Assembly (NCBI GenBank): GCA_015521325.1
Contig: WAOK01000079.1
Location: forward strand, 1-62,328
Direction: 5' to 3'
DNA from: Desulfurococcales archaeon
Lineage (GTDB): Archaea; Thermoproteota; Thermoprotei_A; Sulfolobales; NBVN01
DNA length: 62,328 nucleotides
The translations under genes were made by a program, and so were the position numbers. The notes beneath the pieces were generated by a model. That model saw only the letters and a program-made list of their open reading frames with translations. It was not told the DNA's origin and made no database searches. Positions 1 through 62,328 of the stretch are shown here, one piece after another. Each line of letters begins with the position of its first letter. Position 1 is the first letter of the stretch.

Positions 1-977
1 GTCATACTGAGTTCGTACTTCTTTATGTTCGTTCCGTACATCGACGGATCGAAGTGAATCCTATGGGCGACTCCCGTAGTGTCATACACTGTAATGTTTG
101 CCATGAATCCTAGGGGGACGCTCACAGAAGCTAATCCGTTGTCGTTAGCATTTGTTCCATATCTGTACATTGTTAGGTTCGCGCCCTCACCCCTATAGGC
201 AACAACGTGGACAAGGGCCCCGGCCGCTGGCTTCACCTCGTTCTTCCCGATATACGTTATGTTGAGCACGATGGTGTACATGTCGAGCCTAGGTACCCAA
301 CCAAGAACCATCACAGGAGCGTAGTAGATCCCCGAATTAGTCGACATTACAAGCGACCCTATATCTTGGGGATACACCCCCGAGTAAGTGGTGGTAGCAT
401 TTCCTGGAGCGGCACCTATCCTCAAGACGGATGTCGAATCATCGCTAAATACATATACAAAACAGTCAATACATGGTTCTGCGGGCGTGCCGCTCTCGGA
501 CACCAACGCAGCTACCTTAGCTGAAGCACCGGCTTTCATCACTAATAGTTTCACTATGTGGAAATCCGCTCCTTCTAAGTAGTTCAGATATCTATAGAGC
601 CTCCCTTGAGATACCGAGAATACTGAAACCTCTCCTCTATCTGTTCCTACAGCTATCCTTGAGGGTGGGTAACCATCGACTGCTACCGCTGTCACCTTCC
701 CAACTAGCGAGAACCTCTGAACAATGCTTGGCCCCATTAACGGATCGCCGAGCTCGAGTACCTCGACTATCGACGACCCATTTATTGTACCTATCACGAC
801 GACTCTGTCAGATGTGAGAGCGTATACGTGTTCGATCTCCGCGTCCACCGAATATCTGAACACTATGGGGGCGCTGAACTCCACGGACTGGGCCAGCGAG
901 ATCATCACGGATGCCAAAATGAACAAGACTGCAACCGTTACAACTATTGTAATTCGTGCTCTAACGCTATAACTCAA
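1..977 (-). CDS. Secreted or membrane-anchored surface protein, 3' end beyond the window
   Basis: Reading the minus strand from a TTG at 977 gives 325 codons with no stop, so the gene continues past the left edge. A TAG two codons upstream of the TTG limits the start. The N-terminus has an arginine pair followed by a hydrophobic segment (about residues 9-29), a signal peptide or membrane anchor. Residues ~35-200 are beta-rich and contain phrases such as IAVGTDRGEVSVFSV that look like blades of a WD40/PQQ-type propeller. Residues ~240-310 contain a DNGLASVSVP stretch typical of extracellular Ig-like or carboxypeptidase-regulatory-like sandwiches. It lies head to head with the pilus ATPase gene, so a role at the cell surface is inferred. 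No family was recognised with certainty. Confidence 0.8.
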   Translation of the reverse strand, partial: MSYSVRARITIVVTVAVLFILASVMISLAQSVEFSAPIVFRYSVDAEIEHVYALTSDRVVVIGTINGSSIVEVLELGDPLMGPSIVQRFSLVGKVTAVAVDGYPPSRIAVGTDRGEVSVFSVSQGRLYRYLNYLEGADFHIVKLLVMKAGASAKVAALVSESGTPAEPCIDCFVYVFSDDSTSVLRIGAAPGNATTTYSGVYPQDIGSLVMSTNSGIYYAPVMVLGWVPRLDMYTIVLNITYIGKNEVKPAAGALVHVVAYRGEGANLTMYRYGTNANDNGLASVSVPLGFMANITVYDTTGVAHRIHFDPSMYGTNIKKYELSM

Positions 978-1012
978 CCTCTAGGCACCCACTGAGTAGG
1001 TGTTGAGTATCG

Positions 1013-1021
1013 TTATTTAAC
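1013..1021 (-). promoter_or_regulatory. TATA box of the secreted-protein gene
   Basis: On the minus strand TTAAATAAC sits about 40 bases upstream of the TTG at 977. Transcription would begin near 990, leaving a short leader that contains AGAGG just before the start. Confidence 0.45.
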
Positions 1022-1148
1022 GTTTGTACCGAGTATCGCAGGTTTTTCTAAGGTACCTCCCCCTCATCATCAATAATATCTTGGAGGAGAACAGCCTTAC
1101 TAACGCTTATATCCCTACACACTGATTTTTCAAAGAGAGGGTGGTTCA

Positions 1149-2753
1149 GTGCCCAGTGTTTTAGAGAAGCTCAGCACCCTGTTCCGGAAGAAGAAGGAAG
1201 AGCTTGTAGAAGAGGAGGAAGAGACAGAAGAAAAGAAAGAAACAACGCATGCAGAAAGGGCGGCGAGGTATTTCCTCAGGAGGAAGAGCAGGTACCTCGA
1301 CAGCTATCCCCTGTACGAGCCCTGGGCATACGCATACATATTCGAAGACCCGAAGACAGGGAACCTTGTTTACGTTGTTGAGGAGGTGACCCTCAACGAT
1401 AGGGAAAAGGAGATCTATGATCAGATAACCGAGTACATCATGTGGGAGCTAGAGCCCCCGGAGAGGGAGGTAGACCCGCGTGAGTACGTAATGAAGTACG
1501 CGAGGAAAGCAATCAGGCAGTTCCAGCTTAAGTTGGGGCGAACCCCGGGTCTCTCATGGTCTAAGATCCAGTATTATGTTGAGCGCGACCTGCTGGGCTA
1601 CGGGATACTCGACCCCATCTTCCGTGACCCAAACATAGAGGATATATCGTGTAACGGTGTCGGGAGACCGATATATGTGTGGCACAGGAAATACGAGTCG
1701 CTCCCCACTAACATCGTGTTCGAGACCGAGGACGAGCTTGATGAGTATGTGCTGAAACTGGCGCACATGGCGGGCAAGCACATATCCGTCGCGTACCCAA
1801 TACTGGACGCTATACTCCCAGGCGGTCACAGGCTCGCGGCAACGTTCCAGAAGGAGGTCTCCACCAAGGGCTCCACATTCACCATACGAAAGTTCAGGGA
1901 AGACCCGATCACAATAATTGACATGATAGATTTCGGGACTATATCGCCAGAAATAGCGGCTTACTTCTGGCTAGCCATGGACTACAAGATGACAACCCTC
2001 ATAATGGGTGTCACTGGTGCCGGAAAGACGACTACCCTGAACGCACTCGCTAACCTCCTCAGACCGACCTATAAGGTAGTAACCATCGAGGATACTCCCG
2101 AGCTTAGGCTCCCGCTAGAGAACTGGGTACAGCTTGTCTCGAGACCCTCATATCTCGGTGGCGTTGGCGAGATCACTTTGTTCCACCTCGTTAAGGTCTC
2201 CCTCAGATACAGACCCGATGTAATTGTCGTGGGTGAGGTGCGTGGCGAGGAGGCATATGTCCTCTTTCAAGCCATAGCGACAGGGCACTCCGGTATGACA
2301 ACACTCCACGCGGAGTCCATAGACGCTGCTGTGAAGAGACTCACATCGCCCCCAATGAACATCCCACCATCATATATTCCGCTTATAAACATCGCCATGG
2401 TAATAAAGAGAGTCACAAAAATCGACGAAACCGGAAGGCCTAGGCCTGTTAGGAGAATAACGAACATATGGGAAGTCAAGGACTACGAGGACTACATCGT
2501 CGTTTCTAAGTGGGATCCCGTAAGAGACAGGTTCGAGATGGATCTAAGCAAGAGCATTGTACTTGACCATATCTCAGAAATAACTGGCAGAAGCCGTGAG
2601 GAACTATATGAAGAGGTGGCGAAAAGGAAAGCCATATTGGAGTGGCTGCATGCTAACCACATAAGATCCTACAAGGAAGTTGCTTCATACATACAGAGGT
2701 ACTATATCAACCCCAAGGCGGTGTTGGAGCAACTGGGGGTAGAGGTGAGGTGA
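1149..2753 (+). CDS. Type IV pilus / archaellum-type secretion ATPase (GspE/ArlI superfamily)
   Basis: Hexameric ATPase that powers assembly of type IV pilus-like filaments from the cytoplasmic face of the membrane. The 534-residue protein has a very acidic, lysine-rich N-terminus (residues 15-35), then the N-terminal domain with DLLGYGILDPIFRDP typical of the archaeal branch, a Walker A GVTGAGKTTT near residue 286, a Walker B region RPDVIVVGEVRGEE near 357, and the histidine box GHSGMTTLHAES near 380. It starts with GTG after GAGAGGGTGG. It overlaps the platform-protein gene by four bases (GTGA), so the two are translationally coupled. Archaellum genes such as arlB, arlH or arlG are absent nearby, which favours a pilus over an archaellum, but the exact subtype cannot be fixed. 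Confidence 0.95.
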   Translation: MPSVLEKLSTLFRKKKEELVEEEEETEEKKETTHAERAARYFLRRKSRYLDSYPLYEPWAYAYIFEDPKTGNLVYVVEEVTLNDREKEIYDQITEYIMWELEPPEREVDPREYVMKYARKAIRQFQLKLGRTPGLSWSKIQYYVERDLLGYGILDPIFRDPNIEDISCNGVGRPIYVWHRKYESLPTNIVFETEDELDEYVLKLAHMAGKHISVAYPILDAILPGGHRLAATFQKEVSTKGSTFTIRKFREDPITIIDMIDFGTISPEIAAYFWLAMDYKMTTLIMGVTGAGKTTTLNALANLLRPTYKVVTIEDTPELRLPLENWVQLVSRPSYLGGVGEITLFHLVKVSLRYRPDVIVVGEVRGEEAYVLFQAIATGHSGMTTLHAESIDAAVKRLTSPPMNIPPSYIPLINIAMVIKRVTKIDETGRPRPVRRITNIWEVKDYEDYIVVSKWDPVRDRFEMDLSKSIVLDHISEITGRSREELYEEVAKRKAILEWLHANHIRSYKEVASYIQRYYINPKAVLEQLGVEVR

Positions 2754-4531
2754 CAGCCCCGGCATATAAGAGGAGGAAGGTCCAGAAACCCTCATTTAAG
2801 GATCTATACGACGCCACAGCACTCGCCCTCTTCGAGAACTGGGGTAGGGCACTCTCAAAGACGTTCGAATTAGAGACAGCACTGAAACGCGCTGGAATGG
2901 CTGAGCACCCCGTTGTCTACGCCTCAAGATTACTTCTTACCGTGGTACTAGCCATGCTTTTCGTTACCACACCTTTGGCAATGCTTGCAGTATATGCGTC
3001 TGTGAACGTACTCATACAACTAATACTCGTGATTGCCGCGGCAGTCACTCCTCTGCTCGTTTTTGGAATGGGTCTAGCGTACCCCAGCATGGTGGCTTCA
3101 TCGCGTAAGACCATGGTCGAGAACGAACTCCCATTCTTCATGTCCTACGCAGCCACGATGGCGAGGGGTGGCGTGAGCATCGATAAGGTCATCGAGAGGG
3201 TGGCCGAGCTAAAGATCTTCAAAGCGATGAGAGATGAGGCTAGGCGAATGCTCTCAAAAATACGTTTCTTCGGCGCCGACCCGATAACAGCAATAGATGA
3301 GGTGGTAAGGTATCACCCGAGCACTAAGTTTAGGGACATAATGCTTGGCTACATAACGACGTTAAAGACAGGCGGTGACACAGTTCACTATCTAGAGTTA
3401 AGAACTCAAGAGTTATTCAGTCAGAGGACGAGAGAAATAAGAGAACTTACTGAGAGATTAGGATCCTTCTTAGAGCTCTACATAGTAATAGGCGTCATAG
3501 CCTCAATAACCCTCTTCGTCTTCTTCGCCGTTACTGGCGCTGTGTCGTCTGCAGCCGCTGGAGCAGGTGCTGCGGCTCTAAGGATGCCAGCTATGGATCT
3601 CTCGATGCCGATGCTCTACAACTTCGTTGTTCTCCCGATGCTGGGTATGATGGTATTGCTTATGGCACACTACTCGCAGCCAAGAACCCCTATAGGGTAC
3701 CCAGGTCCCTACATAGTCCTGCTGGTCACACTCCCAATGGCAGCGATAGTATTCGTGGTCACTCTCTGGACTACCGGGGGCTTCAGCCTGTTCTCGGGCC
3801 AGATAACACTAAACGTAGTAAATTCGGCTACTATCTCGATGACTATGGCTGTGCTCACCGCTTCAATTCCTCCGTGGATTGTCTGGATGAAGGATACTAG
3901 AGGCATGAAAGGACTTATCAAGTCAACAGCTGACTTCCTCAGAGACATGGCGGAGGTAAGGAAGACCGGGCTCTCGCCAGAGAAGTGCTTCATATCACTA
4001 TCTAATAGAGATTATCGAAACCTGACACCCGTCGTAAAGAGGGCTGCGGCAGCTTTATCACTCGGGATGAGCCTCGAGCGCGCCCTAGCCAAGGCCCTGA
4101 AAGGTGTCCGCGAGTGGTTCGTTGTCGCAGTATTTAGGCTCCTCGCCGACTCCATAGTCGTTGGAGGCGGCTCACCTGAAATTATGGACACACTAGCGAG
4201 GTTCACGCAGAGCCTAGCTGAGTCGGAGGAGCTTCTGAGAAGGAGGCTAAAATACTACGTAGTTCTGCCGTACTTCGGCATAATATTGCTGGCGTCAACA
4301 CCGATTATGATAATGAACCTACTCATAAGTGCCACTGGGACAGCCGGAAACACCCTCATGGCCCCAATGCTCTTAGTCCTTGGACTAGGAACTCTCATAA
4401 ACGCATATGTCATGGGTCTGGTTGCCGGAAAAACGAGCGAAATGAGCATAGCTGCGGGCTTCAAGCACGCAACGCTGATGAGCCTCATCGCCGCGGCCAC
4501 AACAGTCTTAACGACTGCCTCGCTAGGTTAA
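2750..4531 (+). CDS. Type IV pilus platform membrane protein (TadC/ArlJ family)
   Basis: Polytopic membrane protein that partners with the ATPase and moves pilin subunits from the membrane into the filament. The 593 residues contain two T2SSF-type cytoplasmic helical domains (about 125-235 and 395-500), each followed by hydrophobic segments, with around nine membrane spans in all. The duplicated layout and length fit the archaeal ArlJ/TadC group. It begins at the GTG that overlaps the ATPase stop codon. Two pilin genes follow downstream on the same strand, which supports a complete minimal pilus locus. Confidence 0.93.
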   Translation: MTAPAYKRRKVQKPSFKDLYDATALALFENWGRALSKTFELETALKRAGMAEHPVVYASRLLLTVVLAMLFVTTPLAMLAVYASVNVLIQLILVIAAAVTPLLVFGMGLAYPSMVASSRKTMVENELPFFMSYAATMARGGVSIDKVIERVAELKIFKAMRDEARRMLSKIRFFGADPITAIDEVVRYHPSTKFRDIMLGYITTLKTGGDTVHYLELRTQELFSQRTREIRELTERLGSFLELYIVIGVIASITLFVFFAVTGAVSSAAAGAGAAALRMPAMDLSMPMLYNFVVLPMLGMMVLLMAHYSQPRTPIGYPGPYIVLLVTLPMAAIVFVVTLWTTGGFSLFSGQITLNVVNSATISMTMAVLTASIPPWIVWMKDTRGMKGLIKSTADFLRDMAEVRKTGLSPEKCFISLSNRDYRNLTPVVKRAAAALSLGMSLERALAKALKGVREWFVVAVFRLLADSIVVGGGSPEIMDTLARFTQSLAESEELLRRRLKYYVVLPYFGIILLASTPIMIMNLLISATGTAGNTLMAPMLLVLGLGTLINAYVMGLVAGKTSEMSIAAGFKHATLMSLIAAATTVLTTASLG

Positions 4532-4551
4532 TACCCGAAAACCATTTGACA

Positions 4552-4560
4552 ATTTAATTT
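4552..4560 (+). promoter_or_regulatory. TATA box of the first pilin gene
   Basis: ATTTAATTT lies between the platform gene and the first pilin. Initiation about 26 bases downstream (near 4582) would exclude the ATG at 4572 and supports the ATG at 4599. Confidence 0.45.
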
Positions 4561-4598
4561 TACTCAAAAAGATGAATAGTATACTGGAGGAGGGTAGG

Positions 4599-5006
4599 AT
4601 GATGCTTAAAGAGGGCATCTCCTCACTCTTTGTCTACGTGTTACTTATAGGGGTTACTCTGACGATCATTATCGGGTTCGTAGGTTATGCCATGAGCATA
4701 TGGTCACATCAAGGAACATATAGAACTCTTCTTGTCTACCCAGATACCAGAATAGATACGGATGAAAACGTGCTGATATTACACATCACTAATAGAGGCT
4801 CTGTAGCTGCCGTAATCTATAAGATAGTTGTACAAAACGTGGAGACACTGAACGCATCCATAACTGTTAGGCCTGGAGAGGAAATCGTGGTTACTGAGCA
4901 GCTCAGCGGAACTTATAAGCCTGGCTCTTCATATATAGTAGAGATATATACAAAAGAAGGTGACGTACTCAAACAGCCGATTTATATACCCATAAAAGCT
5001 GGGTAA
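4599..5006 (+). CDS. Type IV pilin-like protein with short type III signal
   Basis: Probable filament subunit. With the start at 4599 the protein is MMLKEG followed by ISSLFVYVLLIGVTLTIIIG, i.e. a short charged leader ending in glycine and then a hydrophobic helix, the pattern cut by archaeal prepilin peptidase (PibD). An upstream ATG at 4572 would give a longer leader, but GGAGGAGG at 4586-4593 and the TATA box spacing favour 4599. The rest (~105 residues) is a beta-rich head with PDTRIDTDENVLILHITNRG that closely parallels the next pilin. The prepilin peptidase gene is not in this window. Confidence 0.85.
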   Translation: MMLKEGISSLFVYVLLIGVTLTIIIGFVGYAMSIWSHQGTYRTLLVYPDTRIDTDENVLILHITNRGSVAAVIYKIVVQNVETLNASITVRPGEEIVVTEQLSGTYKPGSSYIVEIYTKEGDVLKQPIYIPIKAG

Positions 5007-5104
5007 CGCTCTAATATAACGTGTGGATGCATTATCAAATTACAAATGTGATATCGATCATGTAGGTCTTAGCCGAGCATTATTGATCACACAAGCAAAA
5101 GTAA

Positions 5105-5114
5105 CTATATAAAG
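5105..5114 (+). promoter_or_regulatory. TATA box of the second pilin gene
   Basis: CTATATAAAG is a near-ideal archaeal TATA element. Initiation is expected near 5132, followed by GGTGA at 5135-5139 and the ATG at 5147. Having its own strong promoter suggests this pilin is the major subunit. Confidence 0.6.
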
Positions 5115-5146
5115 TTCAGGCTAATATGGGACACGGTGAACCATAA

Positions 5147-5557
5147 ATGAACACAAGGAAGGGTATATCACCGGTACTGGCAACCGTAATCATAATCGCC
5201 GTAACCCTAGTGATCGCTATCGGCGTCATTGGCTGGATCATGGGGATCTGGGGGAGCTTCGGTACTACGGAGTCATTACAGGTGTTCCCCGACTCGAACA
5301 TCGACACGGGGACAAACACCCTCACTCTACACGTCAAGAACACAGGAACGGCCTCCGCAGTGATCTACAAGGTTGAGATAGTTGGAGTAGAGACCGTCAC
5401 CAGCTTTGGAACCGTCACCACTGTCGCAATATCTCCCGGCGTAGACACGACCCTATCAATAACACTGACCGGCACATACACACCCGGAACATACTACACA
5501 GTCAAGATATACACCCAGGCAGGTAACATCTACACCGCACAGGTAAGGGCCCAGTAA
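5147..5557 (+). CDS. Type IV pilin, probable major subunit
   Basis: Protein of 136 residues with the classic archaeal pilin start MNTRKG|ISPVLATVIIIAV (bar marks the expected prepilin peptidase site), then one hydrophobic helix to about residue 33, and a threonine/serine-rich beta head. The head aligns by eye with the preceding pilin (PDSNIDTGTNTLTLHVKNTG versus PDTRIDTDENVLILHITNRG, then AVIYKV versus AVIYKI), so the two are paralogs. The high Ser/Thr content and the PMT-type glycosyltransferase gene that starts 14 bases after its stop suggest the head may be O-glycosylated; that is inference. Confidence 0.9.
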   Translation: MNTRKGISPVLATVIIIAVTLVIAIGVIGWIMGIWGSFGTTESLQVFPDSNIDTGTNTLTLHVKNTGTASAVIYKVEIVGVETVTSFGTVTTVAISPGVDTTLSITLTGTYTPGTYYTVKIYTQAGNIYTAQVRAQ

Positions 5558-5571
5558 TAGGGCATTCCATA

Positions 5572-6867
5572 ATGAGCAGCAACAAATATAGCTACCTCCT
5601 GATTTTTTTACAAAAACTATTTCGTAAAGCGGGCGTTGTCACACCAATAATATCTTCATCAGTAATATTTACTCTATTTACATATTCATCGCGGTATATG
5701 ACATCACTTGTTCCATTATACCTTGACGAAAAAGTGTACATAGAATGTGGAATAAAATACATAAGCGGTTTGCCACCAGTACTATGTAACTTCGAACACC
5801 CTCCGTTAGGTAAATATATAATCGGTTTATTTGAATCGCATAATGCAGGAGTTATATTGCTTGTATTAAATTATTTTATTTCGTTAATAATGCTATATAA
5901 AATTACTTATATATTAACAAAAAACAAAATAATATCATTATATGCTATGCTAATAGTGGGCTTTGACACATTATTTATGTTTACATACATGCATTACTTA
6001 CTCGATCCAATAGCTTTTACATTCCTACTATTAACGACGTATATTTATATATTACTGTTAAAAAATATAGAAAGAAAAAATATGAACACATACAAAGACT
6101 TAGTTTTTCTTGGGATGTCTTTAGGGCTTACGGTGGCGACAAAGTGGCAAACAATATACTCACTCCTCGGTATGCTAATTATGGTGCTTTGGTCATATTT
6201 TAAAGCTTTTAATTTTAAAACAAGTTTTACAAGAATAATTAATTTGAGTGCATTTGCTGTACTCGCTTACTTAACAACATTTGCTATGGATATGAAACTT
6301 GGCATTGTAGAACCAGTAATTCATAACGCTATGGCATTAGCATACATGTCGTATCGACATGGTTTCTCCCCATCACTGGCTGTGATAGGTATTATGAAGT
6401 TACTAAGCAGAGTAGAGATCTGGAGGCTTGCTTCATTTATTGTAATGTACGTTACTACTACAATAGTAGCGCCAAATGTATCGTCTCTTATACTACTTAA
6501 CTCGACATATGTTGAGTCCCCTGCCAGAATGTTGGTGCGGATCGGTGTAGGTGTTCCCAGTATTTTATGGCCGATTTTATTTCCAATATATTTGTTGGTG
6601 GTGAAGGCCCGACTTGAAGGAGGGCGTTTCAGAGAGCTAGACCCATTGATAGTAGTCACGTCCACGTCTCTGCTTAACCTGCTTAATGGTCCGCTCGATT
6701 GGTATTACATATACGTTGTACCTTTTCTATACATCATAACAATTACTTACATATTGTCACACCGAAAAGGGAAATACATAGCAGCTCTCTTATCACTTGC
6801 ACAATTCATTCATTGTCTTCTCTTCTTCCTCAAAGTAATCCCGTATGCCAATGAACTATCTATATGA
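5572..6867 (+). CDS. PMT/GT39-type membrane glycosyltransferase, AT-rich
   Basis: Membrane protein of 431 residues resembling lipid-phosphate-sugar-dependent protein glycosyltransferases. The first extracytoplasmic loop carries the acidic pair D52-E53 in YLDEKVY and the motif HPPLGK at 76-81, and GLTVATKWQ near residue 187 matches the PMT pattern; about ten further hydrophobic segments follow. It would transfer a sugar from a dolichyl-type carrier outside the membrane, and the adjacent pilin is an obvious possible acceptor. Base composition is strikingly AT-rich, with many ATA, TTA and AAA codons, unlike the GC-richer genes on both sides; the last ~90 codons return toward the local average. 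No clear ribosome binding site precedes the ATG. Confidence 0.72.
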
Positions 6868-6923
6868 TTTTGTTATGCTTCCTATACATCCGACTGTGGG
6901 GGTACACCGCACTGTTAATCTTA

Positions 6924-6933
6924 CGTTAATATA
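6924..6933 (+). promoter_or_regulatory. Probable TATA box of the glyA operon
   Basis: GTTAATATAC lies 32 bases upstream of the chosen glyA start, so initiation would fall near 6955, just before GGTGG at 6956-6960. Confidence 0.35.
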
Positions 6934-6964
6934 CTGTGAGGAACCAAGACAGATTGGTGGTTTA

Positions 6965-8263
6965 ATGAGTTACCCCGAGGAACTCCTTAAGGCCCTCGAG
7001 ATAACTAAGAAACACAACATCTGGCGCAGGTTTGAGTGCATTAACCTCATAGCATCCGAGAACGTTATGTCGCCTTTGGCTGAGGCCGCCTACTTCACGG
7101 ACATGATGCACAGATACGCTGAGGGCAAGCCGAGGAAAAGGTACTACCAGGGCAACATATACACCGACGAGATCGAGCTCCTGGTCATGGATCTAATGAA
7201 GAAACTCCTTCAGGTTGAATACGTTGAGCCAAGGCCCATTAGCGGTACGATAGCTAACGCTACAGTGTTCCGCAACCTCGGCAGCCCAGGTGATAAGGCT
7301 GTTATAGCGCCCGTGCAGGCTGGTGCTCACGTCTCTCACACTAAGTTCGGAACCCTGGGCGCTCTCGGGATCCAGCACATTGAGATGCCCTATGACCAAG
7401 AGAACTGGAACATCGACGTTGACAAAGCTGTCAAGCTCATCGAGGAGGTAAAGCCCAAGTTCGTCACGCTAGGCGCCAGCGTTTACCTCTTCCCGCACCC
7501 GACTAAGGAGATAGCTGAGGCAGCCCATGCTGTGGGCGCTAAGGTCGTTCACGATGTTGCCCATGTTCTTGGACTGATCGTGGGGAAGAGGTGGCCTAAC
7601 CCGATCCATGAAGGCGCCGACGTGGCCACGTCATCCACCCATAAGACGTTCCCGGGACCGCAGGGAGGCATAATATTCACGAACTCCAAGGAAATATACA
7701 AAGCCGTGTCAAAGACCATATTCCCGTGGTTCCTAAGCAACCACCACTTACATAGACTGCCTGCCATGGCGGTGACGGCGGTGGAAATGGAGCACTTCGG
7801 CGAGGCCTACGCCGACCAGATAATAAGAAACGCGAAGGCGTTCGCCGAGGCCCTGATGGAGGAAGGCTTCAAGGTACAGGCAGAGCACCTAGGTTTCACC
7901 AAGTCCCACACGATCGTTGTCGATGTGAGAGACCTTGGGAGAGGGGCTAAGGTGGCAAAGCTCCTCGAGGACGCGAACATCATAGTCAACAAGAACCTTC
8001 TACCATGGGACCCGCCGGAGGCGGTGAAGGACCCGAGCGGCATAAGGATCGGCGTGCAGGAGATGACGAGATTCGGGATGAAGGAGAGCGACTTCAAGGA
8101 GGTCGCTAAATTCTTCCGAGAGCTCCTCATCGAAGGCAAAGACCCGAAGACCGTAGGCGAAAAAGTCAAAGAATTCAGGAAGAACTTCCTCGAGGTGAAG
8201 TACGCGTTCCCGATACCAAAGGAATTCGAGAAGAGCCCGATCAAGGTGCCGATGTTACTATGA
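6965..8263 (+). CDS. glyA: Serine hydroxymethyltransferase
   Basis: PLP enzyme that interconverts serine and glycine, passing the C1 unit to a folate or methanopterin carrier. The 432-residue product starts [18 protein letters not shown] and contains [15 protein letters not shown], the RYYQGN substrate loop, and the PLP lysine in SSTHKTF (K227). The reading frame is open 40 codons further upstream, but GGTGG at 6956-6960 and family alignment favour the ATG at 6965. The stop overlaps the next gene by four bases (ATGA). The glycine cleavage genes at 44-49 kb form the other half of glycine metabolism in this window. Confidence 0.95.
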
Positions 8264-8991
8264 CAGACGCAACCCTAGCACCTTGGACCCGGTTTTTATC
8301 AGGTACAAAAACTAGGGTACTTATTCTCCCTACCGGAAGCTTCGAACAGCACGGGCCTCACCTACCGCTATGGACGGACACGCTCATAGCATGGAAGCTC
8401 GCCCACAAGGCAGCAGAGAATCTTGGAAACGAAGGCGTGGAAACACTTGTCCTACCCCCCATACCTTACGGAGTAAGTTATATGTGGAACAATAACGATG
8501 GAACAATCAGCATAAGGCAGGAGACGTTTGTAAAGTACCTGATTGATGCTGCGGTCTCAGCCCTCAGATGGGGCACTCACCTAGTGATCCTCAATGGACA
8601 CGGGGGTAACGTCGACGCCATTAAGTACGCCGCTAGGGAAATAGTACAACTAAGCAACAAGCCTGTTGCAACTATCAATTGGTGGGAGCTAGTGAGAGAC
8701 GCTATCAAGGATATTTGCGAGACAGGCTTCTTCCACGCAGACGAGTGCGAGACAAGCGTAGCTGTCTACCTAGGTATCCCCATCACGGGAATACCGAGAC
8801 CATCTCCCCTACCCTTCCGAAGGAAACAGCAAGAAGGAGTTCATGTCTATATGCCTGAACACGAACTAAGACACGAGCCCGGCTCTTTCGGCTTCCCCAA
8901 CAAGTACTCGGCCGAGAAGGGCGAAAAAGTAGTGAAAGAATTCGTGAGCAAGTTCACTACCTTCGTTAAGGACTTCATCAAGGAAGGATAA
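8260..8991 (+). CDS. Creatininase-family metal-dependent amidohydrolase
   Basis: Protein of 243 residues with the metal-ligand pattern of the creatininase fold: [16 protein letters not shown] (residues 26-41, with Glu, His and Asp ligands), NGHGGN near 113, and HADECETS near 163. In archaea members of this family include the formamide hydrolase ArfB of riboflavin/F420 biosynthesis as well as enzymes of unknown substrate. Translational coupling to glyA (ATGA overlap) suggests a substrate linked to C1 or glycine/serine metabolism, or simply shared expression. The family is secure; the reaction is not. Confidence 0.8.
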
Positions 8992-8996
8992 GTAAG

Positions 8997-9680
8997 CTAT
9001 TCTACTAACCTGTACTCTCGGCCAGCATACAGGTAAACCCTGCCCTCCCTCATAAGTTCGTCAAGCAACATTTTCTCGCCTGATGAAAGCTTTCTTGCGA
9101 CGGTAACAGGTAGCGGGAACCTCCTCTTAAACCTCTCTAAGAACTCCGGATCAACGACGTACTGCCCAACAATCACAACATCACCCCTCGCCACATACGT
9201 CTCAAGCGGGAAGGACGCTATAGCCCTAGCCCTCGATACCGGCACTATGCCTATCTCCTTAACCTCAGCAATCAGCCGATCACTACTCTTCACACCCTTA
9301 TCAACACCGATCTGTTTCCTTCGACCTTGAAGTCCCATCAGTAGTTCCCGGACCTGCTCCTCAAGCTTCTCAACCCTCGCCTTGAGCTCCTCTAACTCTT
9401 TCCTTAACTCACTCATTTCATTACTTAGTGCCGCGTGGCCTTCCTCAGATCCTTTAAGGGTTATGCCGTATGTGCTGGGAGGCGCTACCCTCGCCACATA
9501 ACCCTTAGAGGATCTAACTACATATCCCTCCTCCCTTAACTTGTATATTATTCTTCTAACCTCCCAGATAGGCATTCCCAAAGCATCTGCTATTTCCCTA
9601 GGCGTCACACCTGGGTTATCCCTGATAAACGCTAGCACCATGTTAAGGGCTTCGTCGTCCCTGCTCATCTCCATCCACAC
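8997..9680 (-). CDS. Winged-helix protein with coiled coil, unknown target
   Basis: Protein of 227 residues. Residues ~8-62 form a winged helix (NPGVTPREIADALGMPIWEV is the recognition region, followed by an EEGYVVRSSKGYVAR wing). Residues ~88-120 are a heptad-rich coiled coil (MSELRKELEELKARVEKLEE), implying a dimer. The C-terminal ~90 residues (DRLIAEVKEIGIVPVSRARA onward) form an unrecognised domain. Start is uncertain: GTG at 9680 and ATGs at 9674 and 9668 are all possible, and a TATA-like CTAATTTT at 9707-9700 suggests a leaderless message. It is convergent with the glyA-amidohydrolase pair, so it is not in that operon. Confidence 0.78.
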   Translation of the reverse strand: MWMEMSRDDEALNMVLAFIRDNPGVTPREIADALGMPIWEVRRIIYKLREEGYVVRSSKGYVARVAPPSTYGITLKGSEEGHAALSNEMSELRKELEELKARVEKLEEQVRELLMGLQGRRKQIGVDKGVKSSDRLIAEVKEIGIVPVSRARAIASFPLETYVARGDVVIVGQYVVDPEFLERFKRRFPLPVTVARKLSSGEKMLLDELMREGRVYLYAGREYRLVE

Positions 9681-9794
9681 TAAATTTTAGGTTACTAAGA
9701 AAATTAGGTTCGGTGGACTGAGACGCCCAGGAGAGAGGAATTAATAAGGACAATACTCGAGGAGGTGGAACTCAGTGCAGACCCCTGGAGAAAG

Positions 9795-10028
9795 ATGGCA
9801 TTCTACTCAGATAGAGAGGTGGTGGCGATCATGGACGGGGTCTATGCGAGGTGGGAGGAGAGCGGGAGAATAGGGGAGCCGCTAGACTACGCCACCGACG
9901 AAGAGCTCGAGATCCTGGCTAGAAAAGCTGAGGCCGTCGGGGGTGTGGTGTCGAGAGGCGACATCAACCAGGTCATGCTGAGAGCTGCCTACGGGGCCGT
10001 GAAGTGGAAGGAGGAAGAGGAGGAGTGA
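9795..10028 (+). CDS. Small acidic hypothetical protein
   Basis: About 77 residues from the ATG at 9795 (MAFYSDREVVAIMDGVYARW), or 87 if read from a GTG at 9765. GGAG just before the ATG and a TATA-like TTAATAAGG at 9741-9749 favour the shorter form. The protein is helical and ends in a run of glutamates. No family was recognised. It runs convergently into serS, whose stop codon lies one base beyond its own. Confidence 0.55.
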   Translation: MAFYSDREVVAIMDGVYARWEESGRIGEPLDYATDEELEILARKAEAVGGVVSRGDINQVMLRAAYGAVKWKEEEEE

Positions 10029-10029
10029 C

Positions 10030-11406
10030 CTACCTCTTCTTCCTCGGGCAGATGCGGTCCTTCGGCGCTGCCTTGAATGGCTCCAGGTACTTACGCAGTA
10101 CCTTAGGTATCTCGACACAACCCTCTTCATCCTGGAAGTTCTCTAGTATGGCCGTTATTGTTCTCGTGCTCGCTATGGCCGTCGAGTTCAGCATGTGCAC
10201 GTAGCCCTCTGTCTCCCCGCTCTTTGCCCTATACCTCACCTTGAGCCAGTACGCCTGCCAATCCGTTACGTTACTACAGCTCACCAACTCGCGGAACCTG
10301 CCCTGGGCAGGGTACCAGGCCTCGAGGTCGTACTTCATCGCTGCCCTCAGGTTCAGCTCCCCGGACGCTATGTTGACCACGCGGAAGGGTACCCCCAGAC
10401 CACGGAATAGCTCCTCAGCGTTGCCTATAAGCTCGTTGAAGTACTTCCAAGATTCCTCCGGCAGGGTATACGCGAACTGCTCCACCTTATGGAACTGATG
10501 CACCCTGAATACGCCCTTCAGGTCCCTGTTGGCGGCACCCGCTTCCCTCCTGAAGCAGGGGCTCACGCCCACATACAGCAACGGCAGTTCCTCCTTAGGG
10601 ATGGACTCGCCCGCATGGAGCGCTGCCAGCGGATGCTCCGCCGTCGCTATGAGGTAGAGGTCCTCACCCTCTATCTTGTAGAGAGCGTCCTTGAACGCCT
10701 CGAATTCCTCAACCGCTTGCATGAACTTACCCTTAAGCATATAGGGCGGCAGGACGAGCCTGTACCCCTTGGCCGTCAGGTGGTCCATGGCGTAGGTGAG
10801 GAGGGCGAAGTCCAGCCACACCAGGTCATCGAAGAGGTAGTAGAACCTGGACCCCGCGACCTCGCCAGCCTTAAGTGTGTCGCCGAGACCCAGAACGTTC
10901 TCAAGCATGTCTGCGTGACCCACTATCTCCCTGTCAGTCACCTCGTACTCCATTGACACTCCCTTACCCTCAGTCTCCGCCAGGAAAGCCTCCAGGTGTT
11001 TCCTCTGAACGAGAGCCTTACCCCACACCCTAACGACCGCGTTGTAGGTCTCGTCGGGGCCCACGGGTACAGAGGGGTGGAGGAGCGAGGGCATCATCTT
11101 GAGGAGCCTGAGCCTCTCCTCCTGAAGCGCCCTAAACCTCGCCTCGAGCTCGTCAATGAGTTGCTTAAGCCTCTTGGCCTCCTCTATGAGCCTCTTCCTC
11201 TCACCACCCTTGGTCTTCGGGATCTCCCTAGTGACTAGGTTGCGCCTATGCCTGGCATCATCAAGCTCCTTATGAACTCGTCTCCACTCACTATCAACCT
11301 CTAAGAACTTGTCGACAAGACCCACATCCATGAATCGTTTCCTCAGGTTCTCACGCATTATGTCGGGGTTCTCTCGCAGGGCCTCAAGCACCGACCACGT
11401 GGGCAT
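10030..11406 (-). CDS. serS: Seryl-tRNA synthetase
   Basis: Class II aminoacyl-tRNA synthetase that charges tRNA-Ser. The 458 residues have the long N-terminal antiparallel coiled-coil arm (about 30-115, rich in KRLKQLIDELEARF-type heptads) that binds the tRNA variable arm, then the catalytic core with TAEHPLAAL near 252, the motif 2 segment FRREAGAANRDLKGVFRVHQ, and a C-terminal STAIASTRTITAILEN motif 3. This is the common bacterial/archaeal type, not the rare methanogen type. It follows the lhr gene by 36 bases on the same strand and is probably cotranscribed with it. Confidence 0.97.
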   Translation of the reverse strand: MPTWSVLEALRENPDIMRENLRKRFMDVGLVDKFLEVDSEWRRVHKELDDARHRRNLVTREIPKTKGGERKRLIEEAKRLKQLIDELEARFRALQEERLRLLKMMPSLLHPSVPVGPDETYNAVVRVWGKALVQRKHLEAFLAETEGKGVSMEYEVTDREIVGHADMLENVLGLGDTLKAGEVAGSRFYYLFDDLVWLDFALLTYAMDHLTAKGYRLVLPPYMLKGKFMQAVEEFEAFKDALYKIEGEDLYLIATAEHPLAALHAGESIPKEELPLLYVGVSPCFRREAGAANRDLKGVFRVHQFHKVEQFAYTLPEESWKYFNELIGNAEELFRGLGVPFRVVNIASGELNLRAAMKYDLEAWYPAQGRFRELVSCSNVTDWQAYWLKVRYRAKSGETEGYVHMLNSTAIASTRTITAILENFQDEEGCVEIPKVLRKYLEPFKAAPKDRICPRKKR

Positions 11407-11442
11407 ACCTCACTACCGAAACCATGTGAGCTAATCTACTTA

Positions 11443-14343
11443 TTACTTATCCTTACTGACCACTGCCCCCTTCCTCGCCCAGAACCTCCTTGTTGCCAGG
11501 TACCTCCTCTCAGCCAGGTATATCATGTAGTAGAAATCATCGCCAGAGTAACCGAGGATCCTCTTAGCTGTTTCCGGCCCTACCCCTCTACCAGCAAGCG
11601 CCTCAACGGCTCTCCTACCGAAGTAAGATATCAGCTCCGCACTCCTGAAGACGTACTTTATGTCCTCATCTGCCTTAACCCTAGCCCTACGGCCCTGCCT
11701 GATGAACGCCCTGACCTTCTTCAGTAACTCTCTATCATCGTATCTTGGGAGGAGCCCGACAAACATCTTCCCGCACTTCTCACACCTTATCACATCTGGG
11801 AGAAACGCCACCCTCGTGTTCCAGCTGAAACCACACAGCAGACAAACTAGGGTGACATCCTTTCGTCTCACACGCTCCTTCACAGCCCTCACAACGAGCT
11901 CCTTCGGTATCATAGGGGCGACCGTGTCCACCCTCTCGACCCACATAACATTCCTGAGCAGTGACCGCGCGATGGGAGAGAACTCCGAGACCGTTAATTC
12001 CCTTACCCTCCCTTTACTGAGCACCTTGCCAAGGAAGCGCTTGAGCAGCGACACATCAGCGTACCTAGTGAAAACCTCGTTAATGACCTCCCTATCAACT
12101 ACGGAGCCATCACACGCTTTCCTCATGAATTGCCTCAGCACAGCCGCGGCGTTCTTTGGGCTGACACGGATAAGTGTACCCATCCGGGTCAAGACACGGT
12201 ATAACACAATCCTGTACATATCGCTCCTGCAGACCTCCTGCCTCACTATGTCCTCAACATCGCTCGCCGTTACTGAGCCGAGCATCTCAGCCAAGCTCTC
12301 GCGCACACCCCTCGGAACCTCTCTCACCCATGAGACGAAGACACCATAGGGTGTGACCGCGTGGCCCCTGGGCCGGGCACCTGACTCCCTTAAGAGGCCC
12401 TCGATGAGGTGTGCCAGGGCTCTGTTACCTCTGTGCCCAAGGCATGAGTGAATGAATGCGTCGAATCTCCCCTCCTTCTCCGAAATCTCTATCACGAGTT
12501 CATCAGGCCCAGGGAGCGGGTACCCTCTCCTCACTTGCTCGGAGAGAACCTGGATCACTGACTTAAGCGGGTCATAACCCTGCTGCGAGGTACCTACACT
12601 TATTCTGGAGTAGTGAGATGGCAGCTTCCCATTCTTTAGAAGGAACCTCCGGAGAGCGCATACCTCTCTAGCAACACCCCTCTCGACGGGTATGGTCTCA
12701 CCTGACCACCTCGGAATGTCCGCCTCAGCACCCCTGAGTTCCTCAACGTATATGCGCCGTGAGTCGTGTTCGACAGAAATAACGCCCCAAGCGCGCCCAG
12801 CCAGAACTATTGCAGGGAACTCGTCCATGTCCCCCGCCTTTCGCGAAAGGTAAGCCGCAACGAAGTCCTCATCGAGTTCACCTATCTTTCTGTCGCTTAA
12901 CGCGTCGATGACGTCGTACTTCGGCGCATCAACTATCGTTGTGGTTGTCTTGTAGTAGATCTCCCCTTTCTTCGTCGGAACAAAGATATTTGACAATAGT
13001 CGAAGGAGCCTGTTCTCGGAGGCGTAGAGCGCTACCTCAAGAACCTCGCCCTCACTAAGATCGGTGAAGGGATAGGACCTGCTGATAACCCTTTCAACAT
13101 CTCTCGGATGAACCCCGCCCTCCTCAATCGCCATACCCACAACTGTGTGAAGGAGGACGTCGAGAGGCTTCATGTGGATCACTAGCGGCTCCAGATCCCC
13201 CGCAAGGCTTCTCCGCGCAATCACCAGAGATTCTAGGACATCGTGGATATCGGGCATACTAACAATAAAACCCACAGCCTTACCCCCTAAGCTGTGCCTA
13301 GACCTGCCGAGCCTCTGAAGGAACTTCACAGCCTGCCTCGGGGAACCCACCTGAACAACCACGGATATATGACCTATGTCTATCCCGAGCTCGAGGGAGG
13401 AGGTAGCGATGACTGCATCGACATCGCCCCGTCTCAAGGCATCCTCAGCAGCGAGCCTAACCTTCTTGGCGAGGCTTCCGTGATGAACCAACACTTTCAC
13501 GTTCATAGATCTGAGGAGGGCCCCCAGATGCTCCGCCATACTCCTTGTGTTAACGAAGACGAGTACCGGGCCCTTATCCCTGTACCTCTTAATGATTGAG
13601 GCGACTGCTGTGGCCCAGTCATGGTATTTCCCCATTATTAGCCTGCCCGCGCTCACGAGCACAGAGACGTCGGCGTCCCTAGCTCCAGGAACCTCCACGA
13701 CCTCCGCTGCCGGGCCCAGCCCTGCTCTCCTCGGAGAGAGGAACTCGGCCGCTCGGTCGGGCTCGCCTATGCTCGCAGAGAGCGCTATCCTTTGGGGTGT
13801 TATACCCCCTCTTCGGGTGAGGGCCGTTAGTCTCTCTAGTGTCGCGGCGAGCATGGAACCGCGCTTGCTCGTTACAAGCTCGTGAAACTCGTCGATGATG
13901 ACCCATCTCGTGCGGGACAGTATCTCCCGCATTCTTCTGTTGCTCAACATTATCGTCAAGGACTCGGGGGTGGTCACCAGCACCCTCGGCGGACTCTCCT
14001 TAATACTTCTCCTTCTGGAGAACGGAGTATCACCGTGGTAAAGGGCCACGGAAGCGCCGACGCCCTCAAAGATCCTCCTAATCCTTAGCTCGATATCCCT
14101 GTTCAGCGCCCTCAGGGGTGTCACATAAATCGCTAGCCCCCCAGCACCCCTCGCCATAAGCTCGGCGACGGGGACAACGGCTGCCTCAGTCTTCCCTGAC
14201 CCTGTGGGCGCTATGACTAGAGTGTCTGCGCCGCGCAAGATCACGGGGATAGCCTTCTCTTGAATGGGTGTCGGTTCCGCTAGTCCGAGCTCTCTCAGGA
14301 GGTCAGCAATCCTCTCCGAGATACCCAGATCTTCCCAGCGCAT
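11443..14343 (-). CDS. lhr: Lhr-family superfamily 2 helicase
   Basis: Large helicase-related protein, a 3'-5' DNA/RNA helicase implicated in repair and RNA metabolism. The 966-residue chain has a Q motif (PTPIQEKAIP), Walker A APTGSGKT (45-52), the DEFH box in WVIIDEFHEL, SASIG as motif III, and QRLGRSRHS as motif VI, followed by the winged helix and Lhr core domains. Near the C-terminus a zinc finger is visible: CLLCGFSW, then CEKCGKMF. Length and layout match the archaeal Lhr core group. It is transcribed divergently from the HerA-like gene across a 68-base gap. Confidence 0.93.
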   Translation of the reverse strand: MRWEDLGISERIADLLRELGLAEPTPIQEKAIPVILRGADTLVIAPTGSGKTEAAVVPVAELMARGAGGLAIYVTPLRALNRDIELRIRRIFEGVGASVALYHGDTPFSRRRSIKESPPRVLVTTPESLTIMLSNRRMREILSRTRWVIIDEFHELVTSKRGSMLAATLERLTALTRRGGITPQRIALSASIGEPDRAAEFLSPRRAGLGPAAEVVEVPGARDADVSVLVSAGRLIMGKYHDWATAVASIIKRYRDKGPVLVFVNTRSMAEHLGALLRSMNVKVLVHHGSLAKKVRLAAEDALRRGDVDAVIATSSLELGIDIGHISVVVQVGSPRQAVKFLQRLGRSRHSLGGKAVGFIVSMPDIHDVLESLVIARRSLAGDLEPLVIHMKPLDVLLHTVVGMAIEEGGVHPRDVERVISRSYPFTDLSEGEVLEVALYASENRLLRLLSNIFVPTKKGEIYYKTTTTIVDAPKYDVIDALSDRKIGELDEDFVAAYLSRKAGDMDEFPAIVLAGRAWGVISVEHDSRRIYVEELRGAEADIPRWSGETIPVERGVAREVCALRRFLLKNGKLPSHYSRISVGTSQQGYDPLKSVIQVLSEQVRRGYPLPGPDELVIEISEKEGRFDAFIHSCLGHRGNRALAHLIEGLLRESGARPRGHAVTPYGVFVSWVREVPRGVRESLAEMLGSVTASDVEDIVRQEVCRSDMYRIVLYRVLTRMGTLIRVSPKNAAAVLRQFMRKACDGSVVDREVINEVFTRYADVSLLKRFLGKVLSKGRVRELTVSEFSPIARSLLRNVMWVERVDTVAPMIPKELVVRAVKERVRRKDVTLVCLLCGFSWNTRVAFLPDVIRCEKCGKMFVGLLPRYDDRELLKKVRAFIRQGRRARVKADEDIKYVFRSAELISYFGRRAVEALAGRGVGPETAKRILGYSGDDFYYMIYLAERRYLATRRFWARKGAVVSKDK

Positions 14344-14376
14344 ACCCTGCCCTGCCTTCGTGATTGGTCATACCAG

Positions 14377-14387
14377 AGTTAATTATC
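14377..14387. promoter_or_regulatory. Shared, nearly symmetrical TATA box for divergent lhr and HerA-like genes
   Basis: AGTTAATTATC lies midway in the 68-base gap. Its TTAATTA core reads well on both strands. Counting about 26 bases each way puts initiation near 14356 for lhr (start 14343) and 14408 for the HerA-like gene (start 14412, essentially leaderless). Confidence 0.45.
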
Positions 14388-14411
14388 TGTTAATGCCTCA
14401 ATAGAGCAGGT

Positions 14412-15983
14412 ATGCGAGCACGCTCATTAATAGCGGGAGCGGGTTCCGCTGTCGTGCTCTCAACGATATTCTTAGGCATTCATAAAGACCTTGTTACCCA
14501 AGCCGCCTCCTTACTGATCGCTGGTTTACTGGCTATCGCGAGTGGAAGTCCGGCTGCTTTCCTGGCAGGGTTATTAGTCGTATGTAATACTGCGCTTGTG
14601 AGGGAAGCGTCTGTTCTAACGGTTCTCAGTGCCTATATTGCACCCTACTTAGTGTCTGTGGCCGTGATCGCTAAGTTCTGGAGGATCCCTTTCTCACTAA
14701 GGGGGGTAGGTGTTTGGAGGGCACATCTAGCATCGGCGCTTATCTGCGTTGGTGCTTCACTAGTAACCCTGGGAAGCATCTACGTTCTGGGCGCCGATCA
14801 GGCACTCACGGTAATATCCCCCTATGGCTCACCTGAGCAGCTGCTCTCGGTACTGGTGCTTTCGGCTGTTGTCGGCGTCTCTTTGAGTAACAGCGGACTG
14901 GTCATCGCCTTCCTGGCTGGATTGGTGGTACCGTTGTTTTCACCTCTCTCGGTGCTGATAGCTTCTGCGGGCCCGCATAGGCTCGTCGAGATCGCGGAGG
15001 GCGGTGTAGTGGTTGGGGAACTTACCGGAATAATAGAAGAGGGCGGTGTACGAGAGACTAAAGGACATGCTGCACTCGATTTCAGCGGGGCAGGAAATCA
15101 TACAGTAATCATTGGAGCTACAGGCACGGGGAAGTCGAGACTCATTAAGAGTATTGCTAAGGGGTTGCGGTCAAGAGGCTACGGTGTTGTCCTAATCGAC
15201 ACGCACGGCGAGCATTCGGAGATCGATGGCTCTATCTCACTCACACCGAGAGAGATAAGATTGGACTTAGCCTCCGGGGGTAAACAAGAGATCGATGACA
15301 TCACGGACATAATCAGCGAGGCATTCAGGCTAGGTCCCCTCCAGAGAGCAGTTCTCCATGAAGCGATGACGAATGTGTACGAAAGGAACAACGGTTCGCT
15401 CTCACTTAATGACGTTGTTGAGGAGCTGTCGTCAGAGCCCTCAACCCCGGTAAAACGGAGCCTGACCTCGTACCTCAGGTCGTTGTCAAAGTACTTCAGT
15501 GAGAGCGGAGTCGGTGTTCAAGAGCTCCTTAAGCCAGGCGCGATACATGTCATTGATATCTCGGGCCTAGGGCACATAACTGCTCGGGTCTTTGCGGACA
15601 TCCTTCTGCGATCGATAATCTATAGTGCGATGAGACGTCCCTCTGGGGTTGTGGTGATAGTTGAGGAAGCTCATAGGTTCATAGGCGGTCGTGCCACCGC
15701 GTTAGGGCGCCTCTTTAGGGAAGGAAGGAAGTTCGGTATCACAGCAGTAATTACTACCCAGAGCCCCACGGACCTTCCCAGCGATGTTTACGTGAACTCA
15801 CGGTACATAATATCATTCTCAGTAACCGACGCTAGAGGGGCGAACTATCTCGCACAGACTATATCCGGAGGATCTAGGGCCACCTACGTAGGTGTTAGGA
15901 AAGTGCTGACAAGGCTGAAGAGAGGGGAAGCACTATTGTGGGATAGAGAAAGCGATCACATATACATACTGAGGACTTTCTGA
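14412..15983 (+). CDS. HerA/FtsK-like ATPase with a polytopic membrane N-terminus
   Basis: The 523-residue protein has two parts. Residues 1-187 are strongly hydrophobic and form about six membrane spans. Residues ~195-523 are a HerA (DUF87)-type ring ATPase: Walker A GATGTGKS at 235-242, VVLIDTHGEHSEI just after, Walker B VVVIVEEAHRF near 415, and the sensor region ITTQSP near 446. HerA proteins pump or process DNA ends with NurA or act as conjugation/secretion motors. Membrane anchoring implies a motor fixed in the membrane, for example for DNA transfer or chromosome handling. No NurA, Mre11 or Rad50 gene is adjacent. Function is inferred from the family only. Confidence 0.82.
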   Translation: MRARSLIAGAGSAVVLSTIFLGIHKDLVTQAASLLIAGLLAIASGSPAAFLAGLLVVCNTALVREASVLTVLSAYIAPYLVSVAVIAKFWRIPFSLRGVGVWRAHLASALICVGASLVTLGSIYVLGADQALTVISPYGSPEQLLSVLVLSAVVGVSLSNSGLVIAFLAGLVVPLFSPLSVLIASAGPHRLVEIAEGGVVVGELTGIIEEGGVRETKGHAALDFSGAGNHTVIIGATGTGKSRLIKSIAKGLRSRGYGVVLIDTHGEHSEIDGSISLTPREIRLDLASGGKQEIDDITDIISEAFRLGPLQRAVLHEAMTNVYERNNGSLSLNDVVEELSSEPSTPVKRSLTSYLRSLSKYFSESGVGVQELLKPGAIHVIDISGLGHITARVFADILLRSIIYSAMRRPSGVVVIVEEAHRFIGGRATALGRLFREGRKFGITAVITTQSPTDLPSDVYVNSRYIISFSVTDARGANYLAQTISGGSRATYVGVRKVLTRLKRGEALLWDRESDHIYILRTF

Positions 15984-16001
15984 GGTATCGCTAATGTAAC
16001 G

Positions 16002-16010
16002 CATTTAAGC
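16002..16010 (+). promoter_or_regulatory. TATA box of the Rpo13-like gene
   Basis: CATTTAAGC is placed so that initiation falls near 16032, just before GGTGG at 16034-16038 and the TTG start at 16043. Confidence 0.4.
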
Positions 16011-16042
16011 TATACACTAACTCCTTACTGAGTGGTGGTCAT

Positions 16043-16384
16043 TTGGAGAACGAGGAAACATTGATGCCCGAGGGAGAGCAGGGCGAAGAGGAGGTTGTTG
16101 AGGAGGAGGTCATAGAGAAGGAGATACTGAAGGATGAAGGAGTGATTGAGGAGGGCGAAGAGGAAGAGGAGGGGGAAGAGACAACCGACGCTGCCTTGGC
16201 AGGCGAGATTAACATAAACATTCTTGAGAATTTCATAGACATAACTGACACAATCATAGGCGTTCTTGATGGTACTGTCCCTCTTTCGACCGCGGTGTCC
16301 AAGATCTCTAAACTGAGGAGGCGTCTCCCTACCGGAGTAAGAACCAAAAGCATCAAAAAACAAGCAAAAAGGCGTAGAAAATGA
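16043..16384 (+). CDS. Candidate RNA polymerase subunit Rpo13
   Basis: Protein of 113 residues in three parts: an extremely acidic N-terminus (residues 1-48, mostly Glu), a central segment ININILENFIDITDTIIGVL plus DGTVPLSTAV predicted to form helix-turn-helix, and a lysine/arginine tail ending KKQAKRRRK. From memory of the family, Sulfolobus Rpo13 has the same order (acidic arm, short HTH with a NGKI-type turn, basic tail that touches downstream DNA) and similar length. No alignment was run, so this is a reasoned proposal. It starts with TTG after GGTGG and has its own TATA box. It is convergent with the next gene, with stop codons abutting. Confidence 0.5.
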   Translation: MENEETLMPEGEQGEEEVVEEEVIEKEILKDEGVIEEGEEEEEGEETTDAALAGEININILENFIDITDTIIGVLDGTVPLSTAVSKISKLRRRLPTGVRTKSIKKQAKRRRK

Positions 16385-16765
16385 TTACTCTATCAAGAGC
16401 TCTATTCCTGCCTCTGAAGCCGCTCTGCGAAGGAGGTCGTCGTCCACTCTCTTATCGAAGATTATGATAGCTTTATTAACGCCCTGCTCCTTCATTAGCC
16501 TTATCTTTTCGACGACAGCAACCCCTCTCACGAGATCGGCCTCACTCTTCTTCGGCGCTATGTAGTCCTTAGACCTCCTCTTCATGGTTTCATAGAACTC
16601 CTCGAAGTGCTCGAGTATCCTTATAGTATCGTTAACGTCTTCAGTGTTCCTCCCGAGAGAGTCCCTTATTGCCTTCATCAGCGCCAGAACATCCTCGACG
16701 TCACCGGTTACGTACGTGTAGCCGAGGTACTTTGAGAGCCTTACCTTGCCGCTCACGATTCTCAC
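16385..16765 (-). CDS. Conserved-looking hypothetical protein
   Basis: Protein of 126 residues with a beta-rich start (MRIVSGKVRLSKYLGYTYVTG), a charged helical middle, and a C-terminal alpha/beta stretch GVNKAIIIFDKRVDDDLLRR AASEAGIELLIE. The last part resembles a small Rossmann-like half-domain, but no family was recognised. It is divergent from the PCNA gene across 64 bases that contain promoter-like AT-rich sequence, so it may be coexpressed with replication genes; that is inference. Confidence 0.65.
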   Translation of the reverse strand: MRIVSGKVRLSKYLGYTYVTGDVEDVLALMKAIRDSLGRNTEDVNDTIRILEHFEEFYETMKRRSKDYIAPKKSEADLVRGVAVVEKIRLMKEQGVNKAIIIFDKRVDDDLLRRAASEAGIELLIE

Positions 16766-16829
16766 CGACCCTACTTATCTCACCAAGTACTTTATTGCTA
16801 ATCTGCGAGAAACGTTTGGGTAAGGAGAA

Positions 16830-17579
16830 ATGTTTAAGCTGAAGTATCCTGACGGAGCGATTTTCAAAAAGATAATGCAGGGCTCGTTGAAGCCGATAGA
16901 GGAGGTACCGATCAAGGTATCTGACACATTTCTCGTCAGGGCCCTAAGTCCGGACAAGAACATACTTGTCGAGGTGATAATCCCTCAGACAGCGTTTGAG
17001 GAGTTCGAGGTAGAGGGGGAGCAGAGCCTCACAGCGGACAGGGACGAGTTCCTCAGGTCAGTCAGGCGAGCGACTAAGAGGGACGCCGTGATCCTTGAGT
17101 ACGTGCCGGAGGAGAGGCAGATCAAGCTCACGCTTCTCAACACACGCACAGGAACCGAAAGAAGTTATTCGATCAGAGTCATGGACATAGCGAGGGAACC
17201 TGTTCAATCGCTCTCGCTGGAACTTCCTGTATCATTTAAGATACCGACCGAGGATCTGAAGAAGTTAGTCCGCGACGTGAAACTCGTGGGGGACATATTC
17301 GAGATAATATACAAAGAGGGCAGGATAGAGGTAACTGCTGAATCCGAGGGCAAGAAGTTCCACCAGGTGATGGAGCTTGACAGACCCCTCATCTCACTCA
17401 ATTCCTCTGAGTCGATGGTGTCGAGCCGATACGACGCCGACCTCCTTAAGTCTGTCTCCGCAGCGTTCGACATAGCTGACACAGCCACTGTCGAGTTCGG
17501 GCCGGATCTCCCAATGAAAATAGCGATAATGGCCGAGGACGGTACCCAAGTAACTTACTGGATCGCTTCAAGGGCTTAA
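16830..17579 (+). CDS. pcn: DNA sliding clamp PCNA, first copy
   Basis: Ring-shaped processivity factor that tethers polymerase, FEN1, ligase and other partners to DNA. The 249 residues start MFKLKYPDGAIFKKIMQG and show the two-fold clamp pattern, with conserved DRDEFLRSVRRA in the first half and DLPMKIAIMAEDGTQVTYWI at the C-terminal strand. A second, clearly different PCNA is encoded at 52202-52957, so the clamp may be a heterotrimer as in other crenarchaea; a third paralog would lie outside this window. GGAG precedes the ATG. The stop overlaps the convergent winged-helix gene by four bases. Confidence 0.93.
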   Translation: MFKLKYPDGAIFKKIMQGSLKPIEEVPIKVSDTFLVRALSPDKNILVEVIIPQTAFEEFEVEGEQSLTADRDEFLRSVRRATKRDAVILEYVPEERQIKLTLLNTRTGTERSYSIRVMDIAREPVQSLSLELPVSFKIPTEDLKKLVRDVKLVGDIFEIIYKEGRIEVTAESEGKKFHQVMELDRPLISLNSSESMVSSRYDADLLKSVSAAFDIADTATVEFGPDLPMKIAIMAEDGTQVTYWIASRA

Positions 17580-17809
17580 GGACTTAGCCGAAACACGAAA
17601 ACGTTTTTGCTTCCCCCTGACCCGGGCACCTTGAGCACCAAACCCTCCCGAACTAGGTAGGCGAGTACCTCTCGGATCAGTGTTGGCGTCACTGAGCACT
17701 CGGTCATACGCTCAACTCCCTCTATTATCTCTCTCGAAGTGAGTGATCCTGCTTCCCTCAAAAAGGTGATTATTATTTTGACTACGTCATCTCTTCCGCA
17801 TCCACTCAT
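17576..17809 (-). CDS. Small winged-helix protein
   Basis: Protein of 77 residues that is almost entirely one winged helix: a helix DDVVKIIITFLREAG, SLTSREIIEGVE, a recognition-type helix TPTLIREVLAYLVREG, and a wing LVLKVPGSGGSKNVFVF. It starts at an ATG overlapping the stop of the aminotransferase gene (ATGA), so the two are coupled, and it could be a regulator of that operon. It is not a close match to any named regulator I recognise. Confidence 0.75.
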   Translation of the reverse strand: MSGCGRDDVVKIIITFLREAGSLTSREIIEGVERMTECSVTPTLIREVLAYLVREGLVLKVPGSGGSKNVFVFRLSP

Positions 17810-19203
17810 CTTCGGCTTCCTCTAACCTCCTTATCGACGTCAGCGATTATTTCCTCGACGATGTCGAGGGCCTTATGGGCAATCTCTTCAGTTATAACTA
17901 GCGGGGGCGCTATCCTTATCGTTGAGACTCCTGCTCCTATTAGAGCAACACCTCTCCTAAAGGACCTGTTCAGTATATCGCCTATTCTCTTCTTCAGCGG
18001 TTTCTTGCTCTCCTTCGACTCAACTAACTCAACACCTATCATTAGGCCCTTACCCCTGACGTCACCAACTATCTCGTACTTATCGACCCACTCCCTCACC
18101 CTCCTCATTATTGATTCGCCGACCCTAGCTGCGTTCTCTACTGCCCCAGCGCTCAAGATCTCGTAGACAGCCTCTGCCGCTGCTAGGGCGACTGGGTTAC
18201 CTCCGAATGTGTTGGCGTGCGAGCCTCCGGGCAGCGTCATCACGTCATCGCGCCCGAATATCGCGCCTAGCGGCAGGCCCGAGGCTATGGCCTTTGCCGT
18301 AGCTATTAGGTCAGGCTTGACGTCCCAGTGCTCTATGGCGAACCACTTGCCAGTGCGCCCGAATCCCGACTGCACCTCGTCCACGACGAGCAATATTCCG
18401 TGCTTCTCTGTGAGCTTCCTTAGCTTTGGGAAGAAGTTGTCGGGAGGGACTACGTACCCGCCCTCTCCCTGTATCGGCTCTATGAAGACTGCTGCTACCT
18501 CTGTTGGGTCGACGAGCCTGCTAAATACCCAGTCCTCCATGAACCCTATTACGGCGTCGCCGCACTCTTCGGGCTCGGCGGCGAAGGGACACCTATAGGG
18601 GTAGGGGTAGGGTACGTGGATGACGCCGCTCATGAGCGGCTGGAATCCCTTCCGGTGGATAGGCTTGCTCGCAGAGAGCGCCATAGAACCTGTCGTCCTG
18701 CCGTGGAAGGCTCCGTAGAAGGCTATTATGTAGGGACGGGAGCCTTTGTGGTACCCCCTAGTTATTTTTATTGAGCCCTCGATACTCTCTGTGCCGCTGT
18801 TTGTGAAGAATACTCTCCCCTTGCCAGGCAATGGAACCTTCGTCAAGATCTTTTTACTGTACCTGACCGCTTCCTCATAATAGAAATCCGTTAATGAGTA
18901 ATGGATGAGTTTCTCAACCTGCCTGCGAACACTCTCGACAACAAGAGGATGTGAGTGACCAACATTCATGACAGCTAGGCCGGAGTTATAATCGATATAT
19001 ATGTTTCCATCAACGTCCTCCACAGCAACACCATAAGCACGTTTAGCGACTAGAGGATACCACCTCACAAATGACTGCATTATGTACTCACTGTCCATGC
19101 TAAGGATTTCCCTAGCCTTTGGTCCGGGGGGGTCGACCACCATCTTAGGGATGTTTTCGTTAGAGTATGTGTCGGTGTAGTAGAATATGAGGTCTTCTCT
19201 CAT
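17806..19203 (-). CDS. Class III PLP-dependent aminotransferase (acetylornithine/4-aminobutyrate type)
   Basis: The 465-residue enzyme has the hallmarks of subgroup II aminotransferases: FTNSGTESIEGSIK for PLP phosphate binding, GAFHGRT, the VDEVQSGFGRTGK aspartate segment, and the catalytic lysine in ATAKAIASGLPLGA followed by HANTFGGNPVA. It moves an amino group between a terminal amine (such as GABA, ornithine or a related omega-amino acid) and 2-oxoglutarate. The long N-terminus with a conserved PGPKAREIL matches the archaeal GabT-like/omega-aminotransferase branch. The precise substrate cannot be read from sequence. AGGTGA precedes the ATG at a good distance. Confidence 0.88.
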   Translation of the reverse strand: MREDLIFYYTDTYSNENIPKMVVDPPGPKAREILSMDSEYIMQSFVRWYPLVAKRAYGVAVEDVDGNIYIDYNSGLAVMNVGHSHPLVVESVRRQVEKLIHYSLTDFYYEEAVRYSKKILTKVPLPGKGRVFFTNSGTESIEGSIKITRGYHKGSRPYIIAFYGAFHGRTTGSMALSASKPIHRKGFQPLMSGVIHVPYPYPYRCPFAAEPEECGDAVIGFMEDWVFSRLVDPTEVAAVFIEPIQGEGGYVVPPDNFFPKLRKLTEKHGILLVVDEVQSGFGRTGKWFAIEHWDVKPDLIATAKAIASGLPLGAIFGRDDVMTLPGGSHANTFGGNPVALAAAEAVYEILSAGAVENAARVGESIMRRVREWVDKYEIVGDVRGKGLMIGVELVESKESKKPLKKRIGDILNRSFRRGVALIGAGVSTIRIAPPLVITEEIAHKALDIVEEIIADVDKEVRGSRR

Positions 19204-19270
19204 ATGTTCACCTGTGAATAACTCTTAGAATGAAGTTAAAGAAAATTCAGAGAAAAAGAATAAAAAAACA

Positions 19271-19279
19271 CTTAATTTG
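19271..19279 (+). promoter_or_regulatory. TATA box upstream of a small hypothetical gene
   Basis: CTTAATTTG is placed to start transcription near 19301, followed by GAGGG at 19302-19306 and the ATG at 19312. Confidence 0.35.
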
Positions 19280-19311
19280 CGTATACACATAACCTCACTC
19301 TGAGGGTACAA

Positions 19312-19515
19312 ATGAGTAAGCAGAGAGCCAGTAAGAGGGTGGAGTTCGAACTCGTCGAGGAGTACTACTATGCTGGCCAACACAGGTTTAGGCTCAAGGT
19401 TAGAGGAACCTCTGTCATAATCAACGTTGCTGCCAACAACTTAGATGAAGCCACTGAGAAAGCGTTCGAAATAATACGTAGCTCTGGTATGCTAAAGGAT
19501 CTACTAGAGGATTAA
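19312..19515 (+). CDS. Small hypothetical protein
   Basis: Protein of 67 residues with alternating strands and one helix: VEFELVEEYYYAGQHRFRLK, then RGTSVIINVAANNLDEATEK and a C-terminal helix. The size and beta-beta-alpha feel recall small ribosomal proteins such as LX/eL20, but the characteristic residues of that family are not evident. It has a good ribosome binding site and promoter. It is convergent with the tRNA-Pro gene, whose 3' end is four bases past its stop. Confidence 0.6.
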   Translation: MSKQRASKRVEFELVEEYYYAGQHRFRLKVRGTSVIINVAANNLDEATEKAFEIIRSSGMLKDLLED

Positions 19516-19518
19516 CTG

Positions 19519-19625
19519 TGGTGGGGCCGCCGGGATTTGAACCCGGGACCACCAGCGCTCCGGGTACCCCGGAGCCGGGGGAACCTCCCCAGGCTGGCAT
19601 CCTAGCCAAGCTAGACGACGGCCCC
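19519..19625 (-). tRNA. tRNA-Pro (anticodon GGG) with an intron after position 37
   Basis: On the minus strand the acceptor stem GGGGCCG pairs with CGGCCCC, the discriminator is A and CCA is encoded. The T arm is CCGGG-TTCAAAT-CCCGG and the D arm is GTCTAG...TAGGAT. The anticodon stem CCAGC/GCTGG closes only if 29 bases (19558-19586) are removed, giving the loop CTGGGGC and anticodon GGG. AT-rich TTAAAACC upstream (near 19645) serves as a promoter. Confidence 0.9.
19558..19586 (-). other. tRNA-Pro intron with bulge-helix-bulge fold
   Basis: The intron starts AGG and ends GAG. Its own arms GGT-T-CCCC and GGGG-T-ACC pair around a CGGCTCC loop. The exon CTGG pairs with CGG or CCGG at the intron end, leaving three-base bulges GGA and AGC at the two splice sites, which is the form cut by the archaeal splicing endonuclease. 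Confidence 0.8.
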
Positions 19626-19692
19626 CGATTCGGGATTATTACGGGGTTTTAAGGATTTAACGGCAGGGTACCCAGGCGCGTGGTGGGCACCA

Positions 19693-20247
19693 GTGAGGGT
19701 ATTTATTGCAATCGAGGTTGAGAACGCCGAGGTTCTGAATAAGCTGATATTGATTAAAAGAGAGATCGAATCATGCGGAGGGAAGGCCATTAAGCCCGTT
19801 GAGGACGAGAACATACACCTAACAATAAGATTCATAGGCGAGGTGCCTGAGTCTTACCTTCCAAGGATCCGTGAATGCATGGATATGATGAAGACTATCA
19901 AGCGCTTCAACATAACTATCGCAGGTATTGGTGCGTTTCCTAGTCCTGCCCGACCTAGGGTTATATGGGCTGGTGTTGTTGATGGTGTTAAGGAGCTTAA
20001 AGAACTGAGAACTATAACCGACAGATGCCTTAAGGGTATAGCACAACCAGATAGGCACGGGTTCTCGCCTCATATCACTCTAGCTAGAATTAAGGGCCGT
20101 ATAGGTTCATGTATAAGGGACATAATGGAGAGATATGCAGATAAAATCATCGGCAACACACCCGTAACTAAGGTAGTACTGAAGCAGAGTAGGCTCACAC
20201 CAAAAGGACCAATATATACTGACATATACACTGTTAACCTGGAGTGA
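19693..20247 (+). CDS. thpR: RNA 2',3'-cyclic phosphodiesterase / 2'-5' RNA ligase (ThpR)
   Basis: Member of the 2H phosphoesterase family, 184 residues. Both catalytic HxT motifs are present: HLT at residues 42-44 (NIHLTIRFIGEV) and HIT at 127-129 (FSPHITLARIKG). The enzyme opens 2',3'-cyclic phosphates on RNA and can ligate tRNA halves through a 2'-5' bond in vitro. It starts with GTG. It lies between an intron-containing tRNA and the CCA-adding enzyme, which suits a role in tRNA end handling. Its stop overlaps the upstream region of the CCA gene. Confidence 0.93.
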   Translation: MRVFIAIEVENAEVLNKLILIKREIESCGGKAIKPVEDENIHLTIRFIGEVPESYLPRIRECMDMMKTIKRFNITIAGIGAFPSPARPRVIWAGVVDGVKELKELRTITDRCLKGIAQPDRHGFSPHITLARIKGRIGSCIRDIMERYADKIIGNTPVTKVVLKQSRLTPKGPIYTDIYTVNLE

Positions 20248-20252
20248 ATAGA

Positions 20253-21704
20253 ATGAATAAGAAGCTGCAAAAACTGCTGACGAAAGTAATAGAAAAGATA
20301 AAACCAACCACAGAAGAATTAGCCAAAGCTAGAGAATTATTCAATAAGCTAAGGGACATAATTGAAGAAGAATTATCCAGAAGAATTAGCTACGATTTCA
20401 TAATTGAGTTAGAAGGAAGCGTGGCAAAGGGCACGGCACTACGTGGCGAGCTCGACCTTGACATTTTTGTGCTAATAAGAAATAAGGAATTAAATAATGA
20501 ATGGATTGAGCGAGAAGTGCTAAACCCTCTAGTGAACACTCTTAGAACACGCGGTTATACCGTCGAGCTCAGGTATGCATCACATCCATACATTCGGGTA
20601 ATAGCTGAGGTAGAGACAGATATTGTGCCGGCATACTGGGCAAATAGTATCGATGAGATAAAGACACCGGTCGACAGAACACCTTTCCACACAAAATTCG
20701 TTAGAGAGCACATAGAGGAGGAACCGAGATTAGCTGACGAGATAAGGCTGACGAAGAAGTTCTTTAAAGGAATTGGTGTTTACGGTGCAGAGATAAAAAC
20801 TCAGGGCTTCTCCGGCTACCTGAGCGAGATCCTCACTATAAGATACGGATCTTTCCTTGGACTTCTAAGGGCCATGAGTGAGTGGAGGCCTCCCGAAGTA
20901 GTCAACACAGCCCGGAACCAACCACCTAAGTATGAACTCATAAAGTTATTCAAGGACGCAGCCCTCATAGTACCTGACCCTGTCGACTGGAGGAGAAACG
21001 CAGCTGCAGCAGTCTCCCTAAGAACGATGGCAAGGGCATGCCTTGCTTCATCGTACTTCCTCCGAAGACCGTCACTCAATTTCTTCTTCCCATGTACACC
21101 CAGCTATGATGTCAGGGAACTATGCGATTCACTTAATACCGTGATAAGTCGTGGAGTAATCCCCACCATCCTTTTCCTCACTTCTTCAGACAGCGCACTC
21201 CCACCAGAGACGGGCTGGGGTGAGGTAAGAAGGCTTGAGAAACGCTTAAGATCGATTGCAAAGGGACTTAACTTCACCATAGTGCATACGGACTCGTTCG
21301 TTGATGAAGATACAAAAAATGCGTACATTTACGTTGAGATCTGGGCAAATCACAGCGATTACGAGCTAAGGACAGGACCTGATGCATTCACCCATCCCAA
21401 CGCTGAGAATTTCCTAGATCATTACTTTACAAAGGCGGGAGCGATCGGGCCTTGGGTTGGTCACGACGGGATCCTGTATGTGATTAGGAAAAGAAAGTAC
21501 AGGAGTATAGAAGAACTAGTAATCTCCAGGAAAGAGGAGCTCCGGACTAAGCACTATTATGTAGCACTACTTGCATCGGACTGCTCTTCAATACTCTCAT
21601 TGCCGGGCATCAACAAACCAGGAGTACTGACTTGGCTGGTAGAGACCGTTAAGAGGGTCGAGCCCTGGCTTAGGATGTGCTCGGAGGCGAAGCGTCTCAC
21701 CTGA
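20253..21704 (+). CDS. cca: CCA-adding enzyme, archaeal class I
   Basis: tRNA nucleotidyltransferase that adds or repairs the 3' CCA end without a template. Residues ~50-75 carry the polymerase-beta signature EGSVAKGTALRGELDLDIFV with the GS and D-x-D catalytic residues; later segments such as KRFFKGIGVYGAEIKTQGFS-like (here KKFFKGIGVYGAEI) and GFSGYL match the archaeal class. Length (~483) is normal. The ATG at 20253 is preferred over a GTG at 20244 because GGAG at 20240-20243 would be too close to the latter. The 3' end overlaps a convergent zinc-ribbon gene by 148 bases. Confidence 0.93.
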   Translation: MNKKLQKLLTKVIEKIKPTTEELAKARELFNKLRDIIEEELSRRISYDFIIELEGSVAKGTALRGELDLDIFVLIRNKELNNEWIEREVLNPLVNTLRTRGYTVELRYASHPYIRVIAEVETDIVPAYWANSIDEIKTPVDRTPFHTKFVREHIEEEPRLADEIRLTKKFFKGIGVYGAEIKTQGFSGYLSEILTIRYGSFLGLLRAMSEWRPPEVVNTARNQPPKYELIKLFKDAALIVPDPVDWRRNAAAAVSLRTMARACLASSYFLRRPSLNFFFPCTPSYDVRELCDSLNTVISRGVIPTILFLTSSDSALPPETGWGEVRRLEKRLRSIAKGLNFTIVHTDSFVDEDTKNAYIYVEIWANHSDYELRTGPDAFTHPNAENFLDHYFTKAGAIGPWVGHDGILYVIRKRKYRSIEELVISRKEELRTKHYYVALLASDCSSILSLPGINKPGVLTWLVETVKRVEPWLRMCSEAKRLT

Positions 21705-21916
21705 TCCATCAACATGTATCTCTTGCTTGGTGCTCTCCCGAGGATGAAGACATCGCTGAGTGATGGTTCTCCTAGAGGCATTTTACACCTAGGACATACT
21801 GCTCCTACCCTCTCCCTAAGTTCTGAGGGCGTTGGCAAACCATAACAGTCCTGTCCAACGCGTTCAAAGACGTATATTACCTCGCCACAATGACGACAAA
21901 CGTAGACAACCGGCAC
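21557..21916 (-). CDS. Small zinc-ribbon protein
   Basis: About 119 residues from a GTG at 21916, which has GGTGA four bases upstream. Two CxxC pairs form one zinc ribbon: CRHCGEVIYVFERVG and, about 30 residues on, CPRCKMPLG. The following SDVFILGRAP and YMLMDQVRR resemble conserved archaeal zinc-ribbon hypotheticals. The C-terminal ~50 residues are encoded antisense to the cca coding sequence and look low-complexity, so the functional part may be the first 70 residues. No function is known to me. Confidence 0.6.
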   Translation of the reverse strand: MPVVYVCRHCGEVIYVFERVGQDCYGLPTPSELRERVGAVCPRCKMPLGEPSLSDVFILGRAPSKRYMLMDQVRRFASEHILSQGSTLLTVSTSQVSTPGLLMPGNESIEEQSDASSAT

Positions 21917-22092
21917 GAAATCACCACGTACTGAATTACTGCTTACTGAGTGATAAGATATTACCAAGTAAATACGACGCCACATCCAGAGAACATACTG
22001 GTGTGTCTAAGTGAGTAATACCTTAATTCAGCAATGTTCCTACGTCAGAAACGATGCTTATTTACCTTAATCGATGTGGTTGGAGGGCACTG

Positions 22093-22677
22093 ATGAGTAA
22101 ACGATTGCTGATATGTGTTACAGGAATGCCCGGCTCCGGAAAATCCGTAATTTCGAAGACACTCGGCAAACTAGCGAGGAAAGTTGTGAGTATGGGAGAT
22201 GCCGTCCGTGAGGAGGCGAGGAGACGAGGACTCCCTACAGACCTAAAGACCATGATGGAGCTGGCTCAGCGACTTAGAGAAGAGCATGGACCAGCAGCGG
22301 TAGCTAAACTCGTTATTGAGATGCTAGGAGACGAGGGTACCTACATTATTGATGGGGTGCGTTCTTTACACGAAATAGGCGTTTTCCGGCAATTCGGCGA
22401 GGTGTTGGTAGTTGCTGTGCACGCTTCACCGCGGACAAGATTTCTGAGGCTCTCTGCTAGAGGGAGAAGGGATGATCCTAAATCCTGGAAGGAGTTCGTG
22501 GCGAGGGACATGAAGGAGCTAGGGTTCGGCATAGGGGATGTGATAGCCCTCGCCGACGTAATGGTAGTCAATGAGGATAAGAGCCCCGAAGAGGTAGCTA
22601 ATGAGGCACTGGAAGCAGTCAGGAGGGTGCTGAGACGTGCTCGTGGTGAGGGCGGAGGCGGAGGTCAGGCCGACTGA
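22093..22677 (+). CDS. UPF0200-family P-loop nucleotide kinase-like protein
   Basis: Protein of 194 residues with a Walker A GMPGSGKS near the N-terminus, GDAVREEARRRGL as an NMP-kinase-like substrate segment, YIIDGVRSLHEI as Walker B region, and an RGRRDDPKSW lid. This is the archaeal UPF0200 group, related to dephospho-CoA and adenylate kinases. The ATG at 22093 is chosen for GGAGGG nine bases upstream. It overlaps the UPF0201 gene by about 40 bases, a common archaeal pairing. Confidence 0.85.
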   Translation: MSKRLLICVTGMPGSGKSVISKTLGKLARKVVSMGDAVREEARRRGLPTDLKTMMELAQRLREEHGPAAVAKLVIEMLGDEGTYIIDGVRSLHEIGVFRQFGEVLVVAVHASPRTRFLRLSARGRRDDPKSWKEFVARDMKELGFGIGDVIALADVMVVNEDKSPEEVANEALEAVRRVLRRARGEGGGGGQAD

Positions 22678-23080
22678 GGAAGTAGAGAAGGTGCTGAGGG
22701 CAGTCTCGAATCTGCTCGCCTTCCAGGAGAACGAGATTAAGCTTGAGGACCTAGGCAGCGGGTTCATGATGCTTGTAGCGGAGAGCAGGAGGGTGTCAGC
22801 ACTTCTCCCACTCCACTCCCTAGCACGTAGGGATAAGGTTCTGGACACATTAAGGAAGTACATGCTGAGTAACCTAAGCGGCAACACCATGACGCTCAAG
22901 TTCCATAAACAGACCGCCTACGCTGGCCATATATCACTCCTAACATATGATGACGAATCACCCCTCGGCCCGATAACCGTGACGATAGCCAGTGACAAGA
23001 TAAGGGAAATAATAGATTGGCTGGCACCCCGCACGAGAAAAGGGGTGCCACTGTGGGAGAATGAAGTGCCCAAGGTGTGA
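22637..23080 (+). CDS. UPF0201-family RNA-binding-like protein
   Basis: Protein of 147 residues starting at a GTG inside the preceding gene. It matches the archaeal UPF0201/DUF54 family: VRAEAEVRPTEEVEKVLRAV at the start, TLRKYMLSNLSGNTMTLKFH in the middle and SPLGPITVTIASD near the end. The fold is related to ribosomal protein L5-like RNA-binding domains. Exact role unknown. The 40-base overlap with UPF0200 means the two are coexpressed. Confidence 0.85.
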   Translation: MLVVRAEAEVRPTEEVEKVLRAVSNLLAFQENEIKLEDLGSGFMMLVAESRRVSALLPLHSLARRDKVLDTLRKYMLSNLSGNTMTLKFHKQTAYAGHISLLTYDDESPLGPITVTIASDKIREIIDWLAPRTRKGVPLWENEVPKV

Positions 23081-23088
23081 TGAAGGCA

Positions 23089-23847
23089 CTAGATCAGTAC
23101 CTTCATGAACCTACTGCACAGGTATGTGTTCCCAAAGAACCTCCTCGCCTCACGGAGCAGCCTCTCACGCTCATTGTACCTAGCCGATATGTGGTAAAGG
23201 ACAAGCATCTCAGCATTTACCAACCGGGCAACTCCCGCCGCCTCCGCCGAGGTCGAGTGATATCTTTCCTGGGCCAGTGCTTTGTCGTCAGCTGAGAAAG
23301 CAGAGTCATGAATAAGTACCCGCACATCCCTCAACAAGTCCACTGCCCCACACAGAGGTCTCGTATCGGTAACATACCCGACCAACGCTCCATCCCCCCT
23401 CCTTATCACGTAATAGAGTGTCGGCACTGTATGCCGCGCCTCACCCACAACTACACTCAACCCTCTCCCTAGACTGACCACGTCACCGGGGCTCACCTCA
23501 GATATCTCGATGTCAAAGGGCGGGTCGAAGTAGAGGGCATCGAATGACCTTCTAAGGTACTGGGCGAGGCCTGAAGGGCCAATAACGTGTAGTGCCTTCT
23601 CCCTACCTATGAGCGACATCGACTGAATCAAAGGAATAAGCCCTAAGACGTGATCCCCGTGAAGGTGTGTTATCAGTACGTGAGTGATCTTCACTGGACT
23701 ATAACCGGCCCTAAAGAGCCTGGCTTGAACGCCCTCACCAGCGTCAAGCAGAGCGACTACCCTACCGAGTTCCGCAACCACTGCTGGCAAGTCCTCGCTT
23801 CCTGGGTAGGGCGCTGAGCACCCGAGGAATGTGAGCCTAGCCAACAA
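23089..23847 (-). CDS. rnz: Ribonuclease Z (tRNA 3' endonuclease)
   Basis: Metallo-beta-lactamase nuclease that cuts pre-tRNA 3' trailers. The 252 residues include the zinc motif HLHGDH at 61-66, GEARHTVPTLYYVI, YVTDTRP, and HDSAF and a final HISARY, in the order of the short bacterial/archaeal RNase Z form. It runs in the same direction as the tRNA methylase and PRPP synthetase genes just upstream (gaps of 7 and 2 bases), forming a prs-trmG10-rnz operon. It is convergent with the UPF0200/0201 pair. Confidence 0.95.
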   Translation of the reverse strand: MLARLTFLGCSAPYPGSEDLPAVVAELGRVVALLDAGEGVQARLFRAGYSPVKITHVLITHLHGDHVLGLIPLIQSMSLIGREKALHVIGPSGLAQYLRRSFDALYFDPPFDIEISEVSPGDVVSLGRGLSVVVGEARHTVPTLYYVIRRGDGALVGYVTDTRPLCGAVDLLRDVRVLIHDSAFSADDKALAQERYHSTSAEAAGVARLVNAEMLVLYHISARYNERERLLREARRFFGNTYLCSRFMKVLI

Positions 23848-23854
23848 TTCGGCA

Positions 23855-24856
23855 TCACTTCCTCACGACATAGATTTCGCGGACCAGTGAGCCATGCACC
23901 CAGTTCCTGTGAACCTCAATAATCTTTAGGCCGCGCTCCTCCACCGCCTCATCATCAACGTACTCCAACGCTTGCGCAAACACCCCGTAACCTCCCGGAA
24001 CCAGCGCATCAGCGAGATGATCAAGGAAACAGTTCATAAGACCCCATATGTCGGTACCCTCCGCTCTCGTCATCCTACCATACGGGGGATCCGTTGCTAC
24101 AGCATCAGCTCTCCATACCGGTGAACCACATGCGTCGGAAGCGATCACCGCTGGCGAGCAACCATAGTACTCCACATTTATCGCTGCGCCAACTACGCGC
24201 CTCTCATCTATGTCCACACCCACGGGCCTGGAACCCATGACGCACGCCTCTATCAGCATGGAGCCCACACCACAGAACGGGTCATAGAGCGTCCCGCCTT
24301 CCCTAACCCTGCTCAAGTTAACGAACACCCTGCTGAGCTTAGCAGTCATAGTGCCGGGCATGTAGACAGGCCTCTTAGGCGGATCCCTAGCCCTAAACCA
24401 TGCCTCCCTAACCTCGAACATCCTAAGACCCACTATGAGGGCCCCGCCAGCAACGACCACGTCAACGACGCCTTCACCACCCCTAGTTCTTAGGCCCGCA
24501 CCCCTCGCGACATCTACTACGTCAGAGTACCTGATCCCGGCCCTGCCGTACCCCCTCAGCCTCGTGAACTCCACTCTTAATTTGTCGGTTCCCACATCCT
24601 TGAATAACCTCCGGAGCTCCTCAGCATCAAGAGGTAAATCAAAGACCCTCAGGATATCCCCTCCGAACTTCGCCAGAGCCGCTCTCCTCCGTAACACCTC
24701 ATGTATTCGGGGGCCAGCCTCAACTATCATTAACTGATCGAGTTCCTCCGTAACTCGTAGGTCTATGTCCTCAGCCTCGGCTATGGCGATTACTTCTGCC
24801 CTAGGCAAGGTCCTGTGCTCGCCAGACAGTACTATGTACCTAAGACCCTCCCTCAT
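23855..24856 (-). CDS. tRNA (guanine10-N2)-methyltransferase, THUMP type
   Basis: SAM-dependent enzyme of 333 residues that methylates G10 of tRNA (Trm-G10/Trm11 group). The N-terminal half is a ferredoxin-like plus THUMP RNA-binding region; the C-terminal half has the SAM motif DPFCGVGSMLIEA near residue 198, GVDIDERRV, and the catalytic DPPYGRMT near 258 typical of exocyclic amino methylases. It is sandwiched tightly between prs and rnz. Confidence 0.9.
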   Translation of the reverse strand: MREGLRYIVLSGEHRTLPRAEVIAIAEAEDIDLRVTEELDQLMIVEAGPRIHEVLRRRAALAKFGGDILRVFDLPLDAEELRRLFKDVGTDKLRVEFTRLRGYGRAGIRYSDVVDVARGAGLRTRGGEGVVDVVVAGGALIVGLRMFEVREAWFRARDPPKRPVYMPGTMTAKLSRVFVNLSRVREGGTLYDPFCGVGSMLIEACVMGSRPVGVDIDERRVVGAAINVEYYGCSPAVIASDACGSPVWRADAVATDPPYGRMTRAEGTDIWGLMNCFLDHLADALVPGGYGVFAQALEYVDDEAVEERGLKIIEVHRNWVHGSLVREIYVVRK

Positions 24857-24858
24857 GA

Positions 24859-25767
24859 TTAACCCATTCCGAGAACCTCTTTAATCGCCTGGAGTACCTC
24901 CTCCACAGGGCTCAGGTACGTTATTAGCGGGTGCTCTAGCCTATAGCACGTGGTCACCATCGAAAATATCTTGGTGACGCCAGCGTTCGTCAACCTCGCC
25001 AAGGCCTTCTCTGTTAGGGGTCCGTGACTGACCGCCACAATGACCTTTCTCGCTCCCTGCTCCCTAAGGAATCTTACCACCGATGCCATGGTGCCGCCGG
25101 TCGACATTATGTCGTCGACGACGATGACGTCCCTCCCCCTGACCTCGGGCATTGGGACGAACCTATGCCTTATTTCCCCCGTGAGCCTGTCCCTAAACTT
25201 CTCAACTATCCTGTACTCAGTGGCAAGGGCCTTAGATAGTGCCTCCGCCCTCTTTGCTGCCCCCTTATCAGGCGATACCACTATGGGGTCCTCTACGAAA
25301 TCCCTCAAAGCATTGGCCAACGTGTTTACTGGCAGGACATTAACTGCCCTTCCCGGGAAATGCCTCAGCGAGTCCTCCTTATGAATATCAACAACGACTA
25401 AGCCACCGTAACCAGCGCTGTGGAGAGCCCTTAGCATCGCCCTCACGCTAACGGCCTCACCCTGCAGGAACGCCCTGTCCTGCCTAGCATACGCCAGGTA
25501 AGGTACAACGGCTATGGGCTCTAAACCGGTAACCTCCTTGAGGGCGTCCGCGGCTAGGAGGGCCTCGACTATCATCGAGTCCTGGTTAGGGTACATTGAC
25601 TGAACAACGACGGCCCTCTCGCCATTTAGCGAGCAATCCTCCGGGATCCTAACGTACCTCTCGCCATCCGGGAACACCTTCCTTAGCGCCTCACAGTATC
25701 TCCACCCTGTTTCGGCAGCCACTGCCCTCCCTATCCCCGGATCACACGATAGCGATACCACGAACAC
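24859..25767 (-). CDS. prs: Ribose-phosphate pyrophosphokinase
   Basis: Makes PRPP from ribose 5-phosphate and ATP for nucleotide and histidine synthesis. The 302 residues contain FPDGERYVRIPE near the start, the YLAYARQDR loop, VVVDIHKEDSLRHF as the divalent metal/ribose region, VSPDKGA, and the PRPP loop VIVVDDIMSTGGT near residue 215. It heads the operon with the tRNA methylase and RNase Z genes. It is divergent from the radical SAM gene. Confidence 0.97.
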   Translation of the reverse strand: MFVVSLSCDPGIGRAVAAETGWRYCEALRKVFPDGERYVRIPEDCSLNGERAVVVQSMYPNQDSMIVEALLAADALKEVTGLEPIAVVPYLAYARQDRAFLQGEAVSVRAMLRALHSAGYGGLVVVDIHKEDSLRHFPGRAVNVLPVNTLANALRDFVEDPIVVSPDKGAAKRAEALSKALATEYRIVEKFRDRLTGEIRHRFVPMPEVRGRDVIVVDDIMSTGGTMASVVRFLREQGARKVIVAVSHGPLTEKALARLTNAGVTKIFSMVTTCYRLEHPLITYLSPVEEVLQAIKEVLGMG

Positions 25768-25817
25768 GTCACGGCCCTCAAACTATTAGCTCGGTAGAAC
25801 CTACTAATCTTTAGAGA

Positions 25818-26915
25818 GTGACGGCCGTGCTGAGAGAAAGTGATCTGAAGAAACCGTGGGTGAGGGTCGCGAGGTACTGGGAGAGGATGGAGAAAGGCAA
25901 GGTAAGATGTAACCTCTGCTACAAGAGATGCCCCATAGCCCCCGGAGGGTTCGGCGCCTGCGGCGTGAGGTACAATCATGACGGAACACTGTACACACTA
26001 GTATACGGGTACTTAACGGCCATGAACCTCGACCCCATAGAGAAGAAGCCGTTGATGCACTTCCACCCCGGAGCAAGGGTTCTCTCCATATCGACCGCTG
26101 GATGTAACTTCATGTGCAGGTTCTGCATAAACTGGACAATAAGCCAGTCGAGAAGGAAGCACATCTTCGGCAAGTTCATGACGCCGGAGGAGGTGGTTGA
26201 GGAGGCGGTTAACCTCGGGGCCGACGGCATAAGCTACACGTACAACGAACCGACGGTGTTCTACGAGTTCATGTATGACACCGCTGTCCTAGCAAAAAAG
26301 AAAGGTCTCTTTAACACAATAGTTACTAACGGGTACATGACGCCGGAGCCCGCCGAAGAGCTGAGCAAGTACCTCGACGCCGCTACCGTGGACTTCAAGG
26401 CCTCGGCGAACAAGGAGTTCTATAGGAAATTCATGGGGGTCCATGACCCGGAACCCATTTTCCAAACCCTGGAGGTGTTTAAGAAAAGAGGCGTCTTCCT
26501 AGAAATCACGAACCTCATTGTCCCGGAGTATGGCGATAAGGAGGAGGACCTACGTCGTCTCGCAAGATGGGTGGTCGAGAACCTCGGGCCATCGACCCCA
26601 TTCCACCTGCTCAGGTTCCACCCTATGTACATGTTAACAGATGTACCCCCAACACCTGTTAAGACGTTGGAGCGCCTAGCGAACATAGCGAAGGAGGAGG
26701 GCCTCGAGTACGTGTATATAGGGAATGTGCCGGGCCATCCTCTCGAAAACACCTACTGCCCTAAATGCGGGGAACTCGTCATCAAGAGATTCGGATTCGA
26801 CATAATTGAGTGGCGCCTCACACCGGACAATAGATGCCCTAAGTGCGGCCACAAGATAAATATCGTTGGGAAATACAGGAAGAGACCGCCCCTAGATCTG
26901 TGGTGGTGGAGGTAA
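25818..26915 (+). CDS. amrS: AmmeMemoRadiSam radical SAM enzyme (AmrS)
   Basis: Radical SAM protein of 365 residues. An N-terminal Cys cluster (C31, C34, C38, C48) precedes the radical SAM motif CNFMCRFC (C96, C100, C103), and a C-terminal zinc/iron region shows CPKCGEL and CPKCGHK. The YTYNEPTVFYEF segment is diagnostic for the AmrS/PflA-like branch. The usual partners, AMMECR1 and Memo domains, are not encoded next to it. The GPN GTPase gene starts six bases after the stop, suggesting cotranscription. The start is GTG. The product of this system is still not firmly established. Confidence 0.9.
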   Translation: MTAVLRESDLKKPWVRVARYWERMEKGKVRCNLCYKRCPIAPGGFGACGVRYNHDGTLYTLVYGYLTAMNLDPIEKKPLMHFHPGARVLSISTAGCNFMCRFCINWTISQSRRKHIFGKFMTPEEVVEEAVNLGADGISYTYNEPTVFYEFMYDTAVLAKKKGLFNTIVTNGYMTPEPAEELSKYLDAATVDFKASANKEFYRKFMGVHDPEPIFQTLEVFKKRGVFLEITNLIVPEYGDKEEDLRRLARWVVENLGPSTPFHLLRFHPMYMLTDVPPTPVKTLERLANIAKEEGLEYVYIGNVPGHPLENTYCPKCGELVIKRFGFDIIEWRLTPDNRCPKCGHKINIVGKYRKRPPLDLWWWR

Positions 26916-26921
26916 GCGAGG

Positions 26922-27716
26922 ATGCACGTGGTTGTGGTTGCTGGCCCGGCAGGCTCCGGAAAATCAACCTTCACCAAGGCTTTCGCTGACTGGATAGAAG
27001 AGAGAGGGCTTAGCACATGGATCGTTAACTTCGACCCGGCAGCCGAGTACGTCCCGTACACACCAAACACCGATGTGAGGGAGTACGTTAAGGCCTCAGA
27101 TATAGAGGTGAAGTACGGCCTGGGTCCGAACGGCGCACTCGTTACCTCAATAGACCTCCTAGTAAACCATGTGTATGAGATTAGGGCCGAGATCGAGGAC
27201 GCTGGCGCCGACTACGTAATAGTCGATCTTCCAGGTCAGCTCGAGGTCGTGGCGTTTAGGAGGACCGGGCCCATACTCATTAAGGAACTTCTTAGGGGAC
27301 TAAGGGCCTCGATGGTCTTCCTTGTCGACTACTGGCTCACTACCGACCGCGACTCCGCGCTCTCGATACTGCTTCTAGCCATGAGCGCTCAGTACAGGTT
27401 CGGCTTGCCGCAGGTGCTCGCCCTCAATAAGGCTGACATCGCCGCCGAAGCAATTAAGGAGGGGTTCTTCGATGAGGAGATCCTCAAGGAGAAGTCGTTC
27501 GCAATGAAACTCCTTGACGAGAGGTTCGCCTGCACATCAAAGGAGATCGCAACTCCCTACACACCGCTCGAGGTAACACAGTCACTCTGCGAGGCGATCA
27601 AGGCGACGTATGAGGGAATAACACCAATATCTTCCAAACTCGGCATAGGCTTTGATAACGTCTTCGCTGAGCTCCAGAGGATATTTGTCGGCGGGGAGGA
27701 CTACGAGGTCAGATAA
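26922..27716 (+). CDS. GPN-loop GTPase
   Basis: Homodimeric GTPase of 264 residues related to eukaryotic GPN1-3 (RNA polymerase II assembly factors). Walker A GPAGSGKS at 8-15, the GPN triad at 68-70 in YGLGPNGALV, the DLPGQLEVV switch II segment, and ALNKADIA as the guanine-specificity motif are all present. It follows amrS by six bases. Confidence 0.95.
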   Translation: MHVVVVAGPAGSGKSTFTKAFADWIEERGLSTWIVNFDPAAEYVPYTPNTDVREYVKASDIEVKYGLGPNGALVTSIDLLVNHVYEIRAEIEDAGADYVIVDLPGQLEVVAFRRTGPILIKELLRGLRASMVFLVDYWLTTDRDSALSILLLAMSAQYRFGLPQVLALNKADIAAEAIKEGFFDEEILKEKSFAMKLLDERFACTSKEIATPYTPLEVTQSLCEAIKATYEGITPISSKLGIGFDNVFAELQRIFVGGEDYEVR

Positions 27717-27726
27717 ACAAGACATC

Positions 27727-27737
27727 ATTATTTTATG
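27727..27737 (+). promoter_or_regulatory. TATA box of the acyl-CoA synthetase subunit gene
   Basis: ATTATTTTATG places initiation near 27757, which lies after the ATG at 27754 and supports the ATG at 27766 as the true start. Confidence 0.4.
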
Positions 27738-27765
27738 CCGCCGGTATCTGTGAATGGGGTTACAC

Positions 27766-28473
27766 ATGAGCCAGGAGAGCGTCAAAGAGATAATTGAGAA
27801 GGCGAGGAACGAGAAGAGAGGAAAGCTTCTTGAGCACGAAGCATACGAGGTACTGAGGGCCTACGGCCTGCCCGTGCCTAAGGCAGGCCTCGCTAAAACC
27901 GCTGAGGAAGCAGCTGAGCTAGCTGAGAAGATAGGTTATCCGATCGTCTTGAAGATCGTGAGCCCAGACATAGTTCACAAGTCCGATGTTGGGGGCGTCA
28001 TCCTGAACCTCAATAGCAAGGAGGAGGTCAGGGAGGCCTTCAACAGGATCATAGCGAACGTTAAGGAAAAGGCGCCGAAGGCATCAATAACCGGCGTCCT
28101 CGTGCAGGAGATGGTCCCAGAAGGTCTTGAGGTAATAGTGGGGGCTACACGCGATCCTACCTTTGGGCCGGTACTCCTCTTCGGCCTCGGCGGCATATTC
28201 GTTGAGGTGCTGAAAGACGTGAGCTTCCGCATAGCACCTGTCACTAGGTACGATGCTGAAACTATGCTCACGGAGATAAGGGCGGCGAAGCTCCTCGAGG
28301 GTTACAGAGGAATGCCTCCTAGGGACAAGGAGGCGATAATCGATATCATAATGAAGCTCTCTAAGTTCATGGAGGAGCAGGAGCACGTGACGGACGTGGA
28401 CCTCAACCCGATAATGGTGTATGAGAAGGGTAAGGGTGCGAAGATAGCTGACGCGCGAGTACTAATTAAGTAG
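27766..28473 (+). CDS. ADP-forming acyl-CoA synthetase, beta (ATP-grasp) subunit
   Basis: ATP-grasp protein of 235 residues that with an alpha subunit converts acyl-CoA, ADP and phosphate to acid, CoA and ATP, the archaeal substrate-level phosphorylation step. GLPVPKAGLAKTAEEA, PIVLKIVSPDIVHKSDVGGV (nucleotide-binding lysine region) and VDLNPIMVYEKG at the C-terminus are typical of the separate beta subunit. The alpha subunit is not in this window. The start was chosen from TATA spacing and GGGG upstream. Confidence 0.9.
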   Translation: MSQESVKEIIEKARNEKRGKLLEHEAYEVLRAYGLPVPKAGLAKTAEEAAELAEKIGYPIVLKIVSPDIVHKSDVGGVILNLNSKEEVREAFNRIIANVKEKAPKASITGVLVQEMVPEGLEVIVGATRDPTFGPVLLFGLGGIFVEVLKDVSFRIAPVTRYDAETMLTEIRAAKLLEGYRGMPPRDKEAIIDIIMKLSKFMEEQEHVTDVDLNPIMVYEKGKGAKIADARVLIK

Positions 28474-28502
28474 GGAGACATAACTCGCTGAGGACGGTAC
28501 TG

Positions 28503-29369
28503 ATGAGCGGTGTAAGCGAGGAAGAGATACTGAAGAAGATAGATGAAATCCAGCAGCTGATAAAGGAACTGAAAGAGGCTAAGAATGCAGCAGTCGAGTC
28601 GTTGAGGGAAGCAAAGAGCGAGAAAGGCGAGGTGCTGGAGAAGATAAGGGTTCTTAGAGAGAGATTGAATATCCTGAGAGAAGAGCTGAGTAAGCTTAAG
28701 GAACAAAGAAAGGTACTGATTGAGGAGCGCCGTGAGGTCATTAAGAAGATCCGTGAAATAAAGAAAGAGATGAGTAACAAAAAAGTATGGCTCAAGTCTG
28801 GCACCGCAAACTCCCAGATCGGGAGGTTGCGAGCCAGGATAGATGCCCTAGAGTGGAGGATTATCACCGAATCACTCCCACTCGAGGAAGAGAACAGAAT
28901 AATCAGAGAGATAGCCAGGCTTGAGGAGAAGCTCGAGAAAGCGCTCGAGGCAAGAAAGGCGCTTGAAGAGTATAAGGAGCTCAAAGCTGAACTCAAGAGT
29001 AGACTCGTCGAGCTCGATATATTGTCTAAGAAAATAGGTGACCTAAGCGAGAAGATAGATACTGTAAGGAGGCAGATCGGAGCTGTTAAGGACGAGATAG
29101 AGGGCCTCAGGCAGAAGCTTGACAACATACGGGAGAGGATTAGAGAGAATGCTTTGAAGATTGCTGAGCTCAATGCACAACTGGATGAGGCTTACTCGAA
29201 GTATAGGGAAGCTAGGGCAATGCTGCGGGAGCTGAGAGAGAGAAGCAAGCGCGCTGTGACAGAAGACTACATTAAGAGAAAGCGTGAAGAGGTCGAGAGA
29301 AAGCTTAAGGCAGGGGAGAGATTAACTCTCCAGGAGCTGAAAATACTCTATGGAGACCTTGAAGAATAA
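28503..29369 (+). CDS. Long coiled-coil protein (COG1340-like)
   Basis: Protein of 288 residues made almost wholly of heptad repeats rich in E, K, L and R (for example EKIRVLRERLNILREELSKL) with one gap near residues 98-110 (KKVWLKSGTANSQIG). The gap and the C-terminal segment RKREEVERKLKAGERLTLQE match the conserved archaeal coiled-coil family COG1340. Function unknown. It overlaps the downstream DUF373 gene by 20 bases, so the two are coupled. Confidence 0.82.
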   Translation: MSGVSEEEILKKIDEIQQLIKELKEAKNAAVESLREAKSEKGEVLEKIRVLRERLNILREELSKLKEQRKVLIEERREVIKKIREIKKEMSNKKVWLKSGTANSQIGRLRARIDALEWRIITESLPLEEENRIIREIARLEEKLEKALEARKALEEYKELKAELKSRLVELDILSKKIGDLSEKIDTVRRQIGAVKDEIEGLRQKLDNIRERIRENALKIAELNAQLDEAYSKYREARAMLRELRERSKRAVTEDYIKRKREEVERKLKAGERLTLQELKILYGDLEE

Positions 29370-30426
29370 TAAAATACTTGTACTGGCTGTTGATATAGAC
29401 GATGACGTAGGAAAGGCTGGAGTTAAAACCCCTGTTATTGGAAAAGAGAACGTATTATCCGTGGCGCAAAAATTTGCTCTGAGAAAACCAACAGATCCTG
29501 ACCTAAATGTCATGTTCACAGCAGTGAAGATAGCTGACGAGCTTCGAAAAGAGGGCAAGGATGCCGAGGTCGCACTCGTTTCAGGCCACCCAGATGCTGG
29601 CGTCAAGGCTGGCCTAAGGCTAAGGGAACAGATAAATGACGTAGCTAGGTCATTAGGCGCCGCTGGCGCCGTCGTAGTAGCCGATAGCTCCGAGGACGAG
29701 AAGGTGTTACCGATTGTCGAGTCCATACTCCCCGTACTTGCTGTTGAGAGGGTCATAGTTGAGCAAATGAGATCAGTCGAGGAGACATATGTTCTCCTAG
29801 GGCGCTACCTAAGGAAGATACTCGAGGAAAGAAGGTTCTCACGCATATTCCTCGGGTTACCCGGGGCAATAATACTCACCTACGTACTTCTAAGCGTAAC
29901 ACCCTACGGGAACTACGCGTGGCCTGCCGCAACAACCGTGCTTGGTCTCTATCTAGTGCTCAAGGGCTTCGGCTTCATAGATGAGATAAGTAAGTGGTGG
30001 AGAGCCTCACCCATCACTAGGTTCGCACTAGTCCTTAGCATGGTGTCTTCCATAATCACAGCGTTCATGACATACGTTACTCTCACAACCTATAATTACA
30101 GTCTTGATGCCGCATCGATAGCCACATACTTGAGAACCCTCATGCCTTACGTAATCATAACGATCTCTCCGATGATAGCGGCTAGGTTCTCCATAAGACT
30201 GCTGAAGAGGTCGCCGAGGGTGTGGAGGGACATAATATCATTCGCGTCGCTCTTCGTGCTGTATTACTTCCTCGACAAGATAGCTGCGCTGATGCTGGAG
30301 ACGCAGAACCTCAGACAGGTCATTGAAGTACTCAATAGAAGCGGCTTACTGAACGTTTTCGCACTCTACATAGGATCCCTCATGGTCGTTGCTGTAGCCC
30401 TTTACGCCCTAGAGAAGTACGTGTGA
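29350..30426 (+). CDS. DUF373-family membrane protein
   Basis: Protein of 358 residues. The N-terminal ~150 residues form a soluble alpha/beta domain with the DUF373 signatures LVLAVDIDDDVG and VSGHPDAGVKAGLRLREQ. The C-terminal half has about six membrane spans (starting near IFLGLPGAIILTYVLL). The family is archaea-specific and has no assigned function. Here it is translationally coupled to the coiled-coil protein, which suggests a membrane-attached complex; that is inference. Confidence 0.85.
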   Translation: METLKNNKILVLAVDIDDDVGKAGVKTPVIGKENVLSVAQKFALRKPTDPDLNVMFTAVKIADELRKEGKDAEVALVSGHPDAGVKAGLRLREQINDVARSLGAAGAVVVADSSEDEKVLPIVESILPVLAVERVIVEQMRSVEETYVLLGRYLRKILEERRFSRIFLGLPGAIILTYVLLSVTPYGNYAWPAATTVLGLYLVLKGFGFIDEISKWWRASPITRFALVLSMVSSIITAFMTYVTLTTYNYSLDAASIATYLRTLMPYVIITISPMIAARFSIRLLKRSPRVWRDIISFASLFVLYYFLDKIAALMLETQNLRQVIEVLNRSGLLNVFALYIGSLMVVAVALYALEKYV

Positions 30427-30432
30427 GGTCCG

Positions 30433-31248
30433 TCAGGCACCGAACCTTCTCTCCCTCCTTTGGAAGGACCTTATGGCCCTCCAGAGGTCTATCTTGCGGA
30501 ACTCTGGCCAGTAAACCTCACAGAAGTACAGCTCACTGTAGGCTATCTGCCATAGCAAGAAGTTGCTTATCCTCATCTCGCCCGAAGTTCTTATGACGAG
30601 GTCCGGCTGCTCGAGCCCGTCGCTCAGGTGAGACGTGTATAGATACTCCCTAAACACCTCCTCATCGATCTCCCCGTTCAGCTTACCCTCAACGGCGTCC
30701 CTTACCAATCTCTTCACGGCGTCGACAATCTCCTGCCTGCCACCATAACAGACAGCGACGTTGAGGTATCTCTCACTATACTTAGCGCTGTATGTTTCCA
30801 ATTCCTTCATTAACTTGCGGAGGTCTTTGGGAACTATGTCAAGCCTACCAAAGAATTTCACGCGAATTCTCCTCTTATCGATCTCGCCCTTAGTGACCAG
30901 CTCCTCTATCCCCTTTCTCAACAATCTGAAGAGATGATCAAGCTCATCTTTGGACCTCTTCACACAATTCTCATAGGAGGTACTGTAGATTGTTACTGCC
31001 CTAACATTCAGGTCCCAGAGCCAGTCAAGCACATCCTTCAGTCTCTCGTAGCCATATGTATGACCCTCCCTCGGATCCATCCCCAGGTACCTAGCCCACC
31101 GCCTGTTACCGTCGGGTATGACAGCCACGTGCCTCGGGAAAGGGCCGTTCTTGATCTGCCTCCATAACCACCACTCATACACCCTGTACACCGGGCGGAG
31201 CACTGCGTTCGCTATCATCGCTAAAATCCCTCTCGACGTCCTACTCAA
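30433..31248 (-). CDS. uppS: Cis-prenyltransferase (undecaprenyl/dolichyl diphosphate synthase family)
   Basis: Builds long cis-polyprenyl diphosphates that become lipid carriers for glycosylation. The 271 residues include [14 protein letters not shown] (the catalytic aspartate and substrate loop), [28 protein letters not shown], and the C-terminal [20 protein letters not shown]. The N-terminus has a 25-residue extension before the first motif that could attach to the membrane. It is divergent from S8e across 70 bases. Carrier lipids would serve the PMT-type transferase at 5.6 kb, among others. Confidence 0.95.
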
Positions 31249-31280
31249 GGACCTCAGCCCTGTGCTAGGGGGCTCGAAGG

Positions 31281-31289
31281 CTTATAAAC
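31281..31289 (+). promoter_or_regulatory. TATA box of the S8e-SRP19 operon
   Basis: CTTATAAAC sits about 38 bases before the S8e ATG, putting initiation near 31310. This supports the start at 31319 and not further upstream. Confidence 0.5.
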
Positions 31290-31318
31290 TGCGTTCACCC
31301 GTAAAGCTGGGACGAGGT

Positions 31319-31708
31319 ATGGGCATCTACCAGGGCAACGACATGAAGAAGATAAGTGGTGGGAGGAAGCGGCCCGCGCGCGGCAAGAGAAAGTACGAGA
31401 TGGGGAGGTTCCCGACGTTCACGACACTGAGTGATAGGGAAAAAAGGGTAAAGCAAAGGGTTAGGGGCGGCAACACAAAGATAAGGCTCAAGGAGGCCCT
31501 CTACGCCAACGTCACGGACCCAGAAACAGGCGAGTCCAAGAAGGTGAGGATACTCAGCATCGAGAGCACCCCCAGCAACAGAGAGTTCGCCCGCAGAGGC
31601 ATAATCACTAAGGGCTCAATAATAGAGACTGAAGTAGGGCGGGCCAAGGTCACCTCGAGGCCCGGTCAGGACGGTGTGATAAACGCCGTTTTGGTTGAGA
31701 AGAAGTAA
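31319..31708 (+). CDS. rps8e: Small-subunit ribosomal protein S8e
   Basis: Archaeal/eukaryotic ribosomal protein of 129 residues beginning [20 protein letters not shown], with the conserved basic N-terminus and later [19 protein letters not shown] and a final [16 protein letters not shown] precedes the ATG. The frame stays open upstream across the uppS gene, but the TATA box at 31281-31289 excludes a longer protein. SRP19 follows 19 bases downstream. Confidence 0.97.
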
Positions 31709-31727
31709 TTTTACGGGTTAGGGCGCT

Positions 31728-32018
31728 GTGAAAACGATTGTCCTATGGCCCGAATACTTCGACTGTAACCTGAGCAGGAGGCTAGGGAGGAGAGTACCTA
31801 AGGATTTATGTGTAATCAGGCCTTCCATTACTGAATTAATGGAGGCATGCAAGCACACGGGCGCGGAGTGTAACGTTGACGAGAGCAAGAGGTATCCCAG
31901 GACATGGTACATGAGCCAGGGTGCTGTCCTGGCCACGGTTGAGGACGATGTCAGTAAGACAGCGCTGATACGAGAAGTTGCTAAAGCCTTAAGGTCTCTA
32001 CGAGAGAGTAGACAATAA
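31728..32018 (+). CDS. srp19: Signal recognition particle 19 kDa protein
   Basis: Binds the SRP RNA helices and prepares them for Srp54 binding. The 96 residues start MKTIVLWPEYFDCNLSRRLG and include RRVPKDLCVIRPSITELMEA and SKRYPRTWYMSQG, the signature of SRP19. It begins with GTG. It shares the S8e promoter. Confidence 0.96.
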   Translation: MKTIVLWPEYFDCNLSRRLGRRVPKDLCVIRPSITELMEACKHTGAECNVDESKRYPRTWYMSQGAVLATVEDDVSKTALIREVAKALRSLRESRQ

Positions 32019-32048
32019 TACATTAAGCGTAGGAAGGAGCTAACGAGC

Positions 32049-32118
32049 GAACCTGTGTGTTAGGTTCTGACATGAGTAGAGGAACTCTTAAGGCGACTCT
32101 GCTTTAAGTGCCTAAGAG
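32049..32118 (+). ncRNA. Possible structured RNA between srp19 and gar1
   Basis: The 127-base gap between srp19 and gar1 holds two good hairpins. The first, 32049-32067, is a perfect six-pair stem GAACCT/AGGTTC with a seven-base loop. The second, 32085-32118, pairs CTCTTA and GGC with GCC and TAAGAG with one bulged A and a 15-base loop. It could be a leader of the gar1-tfb operon or a separate small RNA. C/D boxes are absent, and no ACA box is placed where an H/ACA guide would need it. Confidence 0.3.
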
Positions 32119-32145
32119 GCGCAGTATTCTTGGTTTGGTGATTAG

Positions 32146-32373
32146 ATGAGAAGGCTGGGACATTTTCTCCATATCGCCCGCTCTGGGGTAATGATCGTTA
32201 AGCTAAGTATCAAGCGCCCTCCGAGGATAGGCACGCGCGTCCTCGGCCCTGACGGAAGAATAATTGGAAAGGTCGTCGATATAATAGGCCCTGTCAGGGC
32301 GCCCTACGCCGTGGTGAAGCCCGTTCGAAGAGACCTTAAGCTGAGTAGAGGAACAACTCTTTTCATGAGGTGA
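32146..32373 (+). CDS. gar1: H/ACA RNP protein Gar1
   Basis: Protein of 75 residues, the beta-barrel subunit of the RNA-guided pseudouridine synthase. MRRLGHFLHIARSGVMIVKL and RIIGKVVDIIGPVRAPYAVV match Gar1. GGTG lies a few bases before the ATG. It overlaps the TFB frame by four bases (GTGA). Other H/ACA proteins (Cbf5, Nop10, L7Ae) are not in the window. Confidence 0.9.
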   Translation: MRRLGHFLHIARSGVMIVKLSIKRPPRIGTRVLGPDGRIIGKVVDIIGPVRAPYAVVKPVRRDLKLSRGTTLFMR

Positions 32374-32378
32374 TCCCC

Positions 32379-33299
32379 GTGAGCACGGACGCTTACGTAT
32401 ACAACCCCGGAATGCACCCACCCGAGGACGAGATAGAATGTGAAAACGTAATTTATGATGCAGAAACAAGCCAGTACGTATGCGCCGATACCGGAATAGT
32501 GATCTCGGACAGGCCGATCGACCAAGGCCCAGAATGGAGGTACTACCCTAAAGACAACGGAAGCAGGGGCGCCGTGAGGGGCGGATCGCCCACTATAGCA
32601 TCCGACTACCACGCCATAGGTACCAGCATAGGGGGTGGAGGTAAGGGTAATCTAAGGGATCTGCGCAGAGTCGACAGGGAGATCAAAAAACCCACAAAGA
32701 GAAGGGAGAGGAACTTAGCATCGGCACTGAGCTTAATGAAAGGATGCATAGGTAGCATGAACCTGAACGGTTCAGTCGCCTTCAAGCTTAGGGAGGCCGC
32801 CGCTGAACTTATAAAGATGTTCTTAGAAAGGGATGTTCTCAAAAGGAGGCTCAAAGCCCCTCTCGTCGCCATAGCAATAATCGAGGCTGCAAATAACCTA
32901 GGCATAAATATAAAGAAGAATGAGGTACTGGACAGGTGTCAAGTAACACATAAGGATTATTGGAATGCCAAGAAGACCTTAATAAAGAAAGGGATAAGTC
33001 TCAAGAAACAAATCCCAGGACCAGGTCTCTATATGGACGAGATGAGCCACGCTCTCGGCCTAAAACCGCAGACATCGGCACTAGCTCGGCGCATCGCCGG
33101 TGAGGCGAGGAAAATGGGGCTAACCAGCGGTAAGGACCCAAGAGGTTTTGCCGCTGCATCCCTCTACGTCGCCTCAATAATATTAGATGACAAGAGAACT
33201 CAGAAAGAGATCTCGGAAAAGGTCGATGTAACTGAGGTAATGATAAGGAATAGGTATCGTGACATAGTTAACGAAATGGTCATAGTTGCCTTCATTTAA
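32379..33299 (+). CDS. tfb: Transcription initiation factor B (TFB)
   Basis: Archaeal TFIIB: recognises the BRE and bridges TBP and RNA polymerase. The N-terminal zinc ribbon has only two of four cysteines (CENV and CADTG around a 14-residue gap), as is also seen in Sulfolobus TFB1. DQGPEWRYYPKD is the conserved B-reader region. Two cyclin folds follow, the second with GLTSGKDPRGFAAASLYVAS and RTQKEISEKVDVTEVMIRNR, which includes the HTH that touches BRE. GAGGTGAT fits the GTG at 32379 better than the GTG at 32370. Confidence 0.92.
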   Translation: MSTDAYVYNPGMHPPEDEIECENVIYDAETSQYVCADTGIVISDRPIDQGPEWRYYPKDNGSRGAVRGGSPTIASDYHAIGTSIGGGGKGNLRDLRRVDREIKKPTKRRERNLASALSLMKGCIGSMNLNGSVAFKLREAAAELIKMFLERDVLKRRLKAPLVAIAIIEAANNLGINIKKNEVLDRCQVTHKDYWNAKKTLIKKGISLKKQIPGPGLYMDEMSHALGLKPQTSALARRIAGEARKMGLTSGKDPRGFAAASLYVASIILDDKRTQKEISEKVDVTEVMIRNRYRDIVNEMVIVAFI

Positions 33300-33310
33300 T
33301 GATTAACAAC

Positions 33311-33318
33311 GGTTAAAC
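33311..33318 (+). promoter_or_regulatory. TATA box of trm1
   Basis: GGTTAAAC is placed so that transcription would begin about 5-8 bases before the ATG at 33348, implying a nearly leaderless message. Confidence 0.4.
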
Positions 33319-33347
33319 GCACCATAACCACACATCATCTGATAACA

Positions 33348-34511
33348 ATGAGACACAAAAACGAGTATATAATGGTAAGAGAGGGGAAAGCACAAATACT
33401 TGTACCGAACCCAGAGCTCTACAAAAGAGCTGACGGAGTGTACGAGCCAGCATGGGCACCAGTCTTCTATAATCCGGTAATGCGTCTAAACAGGCACCTC
33501 TCAGTCGCTGGTCTTTATGCCTGGTCCTCTATACGGGGTAGGAGACCCTTAGTTATTGTGGACGCATTAGCCGGTACAGGCGTGAGGGGGATAAGATATG
33601 CTCTAGAAACGAGAAATGTAAGAACATGCATAATTAACGATATATCGAAGGAGGCATTTAGGATAGCGAGGGCTAATATAAGAATAAATAAAATTAACAC
33701 CTGCGTGGCGACCAATAGAGAGGCTAACGCGCTGCTACGTGATCTCAAGGAGGCAAGAAGAGTTGTTGATTTTGTGGATATTGACCCATACGGTACACCC
33801 GCACCGTTTATCGACAGTGCCATAACTACGGTGAGGAGAGGCGGGCTTGTTGGGCTAACTGCAACAGACTTAGCTCCACTCAGCGGTATAAAACCATCTA
33901 GTGGGGAGAGACACTACATGGCGACCCTCGCTAAGAACTCTGTGGGTAGGGAAGCGGCTCTCAGAGTGCTGCTAGGGTTAGTTGCTAGGGTTGCTGCTAT
34001 CCGGGATCGCTGGATCAAGCCTGTAATGAGCATATCATCAAGGCACTTTGTACGGGTTGTTATCGAGGTGCTTGGTGGAGCAAGAAAAGCTAGCTCAATG
34101 CTCGAGAACTGCGTAGGTTACGTAACTCTATGTGATGACATACTCTGGAGCGAACACTGCGAGAAACCCAAGTTATTTGGGCCAATATGGCTATGCGACA
34201 CACATGAGCACGAGATCCTTGACCAGGCCATTAACTTCCTCCAAGGGACAGACTATGAGGACAGCGATAAGGAAGAAGCCATCAAGGTGCTTGAGAAAGC
34301 CAAGGAAGAGATAGGTCTTAATAAGGTGTTTAATCTGACCTCTATAGCTAAGGTTGCGGGAGTGAACACACCGCGAAGAGACTCCGTCGTTCAGTGCATT
34401 CGAAGAAAGGGCTTCGGTGCAACTTCTCCACACTACCCGGGTCCTTATATTAGGACAGATGCCGACTATCGAGACGTACTAGAATGTGTTATGTCGCTAG
34501 GATCTCAATAA
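33348..34511 (+). CDS. trm1: tRNA (guanine26-N2)-dimethyltransferase Trm1
   Basis: Methylates G26 of tRNA. The 387 residues contain the SAM-binding VDALAGTGVRGIRYALE, the catalytic VDFVDIDPYGTPAPFIDSAI and GLTATDLAPLSG, and later a Cys-containing region around residues 255-285. A C-terminal RKGFGATSPHYPGPYIRTDA is characteristic of the family. Confidence 0.95.
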   Translation: MRHKNEYIMVREGKAQILVPNPELYKRADGVYEPAWAPVFYNPVMRLNRHLSVAGLYAWSSIRGRRPLVIVDALAGTGVRGIRYALETRNVRTCIINDISKEAFRIARANIRINKINTCVATNREANALLRDLKEARRVVDFVDIDPYGTPAPFIDSAITTVRRGGLVGLTATDLAPLSGIKPSSGERHYMATLAKNSVGREAALRVLLGLVARVAAIRDRWIKPVMSISSRHFVRVVIEVLGGARKASSMLENCVGYVTLCDDILWSEHCEKPKLFGPIWLCDTHEHEILDQAINFLQGTDYEDSDKEEAIKVLEKAKEEIGLNKVFNLTSIAKVAGVNTPRRDSVVQCIRRKGFGATSPHYPGPYIRTDADYRDVLECVMSLGSQ

Positions 34512-34535
34512 GGAAATTAGATCGCAACTTTCAAA

Positions 34536-34925
34536 TCACTCACGCCTTCTCTTGGAAGCCTCTTCCCGAAGAAAGTTCGTTAACATGACGCATTTCTGTG
34601 GGTTGTAGAAGTTTCCTTCGCTGCATCTTGGAAGGAATCTGCAGGTAAAACACGGTATCTTCATAACTGGGTTAAGGTTCACTATGAGCTTTAATTTCAT
34701 CTTCTTTCTAGTGACGTAAGTTAGTTTGTATGTCTTTCTTCCCTTGTACACTACAGGTTCTCTCTTTATCAGCCCTCTCCGCACAAGGTTTATGACAGCC
34801 CTAGTTCCTTCCCTATTGTCTATTCCAAGACGTTGCCATAGAGTGCTCTGTATTACTTCCTCTCCCTTCTTTGTCGCATCCTTCACTATCTTCAATATAG
34901 CTTCCTCGATCTCCTTGGTATTCAT
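34536..34925 (-). CDS. Transcription factor E beta subunit (RPC39/TFE-beta-like winged helix with Fe-S site)
   Basis: Protein of 129 residues. The first ~85 residues form an extended winged helix (QSTLWQRLGIDNREGTRAVI, RRGLIKREPVVYKGRKTYKL). The C-terminal part has four cysteines spaced C-x2-C-x5-C-x10-C (CFTCRFLPRC then NPQKC), as in the cubane-binding region of crenarchaeal TFE-beta and human RPC39. TFE-beta pairs with TFE-alpha to help open promoters. The TATA box at 34948-34957 would place initiation near 34927, so the ATG at 34925 is chosen over the GTG at 34937, giving a leaderless message. Confidence 0.8.
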   Translation of the reverse strand: MNTKEIEEAILKIVKDATKKGEEVIQSTLWQRLGIDNREGTRAVINLVRRGLIKREPVVYKGRKTYKLTYVTRKKMKLKLIVNLNPVMKIPCFTCRFLPRCSEGNFYNPQKCVMLTNFLREEASKRRRE

Positions 34926-34947
34926 TACGGGGGACACCCTTCCGACT

Positions 34948-34957
34948 ATTTTTATAC
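34948..34957 (-). promoter_or_regulatory. TATA box of the TFE-beta-like gene
   Basis: TATAAAAATA on the minus strand is close to the archaeal consensus and about 26 bases upstream of the ATG at 34925. Confidence 0.6.
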
Positions 34958-34992
34958 CCTACGCAACTTATAAGTCGGCTTTGATATACAAA

Positions 34993-35961
34993 TTACTTTT
35001 CTATAATTCTCATTATCTTTTCCTTTCTTGGATCTATCGTTGATAATTCATCAACGAACTTCTCCCTCAGCTCGCTCTTAACCAGCAGATCAACTTCCTT
35101 AATTGGGACGACATCAGCCATCTTCAGCGTCTCCTCAGCTTTCTTGACAGCATCGCGGAAGGCTACCCTCCTCAGATTAGTCGCATCAACAATGGCTATC
35201 CTCTCCGACTCTGACTCCTCAAGCGCTACCGTGAGGTAGTCCGGGGCAGACTTCTTTATTCTGTAGACCATTAATGCATCAATTAATTCCCTACCCTTCG
35301 ACACAGTCGCATATACTTCCTCAGGTGCTTCGTCACTTCTCACATCTCTGCTCCTCTCAGTGAATATCTCTCTTAGGGTTTCAAGCCTTATTCCCTCAAC
35401 CACGCTATCACCGAATGCCTCTGCGAGCCTTAAGGCGACATTTATTGTCACGAGGCCACCCTCAGTGGAGTACTTATACGCGCTCCTCCTCGAGACGCCG
35501 CCGGCATAAGCTATGTCGCCCAGACTGTAACCTTTTTCACGCAATCTCTTGAGTTCCTCCTTACTTATTTTGAATAGGTACTCACCTCTTCTGTAGAGTG
35601 CTATTAGCTCGTCTGACCCACTTATTATGTTCTCAAAGGTTCTTTCGTTCATCACGAAGATACCCTCTTTCTCGTAGACGACGTCGTCCCTGATCTGCGG
35701 GCTCGGGCTGATGACTATCGGTAGGGCATTGAGTGCTTTGGAAGCCTTGAGTAGGTCGCCCGCTTCTTCCTTATCTATATTCGGCTTGGGCTTTACCCTC
35801 ACTAGTATATTATCCTTATTTGTGACAGCGACTATGTCGATAGACCTCTCCCTGTACTTGCTGGGGTATGTTAGCTGGGTATACTTTAGTCCTTCATACT
35901 TCAGCACTATCTTTATTTTTTCCAATGCCTTTCTGAACGCCTTCTTGGGCCTGTCCTCCAT
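34993..35961 (-). CDS. XRE-type HTH regulator with nuclease-fold N-terminus (archaeal family)
   Basis: Protein of 322 residues. Residues ~1-125 resemble a restriction-endonuclease-like fold (RSIDIVAVTNKDNILVRVKP, then PIVISPSP). Residues ~135-190 are a Cro/C1 helix-turn-helix (REKGYSLGDIAYAGGVSRRS). The C-terminal ~120 residues are a conserved archaeal region. The layout matches the archaeal putative HTH-type transcriptional regulator family. It sits just upstream of the TFE-beta-like gene on the same strand with a 67-base gap that holds a separate promoter. Confidence 0.85.
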   Translation of the reverse strand: MEDRPKKAFRKALEKIKIVLKYEGLKYTQLTYPSKYRERSIDIVAVTNKDNILVRVKPKPNIDKEEAGDLLKASKALNALPIVISPSPQIRDDVVYEKEGIFVMNERTFENIISGSDELIALYRRGEYLFKISKEELKRLREKGYSLGDIAYAGGVSRRSAYKYSTEGGLVTINVALRLAEAFGDSVVEGIRLETLREIFTERSRDVRSDEAPEEVYATVSKGRELIDALMVYRIKKSAPDYLTVALEESESERIAIVDATNLRRVAFRDAVKKAEETLKMADVVPIKEVDLLVKSELREKFVDELSTIDPRKEKIMRIIEK

Positions 35962-36015
35962 GGTCTCCCATACCCATACAATACATAGAATTTTATGACC
36001 TAAAAATGGGCTGAG

Positions 36016-36717
36016 TTACCCGACATATTCAGCAAGTACCATAGCGTGGTCCTTGTCGTATGGGTCGAGATAGACTATGTCAATCGTTTTGAAACCGTTT
36101 TCCTCGAGCACCTCGATCTCCTTACGGAATACCTCATCCGGTGCAACAGTGACATCAATCGACCTTGCCTTTATGGCGAAGTATAGCTTCCCGCCGCGCC
36201 TCAGGAAATACTTAGCATTCAGCACTACAAGCGATGCTTGCTCAGGCTGCGCGACATCCGCATACAATATGTCGGCAACGTCAACTATGTGTGCGTACTT
36301 GTTTGGGAATCTTGCATCACCGAGAATTGGCACTAGGTTCGGTCGGGTCTCAGCAACATTGACTAATTCCCTCACGACCCTGGGAGCGAACTCCACGGCA
36401 TAGACTATGCCTGACTCTCCCACGAGGTCGGAAACGTGGGAGGGAGTTGTTCCGGAGCCAGCGCCGAGATAAAGTACCCTCGAGCCCTCGGTTATGGCTA
36501 GCTCCTTTATCCCTTTCAAGAGGGCTGCTGCCAGCTTGCTCCTGAAAGCGTTCCACTCTCTGTACTCAACCTCACCGATCTTGAACAAGCGCTCGCCATA
36601 GACTCTCTTACCCGGGGCTAGGTTGCGGGTCGCTAGCCTGACCGAGCCGTCCTCTAACTCGACGACGTAGACACCACTATACTTCGGGTGCTCCTCTATC
36701 TTAGCGACTGACGACAT
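36016..36717 (-). CDS. flpA: Fibrillarin, C/D-box RNP 2'-O-methyltransferase
   Basis: SAM-dependent catalytic subunit that methylates ribose at sites chosen by C/D guide RNAs. About 233 residues with EYREWNAFRSKLAAA, the SAM motif VLYLGAGSGTTPSHVSD, VYAVEFAPRVVREL, LGDARFPNKY and ADILYADVAQPEQA. GGAGGTGG upstream fits the ATG at 36717; a GTG two codons earlier is also possible. It follows nop5 in the same operon. A guide RNA for this enzyme lies at 53.0 kb. Confidence 0.96.
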   Translation of the reverse strand: MSSVAKIEEHPKYSGVYVVELEDGSVRLATRNLAPGKRVYGERLFKIGEVEYREWNAFRSKLAAALLKGIKELAITEGSRVLYLGAGSGTTPSHVSDLVGESGIVYAVEFAPRVVRELVNVAETRPNLVPILGDARFPNKYAHIVDVADILYADVAQPEQASLVVLNAKYFLRRGGKLYFAIKARSIDVTVAPDEVFRKEIEVLEENGFKTIDIVYLDPYDKDHAMVLAEYVG

Positions 36718-36731
36718 CGCCACCCACCTCC

Positions 36732-37964
36732 TTACCTCTTACCTCTTCTACCCTTCTTTCTTTTACCGCGCCTACTCCAGCGCCTCGGCTTTGGCTTTAC
36801 CTCGCGTATCCGCTTCGGCGGCTTCGGGTACTTTTCCTTGATCTCCTCGATACGCTTCATCAACGCCTCCTTCAACTCCTTACCAATGAAGCGGCCAGTG
36901 AAGTAGTCAGCTTTCGCAGCGATCGCTAGCTTCGTGGCGAGTGCCCTAGCTATCTTACCCCTCTGCCACTTGGGCGAGCTGTGGATGTACTTGAACTGGA
37001 ATATTATACCGTGCTTCGGTGGCCTCCCTCCAGTCCTTAGGGCGCGGAATAATGCCTTCTCTGCCCCGAGAACCTGGATCGTGCTCGCAGGCATCTTTGC
37101 TAGGTTCTCCAAACTCCCGGCAAGGCTCAGTAGCCTCGCACCTAGCAACGGGCCGACCAGCTCCGTTATGTTCGGGGCCACCTCTCTCATGACCATACCG
37201 ACATATTCCGTGAGCTCGTCCCTCATCCTATAGAGCTCCAGAATAAGTGAGGCAAGCGCTCTCATCTGCTCGATGTCGAAGTCAGAGAGATCGGCACCAA
37301 TAGATTTCTTGGCTATCTCAATGATGCGTTTAGCCTTACTCTCGCTTAGGCCTATCTCCTTCAATGCCTCTTCGCTAAGGTTATCCCTGCTCCCTATTTC
37401 CGCAACGATCCTTGCGTAGGTCTTGTGGTCGGGTACGAGGTCATCGAGTTCCGGGAAGTGGATGCTGTACCACTCCCTTAGCCTGGAGGAGAACAGGTTT
37501 ATCGTTTTGTCTATGTCGTCGATAGCCCTGATCGCCTGTATCGCCAAGAGGTCCCTCTTCTGCGCGTACCTCCTCAGCTTCTTCCTGGTGATGAGGATCG
37601 AAATCTCGTGCACAAACTTCACGAATTCCTCAGCGGAACCTATGAAGCTGCCCTCAACAGCGAACTCAGGTATTTTCTCACGTAGCGACAGAACTAGCTC
37701 AGCACCCGGGCCAATGTCGTAGCTGAGCCCGAGATGTGAAGCCGCCCTAGCGTGACCGTCGTCCTCAACGATGACGTGTACGTTGCCGTACTCCTTGAGC
37801 TTTCGGAGGAGTTCGACGAACTCATCGGAGTAGCCCCTTTCCTCTATCTCGAGCGCCCTAGATATCACGGAGTTTACGTCCTTCTTAGCGAATACCTTGA
37901 CTACCTCGCTGCCGTCGCTGGCGAACGCGCCGACCAGTGTGTCGATAGCAGAAAACTTCTTCAT
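36732..37964 (-). CDS. nop5: Nop5/Nop56-58 scaffold protein of C/D-box RNP
   Basis: Scaffold that binds L7Ae-bound guide RNA through its Nop domain and holds fibrillarin through its N-terminus. The 410 residues include a long coiled coil (~125-250), the Nop domain with GPLLGARLLSLAGSLENLAK and the region GAEKALFRALRTGGRPPKHG, and a lysine/arginine-rich tail of about 30 residues. It is head to head with S30e. Confidence 0.96.
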   Translation of the reverse strand: MKKFSAIDTLVGAFASDGSEVVKVFAKKDVNSVISRALEIEERGYSDEFVELLRKLKEYGNVHVIVEDDGHARAASHLGLSYDIGPGAELVLSLREKIPEFAVEGSFIGSAEEFVKFVHEISILITRKKLRRYAQKRDLLAIQAIRAIDDIDKTINLFSSRLREWYSIHFPELDDLVPDHKTYARIVAEIGSRDNLSEEALKEIGLSESKAKRIIEIAKKSIGADLSDFDIEQMRALASLILELYRMRDELTEYVGMVMREVAPNITELVGPLLGARLLSLAGSLENLAKMPASTIQVLGAEKALFRALRTGGRPPKHGIIFQFKYIHSSPKWQRGKIARALATKLAIAAKADYFTGRFIGKELKEALMKRIEEIKEKYPKPPKRIREVKPKPRRWSRRGKRKKGRRGKR

Positions 37965-38028
37965 GTGTTACCCACCTAGGTTTTCTATACTCGTATGTGG
38001 TATTAAACAGTGTGTTGTGGAGAGTACC

Positions 38029-38036
38029 TATAAATA
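38029..38036 (+). promoter_or_regulatory. TATA box of the S30e-gatD-gatE operon
   Basis: TATAAATA is a strong archaeal TATA element; initiation would lie near 38058, giving a leader of about 12 bases before the S30e ATG. Confidence 0.55.
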
Positions 38037-38069
38037 TCCTCCTACCTACTCTAGTCAAGGGATGGACGT

Positions 38070-38261
38070 ATGCCCACTCACGGCTCGATGACTAAGGCGG
38101 GCAAGGTGAGGAGCCAGACTCCGAAGATACCGGCTAAGCCGAAGAGGAATTTGCCGCCTAGGATAAGGAACCGGAGGGAGTACTGGATAAGGAAGAGGAA
38201 GGAGCAGGGTCTCCCAGTACCCACAGTAGTGCCGCCATCCTCTGTGCCGAAGAAGAAGTGA
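38070..38261 (+). CDS. rps30e: Small-subunit ribosomal protein S30e
   Basis: Very basic protein of 63 residues. [18 protein letters not shown] is the conserved start of S30e, followed by [20 protein letters not shown]30e occurs in Thermoproteota and some other archaeal groups but is missing from most Euryarchaeota, which fits the affiliation. gatD follows directly. Confidence 0.93.
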
Positions 38262-38308
38262 GGAAACGCTCTAATCCCCACATACTTCTTTTCACCTGGC
38301 GGTATGGA

Positions 38309-39622
38309 TTGGCGTCGGAGAAACCCAATATAGGCGACCTTGTTCGTCTCTACTTAACCGACGGCACAGTACTTGAAGGTATTGTGATGCCTTTGACAGA
38401 GTTCTCCGGCAGTGACATAATAGTGATGAAGCTGAAGAATGGATACAACATAGGGGTCTCGCGCGAGAGAGTCGTAAAAGTGGAGGTTATTCAGAGAGAG
38501 GCAGCGGAAATAGGGAAGGTACCGCCCCCAGCAAGAACCGAGATCGAGGGAAGAGGCGAGAAGAATATAACCCTAATATCGACCGGGGGCACGATAGCCA
38601 GCAAGGTTGAGTACGAAACAGGCGCCGTCCGCCCAGCTATTACGGCGTCCGAGCTTGTTGAGATGGTTCCCGACCTAAGGGGTATAGCGAAGAGACTGAG
38701 GGTCGTGGAGCTGATGCGTGTACTGAGTGAAGACATGCGCCCCACTGACTGGGCAAAGATAGCTGAGGAGATATTAGCTGAGATAAGGAGCGGTGCGGAC
38801 GCTGTGGTTGTGGCCCACGGAACGGACACGATGGGCTACACAGCTGCCGCGATAGCGTTCGCTCTTCAGGAGCTCCCCATACCTGTAGCTTTCGTTGGTT
38901 CCCAGAGGAGCAGTGACAGGCCGAGCACAGACGCTGTGTTTAACCTGAAGGCCGCCACCGCTACCTCGCTAAAGGCGCCGTTCGGTGAGTCGGTTGTTGT
39001 GATGCATGGCACACCATCCGATACCTATGCCCTCGCTCATAGAGGTGTCAGGGTGAGGAAGATGCATTCGAGCAGAAGAGATGCTTTTCAGTCGATTAAT
39101 ACTAGACCGCTAGCAAAGCTGAGTGCCCCCGATTTCGAGATAGAACTCCTCACCGACGATTACATACCGAGGAACAATGACGGGCCCAGCCCCTCCATAG
39201 GTTTCGATGAGAGGGTTGCCCTGCTCTACACATACCCAGGAATGCGGTGCGAGATCATCGAGTACATAGCACAGGAGGGTGCAAAAGGTATCGTACTCGC
39301 GGGCACCGGGCTGGGACACATACCGAGTTACTGCATCCCGAGCGTAAAGAGAGCTGTTGACTCGGGAATATTCATTGGTGTAACGACGCAGACTCTCTTC
39401 GGGAGGGTCAATCTCAACGTTTACAGTAACGGAAGAAGATTGATCAAGGCCGGGGCAGTGCCCCTAGCTGACATGCTACCCGAGACAGCTTACGTTAAGC
39501 TCTCCTGGGCGTTGGCCAACTTCAGCAGAGAGAGAGTAACCGAGGTAATGCTGGCCAATGTTGTCGGAGAGATCTCGCTTAGGCACGAGGAGGACGTTTA
39601 TCCGAGGTGGTATCATGGATAA
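38309..39622 (+). CDS. gatD: Glu-tRNA(Gln) amidotransferase subunit D
   Basis: Asparaginase-like subunit that releases ammonia for GatE. KPNIGDLVRLYLTDGTVLEG is the N-terminal barrel, ISTGGTIAS holds the first catalytic threonine, and VVAHGTDTMGYTAAA the second active-site group. The frame is open from a GTG at 38258 that overlaps the S30e stop, but no ribosome binding site precedes it. A TTG at 38309 with GGCGGT upstream puts the start at the conserved region. The stop overlaps gatE by eight bases. Confidence 0.93.
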   Translation: MASEKPNIGDLVRLYLTDGTVLEGIVMPLTEFSGSDIIVMKLKNGYNIGVSRERVVKVEVIQREAAEIGKVPPPARTEIEGRGEKNITLISTGGTIASKVEYETGAVRPAITASELVEMVPDLRGIAKRLRVVELMRVLSEDMRPTDWAKIAEEILAEIRSGADAVVVAHGTDTMGYTAAAIAFALQELPIPVAFVGSQRSSDRPSTDAVFNLKAATATSLKAPFGESVVVMHGTPSDTYALAHRGVRVRKMHSSRRDAFQSINTRPLAKLSAPDFEIELLTDDYIPRNNDGPSPSIGFDERVALLYTYPGMRCEIIEYIAQEGAKGIVLAGTGLGHIPSYCIPSVKRAVDSGIFIGVTTQTLFGRVNLNVYSNGRRLIKAGAVPLADMLPETAYVKLSWALANFSRERVTEVMLANVVGEISLRHEEDVYPRWYHG

Positions 39623-41537
39623 GCTCGACTATAGGGAGCTAGGTCTTAAGGTCGGCTTGGAGATTCATCAGCAGCTAAACACAAAACATAAACTATTCTG
39701 TGGGTGCCCCACCAAGCTAGCCTCGCTGGAAACCCCTCACGAGGAGATCGTGAGGTACTTGAAGGTGAGCAAAAGCGAGATCGGTGACGTTGACCCCGCC
39801 GCTGCGTACGAGATACAGAAAGGCAGAAAAATAATTTACGTCGTCCCCAAGGGTCACGCATGCCTCGTCGAGATGGATGAGGAACCGCCGCACGAGGTTA
39901 ACAGGGAGGCACTAGCGATAACGATAGCCATAGCTAAGGCACTTAATTCGAATCTCATTGACGAGATACAGTACATGAGGAAGATCGTCGTCGATGGATC
40001 GAACACCACGGGCTTTCAGAGAACAGCCATAGTCGCTATTGGTGGTCACATAACGATAGAGGGGAGGCGTGTGGGGATACAGACAATAGCTCTTGAGGAG
40101 GACGCGGCGCGGAAGCTCGAGGAAGGGCCTGGTTATGTGAAGTATAACTTAGATCGACTGGGGATACCTCTCATAGAGATAGCGACTGAGCCAGATATAG
40201 ACGACCCCGAACTTGCCATGAAGGTAGCTGCCTCAATAGGTCTTTTGCTCAGGCTAACCGGGAGGGTTAAGCGCGGTCTTGGCACCATAAGGCAGGACCT
40301 GAATGTATCGATTAAAGGCGGTGTCAAGACCGAGATAAAGGGTGTTAGCCTCCTCGAACTGATACCGAAGATAGTCGAGTACGAGGCCATGAGACAGTTG
40401 AGGCTTTTGAAGATCCGTGATGAGTTAAGGGCCAGGGGTGTTAAGGAGAGCAACGTGAGTGACGAGATAGTTAACCTCACCGACCTACTCAAGAATTCGA
40501 AGAGCAAGCTGGTACGACGCGTGCTAAAGGCTGGTGGGGGCGTCTACGGGATTCTCTTGAAGGGCTTCAAGGGAATCCTCGGGACAGAGGTTCAGCCTGG
40601 CCGCAGGTTTGGTACCGAGCTATCTGACTACGCCAAGGCTTGGGGGGGTGTCGGGGGCATAATTCACAGTGACGAATTACCTAAGTATGGGATCAGCGAG
40701 GGAGAGGTAGCGGCTATATACGAAACGTTGGGCGGTGATCCGAGCAGGGATGCATTCGTGTTGGTTCTAGCTGATGAGGAAAAGGCGCGCAGGGCGTTGG
40801 GGGCAGTGATAGAGCGGGCGAGGCATGCCTTGATAGGTATACCCAAGGAGACTAGGGGAGCTAACCCGGATGGAACGACGAGGTACCTTCGTCCGCAGCC
40901 AGGCGCTGCGCGTATGTATCCCGAGACAGATGTACCCCCTGTTAGGGTCGATGAAGGACTGTTGAGAGAGGCCGAGAGGATTAAGCCGCCCCTGCCTGAT
41001 GAGTTCTTGAAGACCCTTGAGAGCAGTCATGGACTGGGTAAGGAGCTTGCTAAGCAGTTGATATGGAGTGATGACCTCCACACGTATCTCGACATTGTTG
41101 AGTCGATGCCCGGCATCGATAGGAAGTTCGTTGCGTCACTACTCGTGATCACGTTGAGGGGATTAAGGTCTGAGGGCATAGACGTGAGCAAGTTAAGCAG
41201 AGATGACATAGTGAAGGCCCTGCGCCTCTACCATGAAGGCAAAGTACCTAAGGACGCTGTGGCCGAGGTACTGAAGGAGAAGGCTCAGCACCCGGAGAAG
41301 GACCTTGATGCTATCGCATCAAAGTACCTCAGGCTTTCCGAGGACGAGGTTAGGGCCGTTGTTGAAAGAATTGTTGAAGAAAGAATTGATAAGGTGAGGG
41401 ATCTGTGCGAGCGCTCATTCGGCATGATAATGGGGGCGACCATGAAGGAGCTTAGGGGACGTGTTGAGGGACGCTTAGTTGCTGCTATAGTGAAGGAGAT
41501 CATTAATAGGGTATGTAGTGGGGGATTAGAGGGGTAA
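39615..41537 (+). CDS. gatE: Glu-tRNA(Gln) amidotransferase subunit E
   Basis: Archaea-specific kinase/transamidase subunit that turns Glu-tRNA(Gln) into Gln-tRNA(Gln). The 640 residues start MDKLDYRELGLKVGLEIHQQ, with the zinc-binding FCGCPTKLA near residue 30, IEIATEPDIDDPELAM, and TRYLRPQPGAARMYPETDVP before the tail domain. GAGGTGG at 39604-39610 supports the ATG at 39615. Presence of GatDE indicates glutaminyl-tRNA is made by the indirect route. Confidence 0.96.
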   Translation: MDKLDYRELGLKVGLEIHQQLNTKHKLFCGCPTKLASLETPHEEIVRYLKVSKSEIGDVDPAAAYEIQKGRKIIYVVPKGHACLVEMDEEPPHEVNREALAITIAIAKALNSNLIDEIQYMRKIVVDGSNTTGFQRTAIVAIGGHITIEGRRVGIQTIALEEDAARKLEEGPGYVKYNLDRLGIPLIEIATEPDIDDPELAMKVAASIGLLLRLTGRVKRGLGTIRQDLNVSIKGGVKTEIKGVSLLELIPKIVEYEAMRQLRLLKIRDELRARGVKESNVSDEIVNLTDLLKNSKSKLVRRVLKAGGGVYGILLKGFKGILGTEVQPGRRFGTELSDYAKAWGGVGGIIHSDELPKYGISEGEVAAIYETLGGDPSRDAFVLVLADEEKARRALGAVIERARHALIGIPKETRGANPDGTTRYLRPQPGAARMYPETDVPPVRVDEGLLREAERIKPPLPDEFLKTLESSHGLGKELAKQLIWSDDLHTYLDIVESMPGIDRKFVASLLVITLRGLRSEGIDVSKLSRDDIVKALRLYHEGKVPKDAVAEVLKEKAQHPEKDLDAIASKYLRLSEDEVRAVVERIVEERIDKVRDLCERSFGMIMGATMKELRGRVEGRLVAAIVKEIINRVCSGGLEG

Positions 41538-41569
41538 ATAAGCTCCTCGAACCAGATTACTTTTAACGT

Positions 41570-41579
41570 GATATAAACG
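41570..41579 (+). promoter_or_regulatory. TATA box of the SRPBCC-like gene
   Basis: GATATAAACG lies 31 bases upstream of the TTG start at 41611; initiation is expected near 41600. Confidence 0.45.
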
Positions 41580-41610
41580 CAATATATTACGGTAGAAGGT
41601 GAGGTAGACA

Positions 41611-42582
41611 TTGGTAATAAAGCGCACATTTGAAGTGCTGACTCTAGCCCCGCCCGACACGGTGGCGGAGATACTGCGAGACCTAGAACTACACCTGCCA
41701 CTGTGGTCGATTTTCGAGTCAATGAATAAGTTAAATGAGAACGAGGCACAGGTTAGGCTCAGGATAGCGGGCGCACTCTACGATGCTAGGGTAAAGATCG
41801 AGCACACACCCAGAGGGAAGGCCCACTCCATTAAGGTTACAGTACAAGGACAGGTGAACTTCACACTCACCTACGAGATCATGCCGCGCGGAACGGGCTC
41901 GATAATATCCGGTAACTTGGTATTCAGGGCAGGATTCCTAAGAGAGAGACTACTAGGTTCATCGATAGTTGCATTTATTGACGACTTGAAGAACAAACTC
42001 ATATTCCAGCTTCCAGCAATAGCTGAGGCCATTAAGTCGCGCAAAGCAGCCAAGGCGCCCCCGCGTCGTCCAACACTTCAGCCTGCGATCAGGCAGCCGA
42101 CACTTACGCCTACAACTACTCCCAAGAAGGAGGAAAGACCAGCGACGCCTAAGGCGGAAAAGAAGCCAGCAACGCCTGCAGTGTCTGGCGAGGGCAAAGC
42201 GATTAAGGTGGGTGAACTCACTATATCGAATAACCCCACAGCTCTTGAGGACCCTGTGCTCCTTGGCTCAATAATACTGAAAGCGTCACTGGAGAAGACC
42301 GAGAAAATATCGACGAAGGGGAGTGAGTTATTGAGTGAGCTCGCTAAGCTAGTTGGTGATATCACTAAGAAGGGCCCGGTTTACGCAAATATAAGGACAG
42401 AGAGAATTAATATCAAAGTATTAATTAAAGATGGAAAAGTCATTGGAGTACGCATAGAGGAGCCAAACAAGCCACCAATTAACGGTAACGACGCCATAAA
42501 AAGGCTGAAAGAACTAGGTGAGCTTAGTGGGCGCATCTACATATTTACTGTGCCTGAGGACATTCTTTCATCAATTAGCTAG
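41611..42582 (+). CDS. Two-domain protein with SRPBCC-like N-terminus and Pro/Lys/Thr linker
   Basis: Protein of 323 residues. Residues 1-140 look like an SRPBCC/START-type lipid- or ligand-binding barrel (VLTLAPPDTVAEILRDLELH at the start, final long helix SSIVAFIDDLKNKLIFQLP). Residues ~150-195 are a Pro-, Lys- and Thr-rich linker. Residues ~200-323 are a separate alpha/beta domain (KVGELTISNNPTALEDPVLL). I do not recognise the C-terminal domain. No signal peptide is present, so it is cytoplasmic. The TTG start has GAGGT upstream. Confidence 0.75.
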   Translation: MVIKRTFEVLTLAPPDTVAEILRDLELHLPLWSIFESMNKLNENEAQVRLRIAGALYDARVKIEHTPRGKAHSIKVTVQGQVNFTLTYEIMPRGTGSIISGNLVFRAGFLRERLLGSSIVAFIDDLKNKLIFQLPAIAEAIKSRKAAKAPPRRPTLQPAIRQPTLTPTTTPKKEERPATPKAEKKPATPAVSGEGKAIKVGELTISNNPTALEDPVLLGSIILKASLEKTEKISTKGSELLSELAKLVGDITKKGPVYANIRTERINIKVLIKDGKVIGVRIEEPNKPPINGNDAIKRLKELGELSGRIYIFTVPEDILSSIS

Positions 42583-42587
42583 TGAGC

Positions 42588-43202
42588 TCATCTGGCTAGG
42601 TGCTCCATCAACAAGCTTCTATACCTAGTTGCAACCCCTCTCACATCTTCTCGCGAGTGTATTCCGTAGACCTTAACTAGCTTCATTATCCTTGCCAATT
42701 GCGTCCTACTAACTCCCACTAACCTAGCGATCGTCACTAAGCTCGGACGCGCACCAAGCGCCAGATATAACGCAATGAGTGAGGCAGCTACCTTTCCTCG
42801 AACCGTTCTTGAAGAAAGTCTAGGGTACATCTCAATGATCTTCATAACTGGTTCGACGACCTCTCTCAAGCTCTTAGGTATAGGCCTTACCCTCAGCTTA
42901 AGCACCCTAATCCTCTTACCTGTTCTTACATACTCCCGGAACGAGTCCCAGTCTATGTAGAGTTCTTTCCTTGATACTTTAACGTGCTTCACTAGTTCAA
43001 GAAACTTTCTCGTCTCCTTACTAAGGGTTACGTAACCTCTAGTGCCGTGGCGGATGTTCTCTGGTATGTGTCTGACTTCATTGCTAACATATATCTGCTC
43101 TACGACGTAGCCACATGCCGTACACACTACCTCACCCCTCTCGAAGTCCCACACGAGGTTATGTGATCCGCAGAGAGGACACCTCAACATACTCATCCTC
43201 AC
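42588..43202 (-). CDS. Short TFB-like transcription factor: intact zinc ribbon plus one cyclin-like fold
   Basis: Protein of 204 residues. The N-terminus has a complete zinc ribbon (CPLC and CTACG at residues 8-11 and 27-30) in the TFIIB style: VWDFERGEVVCTACGYVVEQ. A middle region has no clear match, and residues ~115-200 form a cyclin-like helical domain ending in an HTH (SLVTIARLVGVSRTQLARIM). Compared with the full TFB at 32.4 kb it lacks one cyclin repeat, but has the two zinc ligands that protein lost. It may be a TFB3-like auxiliary factor. It is divergent from the NAD-kinase-like gene. Confidence 0.75.
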   Translation of the reverse strand: MRMSMLRCPLCGSHNLVWDFERGEVVCTACGYVVEQIYVSNEVRHIPENIRHGTRGYVTLSKETRKFLELVKHVKVSRKELYIDWDSFREYVRTGKRIRVLKLRVRPIPKSLREVVEPVMKIIEMYPRLSSRTVRGKVAASLIALYLALGARPSLVTIARLVGVSRTQLARIMKLVKVYGIHSREDVRGVATRYRSLLMEHLAR

Positions 43203-43340
43203 AGATGGTCAAGTTAATGATATTTTCAAGAATTTCCGTATACAACAGACCCGGTGTGAGGGAGGGGTAGGAGAAACTAATTACGCCCACGCCTACTAAG
43301 CTTCATATCCTGTATCAAACACTAAAGCGGAGATGTAGAA

Positions 43341-44495
43341 ATGCTGAACATTGGCTTCCTAGTCAACCCAATAGCAGGGATGGGTGGCTCAGTAGGGCTT
43401 AAGGGAACCGACGGTGACCTCGTCATAGAGGCTCTGAGGCGGGGAGCCAAGCCTGTCTCACCTAACAGAGCCAAGCGCTTTCTGAGGGCGATGCTAAGGT
43501 ATGGTCGACAAGTACATATAGTGGCTGCCAACAGTGTCATGGGATGTGACTACCTCAAGGAGGTGCAGTACCCAAATCACTCCTGTATTCCGGTACCTGA
43601 GGGTAAAGAAACTACGCGTGAAGACACGGTCAAGGCAACAAAGGTTCTTGTTGAGAGAGGTGTAGACGTGGTAGTGTTCGTAGGTGGAGACGGAACAGCG
43701 AGGGATGTAGCCCACGCCGTGGATAGGAGAGTTCCTATTCTGGGAATTCCTTCAGGTGTGAAGATGTACTCGGGGGTGTTTGCCTCATCACCAGAGGCAG
43801 CTGCCGCCGTCATCGCTAGGTTCGCTGAATCGAGGAGCGTAGACGTTGCCGAGATCGCTGACGCAGACGAAGAGGCAATAGCTAGAGGTGTACTCCGGGT
43901 GCGTGTATTCGCCTACGTTCTCGTGCCCAGCGTTCCAGGGCTCGTAGTGCCGAGCAAGGACTTCGGAGGGCACGGAGGGGAGTCTGAGGAAAAGGAGGCC
44001 ATAGCTGAGTACTTCGTAAGCGAGTTAATGAGAAAAGACACACTATACTTACTCGGCCCCGGCTCAACCGTTAAGGCAATAACTGATCTGCTGAGGCAGC
44101 CGAAGACCCTCCTAGGCTTCGACGCCATGATGAACGGTGAGGTCATTCAGATGGACTTGGGTGAGAAGGAGATTCTCGAACTCCTCAGCAAACACCGTAG
44201 CGCCATCGCGGTGATAACGGTGATAGGTAGGCAGGGATACCTAATCGGCCGCGGGAACCAGCAGCTGACCCCAAGAGTGCTCCGCATGATTGGCGGAAAG
44301 AAGGGGATCCTGCCGATAGCGACCCCGACGAAGCTGAGGGGGCTCAAGTACGTGCTCGTAGATACGGGGGATCCGGTACTCGACAAGGAGATGAGCGGGT
44401 TCTACAGGTTCGTGACCGGTTTTAGGGAAGAAACGATCGTGAGGGTGCTGCCGGCTTCTGACCCAGAACTACTTTCCAGGCTCGCCCCTCAGTAG
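43341..44495 (+). CDS. ATP-NAD kinase-like protein (COG3199 type)
   Basis: Protein of 384 residues. VNPIAGMGGSVGLKGTDG at the start and VVFVGGDGTARDVAHAV with the GGDGT nucleotide motif place it in the diacylglycerol/NAD kinase fold, and the SGVKMYSGVFASSPEAA segment in the COG3199 group often annotated as ATP- or polyphosphate-dependent NAD kinase. It overlaps the 3' end of gcvPB by 27 bases in convergent orientation. Confidence 0.85.
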   Translation: MLNIGFLVNPIAGMGGSVGLKGTDGDLVIEALRRGAKPVSPNRAKRFLRAMLRYGRQVHIVAANSVMGCDYLKEVQYPNHSCIPVPEGKETTREDTVKATKVLVERGVDVVVFVGGDGTARDVAHAVDRRVPILGIPSGVKMYSGVFASSPEAAAAVIARFAESRSVDVAEIADADEEAIARGVLRVRVFAYVLVPSVPGLVVPSKDFGGHGGESEEKEAIAEYFVSELMRKDTLYLLGPGSTVKAITDLLRQPKTLLGFDAMMNGEVIQMDLGEKEILELLSKHRSAIAVITVIGRQGYLIGRGNQQLTPRVLRMIGGKKGILPIATPTKLRGLKYVLVDTGDPVLDKEMSGFYRFVTGFREETIVRVLPASDPELLSRLAPQ

Positions 44496-45995
44496 CCTCT
44501 CCTTCATTAGTTTGTACGTCGGTGACACAGTGCGTGGGTGGTTTGCCAGCATCAAGTCAAGGCGGCCGACAGCGGTGTTCCTCGGGGTCTTCTTGATTTC
44601 CTCTGGCGCCTCATAAGCCTTCTTAACTATCTCCCTGTACGCCTCAGCTATGGCATCGATCATCTCTATCGGCTCGGACTCCGTGAGCTCGATCATGTGG
44701 GCCTCCGGGACTATCAAGGGGAAATATATCGTCGGTGCGTGGAAGCCTCTATCAAGCAGCGCCTTAGCGACGTCCTCAGCAGATACACCAGTTTCTTTAT
44801 GGAGTCTGTCAAAGCTTATGACGACCTCGTGCTTCCTCCACCTTCCCTTACCATATATCAGATCCACCCCAGGGAGGTCAACAAGCTTCTTCATGAGGTA
44901 GTTGGTGTTCAGGACAGCTATCTCAGCCACCTCACGGATCGCTGGACCGAGGGCCAGTATGTACATGAAGGCCTTCACGGCCGGGATCACATTACCGTAG
45001 AACCACGTTATCCTCCCTATGGTTCTCGGTATGCCGTAGTTGAGGTAATACTTCCTCCCGTCGTAATCAACCAGAGGCACGGGTATGTAGTCCTTGAGGG
45101 GCCCCTTGGCACAGAGCACGCCGCCTCCCGGCCCGCCGCCTCCGTGCGGTGTGGAGAATGTCTTGTGAAGGTTTAGGTGCACGACGTCGAAGCCCATGTC
45201 GCCGGGCCTGACGATTCCGAGGATCCCGTTCAGGTTAGCGCCGTCGTAGTACAGTAGGCCGTTTACTGAATGGATCGTGTCAGCGATCTCGAGAATCCTT
45301 GACTCGAAGAGCCCCAGAGTCGACGGATTTGTCAGCATTATGCCTGCAGTCCTCTCTCCCGCCACAGCCTTAATCGCCTCAAGGTCTGTGTCACCTGCCT
45401 CATTAGCCGGTACCTTGACGACCTTGAACCCAGCCATCACAGCGCTCGCCGGGTTCGTTCCGTGGGCGCTCTCGGGGACTATCATCTCGTCCTTGTTCTC
45501 GAATCCCTTATCAATGAGGTACTTCTTTATCATTAGGGCACCGGCGAACTCGCCTGCCGCACCGGCTGGTGGGTGTATGGTACATACGTCCATCCCTGTT
45601 AAGTCGGCCAACCACTTCTGGAGTTCATAGATTATCTGGAGCACTCCCTGCACCGTTTCCTCGTCCTGGTACGGGTGTATGGCGGTGAACTCCTCCCAAG
45701 AAGCTACCTCCTCATTCACCTTCGGGTTGTACTTCATGGTACATGAGCCGAGAGGGACAGGGCCTGTGTCGACGCCGTAGGCCATCTGCGAGAGCCTCGT
45801 GAAGTGCCTGGCGACCTCCACCTCACTTATGTCCGGTATGCTCGGCGGCTCTCTCCTCACAATGTCCTGCGGTAGTCTAGAGAGATACTCCCTCCCCATA
45901 TCGGTGAAGTCCTCGTCTATCACGAAGGTTGGTTTGCCGCTAGGGTACTCGAGGATTACCTTCTCTCCCCACTTAGCCTGCCTAAACACCATCAC
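44469..45995 (-). CDS. gcvPB: Glycine decarboxylase P protein, subunit 2
   Basis: PLP-bearing half of the split glycine dehydrogenase (decarboxylating). The 508 residues contain MGREYLSRLPQDIV, GSCTMKYNPKVNEE, and the PLP lysine K278 in HLNLHKTFSTPHGGGGPG. Together with GcvPA it removes CO2 from glycine and loads the aminomethyl group on lipoylated GcvH. The ATG overlaps the gcvPA stop by four bases. Confidence 0.97.
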   Translation of the reverse strand: MMVFRQAKWGEKVILEYPSGKPTFVIDEDFTDMGREYLSRLPQDIVRREPPSIPDISEVEVARHFTRLSQMAYGVDTGPVPLGSCTMKYNPKVNEEVASWEEFTAIHPYQDEETVQGVLQIIYELQKWLADLTGMDVCTIHPPAGAAGEFAGALMIKKYLIDKGFENKDEMIVPESAHGTNPASAVMAGFKVVKVPANEAGDTDLEAIKAVAGERTAGIMLTNPSTLGLFESRILEIADTIHSVNGLLYYDGANLNGILGIVRPGDMGFDVVHLNLHKTFSTPHGGGGPGGGVLCAKGPLKDYIPVPLVDYDGRKYYLNYGIPRTIGRITWFYGNVIPAVKAFMYILALGPAIREVAEIAVLNTNYLMKKLVDLPGVDLIYGKGRWRKHEVVISFDRLHKETGVSAEDVAKALLDRGFHAPTIYFPLIVPEAHMIELTESEPIEMIDAIAEAYREIVKKAYEAPEEIKKTPRNTAVGRLDLMLANHPRTVSPTYKLMKERLLRGEPGK

Positions 45996-47374
45996 GCACC
46001 ACCCCCTACCCGAGATAACACCTCCGCAAGCCTCTCGATATCCTCACGTGTGTGGGCCTCGGTCACACACACTAGGCACTCACTGCGCATGTTCGTGAAG
46101 AACCGCGAGAGCGGCGGCCCCACATGCACACCGTGAGCCAGTGCCTCCTTGATGACCGCCTCCGCATCACCGCTCACCCTCACAGGAAACTGCTTAAGGA
46201 AATGAGCCCTCAGCGAAGGGGCCTCGATGCCAGCCTCCTTAAGCCTGCGGAGGGCGTACGCCGTGCGCCCGGCTATCGCCTCACCTATCCTGCGCAGACC
46301 CGTCGCCCCGAGTAGGGATACGTAGAAGGCCGCCATGACCGCCATAAGGCCCGAGTTAGTTGTTATGTTTGAGGTGGCCCTCTCCCTCTTTATATGCTGC
46401 TCCCTCGTCTGCAGTACCATGGCGAACCCTAGGTCTTTCCCGTCCTCTGTTTTCGTCGCTCCGATGAGTCTCCCTGGTAGCTGCCTCAGCAATGCCCTAT
46501 CGTTCTTTATCCCGAAGATCCCTGCTGATGGCCCGCCGTAGTTCAGGCCTAGGCCGAGGGGCTGGGCATCACCCACAACTATGTCTGCGCCCAGTCTCCC
46601 AGGCGCCTCGAGCACGCCGAGGAGGATCGGGTCGGAATTAACTATCGCCAGCGCGCCCTTCTCGTGCGCCACCTCTATGATGCCTCTCAGTTCGTCCTCG
46701 ATCGCACCGAAGAAATTCGGGTTCTCTATGTAGACCCCGGCGACGCCATCTCCTATCTTGGCCTTAAGGTCCTCAGCGCTCACCTTACCCTTACTAACGT
46801 CACCGAATTCCTCGATCTTTATCCCGATGCCCCATACCCATGTCCTTATGACCTCCTTTATCTCGGGGTGCGCTGTCGCAGCAACCAGTACCCTGTTTCT
46901 CTTCCGCTTCACCCTGACGGCCATGCGCACGGCCTCCGCCGCCGCTGTTGAGCCGTTGTACATTGACGCATTGACTATGTCCACACCGTATAGCTCAGCC
47001 ATGAGTGACTGGTACTCGAATATCGCCTGGAGAAGACCCTGCGCTATCTCTGCCTGATACGGCGTATATGCTGTATAGAACTCCGCCCTCGAGGCGAGCG
47101 CCTTAACAAGGGAGGGTACGTAGTGGTAGCATATCCCGCCACCTATGAAAGGTGGCGGCTCCCTGAAGACCTTATTCTTTGAGGCAAGTTTACGCATCTC
47201 CCTAACGACCTCGTACTCCGAGAGCCCCCTGCCCCTGCCCACCGATGGGGGCTCTCGGAGGATGAGGTTGCTCGGTACATCGTTCCATAGCTCCATTATG
47301 TCATTTATTCCCAAGAACTCCATCATTCGCTTCTTGATCTCCGGTGAAGAGTTCGGGATCCATGGATGCGGCAC
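45992..47374 (-). CDS. gcvPA: Glycine decarboxylase P protein, subunit 1
   Basis: Non-PLP half of the split P protein, 460 residues. It starts MPHPWIPNSSPEIKKRMMEF and shows GAGIYYHYVP-type sequence (here GGGICYHYVPSLV), TAYTPYQAEIAQGLLQAI and GLNYGGPSAGIFG. It begins with GTG. It is first in the gcvPA-gcvPB operon and divergent from gcvT across 144 bases that hold a palindromic operator-like site and an AT-rich promoter element near 47403-47411. Confidence 0.97.
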   Translation of the reverse strand: MPHPWIPNSSPEIKKRMMEFLGINDIMELWNDVPSNLILREPPSVGRGRGLSEYEVVREMRKLASKNKVFREPPPFIGGGICYHYVPSLVKALASRAEFYTAYTPYQAEIAQGLLQAIFEYQSLMAELYGVDIVNASMYNGSTAAAEAVRMAVRVKRKRNRVLVAATAHPEIKEVIRTWVWGIGIKIEEFGDVSKGKVSAEDLKAKIGDGVAGVYIENPNFFGAIEDELRGIIEVAHEKGALAIVNSDPILLGVLEAPGRLGADIVVGDAQPLGLGLNYGGPSAGIFGIKNDRALLRQLPGRLIGATKTEDGKDLGFAMVLQTREQHIKRERATSNITTNSGLMAVMAAFYVSLLGATGLRRIGEAIAGRTAYALRRLKEAGIEAPSLRAHFLKQFPVRVSGDAEAVIKEALAHGVHVGPPLSRFFTNMRSECLVCVTEAHTREDIERLAEVLSRVGGGA

Positions 47375-47468
47375 CCGCAGACACCAATGAAGTATCGCAT
47401 CCGTTAATTTTTCGTATATGTTAATCCTACCCTAGATACTGAGGCGTTATTAGAGCCCACGATCTCTC

Positions 47469-47484
47469 CACGTGTTTACACGTG
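47469..47484. promoter_or_regulatory. Perfect palindrome in the gcvPA-gcvT divergent region, probable operator
   Basis: CACGTGTTTACACGTG is a perfect inverted repeat: seven-base arms CACGTGT and ACACGTG around TT. It lies 35 bases before the gcvT start and 95 before gcvPA. Its centre GTTTACAC lies where a TATA element for gcvT would be expected, so a dimeric regulator binding here would block TBP. Confidence 0.6.
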
Positions 47485-47518
47485 CCTAGTAAAGGTTTTC
47501 AGAGGTACGCATAATTTC

Positions 47519-48661
47519 GTGTCCAGTCAAGAGTATGTTGGTGCAGTAAACTTGGTAAGGGAGGTACCGCTGCTTGAGACTCAAAAGAAGCTCGGGGGTA
47601 ATCCGGGCGAATTCGCTGGGTGGCTTACGAGCCTCGACTACGGTAACCCGATTGAGGAACACCTGGCCACGAGGAACGCTGTCACGGTCTTCGACGTGTC
47701 CCACATGGGGAGGTACGTGCTTAAGGGGCCTAAGGTCTTCGAGTTTCTACAGAAGCTGGTCACTAAGGACCTGAGCAAGGTCAAGGAGAGCAGCATGAGC
47801 GGGCCTGTCCTCCTCCTCAATGAGGAAGGGGGCATAATAGACGACAACATGCTCTATAGAGTCAAGGATGACCTATGGTTGGCCGTCGTGAACGCACCTA
47901 ACGTGGAGTCAGACCTCGAGTGGATGCTTAAGTGGAGGGAGAAGCTTGGTTACACGCCCTCGGACGTTGACATACAGAACGTAACCCACGACACAGTCCT
48001 TATAGCCATCCAGGGACCTAAGGCGCCTGAGGTAATGGAGGCCCTTGAAGTCAAGGGGTTCGAGGACCTGAAGATCCTTCAGTTCCTGTGGGAGCCAGAG
48101 GTTCTCGGAAAGAAGGCGACCCTTGTCAGTAGGTCCGGCTGGACGGGTGAGGAGGTGCGTTCCTACGGATACGAGATATGGACCACCATAGATCACGGAA
48201 GGGAGATCCTGCTGAAGGCGGTGGAAGCGGGCGCGAAGCCCGCTGGCCTCATAGCGAGGGACAGCCTCAGGCTGGAGATGGGGTACCTCCTCGTCGGGAG
48301 CGATATGGATGAGTCAACTAACCCTATAGAGGTGAGGTACTGGCTGGCCCTAACCCTAGGGAAGACAGAGTGCGTTGGGTGTGATAAGGTGCAGGAGGCG
48401 TATGAGAAGGGTGTGAGCAGGTTCCGCGTGGGCCTCAAACTCAAGAAAGGGGTGAGGAAGATACCCAGGCACGGTGATAAGGTATACGCTGGTAACGAGG
48501 TCGTAGGGTACGTCACCAGCGGCGGGTACTCACCACTCCTAAATAGGGCGATAGCACTGGCGTACGTGAAGTCCAGCCACGCTTACATAGGGTTCAAGGT
48601 CAACGTCGAGGTGAGGGGTAAGCTCTATAGTGCTAAAATACAGGACCCACCATTTATCTGA
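47519..48661 (+). CDS. gcvT: Glycine cleavage T protein (aminomethyltransferase)
   Basis: Transfers the methylene group from GcvH to the tetrahydrofolate-type carrier and releases ammonia. The 380 residues include FDVSHMGRYVLKGPK, DLWLAVVNAPNVE-type carrier pocket residues, SRSGWTGEEVRSYGYEIWT, RDSLRLEMGYLL, and VGYVTSGGYSPLLNRAIALA. The start is GTG; GAGGT is 14 bases upstream. gcvH follows after 10 bases. Confidence 0.96.
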   Translation: MSSQEYVGAVNLVREVPLLETQKKLGGNPGEFAGWLTSLDYGNPIEEHLATRNAVTVFDVSHMGRYVLKGPKVFEFLQKLVTKDLSKVKESSMSGPVLLLNEEGGIIDDNMLYRVKDDLWLAVVNAPNVESDLEWMLKWREKLGYTPSDVDIQNVTHDTVLIAIQGPKAPEVMEALEVKGFEDLKILQFLWEPEVLGKKATLVSRSGWTGEEVRSYGYEIWTTIDHGREILLKAVEAGAKPAGLIARDSLRLEMGYLLVGSDMDESTNPIEVRYWLALTLGKTECVGCDKVQEAYEKGVSRFRVGLKLKKGVRKIPRHGDKVYAGNEVVGYVTSGGYSPLLNRAIALAYVKSSHAYIGFKVNVEVRGKLYSAKIQDPPFI

Positions 48662-48671
48662 GGTGATCGCT

Positions 48672-49097
48672 GTGGGGGACATCGTGGTCAAGACCAAAAT
48701 AGGTGAGTACCTCGTAAAGGACGGCCTCTACTACACAGAAAGCGATGAGTGGGTGAAGGTCGAGGGTGACACCATAACGATGGGTGTCACTGACTACGCT
48801 CAGAAGAAGCTGAGGTACATAGTAAATGTTGACCTCCCAGAGCCCGGTACGGAGGTGTCGGCTGGGGAGCCCATAGCGACGCTGGAGTCCGTAAAGGCAA
48901 CTGCGGATGTATATGCACCGTTCGACGGTGAGGTGGTCGAGGTTAACGAGGAGCTCATGGACTCACCGGACCTTATCAACAAGGACCCGTATGGAGCAGG
49001 GTGGATACTCAAGATCAAGACGAGCAGCATGGATACGTCCAAGCTACTGACCCCGGAGAAGTATGCCGAGAAGATAAGAGCATCTGAGGAAGCATAA
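48672..49097 (+). CDS. gcvH: Glycine cleavage H protein (lipoyl carrier)
   Basis: Small shuttle protein of 141 residues. DEWVKVEGDTITMGVTDYAQ and LESVKATADVYAPFDGEVVE are diagnostic, with K75 as the lipoylation site. GAGGTGAT eight bases upstream supports the GTG at 48672; an upstream in-frame start inside gcvT at 48630 would add a 14-residue tail. It is the last gene of the gcvT-gcvH operon. Confidence 0.96.
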   Translation: MGDIVVKTKIGEYLVKDGLYYTESDEWVKVEGDTITMGVTDYAQKKLRYIVNVDLPEPGTEVSAGEPIATLESVKATADVYAPFDGEVVEVNEELMDSPDLINKDPYGAGWILKIKTSSMDTSKLLTPEKYAEKIRASEEA

Positions 49098-49121
49098 TAA
49101 TTCATCACGTAAATCTCAAGT

Positions 49122-49131
49122 AAGTTTTATC
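49122..49131 (+). promoter_or_regulatory. TATA box upstream of a hypothetical gene
   Basis: AAGTTTTATC, centred near 49127, is placed so that initiation lies about 14 bases before the ATG at 49167. Confidence 0.4.
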
Positions 49132-49166
49132 CACCAAACAACTGAAACATGTTCTGGATGTCGTAA

Positions 49167-49625
49167 ATGAAGCTACGCCTTCCTCCAAAGATCAAGGTGC
49201 TTGAGGCCGCGGCCGCTGTAGCTGATGGGAGAGTGCATCTGGACACTCCAGAAAAGGGTTACGCCCAAGTAATTTCATCAGACGGCTCCAGGACATACAT
49301 TGTATACGTCTCCGAGGATCTCAAGGAGGCCTGTAGCACAGATAACGGAACGGTTCACAGAGGATACATCGGGTACCCAATAATAGCGGTTCTCATGCTT
49401 AGGGGTGTGCTCCCTTACGATGAACGCGTAGGCACCGCACTCGCTGGGATAAACTGGAGGCGCCTGAACGAAAAATATAAGCGGTACTTTATTGTTGAAA
49501 AAATTATAAAAAATATTGCGTCAAAAAGGGGTGTTAACGAAGAGATCATCGAACAATTTAAAGAGAATGTGTACTCTAAGCTCAAAGGACTAAATATTTA
49601 TTTATCTACAAAATGCCGATCGTAA
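49167..49625 (+). CDS. Hypothetical protein, crenarchaeal type
   Basis: Protein of 152 residues starting MKLRLPPKIKVLEAAAAVAD. The first ~90 residues are alpha/beta with DGRVHLDTPEKGYAQVISSD and YVSEDLKEACSTDNGTVHRG; the C-terminal third is helical and basic (RRLNEKYKRYFIVEKIIKNI). The last ~45 codons are markedly more AT-rich than the rest. I do not recognise the family. It has its own promoter and runs parallel to the next hypothetical gene and priL. Confidence 0.7.
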   Translation: MKLRLPPKIKVLEAAAAVADGRVHLDTPEKGYAQVISSDGSRTYIVYVSEDLKEACSTDNGTVHRGYIGYPIIAVLMLRGVLPYDERVGTALAGINWRRLNEKYKRYFIVEKIIKNIASKRGVNEEIIEQFKENVYSKLKGLNIYLSTKCRS

Positions 49626-49666
49626 CCATTAAATATCGGAGAGAACTAATACAAACAGGATAAACA

Positions 49667-50104
49667 ATGGCTAAAACAATCCGGGTAAAGAACGGGTACA
49701 GGTTGCTGATGAACCTTTATTCAGACTACAGAGTCAAGATCTACGAGTATAATTCTAAAATCAAGGAGACGGGCTACTACCTGAAGCCCATACACATAGT
49801 CCACAAGTCCCTCGGCAACAAGAAGATAAAGTATCTCTACTTCGGGCGATATTGGTATAAGGTCGTTAAAAAGAACAAGGGATTCCGCTGGATATACGTG
49901 GGTAGGGAGAAGCCCGACCCCATGCTCCCCGACCCACCCATAATCCCGTTCGAGGGCATAGGCGTGGTCGTCGACGGCGAGGACATAATGCTGGACGAGA
50001 AAGGGTACAGAGTGCTCAACGAGGTAGCGAAGATAGTTATGAAAGAGAGCCTAGACTCGCTAATAAACAGGGGGAAGACCAGTACCGAGGAGAGCGCGAA
50101 GTAA
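49667..50104 (+). CDS. Hypothetical basic protein
   Basis: Protein of 145 residues, tyrosine- and lysine-rich in the first 90 residues (YLYFGRYWYKVVKKNKGFRW) with a PDPMLPDPPIIPFEGIG proline segment and a helical C-terminus. A TATA-like CATTAAATATCG at 49627-49638 precedes it. It is 17 bases upstream of priL and may be coexpressed with it. Family not recognised. Confidence 0.7.
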   Translation: MAKTIRVKNGYRLLMNLYSDYRVKIYEYNSKIKETGYYLKPIHIVHKSLGNKKIKYLYFGRYWYKVVKKNKGFRWIYVGREKPDPMLPDPPIIPFEGIGVVVDGEDIMLDEKGYRVLNEVAKIVMKESLDSLINRGKTSTEESAK

Positions 50105-50121
50105 AGTTGGGGTAGGAGGTA

Positions 50122-51255
50122 GTGCCTTCTCTTTTTGTTAAGTATCCTTACTTAATTAACCTGGAAACCCTCCTCTCGAGACTCTACGGGAGTGTACCTC
50201 CTCTAAACACGCTGATAAATATACCAAGATTTAAGAGGCATGCAGTAGATCTTCTTAAGAGCGCCATTAAAGGGAAAGAAAACAGGCCGTTAGCAGAGAG
50301 CGAGGAAGTTGCTATCATTGGTTTTTACCTATCACTAATCATAGCAAATGCCACAGGGAGATGGGTAGTTAATAGGCTAGCTGACAGAGAGAGCAAGTGG
50401 TTTATCACCCACGCCATAACAGAAGAGAGTGCTCTTTTAGAGAAGATAGGGCGAGCGGTAGGGGCTAAGGTGGAATATCTTGGGAGCCTGGGCAATCCCA
50501 ATGGCTTCTGCGTGAATATTGCTGTATTTAGGGGGGAGATGATTAAGGAATGCTACCCCTACAGAATGCCGATACCGTCATACTTAAGGGGAATTGAAGC
50601 ACTGAGAACACAGAAAAGATGGATGTTAGTGAATAGAATTGTAAGTAGGGGATATGTATACTTAAACAAAAGAGACCTAGTTAGGGTTCTAAGCGAGTTT
50701 GTGAAGAAAAAGATCCTGGAACTGGCGGACAACTATTCAGAGCACCTTAACGAGATCCCGGAAGGGCTGATTAAAGAAGATGTGGAAAGGCTGAAAGAGC
50801 TTGTGAGAAACGTGAGAGGGTTCACCGAAGAGAGATTGTCCACCGAAACAATTATTAAAGCAGGGATAAGAGAGGAGTTCTTCCCCCCATGCATAACCAA
50901 CATTATGAATTCGCTGCTGAGAGGCGAGCACCTTAGCCATGCCCAGAGATTCGCGCTGGCTACATTCCTCCTGAATGCTGGCGCCGATATAGAGTACGTG
51001 CTCGATATTTTCAGGCATGCACCCGACTTCAACGAGAAGATAGCAAGGTACCAGATAGAACACTTAGCAGGGCTCAGGGGTAGTAGGAAAAAGTACAGCG
51101 TCTACAGCTGTGATAAGATGAAGGCCTTGGGCATGTGTGTGGCTGAGTGTGGTGTTAGGACACCTCTTCAGTACTATTTCAGGGAGTACAGGAAGCACCT
51201 AAGAAAAACACGATCCTTTCACGACCAGGGAGGTGCTGCCCTTTCCGGACATTGA
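50122..51255 (+). CDS. priL: DNA primase large subunit PriL
   Basis: Regulatory subunit of the archaeal/eukaryotic primase. The 377 residues have an N-terminal helical domain that binds PriS and a C-terminal 4Fe-4S domain: C257 in FFPPC, C330 in YSC, C339 in GMC and C343 in AEC. It starts at a GTG after GGTAGGAGG. PriS is not in this window. The last ~25 codons overlap a convergent hypothetical gene by 77 bases. Confidence 0.93.
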   Translation: MPSLFVKYPYLINLETLLSRLYGSVPPLNTLINIPRFKRHAVDLLKSAIKGKENRPLAESEEVAIIGFYLSLIIANATGRWVVNRLADRESKWFITHAITEESALLEKIGRAVGAKVEYLGSLGNPNGFCVNIAVFRGEMIKECYPYRMPIPSYLRGIEALRTQKRWMLVNRIVSRGYVYLNKRDLVRVLSEFVKKKILELADNYSEHLNEIPEGLIKEDVERLKELVRNVRGFTEERLSTETIIKAGIREEFFPPCITNIMNSLLRGEHLSHAQRFALATFLLNAGADIEYVLDIFRHAPDFNEKIARYQIEHLAGLRGSRKKYSVYSCDKMKALGMCVAECGVRTPLQYYFREYRKHLRKTRSFHDQGGAALSGH

Positions 51256-51700
51256 GGATTATCTTTCTAGCTAACACCCTAGCGGGTACGCCTAGATCTG
51301 CTTCAAGTACCCTCCCACATCGGGGAAAGAGCCACACCACTCTATAACTATATTCAGCTACCTCCTCTCCGTACTCATCTATGTACTCGTTCACGCCCTG
51401 TCTTGGCTCGAACGGTATCTCTATGATGTACTCGATGAACGCCCTCCCTTGGGCACCCTCATAACCAAAGGCCACATGAACAACTTCTGCCCTAACCTCC
51501 TTCCCGTTAATGAGAATTCTTTCGGAGTCAAGATATGCCTGCATATTCCTACGGAGCCTCCTGATCTCCTCTTTGGTCTCTCTCCTCGATGATAGTATCT
51601 CCCTGAACTCTAGTTCAGGGTCTTCGTAGATGTAGAGTACGTGGTTCGTTATTAGGCCGGGTGATACGTTAAAAAGCCCGTGCGCGAAGACAGGCCTCAA
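51179..51700 (-). CDS. Hypothetical protein downstream of the Lrp regulator
   Basis: Protein of 173 residues: MRPVFAHGLFNVSPGLITNH, a charged helical segment (EILSSRRETKEEIRRLRRNM), then a beta-rich half with FIEYIIEIPFEPRQGVNEYI and RVVWLFPRCGRVLEADLGVP. Family not recognised. Its start overlaps the stop of the Lrp gene by four bases, so it is coexpressed with the regulator, and its 3' end overlaps priL. Confidence 0.68.
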   Translation of the reverse strand: MRPVFAHGLFNVSPGLITNHVLYIYEDPELEFREILSSRRETKEEIRRLRRNMQAYLDSERILINGKEVRAEVVHVAFGYEGAQGRAFIEYIIEIPFEPRQGVNEYIDEYGEEVAEYSYRVVWLFPRCGRVLEADLGVPARVLARKIILNVRKGQHLPGRERIVFFLGASCTP

Positions 51701-52155
51701 TCTATCAATACCCTTCTATCCTCCTTTATCGCGTTAAGCACTACGGACGTCGCTGTCTGTATGACCCCATCAATATTCCCTATCACGTCCAGGAGGCGGG
51801 CCAAATCCTTATGATCCTTGACGAGCACCTCGAGCATGAATGTCCACTCACCCGTTATGTCGAATATCGCCCTAACATCCTTCAGTGCCTTCAACTCCTT
51901 AACGATTGAGTCATACTTCCTTACATCTATAGAGAGAAACACCAACGCCCTCAGCTTATACCCCAGAACCTCGGGGTCAACGATGGCCACTATCTTCTTA
52001 ATTATTCCCTTCTCCCTGAGACGCCGAACCCTCATATACACAGTGGATGGGCTGATGCCGAGCCTCCTCCCCAGCTCGGCATAAGTTATATCGGCGTTCT
52101 CCTGATATATTTTTAGAATTTTCTTATCTATCTCATCCAATATTTCCTGTACCAC
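51697..52155 (-). CDS. Lrp/AsnC-family transcriptional regulator
   Basis: Protein of 152 residues. An N-terminal HTH (ADITYAELGRRLGISPSTVY MRVRRL) is followed by the RAM ligand-binding domain with VVAIVDPEVLGYKLRALVFL-type strands and GEWTFMLEVLVKD. Such proteins form octamers and respond to amino acids. GAGGG lies seven bases before the GTG. A perfect palindrome just upstream suggests autoregulation. Genes for glycine metabolism at 44-49 kb are plausible additional targets, but that is inference. Confidence 0.95.
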   Translation of the reverse strand: MVQEILDEIDKKILKIYQENADITYAELGRRLGISPSTVYMRVRRLREKGIIKKIVAIVDPEVLGYKLRALVFLSIDVRKYDSIVKELKALKDVRAIFDITGEWTFMLEVLVKDHKDLARLLDVIGNIDGVIQTATSVVLNAIKEDRRVLID

Positions 52156-52171
52156 GCTATAGCCCTCTATA

Positions 52172-52186
52172 GATATTGATAATATC
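52172..52186. promoter_or_regulatory. Perfect 15-bp palindrome upstream of lrp-like gene, probable autoregulatory site
   Basis: GATATTGATAATATC has six-base arms GATATT/AATATC around three bases. It lies 17-31 bases before the lrp start, between a TATA-like TTTTAATGG (52187-52195, minus strand) and the start. Fifteen-base palindromes are the usual size for Lrp/AsnC sites. Confidence 0.55.
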
Positions 52187-52201
52187 CATTAAAACATTTT
52201 G

Positions 52202-52957
52202 TTAGGCTTTCGGGGCAAGCAAGTACTTCACGAAACCTCCTTCAGCGAGCGGAAACAGGATATTGAGCGGTATGCCGCTCCCGAACCTCACCTCTATTGT
52301 CTGGACGTGCCCGGCGAGATCGATAACCTTCGTGATGTAGCCCTCGTCGTATCTCTCGCTCGACCCCGACTCCGGGGCCTTGAGCTCCAGCAAGGAACCA
52401 GCTATCCTGGAGAGCTTAGCCTCAGCACCTATCTGAACACCCCTCAACACAAGGTCATCTCCCTGCGCCCTGAACTCAATCGTCTCCGCACCCTTCAGAT
52501 CCTTTATGGCTGTCTTGAACGCCGACGCTATCGCCTTCGCCTCTACCTCGAATTCGAGGTCGGGCTCGGGTAACTCCTCAGCAACTACCTCTATCGAGCG
52601 AAACCTGTACCGTCTCGTCACATTACTTTCAATAACTAGCTCATAGAACTCCTCCGACGCCCTAAAAACTAGCTTATCAGTTTTCTTGGGTGTGGGAACC
52701 GCCTTAATGAGACCGGCAACATTAACGCCCACGTTAATCGGCTTCTTCACCTCGTACGTGAGGAACGCGTCGGTGCCGAGGTTTATGTCCAGAAGGGCCA
52801 CGCGGGCTGGGTCAAGCGCCTTTATCCTAAGACCTTCTTCGCCGAAAGTGAAGAGAGCCTCATCCACCAACGAGCCAAGAGACTTCATCAGCACCATGAA
52901 GGTTTTCGCTCCCGGGTACTCGAACTCGACAGCCCATTCTATGTCATCAACCACCAT
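52202..52957 (-). CDS. pcn: DNA sliding clamp PCNA, second copy
   Basis: PCNA of about 251 residues starting MVVDDIEWAVEFEYPGAKTF; LRIKALDPARVALLDINLG is the conserved first-half signature, KPINVGVNVAGLIKAVPTPK follows, and PLNILFPLAEGGFVKYLLAP forms the C-terminal strand. It differs widely from the copy at 16.8 kb, so they are old paralogs and probably distinct subunits of a heterotrimeric clamp. The ATG at 52957 is preferred to the GTG at 52963, which lies inside the GGGTGG ribosome binding site. Confidence 0.92.
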   Translation of the reverse strand: MVVDDIEWAVEFEYPGAKTFMVLMKSLGSLVDEALFTFGEEGLRIKALDPARVALLDINLGTDAFLTYEVKKPINVGVNVAGLIKAVPTPKKTDKLVFRASEEFYELVIESNVTRRYRFRSIEVVAEELPEPDLEFEVEAKAIASAFKTAIKDLKGAETIEFRAQGDDLVLRGVQIGAEAKLSRIAGSLLELKAPESGSSERYDEGYITKVIDLAGHVQTIEVRFGSGIPLNILFPLAEGGFVKYLLAPKA

Positions 52958-52987
52958 AGCCACCCGAATCTAAATTACGTCACCCGA

Positions 52988-52996
52988 CATAATATC
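52988..52996. promoter_or_regulatory. Bidirectional TATA element between PCNA and the C/D guide RNA
   Basis: CATAATATC reads GATATTATG on the other strand. It is about 26 bases from the PCNA start region on the minus strand and about 24 bases from the C box of the guide RNA on the plus strand, so it can serve both. Confidence 0.4.
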
Positions 52997-53011
52997 ACTG
53001 AATACGGAGCC

Positions 53012-53080
53012 CTAGGGTGATGAGGGCGACTCCGGAGCTGAGGAGCGATCTCGATGACGAACCGTGTGAGGGCTGAATAA
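53012..53080 (+). ncRNA. C/D-box guide sRNA for 2'-O-methylation
   Basis: All four boxes are present in order: C box GTGATGA (53017-53023), D' box CTGA (53038-53041), C' box TCGATGA (53051-53057), D box CTGA (53073-53076). The guides are GGGCGACTCCGGAG (53024-53037, before D') and CGAACCGTGTGAGGG (53058-53072, before D). Spacer length between D' and C' is nine bases. The methylated base would pair with the fifth guide base upstream of D' or D. The targets were not identified here. Confidence 0.85.
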
Positions 53081-53110
53081 ATGAAGGGGAATAAGTACCT
53101 GAGTCCCAAC

Positions 53111-53120
53111 GTTTTTAATT
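53111..53120 (+). promoter_or_regulatory. TATA box of the ATP synthase operon
   Basis: GTTTTTAATT lies about 38 bases before the first ATPase gene; initiation is expected near 53141. Confidence 0.5.
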
Positions 53121-53153
53121 TGCTACCTTGAGTTAAGGCCTGGGAAGCGGGCG

Positions 53154-53450
53154 ATGTCTCTCATCGACGTAGAGATTGAGGCAAGAAAGATCATTGAGGA
53201 AGCCGAGAGGAGGGCTAAGGAAATCATTGAGGAAGCAAGGAGAAAGGCAGAGGCCTTCAAGAACGCACCCATCGAGAACCCTCTGAGCGAGGAGGAGATA
53301 CGGAAGATCAGAGAGGAGTACGAGAGGAGGCTGCGTGAATTCGAGGAAAAAAAGAAAGAAGAATTAGCCATCATGAGATCCAGATTCGAGCAATACAAAG
53401 AAGAACTCGTTGCCGAACTCGTGAGGATGGTGTCGGGGGTCGGGCAGTGA
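53154..53450 (+). CDS. atpH: A-type ATP synthase subunit H (peripheral stalk)
   Basis: Helical protein of 98 residues, almost all coiled coil (EARKIIEEAERRAKEIIEEA, then EIRKIREEYERRLREFEEKK). With subunit E it forms the peripheral stalk that holds the A3B3 head against rotation. It is the first gene of the operon and overlaps atpI by four bases (GTGA). Confidence 0.88.
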   Translation: MSLIDVEIEARKIIEEAERRAKEIIEEARRKAEAFKNAPIENPLSEEEIRKIREEYERRLREFEEKKKEELAIMRSRFEQYKEELVAELVRMVSGVGQ

Positions 53451-55477
53451 GCCTGATCCTCTCCCTGCCGGAGAGACTTTTCTACGCTAGGGTCATTACT
53501 GTAAGCGACAGTGTAGATAAGGTCCTTAAGATCCTCCAAGAGGAAGAGGCAATCCATCCGGAACGCTCCGGAAAAGCAACGAAAGAAGACATAAAGTTCG
53601 TGGAGGAACTCCGTCGCGACGTGGAGAAGCTGGAGGACATAGTCAGTCGTATAGAGAAGATGCTTCCCTCGCCCGTACTAGTTTCTTTAGAAGGAGAGAG
53701 AGTGATCACGAGGCCCGTATACGAGGAATTCAAGGAGATCTTGAATGAACTCAAGCATATCAATGAGAAAGCTGAGGTCATGGGGGAGAACATAGAGAGG
53801 CTTAACGAATCACTTAACGAGGCGAGGAAACTGTACAATATCATTACTATATTGACGCCTAAATACGGAGATAGACCGGCTCTGGAACTGAACTATGATG
53901 GTGAGATAATATTCACGAAAGTTGTTATTCTCGATCCACGTTCATTAACGATAATGAAGGAAAGGCTGCCGGAAGAGGTCGTGGTTATTGACGAGATCCC
54001 CCTCGAAGAGCGCATGGTAGCCGTGATTGCTGGACTCAGTGGGTATCGCCACGACTTCCTGCGCGTGGTGTCAGAGGTTAGGGCCGAGGTAGTAAATATT
54101 CCTGCTGTGGAGAAGCCCTTGAGAGAACTCGTGACTGAGTTTGAGAGAAGAATCAAGGAATTAGATACAATGCTCAAGGATCTGAAGGAAAACCTGAACG
54201 AACTGGTAATGGGCTCAGTTAATTTACTGGCTAGGGCCAAGGTCATAGGCTCCATAGTTAAGGATCGCGTGAGAGCGCTTCTCAATGCTATTAGGGGTGA
54301 GTACCTCATAGCGGTAGAGGGATGGATACCTGAGAGGAAGATCCCGGAGCTGGAGGCGAGACTTTCAAGAGAGGCTCCAGCGTCAGCTATAACTAAGCTC
54401 GATCCGAAGAAGGAACCGCCAACGTTGATGAATAACCCGAAGCCCGTGAAGCCCTTTGAGCTGATAACTAAGATATACGGAGTCCCTAGGTATAGCGAGT
54501 GGGACCCTACCCCGCTTATCGCATACTCTTTCCTCATATTCTTCGGGCTTATGTTCGGGGACTTCATCTACGGTCTCGCCATGTTCATACTCGTCGCCTT
54601 CGTACTCGATAGGTCAGGCCTCATAGACGACCCCACATCCCCCGGGTACCTGACACTCAAGAAGGTGCTGATGATACTCTCGGGCGCCTCTATGGTGGTG
54701 GGCCTGCTTTCTAACACGTTTGCAGGGTACTCCATAGTAATAAGGGACGGCGCCCCAACTATGGTGCTTGCTGAAAACGCTAACCAAATACCATCGCTGC
54801 TCAACCTGGCCGACCCGCTATTCTTCATAGTGCTGGCCATAGTCATCGGGCTAATTCACGTGAACATAGCACACGCCATATCCCTCGTGAGAGCCATCAA
54901 GGAGGGCAACAAGGGCAATGCCATGGCAGAGGCAGGGCTCCTAATCGCTGAGGTATTCGGCATACCCTACATAAGTCACGCAATGCTGAACTACGACTTA
55001 CTGCCGCTTCCAGCTGACGCCTACAGATACCTCCTCTACGGCTCCCTAGCGGGGGTAGGCATACTCATCGCTGGCAGGCTAATAGGGATGAAGGGTCTCG
55101 GCATACTCCTCTGGCTCTTCGACCTCACGGGAGTCCTTGGTGACACCCTATCATACACTAGGCTCGCTGGACTCGGCCTAGCGACCTACTTCATGGCCAA
55201 ATCATTCAACAGCCTCGCCACGGGTGCGACGCTCGGAATAGCTGGCATAATTGGTGTCCCGATAGTTGGGCTGGCTGTCGGGATAATCATCGGTGTAATA
55301 ATAATGTTCCTAACAAACATGCTGAACATAGTATTCGGCATCATAGGTGCGTTCGTACACTCTCTAAGGCTCTGCATGGTCGAGTTCCTGCCTAAGTTCT
55401 ATGAAGGCGATGGAAGGGAGTTCCTGCCGATAACCGAGAAGATACCTAAGACTGTCATGGTCGGTTCTCCATACTGA
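53447..55477 (+). CDS. atpI: A-type ATP synthase subunit I (membrane, a-like)
   Basis: Protein of 676 residues. The first ~350 are a soluble, coiled-coil-rich arm that binds the peripheral stalks; the C-terminal ~320 hold about eight membrane spans. EVFGIPYISHAMLNYD and GDTLSYTRLAGLGLATYFMA contain the essential arginine and its surroundings, and MLNIVFGIIGAFVHSLRLCM VEF is the conserved final helix. This subunit forms the ion half-channels next to the K ring. Confidence 0.95.
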   Translation: MSLILSLPERLFYARVITVSDSVDKVLKILQEEEAIHPERSGKATKEDIKFVEELRRDVEKLEDIVSRIEKMLPSPVLVSLEGERVITRPVYEEFKEILNELKHINEKAEVMGENIERLNESLNEARKLYNIITILTPKYGDRPALELNYDGEIIFTKVVILDPRSLTIMKERLPEEVVVIDEIPLEERMVAVIAGLSGYRHDFLRVVSEVRAEVVNIPAVEKPLRELVTEFERRIKELDTMLKDLKENLNELVMGSVNLLARAKVIGSIVKDRVRALLNAIRGEYLIAVEGWIPERKIPELEARLSREAPASAITKLDPKKEPPTLMNNPKPVKPFELITKIYGVPRYSEWDPTPLIAYSFLIFFGLMFGDFIYGLAMFILVAFVLDRSGLIDDPTSPGYLTLKKVLMILSGASMVVGLLSNTFAGYSIVIRDGAPTMVLAENANQIPSLLNLADPLFFIVLAIVIGLIHVNIAHAISLVRAIKEGNKGNAMAEAGLLIAEVFGIPYISHAMLNYDLLPLPADAYRYLLYGSLAGVGILIAGRLIGMKGLGILLWLFDLTGVLGDTLSYTRLAGLGLATYFMAKSFNSLATGATLGIAGIIGVPIVGLAVGIIIGVIIMFLTNMLNIVFGIIGAFVHSLRLCMVEFLPKFYEGDGREFLPITEKIPKTVMVGSPY

Positions 55478-55512
55478 AGATAAAACGAAAATACCCACCT
55501 TTCAACGTACTT

Positions 55513-55521
55513 CTTTTAAAC
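55513..55521 (+). promoter_or_regulatory. Internal TATA box in front of atpK
   Basis: CTTTTAAAC lies about 36 bases before the atpK start, with initiation expected near 55542. A separate promoter would raise expression of the many-copy ring subunit. A hairpin GCACC-TTTTT-GGTGC (55532-55546) lies just before the start and contains the GGTG ribosome binding site. Confidence 0.5.
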
Positions 55522-55552
55522 CCCTGCCAAGGCACCTTTTTGGTGCTAAGTA

Positions 55553-56047
55553 ATGGCTGGAGAGATTGTTGATCCGAACATATTGCTGGTATACTTCGGC
55601 GCCATCCTAGGAATGACCGGAGGTTTCATAGGGTCCGCCCTAGGGATTTCTAAGGCAGCTAGCTCAGGTCTTGCCGTACTGGGTGAGGACGCAGCGTACT
55701 TCAAGAACGTCATGCTTCTAGCAGCGCTCCCAATGACCCAGACGTTCTACGGCTTCGTCTTCGCCCTCTACACACTCACCATAGCCCTGCCGGGCATGAT
55801 GGCCTCAATGACCCCGTTAAAGGCCGCAGCAATCTTCTCGGTGGAGGTCATGGTCTTCGCAGCCGAGCTATATTCAGCGAACAAGCAGGGCGAGGTATGT
55901 ATGTCGGGCATCATGGAGCTACCGAAGACCAAGGGCAAGATAACCACGTCAACAATGATCCTCGCTGCTTACGAGGAGATCTTCGGCATCCTCGGCATGG
56001 TCTTCGGTATAGTAATGCTATCCCTAATCGCCCCGCTGTCCGTCTGA
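55553..56047 (+). CDS. atpK: A-type ATP synthase subunit K (c-ring, four-helix form)
   Basis: Rotor subunit of 164 residues that contains two tandem two-helix hairpins. The ion-binding position in hairpin one is occupied by Gln (LPMTQTFYGFVF), whereas hairpin two has Glu (LAAYEEIFGILGMVF). Thus each four-helix unit appears to carry one ion site. This is known from Thermococcales and from eukaryotic V-ATPase, and differs from the usual two-helix 8 kDa form. It lowers the ion:ATP ratio. The gene has its own promoter. Confidence 0.92.
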   Translation: MAGEIVDPNILLVYFGAILGMTGGFIGSALGISKAASSGLAVLGEDAAYFKNVMLLAALPMTQTFYGFVFALYTLTIALPGMMASMTPLKAAAIFSVEVMVFAAELYSANKQGEVCMSGIMELPKTKGKITTSTMILAAYEEIFGILGMVFGIVMLSLIAPLSV

Positions 56048-56073
56048 GGAGGCGTGGTGGCGAGGGACCCGGG

Positions 56074-56658
56074 ATGTCGGCTGAGCGGCTAAGGGAGGAG
56101 GTGCTGGCGAGAGCGAGGGCTAAGGCAGAGAAGATAATAGAGGATGCGAAGCGGCAGGCAGAGGAGATCATTAGGAAGGCACAGGAAGAGTACCGGAGAC
56201 GCCTGGAGGAGGCTAGACGAGAAGCATACCACAGGGTCGTTAGTGAGGAGAACGAGAAATACATCAGGAGGGTCATGGAGCTGAACATGGAGGTGCTGAA
56301 GGAGAAGAACAGGATGATCAAATACATAGAGGAGGAGGCCAAAAGACGCCTGGCTGAACTCAGTCCCGAGGATAGGTTGGTCTCGCTCAAGGTACTGATA
56401 CAGGACGCCCTAAACACCGGTATGTTCACTGGGAAATTCAGGGTGAGAGTGCGTAAGGAGGACGTAGAGCTGGCCAAAAAGGCACTAAATGAGCTCGGGC
56501 TCGAGGCAGAGGTTGCGCCAGATCTCGACGGTCTTGGGGGTGTAATCGTGGAGAACGATGACTCAACCATAGCCGTGGACAATACTTATGAGACGAGGCT
56601 TGAACAGGCTATGAAGGCAGTCATTGCTAAGCTAAATGAACTAGTTTTCGGTGAATGA
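56074..56658 (+). CDS. atpE: A-type ATP synthase subunit E (peripheral stalk)
   Basis: Protein of 194 residues. The N-terminal half is a long coiled coil (ARARAKAEKIIEDAKRQAEE); the C-terminal half is the globular alpha/beta domain with DLDGLGGVIVENDDSTIAVD and ETRLEQAMKAVIAKLNELVF. It pairs with H. The frame extends upstream into atpK, but the ATG at 56074 gives the usual length. Confidence 0.92.
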   Translation: MSAERLREEVLARARAKAEKIIEDAKRQAEEIIRKAQEEYRRRLEEARREAYHRVVSEENEKYIRRVMELNMEVLKEKNRMIKYIEEEAKRRLAELSPEDRLVSLKVLIQDALNTGMFTGKFRVRVRKEDVELAKKALNELGLEAEVAPDLDGLGGVIVENDDSTIAVDNTYETRLEQAMKAVIAKLNELVFGE

Positions 56659-56659
56659 C

Positions 56660-57643
56660 ATGGATCATAGGGATAACAGATTCTTCATTGCGCTACGATT
56701 GAGAACGTATAAGTCGATCACACCTGAAACTGTAACCAGACTCGAGACCGCGACAATAGGTGGAGTAGGCGATCTAATAACCATATTCTCTCCTTACGAC
56801 GTTAGCCAATGCGTTGAGAGGGAAGTGAATCTTACTGAGGAGACAGAGCTTCTGCCAATCCAGAGAGCACTCTTCAAGTGCTGGACTAACTGGATCAATA
56901 GCGAGGCATACCTGTCAAGGGTTTCGAGAAGAGTAATGAGAGCTGTCAAGATACTTTCTGCGTACTGTCGCGTCGACTGCCTCGCCCGCTTCATATCATC
57001 CGGAAGCGATGTCTGCGGAATAATGGGCTCCGGGATGTATGGCGAGCTGGGAAGCGAGTGGGGGATGAATGACCTCCTAAGGGCTCTGAAAAACAGGAAA
57101 CTCGCAGAGGCGGAGCTACTCGAGAAGGCTCTTAGGGAACTCAGGGTGAGGGAAGAGATGCCCGATGCAGAGACTAGAGAGAGAATAGCCATGGAACTCC
57201 GCAGGCAGTACTTTAGAGAGGTGAGGGAAGCGATGACGCCCTTCAGGGACAGGAACCTAATGAGTGCTATCTCGCTCATAGAGGTCGTTGAAACAATAGT
57301 GAAACCAGATCTAAGGAGAGCAGCGAAAAGCGGGGAAAACGAACTGCCTAAGAGCCTCTGGAAGCTAGGAGAGAGGATAGTTACCGCTATTCGTGAGGCA
57401 TCCAACGACGACATATCCCTTGTGGAGGCATTGGTGAGCGGTGTCCCCGCTTTCGTCCTACATCACCGACTCGGACTATTACCCGTGGGGCCCTCCACAA
57501 TGATACATTACTTCATCACGAAGTGTTGGGAGACCTTCTTCGTGTCACATATAATTTATTCCGTATTGAAGGGCGTGTCGCCTGAGTACGTGAAGAAATG
57601 GGTGAAAAGATGGGGTGCTCTATATGAACGGCTTTATTCGTAA
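56660..57643 (+). CDS. atpC: A-type ATP synthase subunit C (central stalk base)
   Basis: All-helical subunit of about 327 residues that links the D/F shaft to the K ring. RTYKSITPETVTRLETATIG, the repeated bundle pattern and the C-terminal SHIIYSVLKGVSPEYVKKWV fit, and length is normal. GGTGA at 56650-56654 favours the ATG at 56660 over the overlapping GTG at 56651. Its 3' end overlaps atpF by 20 bases. Confidence 0.82.
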   Translation: MDHRDNRFFIALRLRTYKSITPETVTRLETATIGGVGDLITIFSPYDVSQCVEREVNLTEETELLPIQRALFKCWTNWINSEAYLSRVSRRVMRAVKILSAYCRVDCLARFISSGSDVCGIMGSGMYGELGSEWGMNDLLRALKNRKLAEAELLEKALRELRVREEMPDAETRERIAMELRRQYFREVREAMTPFRDRNLMSAISLIEVVETIVKPDLRRAAKSGENELPKSLWKLGERIVTAIREASNDDISLVEALVSGVPAFVLHHRLGLLPVGPSTMIHYFITKCWETFFVSHIIYSVLKGVSPEYVKKWVKRWGALYERLYS

Positions 57644-57968
57644 GGGCAAGATAGCTGTCATAGGTGACGAGCCCTTCGTCAAGGGCTTCATGATGGCGGG
57701 TGCCAGCAGGGGGCTAGTCGTCGACACCACGGCCCCAGAGAAAGTAGCCAAGAAGGTCAGAAGCTTCGTTATGAGGGCTATGAGCGTCTATGGGGCATCG
57801 GTTTTCATAGTCCACGACTCTCTAAGACCTGTTCTCGAGAGGCTCGAACTAGGTTCTTCTCCCTTAATAATTTATCTCCCGGATCTGCGCACAGTCGGGA
57901 GGATAGATGTGAGGAAATATTATTCGGAGCTAATCCGTAAGTACCTAGGTATTTCGCTGGAGGTGTGA
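57624..57968 (+). CDS. atpF: A-type ATP synthase subunit F
   Basis: Small Rossmann-like regulatory subunit of about 114 residues on the central shaft. GKIAVIGDEPFVKGFMMAG is the conserved N-terminal strand and loop; SSPLIIYLPDLRTVGRIDVR leads to the final helix. GGGGTG upstream favours the ATG at 57624. Confidence 0.88.
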   Translation: MNGFIRKGKIAVIGDEPFVKGFMMAGASRGLVVDTTAPEKVAKKVRSFVMRAMSVYGASVFIVHDSLRPVLERLELGSSPLIIYLPDLRTVGRIDVRKYYSELIRKYLGISLEV

Positions 57969-57971
57969 AGA

Positions 57972-59747
57972 GTGGTAAAGGGTAGGATATGGAGGATCTC
58001 CGGGCCCCTAGTAGTTGCAGAGCAGATGCATGGCTCGATGGTTTACGAGGTCGTCTACGTAGGTGAGGAGAGACTCATCGGAGAGATCATCGGCATGCAG
58101 GGTGATAGGGCATTCATTCAGGTATATGAAGACACCTCAGGCCTGAGGGTCGGTGAGCCTGTCGAGGGCTCGGGCGACCTCCTCTCCGCCGAGCTAGGGC
58201 CCGGAATCCTTGGGAGGGTATTCGACGGTCTCCAGAGGCCTCTCTCGGACATGGAGCTCATAGTCGGGCCGTTCGTGGAGAGGGGTGTCAAGCTCCCCTC
58301 ACTACCTAGGGACAAGAAGTGGGTGTTCCGGAGAAACACCGACCTAAGGGTCGGTGATAGGGTAAGGCCTGGGGACGTGCTCGGCACCGTCAAGGAGACT
58401 GAGCTCGTTCTCCACAAGATCATGGTTCCGCCGAATGTCCACGGTACCCTCGTTGAGTTGGCGGGGGACGGTGACTACACGGTGGAGGATGTGATAGGTT
58501 ACGTTGACGTCGGTGGAGGGAGGAAGGTCGAGCTAAAACTCATGCATAGGTGGCCCGTGAGGAAGCCGAGACCCTACCTCTCCAGGCTCGAGCCTACGGA
58601 ACCCTTGATAATAGGGCAGCGTGTCCTCGACATGATGTTCCCGATAGCGAGGGGCGGTAAGGCAGCCGTCCCGGGCGGGTTCGGCTCCGGCAAGACTGTG
58701 CTTCTCCAGACGATGACCAAGTGGGCCAGGACGCAGATCAACATATACGTCGGGTGCGGCGAGAGAGGCAACGAGATGGCCGACGCACTTCACTCGTTCC
58801 TCAGGCTAAAGGATCCGGAGAGCGGCAGACCGCTTGCGGAGAAGGCTGTCTTCATAGCTAACACCTCGAACATGCCCGTCGCCGCTAGGGAGACCAGCGT
58901 GTTCCTCGGGGTCACGATAGGTGAGTATTTCAGGGACATGGGGTACGACGTCCTCATGGTAGCTGACTCTACCTCAAGATGGGCTGAGGCAATGAGGGAG
59001 ATCAGCGCTAGGCTTGAGGAGATGCCCGGTGAGGAGGGCTTCCCGGCATACCTTGGCTCGAGACTGGCCGAGTTCTACGAGCGCGCTGGCAGGGTAAAGT
59101 GTGCTGGCTCACCAGAGAGGACTGGCTCCCTAACTATTGTCGGCGCTGTCTCCCCGCCGGGGGCTGACTTCAGCGAGCCTGTCACCCAAAACACGCTGAG
59201 GTATATCGGCACCCTGATAGCCCTCGACGTAACCCTCGCGAACAGAAGACACTTCCCAGCCATAAGCTGGCTCATTAGTTACTCACTTTACGTCGAGACC
59301 GTTGCTAGGTGGTGGGAAAAGAGGTTCCCGAACTGGAAGGCGATGAGGGACGAGGCCCTTGAGATACTGCAGAGGGAGAACGAGCTAATGGAGATCGTCA
59401 GGCTCGTCGGCCCGGACGCGCTCCCCGACAATGATAAGCTCCTCCTCGACGCTGCGAGGATGATTAGGGAGGACTTCCTCCAGCAGAACGCCTTCCACCC
59501 CATAGACGCTTACTGCCCACCGGAGAAGACTGTCGGAATGATGGAGGTTATACTGACGTTCTACCACGAGGCCAGGAAGGCCCTCGAGGCTGGCGTACCG
59601 CTCGAGAAGATAAGGGCGCTGCCCGTAAGAGCTAAGATAGCTAGAATGAAGGAGGTAGAGTACGACAAGTTCCCCTCAGTCAAGGAAGAACTCCTCAGGG
59701 AGATACATGAATCAATTAATTCCTTAATAGGGGGTGCGGCGGCATGA
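57972..59747 (+). CDS. atpA: A-type ATP synthase catalytic subunit A
   Basis: Catalytic ATP-binding subunit, 591 residues. It has the insertion domain (about 115-185) typical of A/V-type A subunits, Walker A GGFGSGKT near residue 235, [16 protein letters not shown], and [20 protein letters not shown]. Three A and three B subunits form the head. The start is GTG; the stop overlaps atpB (ATGA). Confidence 0.98.
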
Positions 59748-61147
59748 GCCTGAGCGTCAAGGAGGTTAGGAAGGCCCTAAGCGCTAAGGGCTCCCTACTT
59801 CTCGTCGAGGCCGTTCCGGGCATAAGGTACGGCGAGGTAGTCGAGGTAACGCTCGGCACAGGCGAGACAAGACTCGGGCAGGTAATAGATGTCTCGAAGG
59901 AGGTCGCGGTTATCCAGGTCTTCGGCGGAGTCAGCGAAGTCAACACGAAAGCGGCTAGGGTGAGGTTCAGGGGCGAGACACTCCGCATACCCGTGTCACT
60001 GGACATGCTCGGCAGAATATTCGACGGTCTCGCCAGGCCAATAGACGGTGGGCCACCGATCCTGCCCGAGGACTGGGCAGACATAAACGGCGCGCCCATA
60101 AACCCTGCCTCGAGGGAGCCCCCATCAGAGTTCATAGAGACCGGTATCTCCGCAATCGACGGTCTGTTCTCTATCGTTAGGGGGCAGAAGCTCCCGATAT
60201 TCAGTGGTGCTGGTCTCCCGCATAACAGGATAGCTGCCCAGATAGTCAGGCAGGCAAGGGTCAGGGGTAAGGGAGAGAAGTTCGCCGTGGTCTTCGCCGC
60301 AATAGGTGTGACGTACGAGGAGGCATACTTCTTCATGGAGAGCCTGAGGCGCACAGGGAACATAGAGAACATTGTCGCATTCATCAACACCGCCGCCTCC
60401 CCGGTCATCGAGAGAATAGCAATACCGAGGGTCGCCCTAACAACTGCCGAGTTCCTCGCTTGGAAGTACGGTATGCACGTCCTGGTCGTCATGACAGACA
60501 TGACCAACTACTGCGAAGCCTTGAGAGAGCTCAGCGCCGCAAGGGAGGAGATACCCGGAAGGAGGGGTTACCCAGGCTACATGTACACGGACCTGGCGAC
60601 GATCTACGAGAGGGCCGGTAGAATAAGGGGTAAGGACGGCTCCGTCACCCAGATGCCCATACTGACGATGCCCGACGACGACATCACTCACCCGATCCCT
60701 GACCTCACGGGCTACATCACCGAGGGCCAGATAGTGCTGTCGAGGGACCTGCACAGGAAGGGCATATACCCACCAGTCGACGTCCTACTCTCCCTCTCGA
60801 GGCTCATGAAGGACGGCGTCGGTCCCGGGAAGACCAGGGAAGACCACTATCAGGTCTTCATGCAGTTAATAGCTGCGTACACCGAGGGCCAGTACCTGAG
60901 GGAGCTGAGCGCTATAGTCGGTACGGAGTCTCTCAGCGAGAGGGACAGGAAGTACCTAGCGTTCGCGGATCTATTCGAGAGGCGCTTCATTAACCAGGGC
61001 GAGTACGAGAGGAGGACCATAGAGCAGACCCTTGACATCGGCTGGGAACTCCTCGCGACCCTGCCGGAGGAGGAGCTGAAGCTCATCAGCGTCGAGAACA
61101 TCAAGAAGTACCACCCCAAGTACCGCCGCGGGGGCAAGGGTGAGTAG
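59744..61147 (+). CDS. atpB: A-type ATP synthase subunit B
   Basis: Non-catalytic nucleotide-binding subunit, 467 residues. The P-loop region reads [19 protein letters not shown] without Walker A lysine, as expected. [40 protein letters not shown] and [20 protein letters not shown] are conserved. Confidence 0.98.
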
Positions 61148-61152
61148 GTGAG

Positions 61153-61794
61153 ATGCCGCAACTCCTCAGGGTCAGGCCGACAAAGATAGAGCTGATACGC
61201 CTGAGGCGCAGGCTGAAGACAGCTAAGAGACTGCATAAGGTGCTGAAGGACAGGCTCATCATCCTCTCACAGGAACTCATAGACACTGTCAAGGAGGCTG
61301 CTGACCTGAGGGAGAGAATTCATAAGAAACTTATTCAGTGCCTCACACGCTACATCGACGCCGCCGCGTCATCAACAGCCGCCGAGATAGAGGAATACGC
61401 GACCAGCAGGTACGAGGAAGCGAGCGTCGTGCTCGGCACGAGGGCAGTGGCGGGCATAAGGGTCCCTGTAGCTGAGCTAGAGAGGGTTGAGAGAAGGATC
61501 GCCGCCGAGAGGTTCAGCGCCGCCCTCATCAAGGCGGGGGCCTGCTTCGACGAGATAATGGAGGACGTGCTCAGGCTTGGCGAGCTCGAGGCCTCGATAG
61601 CCCTCATGGGGAAGGAGGTATCGAGGGTAAAGAGGAGGGTTAATGCATTAGAGAACATCTTGATACCTAGGATGGAGGCCACGATAAGGTACCTGAGGAT
61701 GAAGTTCGAGGAGAGGGAGAGGGAGGACAAGATGAGGCTTAAGAAGGTCAAAGAACTCCTCCAGAAGAGGGCAGGTTCCAGTGAGGGGGGATGA
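61153..61794 (+). CDS. atpD: A-type ATP synthase subunit D (central shaft)
   Basis: Long coiled-coil subunit of 213 residues that rotates within the A3B3 head. VRPTKIELIRLRRRLKTAKR is the conserved N-terminal helix, and RRVNALENILIPRMEATIRY the C-terminal helix. It is the last classical subunit in the operon, overlapping the DUF61 gene by 14 bases. Confidence 0.95.
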   Translation: MPQLLRVRPTKIELIRLRRRLKTAKRLHKVLKDRLIILSQELIDTVKEAADLRERIHKKLIQCLTRYIDAAASSTAAEIEEYATSRYEEASVVLGTRAVAGIRVPVAELERVERRIAAERFSAALIKAGACFDEIMEDVLRLGELEASIALMGKEVSRVKRRVNALENILIPRMEATIRYLRMKFEEREREDKMRLKKVKELLQKRAGSSEGG

Positions 61795-62179
61795 GCTTGA
61801 GAAGTACCTATCGCACGAGCTAAGAGTCGTTAACCGCTCACTCCCCAGAACCAGGAAATCACTGAAGACCCTTCTTGAGGAGCGCTACCCCCACGTCCCC
61901 ACGAGGGACGGCGGAGCCCACATGTTCCGCAGGAAGGAACTCCTCACAGCAGCGGAAATCCTGGGCGATGAAGCCGAGGAACTTCTTCTCCCAATAGTTC
62001 TCGAGTTCCAGGTGAGCGCTGAGAGAACCTACGCCGTGGTTAGGGATCCTGTTGCGGCAAAGCTCATTGCCAGGATCCTTGGCCTGCCTGAGGAGACCCC
62101 AATATTCGTCTACCCCGTGCAGTTGAGGGAGCTGAGGCGTAGGATAGGGTCACTAATAACGTATGCCTTCCTACCTTAA
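61781..62179 (+). CDS. UPF0216/DUF61-family protein
   Basis: Protein of 132 residues: VNRSLPRTRKSLKTLLEERY with PHVPTRDGGAHMFRRKELLT, and VRDPVAAKLIARILGLPEET, the conserved core of archaeal DUF61. Function unknown. The GTG start lies within atpD, so it is translated from the ATP synthase message. Confidence 0.85.
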   Translation: MRGDELEKYLSHELRVVNRSLPRTRKSLKTLLEERYPHVPTRDGGAHMFRRKELLTAAEILGDEAEELLLPIVLEFQVSAERTYAVVRDPVAAKLIARILGLPEETPIFVYPVQLRELRRRIGSLITYAFLP

Positions 62180-62185
62180 CCCTAT

Positions 62186-62195
62186 CTTTAATTAC
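62186..62195 (+). promoter_or_regulatory. TATA box of tRNA-His
   Basis: CTTTAATTAC lies about 50 bases before the tRNA, a normal distance for an archaeal tRNA with a short leader. Confidence 0.4.
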
Positions 62196-62242
62196 CCCAT
62201 CACCCACTAACTAACGGGCTCCTAGCACCCAGCGCCCAGGCG

Positions 62243-62319
62243 GCCGCCGTAGCGCAGTTCGGTAGCGCGCGGGGCTGTGGACCCCGAGGTCCCGGGTTCA
62301 AGTCCCGGCGGCGGCCCCA
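62243..62319 (+). tRNA. tRNA-His (anticodon GTG)
   Basis: Acceptor GCCGCCG pairs with CGGCGGC; the discriminator is C and CCA is encoded (62317-62319). The anticodon stem CGGGG/CCCCG encloses CTGTGGA, anticodon GTG. The T arm is CCGGG-TTCAAGT-CCCGG. A G at 62242 can serve as the genome-encoded G-1 that pairs with C73, the identity element of tRNA-His. There is no intron. Confidence 0.95.
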
Positions 62320-62328
62320 CAACCCCTC

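Follow-up and report, generated by a model that had tools for sequence, protein, structure and literature searches.

Archaeal C/D-box sRNAs carry boxes with the consensus sequences RUGAUGA and CUGA, and have guides that are typically 10–12 nt long, with the target at the fifth nucleotide (PMC4644070). Two described systems come closest to the RNA analysed here. In the tRNA-directed sRNAs of archaea, as outlined in a review (PMC7994747), one guide is for a tRNA—some are aimed at position 34—and the second guide is without a target. The archaeal pre-tRNA-Trp intron, according to work cited in PMC6313347, is a C/D guide for Cm34 and Um39. The element that we describe lies at 53017-53076 (plus strand) of the window, which is the whole 62,328-nucleotide stretch of DNA that was analysed. 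It resembles the tRNA-directed sRNAs (Pyrobaculum families of Lui et al. 2018, via PMC7994747) in its C, D', C' and D boxes, in being encoded alongside fibrillarin and Nop5 and in its one-guide pattern, and differs from them, so far as the review's description allows comparison, in coming from a Desulfurococcales-type archaeon and in having tRNA-Val(CAC) as its predicted target. With the pre-tRNA-Trp guide, as cited there, it shares the machinery and the predicted Cm34 of a C34-containing tRNA, but that RNA is an intron of the very tRNA on which it acts, with targets for both guides, whereas the RNA in the window is a separate gene in which only the D guide has a target. The computed boxes, conservation, single copy per genome, complementarity and register lead us to give a probability of roughly 0.83 to the reading in which a C/D-box sRNA directs Cm34 of tRNA-Val(CAC) and carries a D' guide to which we can assign no target.

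Box architecture and distribution

Judged from box order, spacing and conservation, the segment 53017-53076 is a genuine C/D-box sRNA, ordinary in kind, with true ends that are probably a few bases further out on each side. Box C (GTGATGA, 53017-53023) is an exact RUGAUGA, and is followed by a 14-nt D' guide, GGGCGACTCCGGAG (53024-53037), box D' (CTGA, 53038-53041), a D'-C' spacer of 12 nt (53042-53053), box C' (ATGACGA, 53054-53060), a 12-nt D guide, ACCGTGTGAGGG (53061-53072), and box D, an exact CTGA (53073-53076). Boxes C, D' and D thus match the consensus exactly and C' deviates at one position. The D guide falls within the 10–12 nt usual in archaea; the D' guide, 14 nt here, measures 11–14 nt in relatives, mostly 12. 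The C-D'-C'-D pattern occurs only once in the window, both strands considered, and in none of 60 dinucleotide-preserving shuffles. The sequence-only reading of this DNA had recognized a guide RNA with four boxes, and the RNA type, the positions of C, D' and D, and the 14-nt D' guide all stand. Its C' box does not: the TCGATGA that it chose, with a 9-nt spacer and a 15-nt guide, is off by three bases. Because relatives conserve an RTGANGA directly preceding a 12-nt guide, we place C' at 53054-53060, and the D guide and the D'-C' spacer are therefore both 12 nt long.

The best-scoring Rfam C/D model, sR33, aligns along its whole length and places the boxes, C' included, as we do, although at 20.2 bits (E 0.019) it stays below its cut-off of 37 bits. 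Against the archaeal C/D families in Rfam (sR33, sR47, sR32 and others), the boxes are common to both and the guides are different, and none of the 14 loci submitted (the window copy and 13 from relatives) reached the gathering cut-off of any family. The sRNA belongs to a familiar class of RNA in which it has gone unlisted, and Rfam does not recognize it at its cut-offs.

The element is widespread in its order. A BLAST search against 60 relatives recovered the C'-guide-D segment from most genomes of the family and from many of the order. A core pattern for this segment, TGANGANCCGTGTGAGGNCTGA, was matched in 56 of the 118 genomes sampled from the class, a single time in each (the reversed control gave 0), and is present in 83 public contigs, nearly all of them named Desulfurococcales, Acidilobaceae, Pyrodictiaceae, Sulfolobales or Thermoprotei. 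Ten letters of the guide are set by the pattern itself and are constant in these copies by construction; box C, the D' guide and box D' were not required by the search, and 71 of the 88 distinct copies parse with all three, most of the others being near-misses. Conservation of the boxes in related genomes, on which the sequence-only reading had staked its proposal, is what these copies display: box C is kept in most of the 88, D' follows CNGA and C' follows RUGANGA, while the D'-C' spacer ranges from 3 to 27 nt among the parsed relatives. The guide base adjoining box D, the first of the guide, differs among relatives.

The distribution is uneven between families. Nearly all genomes of family f9 carry the core pattern, none of f2 does, and in f11, whose genomes are larger, it turned up in one of the many that were sampled; in f11 and f2 the guide may have been lost or may have diverged. 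A match in a Candidatus Adiutrix bin (L204) is without a C box and was treated as chance. A Thermoproteota copy, L213 (contig JAPDJV010000014.1), has ATGATGA as C' and a quite different D' guide, ATAAGTTTTG; a PCNA gene lies about 0.8 kb upstream of it.

The D guide and its predicted tRNA target

We compared the D guide with the 45 tRNA genes found in the genome itself. It makes an unbroken run of 11 Watson-Crick pairs with the anticodon arm of the organism's own tRNA-Val(CAC), CCCUCACACGG, and the nucleotide paired fifth from box D is the wobble base C34, so that a run of at least nine Watson-Crick pairs including the fifth nucleotide is present. None of 400 permuted D guides reached 11 pairs with the same tRNAs, and four reached 10. 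The sRNA thus probably directs methylation of C34 in tRNA-Val(CAC). If it is expressed as we predict, L7Ae, Nop5 and fibrillarin would assemble on its C/D and C'/D' motifs, the 12-nt D guide would pair with the anticodon arm, and fibrillarin would transfer a methyl group to the ribose of C34, which pairs with the guide at the fifth position from box D. The two proteins that the sequence-only reading had reported in the same window are indeed encoded there, both on the minus strand: fibrillarin, the methyltransferase of the C/D RNP, at 36016-36723 (Pfam PF01269, E 3.8e-102), and Nop5, its scaffold, at 36732-37964 (PF01798 and PF21572). Among the 27 tRNA-Val(CAC) sequences examined, 26 share one and the same target arm, and this near-invariance leaves no compensatory change or covariation to test.

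The same 11-nucleotide stretch of tRNA-Ala(CGC) pairs with the D guide through one G·U, and the guide may act on this tRNA too. A genuine C/D sRNA whose D guide has its main substrate elsewhere, either tRNA-Ala(CGC) at C34 or an RNA outside the screened set, is a reading that this second match and the missing rRNA of the assembly both leave room for. We nevertheless consider it improbable, as tRNA-Val(CAC) pairs without any G·U, all copies found keep the guide U that faces position 35, and relatives' rRNA offers at most about 7 consecutive pairs, the figure obtained when three members of the family were screened in their 16S and 23S. Methylation of C34 in tRNA-Val(CAC) remains the preferred prediction.

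The sequence-only reading had expected the two guides to direct two ribose methylations and had proposed searching tRNAs and rRNAs for at least nine pairs. That search succeeded for one guide, with the 11 pairs to tRNA-Val(CAC); in relatives' rRNA the D guide stopped at 7, and for the D' guide no convincing target survived among the RNAs screened. We therefore predict a single kind of methylation, the Cm34 specified by the D guide, and not two. Membership of the double-guide class that methylates rRNA, which entails rRNA complementarity for both guides, is likewise not borne out by the relatives' rRNA.

A tRNA-modification survey, which does not cover every isoacceptor, makes no mention of Cm34 in tRNA-Val(CAC) (PMC7668247). 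The sRNA would add a well-conserved guide for wobble C34 to the tRNA-modification map of Desulfurococcales-type archaea, and it yields a concrete prediction, Cm34 in tRNA-Val(CAC), that is checkable in cultivable relatives, such as those in Staphylothermus, Pyrodictium or Zestosphaera. A further sequence resembling the D-guide target, CCCTCACGCGGC, lies in the intron of an ARAGORN call of tRNA-Ser(CGA) that looks misassigned (L078, G000:C85:6214-6310); it would form 10 Watson-Crick pairs plus a G·U, probably by chance.

The D' guide

The D' guide is conserved in kind. Just behind box C it carries a motif, about CGAYNYCGG, that persists throughout the order and takes lineage-specific forms in the family of the window; its spacing from D' shifts by a base. 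Although rated 99.8% complete, the organism's own assembly (G000) gave no match for 16S or 23S; it does contain 5S, SRP RNA and RNase P RNA. The 16S and 23S that were screened are those of relatives. No target of the D' guide survived in relatives' rRNA (23S of 16, 16S of 7), in 5S, SRP RNA or RNase P RNA, or in the organism's own tRNAs.

Candidates were set aside when guide and site failed to change in step, when the register was wrong, or when permuted guides fitted nearly as well. In 23S, CGCCGAAGTGGCTC, beside the conserved stretch GATAGCTGGTTC, and CCGGAGTCGCC of genus g10 failed on co-change or register. Among tRNAs, CTCCGGAG of tRNA-Arg(CCG) gives 8 pairs, is self-complementary and places the register at position 36; for the T arm CCGGGGUUC of several tRNAs, two permutation tests gave fits as good in 7 of 300 and in 30 of 100 cases. 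Two further candidates, GACCGGGGTCGC in 23S and CCGGACTCGTCC in 5S, bear on the possibility that both guides work, with the D' guide directing methylation of an RNA of this organism, most likely at a 23S site such as GACCGGGGUCGC or at the 5S site CCGGACUCGUCC. With GACCGGGGTCGC in the 23S of relatives, this species' D' guide forms about 10–12 pairs, G·U included; with the species' own 5S rRNA it pairs at 11 of 12 positions, around one mismatch. In other lineages, however, guide and sites do not change together, in 5S as in 23S: G057 and G048 have A where the guide keeps C, and most family members are unmatched. Moreover, in 30% of cases permuted guides attain at least nine pairs with the rRNA of one relative. 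We regard a second, D'-guided methylation as unlikely, and return to an sRNA with one predicted target.

A D' segment without an in-register rRNA or tRNA target could have a role other than selecting where methylation occurs, such as helping to hold the substrate tRNA or binding a different RNA, an idea that we offer as a long shot. An sRNA family that spans the order is a means to ask what role the targetless second guide plays in tRNA-directed sRNAs.

Genomic setting and promoter

The sRNA lies between the genes that the sequence-only reading had named. Upstream and divergent is the PCNA gene (52202-52963, minus strand; Pfam PCNA_N), and downstream the A/V-type ATPase operon starts at 53154 on the plus strand, with a small coiled-coil subunit (53154-53450) and the I subunit (53447-55477; Pfam V_ATPase_I for this second ORF). 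PCNA is head-to-head with the sRNA in 22 of 23 loci of the window's family, and the ATPase operon follows it in several genera. This synteny, together with the divergent intergenic position, is what could be said for a chance or promoter-related sequence in place of an RNA gene. Such an origin is strongly disfavoured and we give it almost no weight, since the element is kept at unrelated loci outside the family, with the box spacing of C/D RNAs, and its guide fits a tRNA in the methylation register. At seven loci from other families neither PCNA nor the ATPase operon adjoins the sRNA; the location is therefore a trait of the family and the RNA itself is older.

Within this setting the promoter is less clear than the RNA gene. 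The TATA-like element that the sequence-only reading saw upstream is present (ATAATAT, 52989-52995), and its assignment to the sRNA is doubtful. It also stands about 29–35 bases upstream of the divergent PCNA start, and because its distances to that start and to box C are about equal, it cannot be confidently assigned to the sRNA; from its position it may be the PCNA promoter. An arrangement in which ATAATAT serves PCNA and TCTAAATTA, near 52970-52978, serves the sRNA may be the actual one. The gap between PCNA and the sRNA (52963-53017) is short and must carry two divergent promoters, and some relatives show two distinct TATA-like elements.
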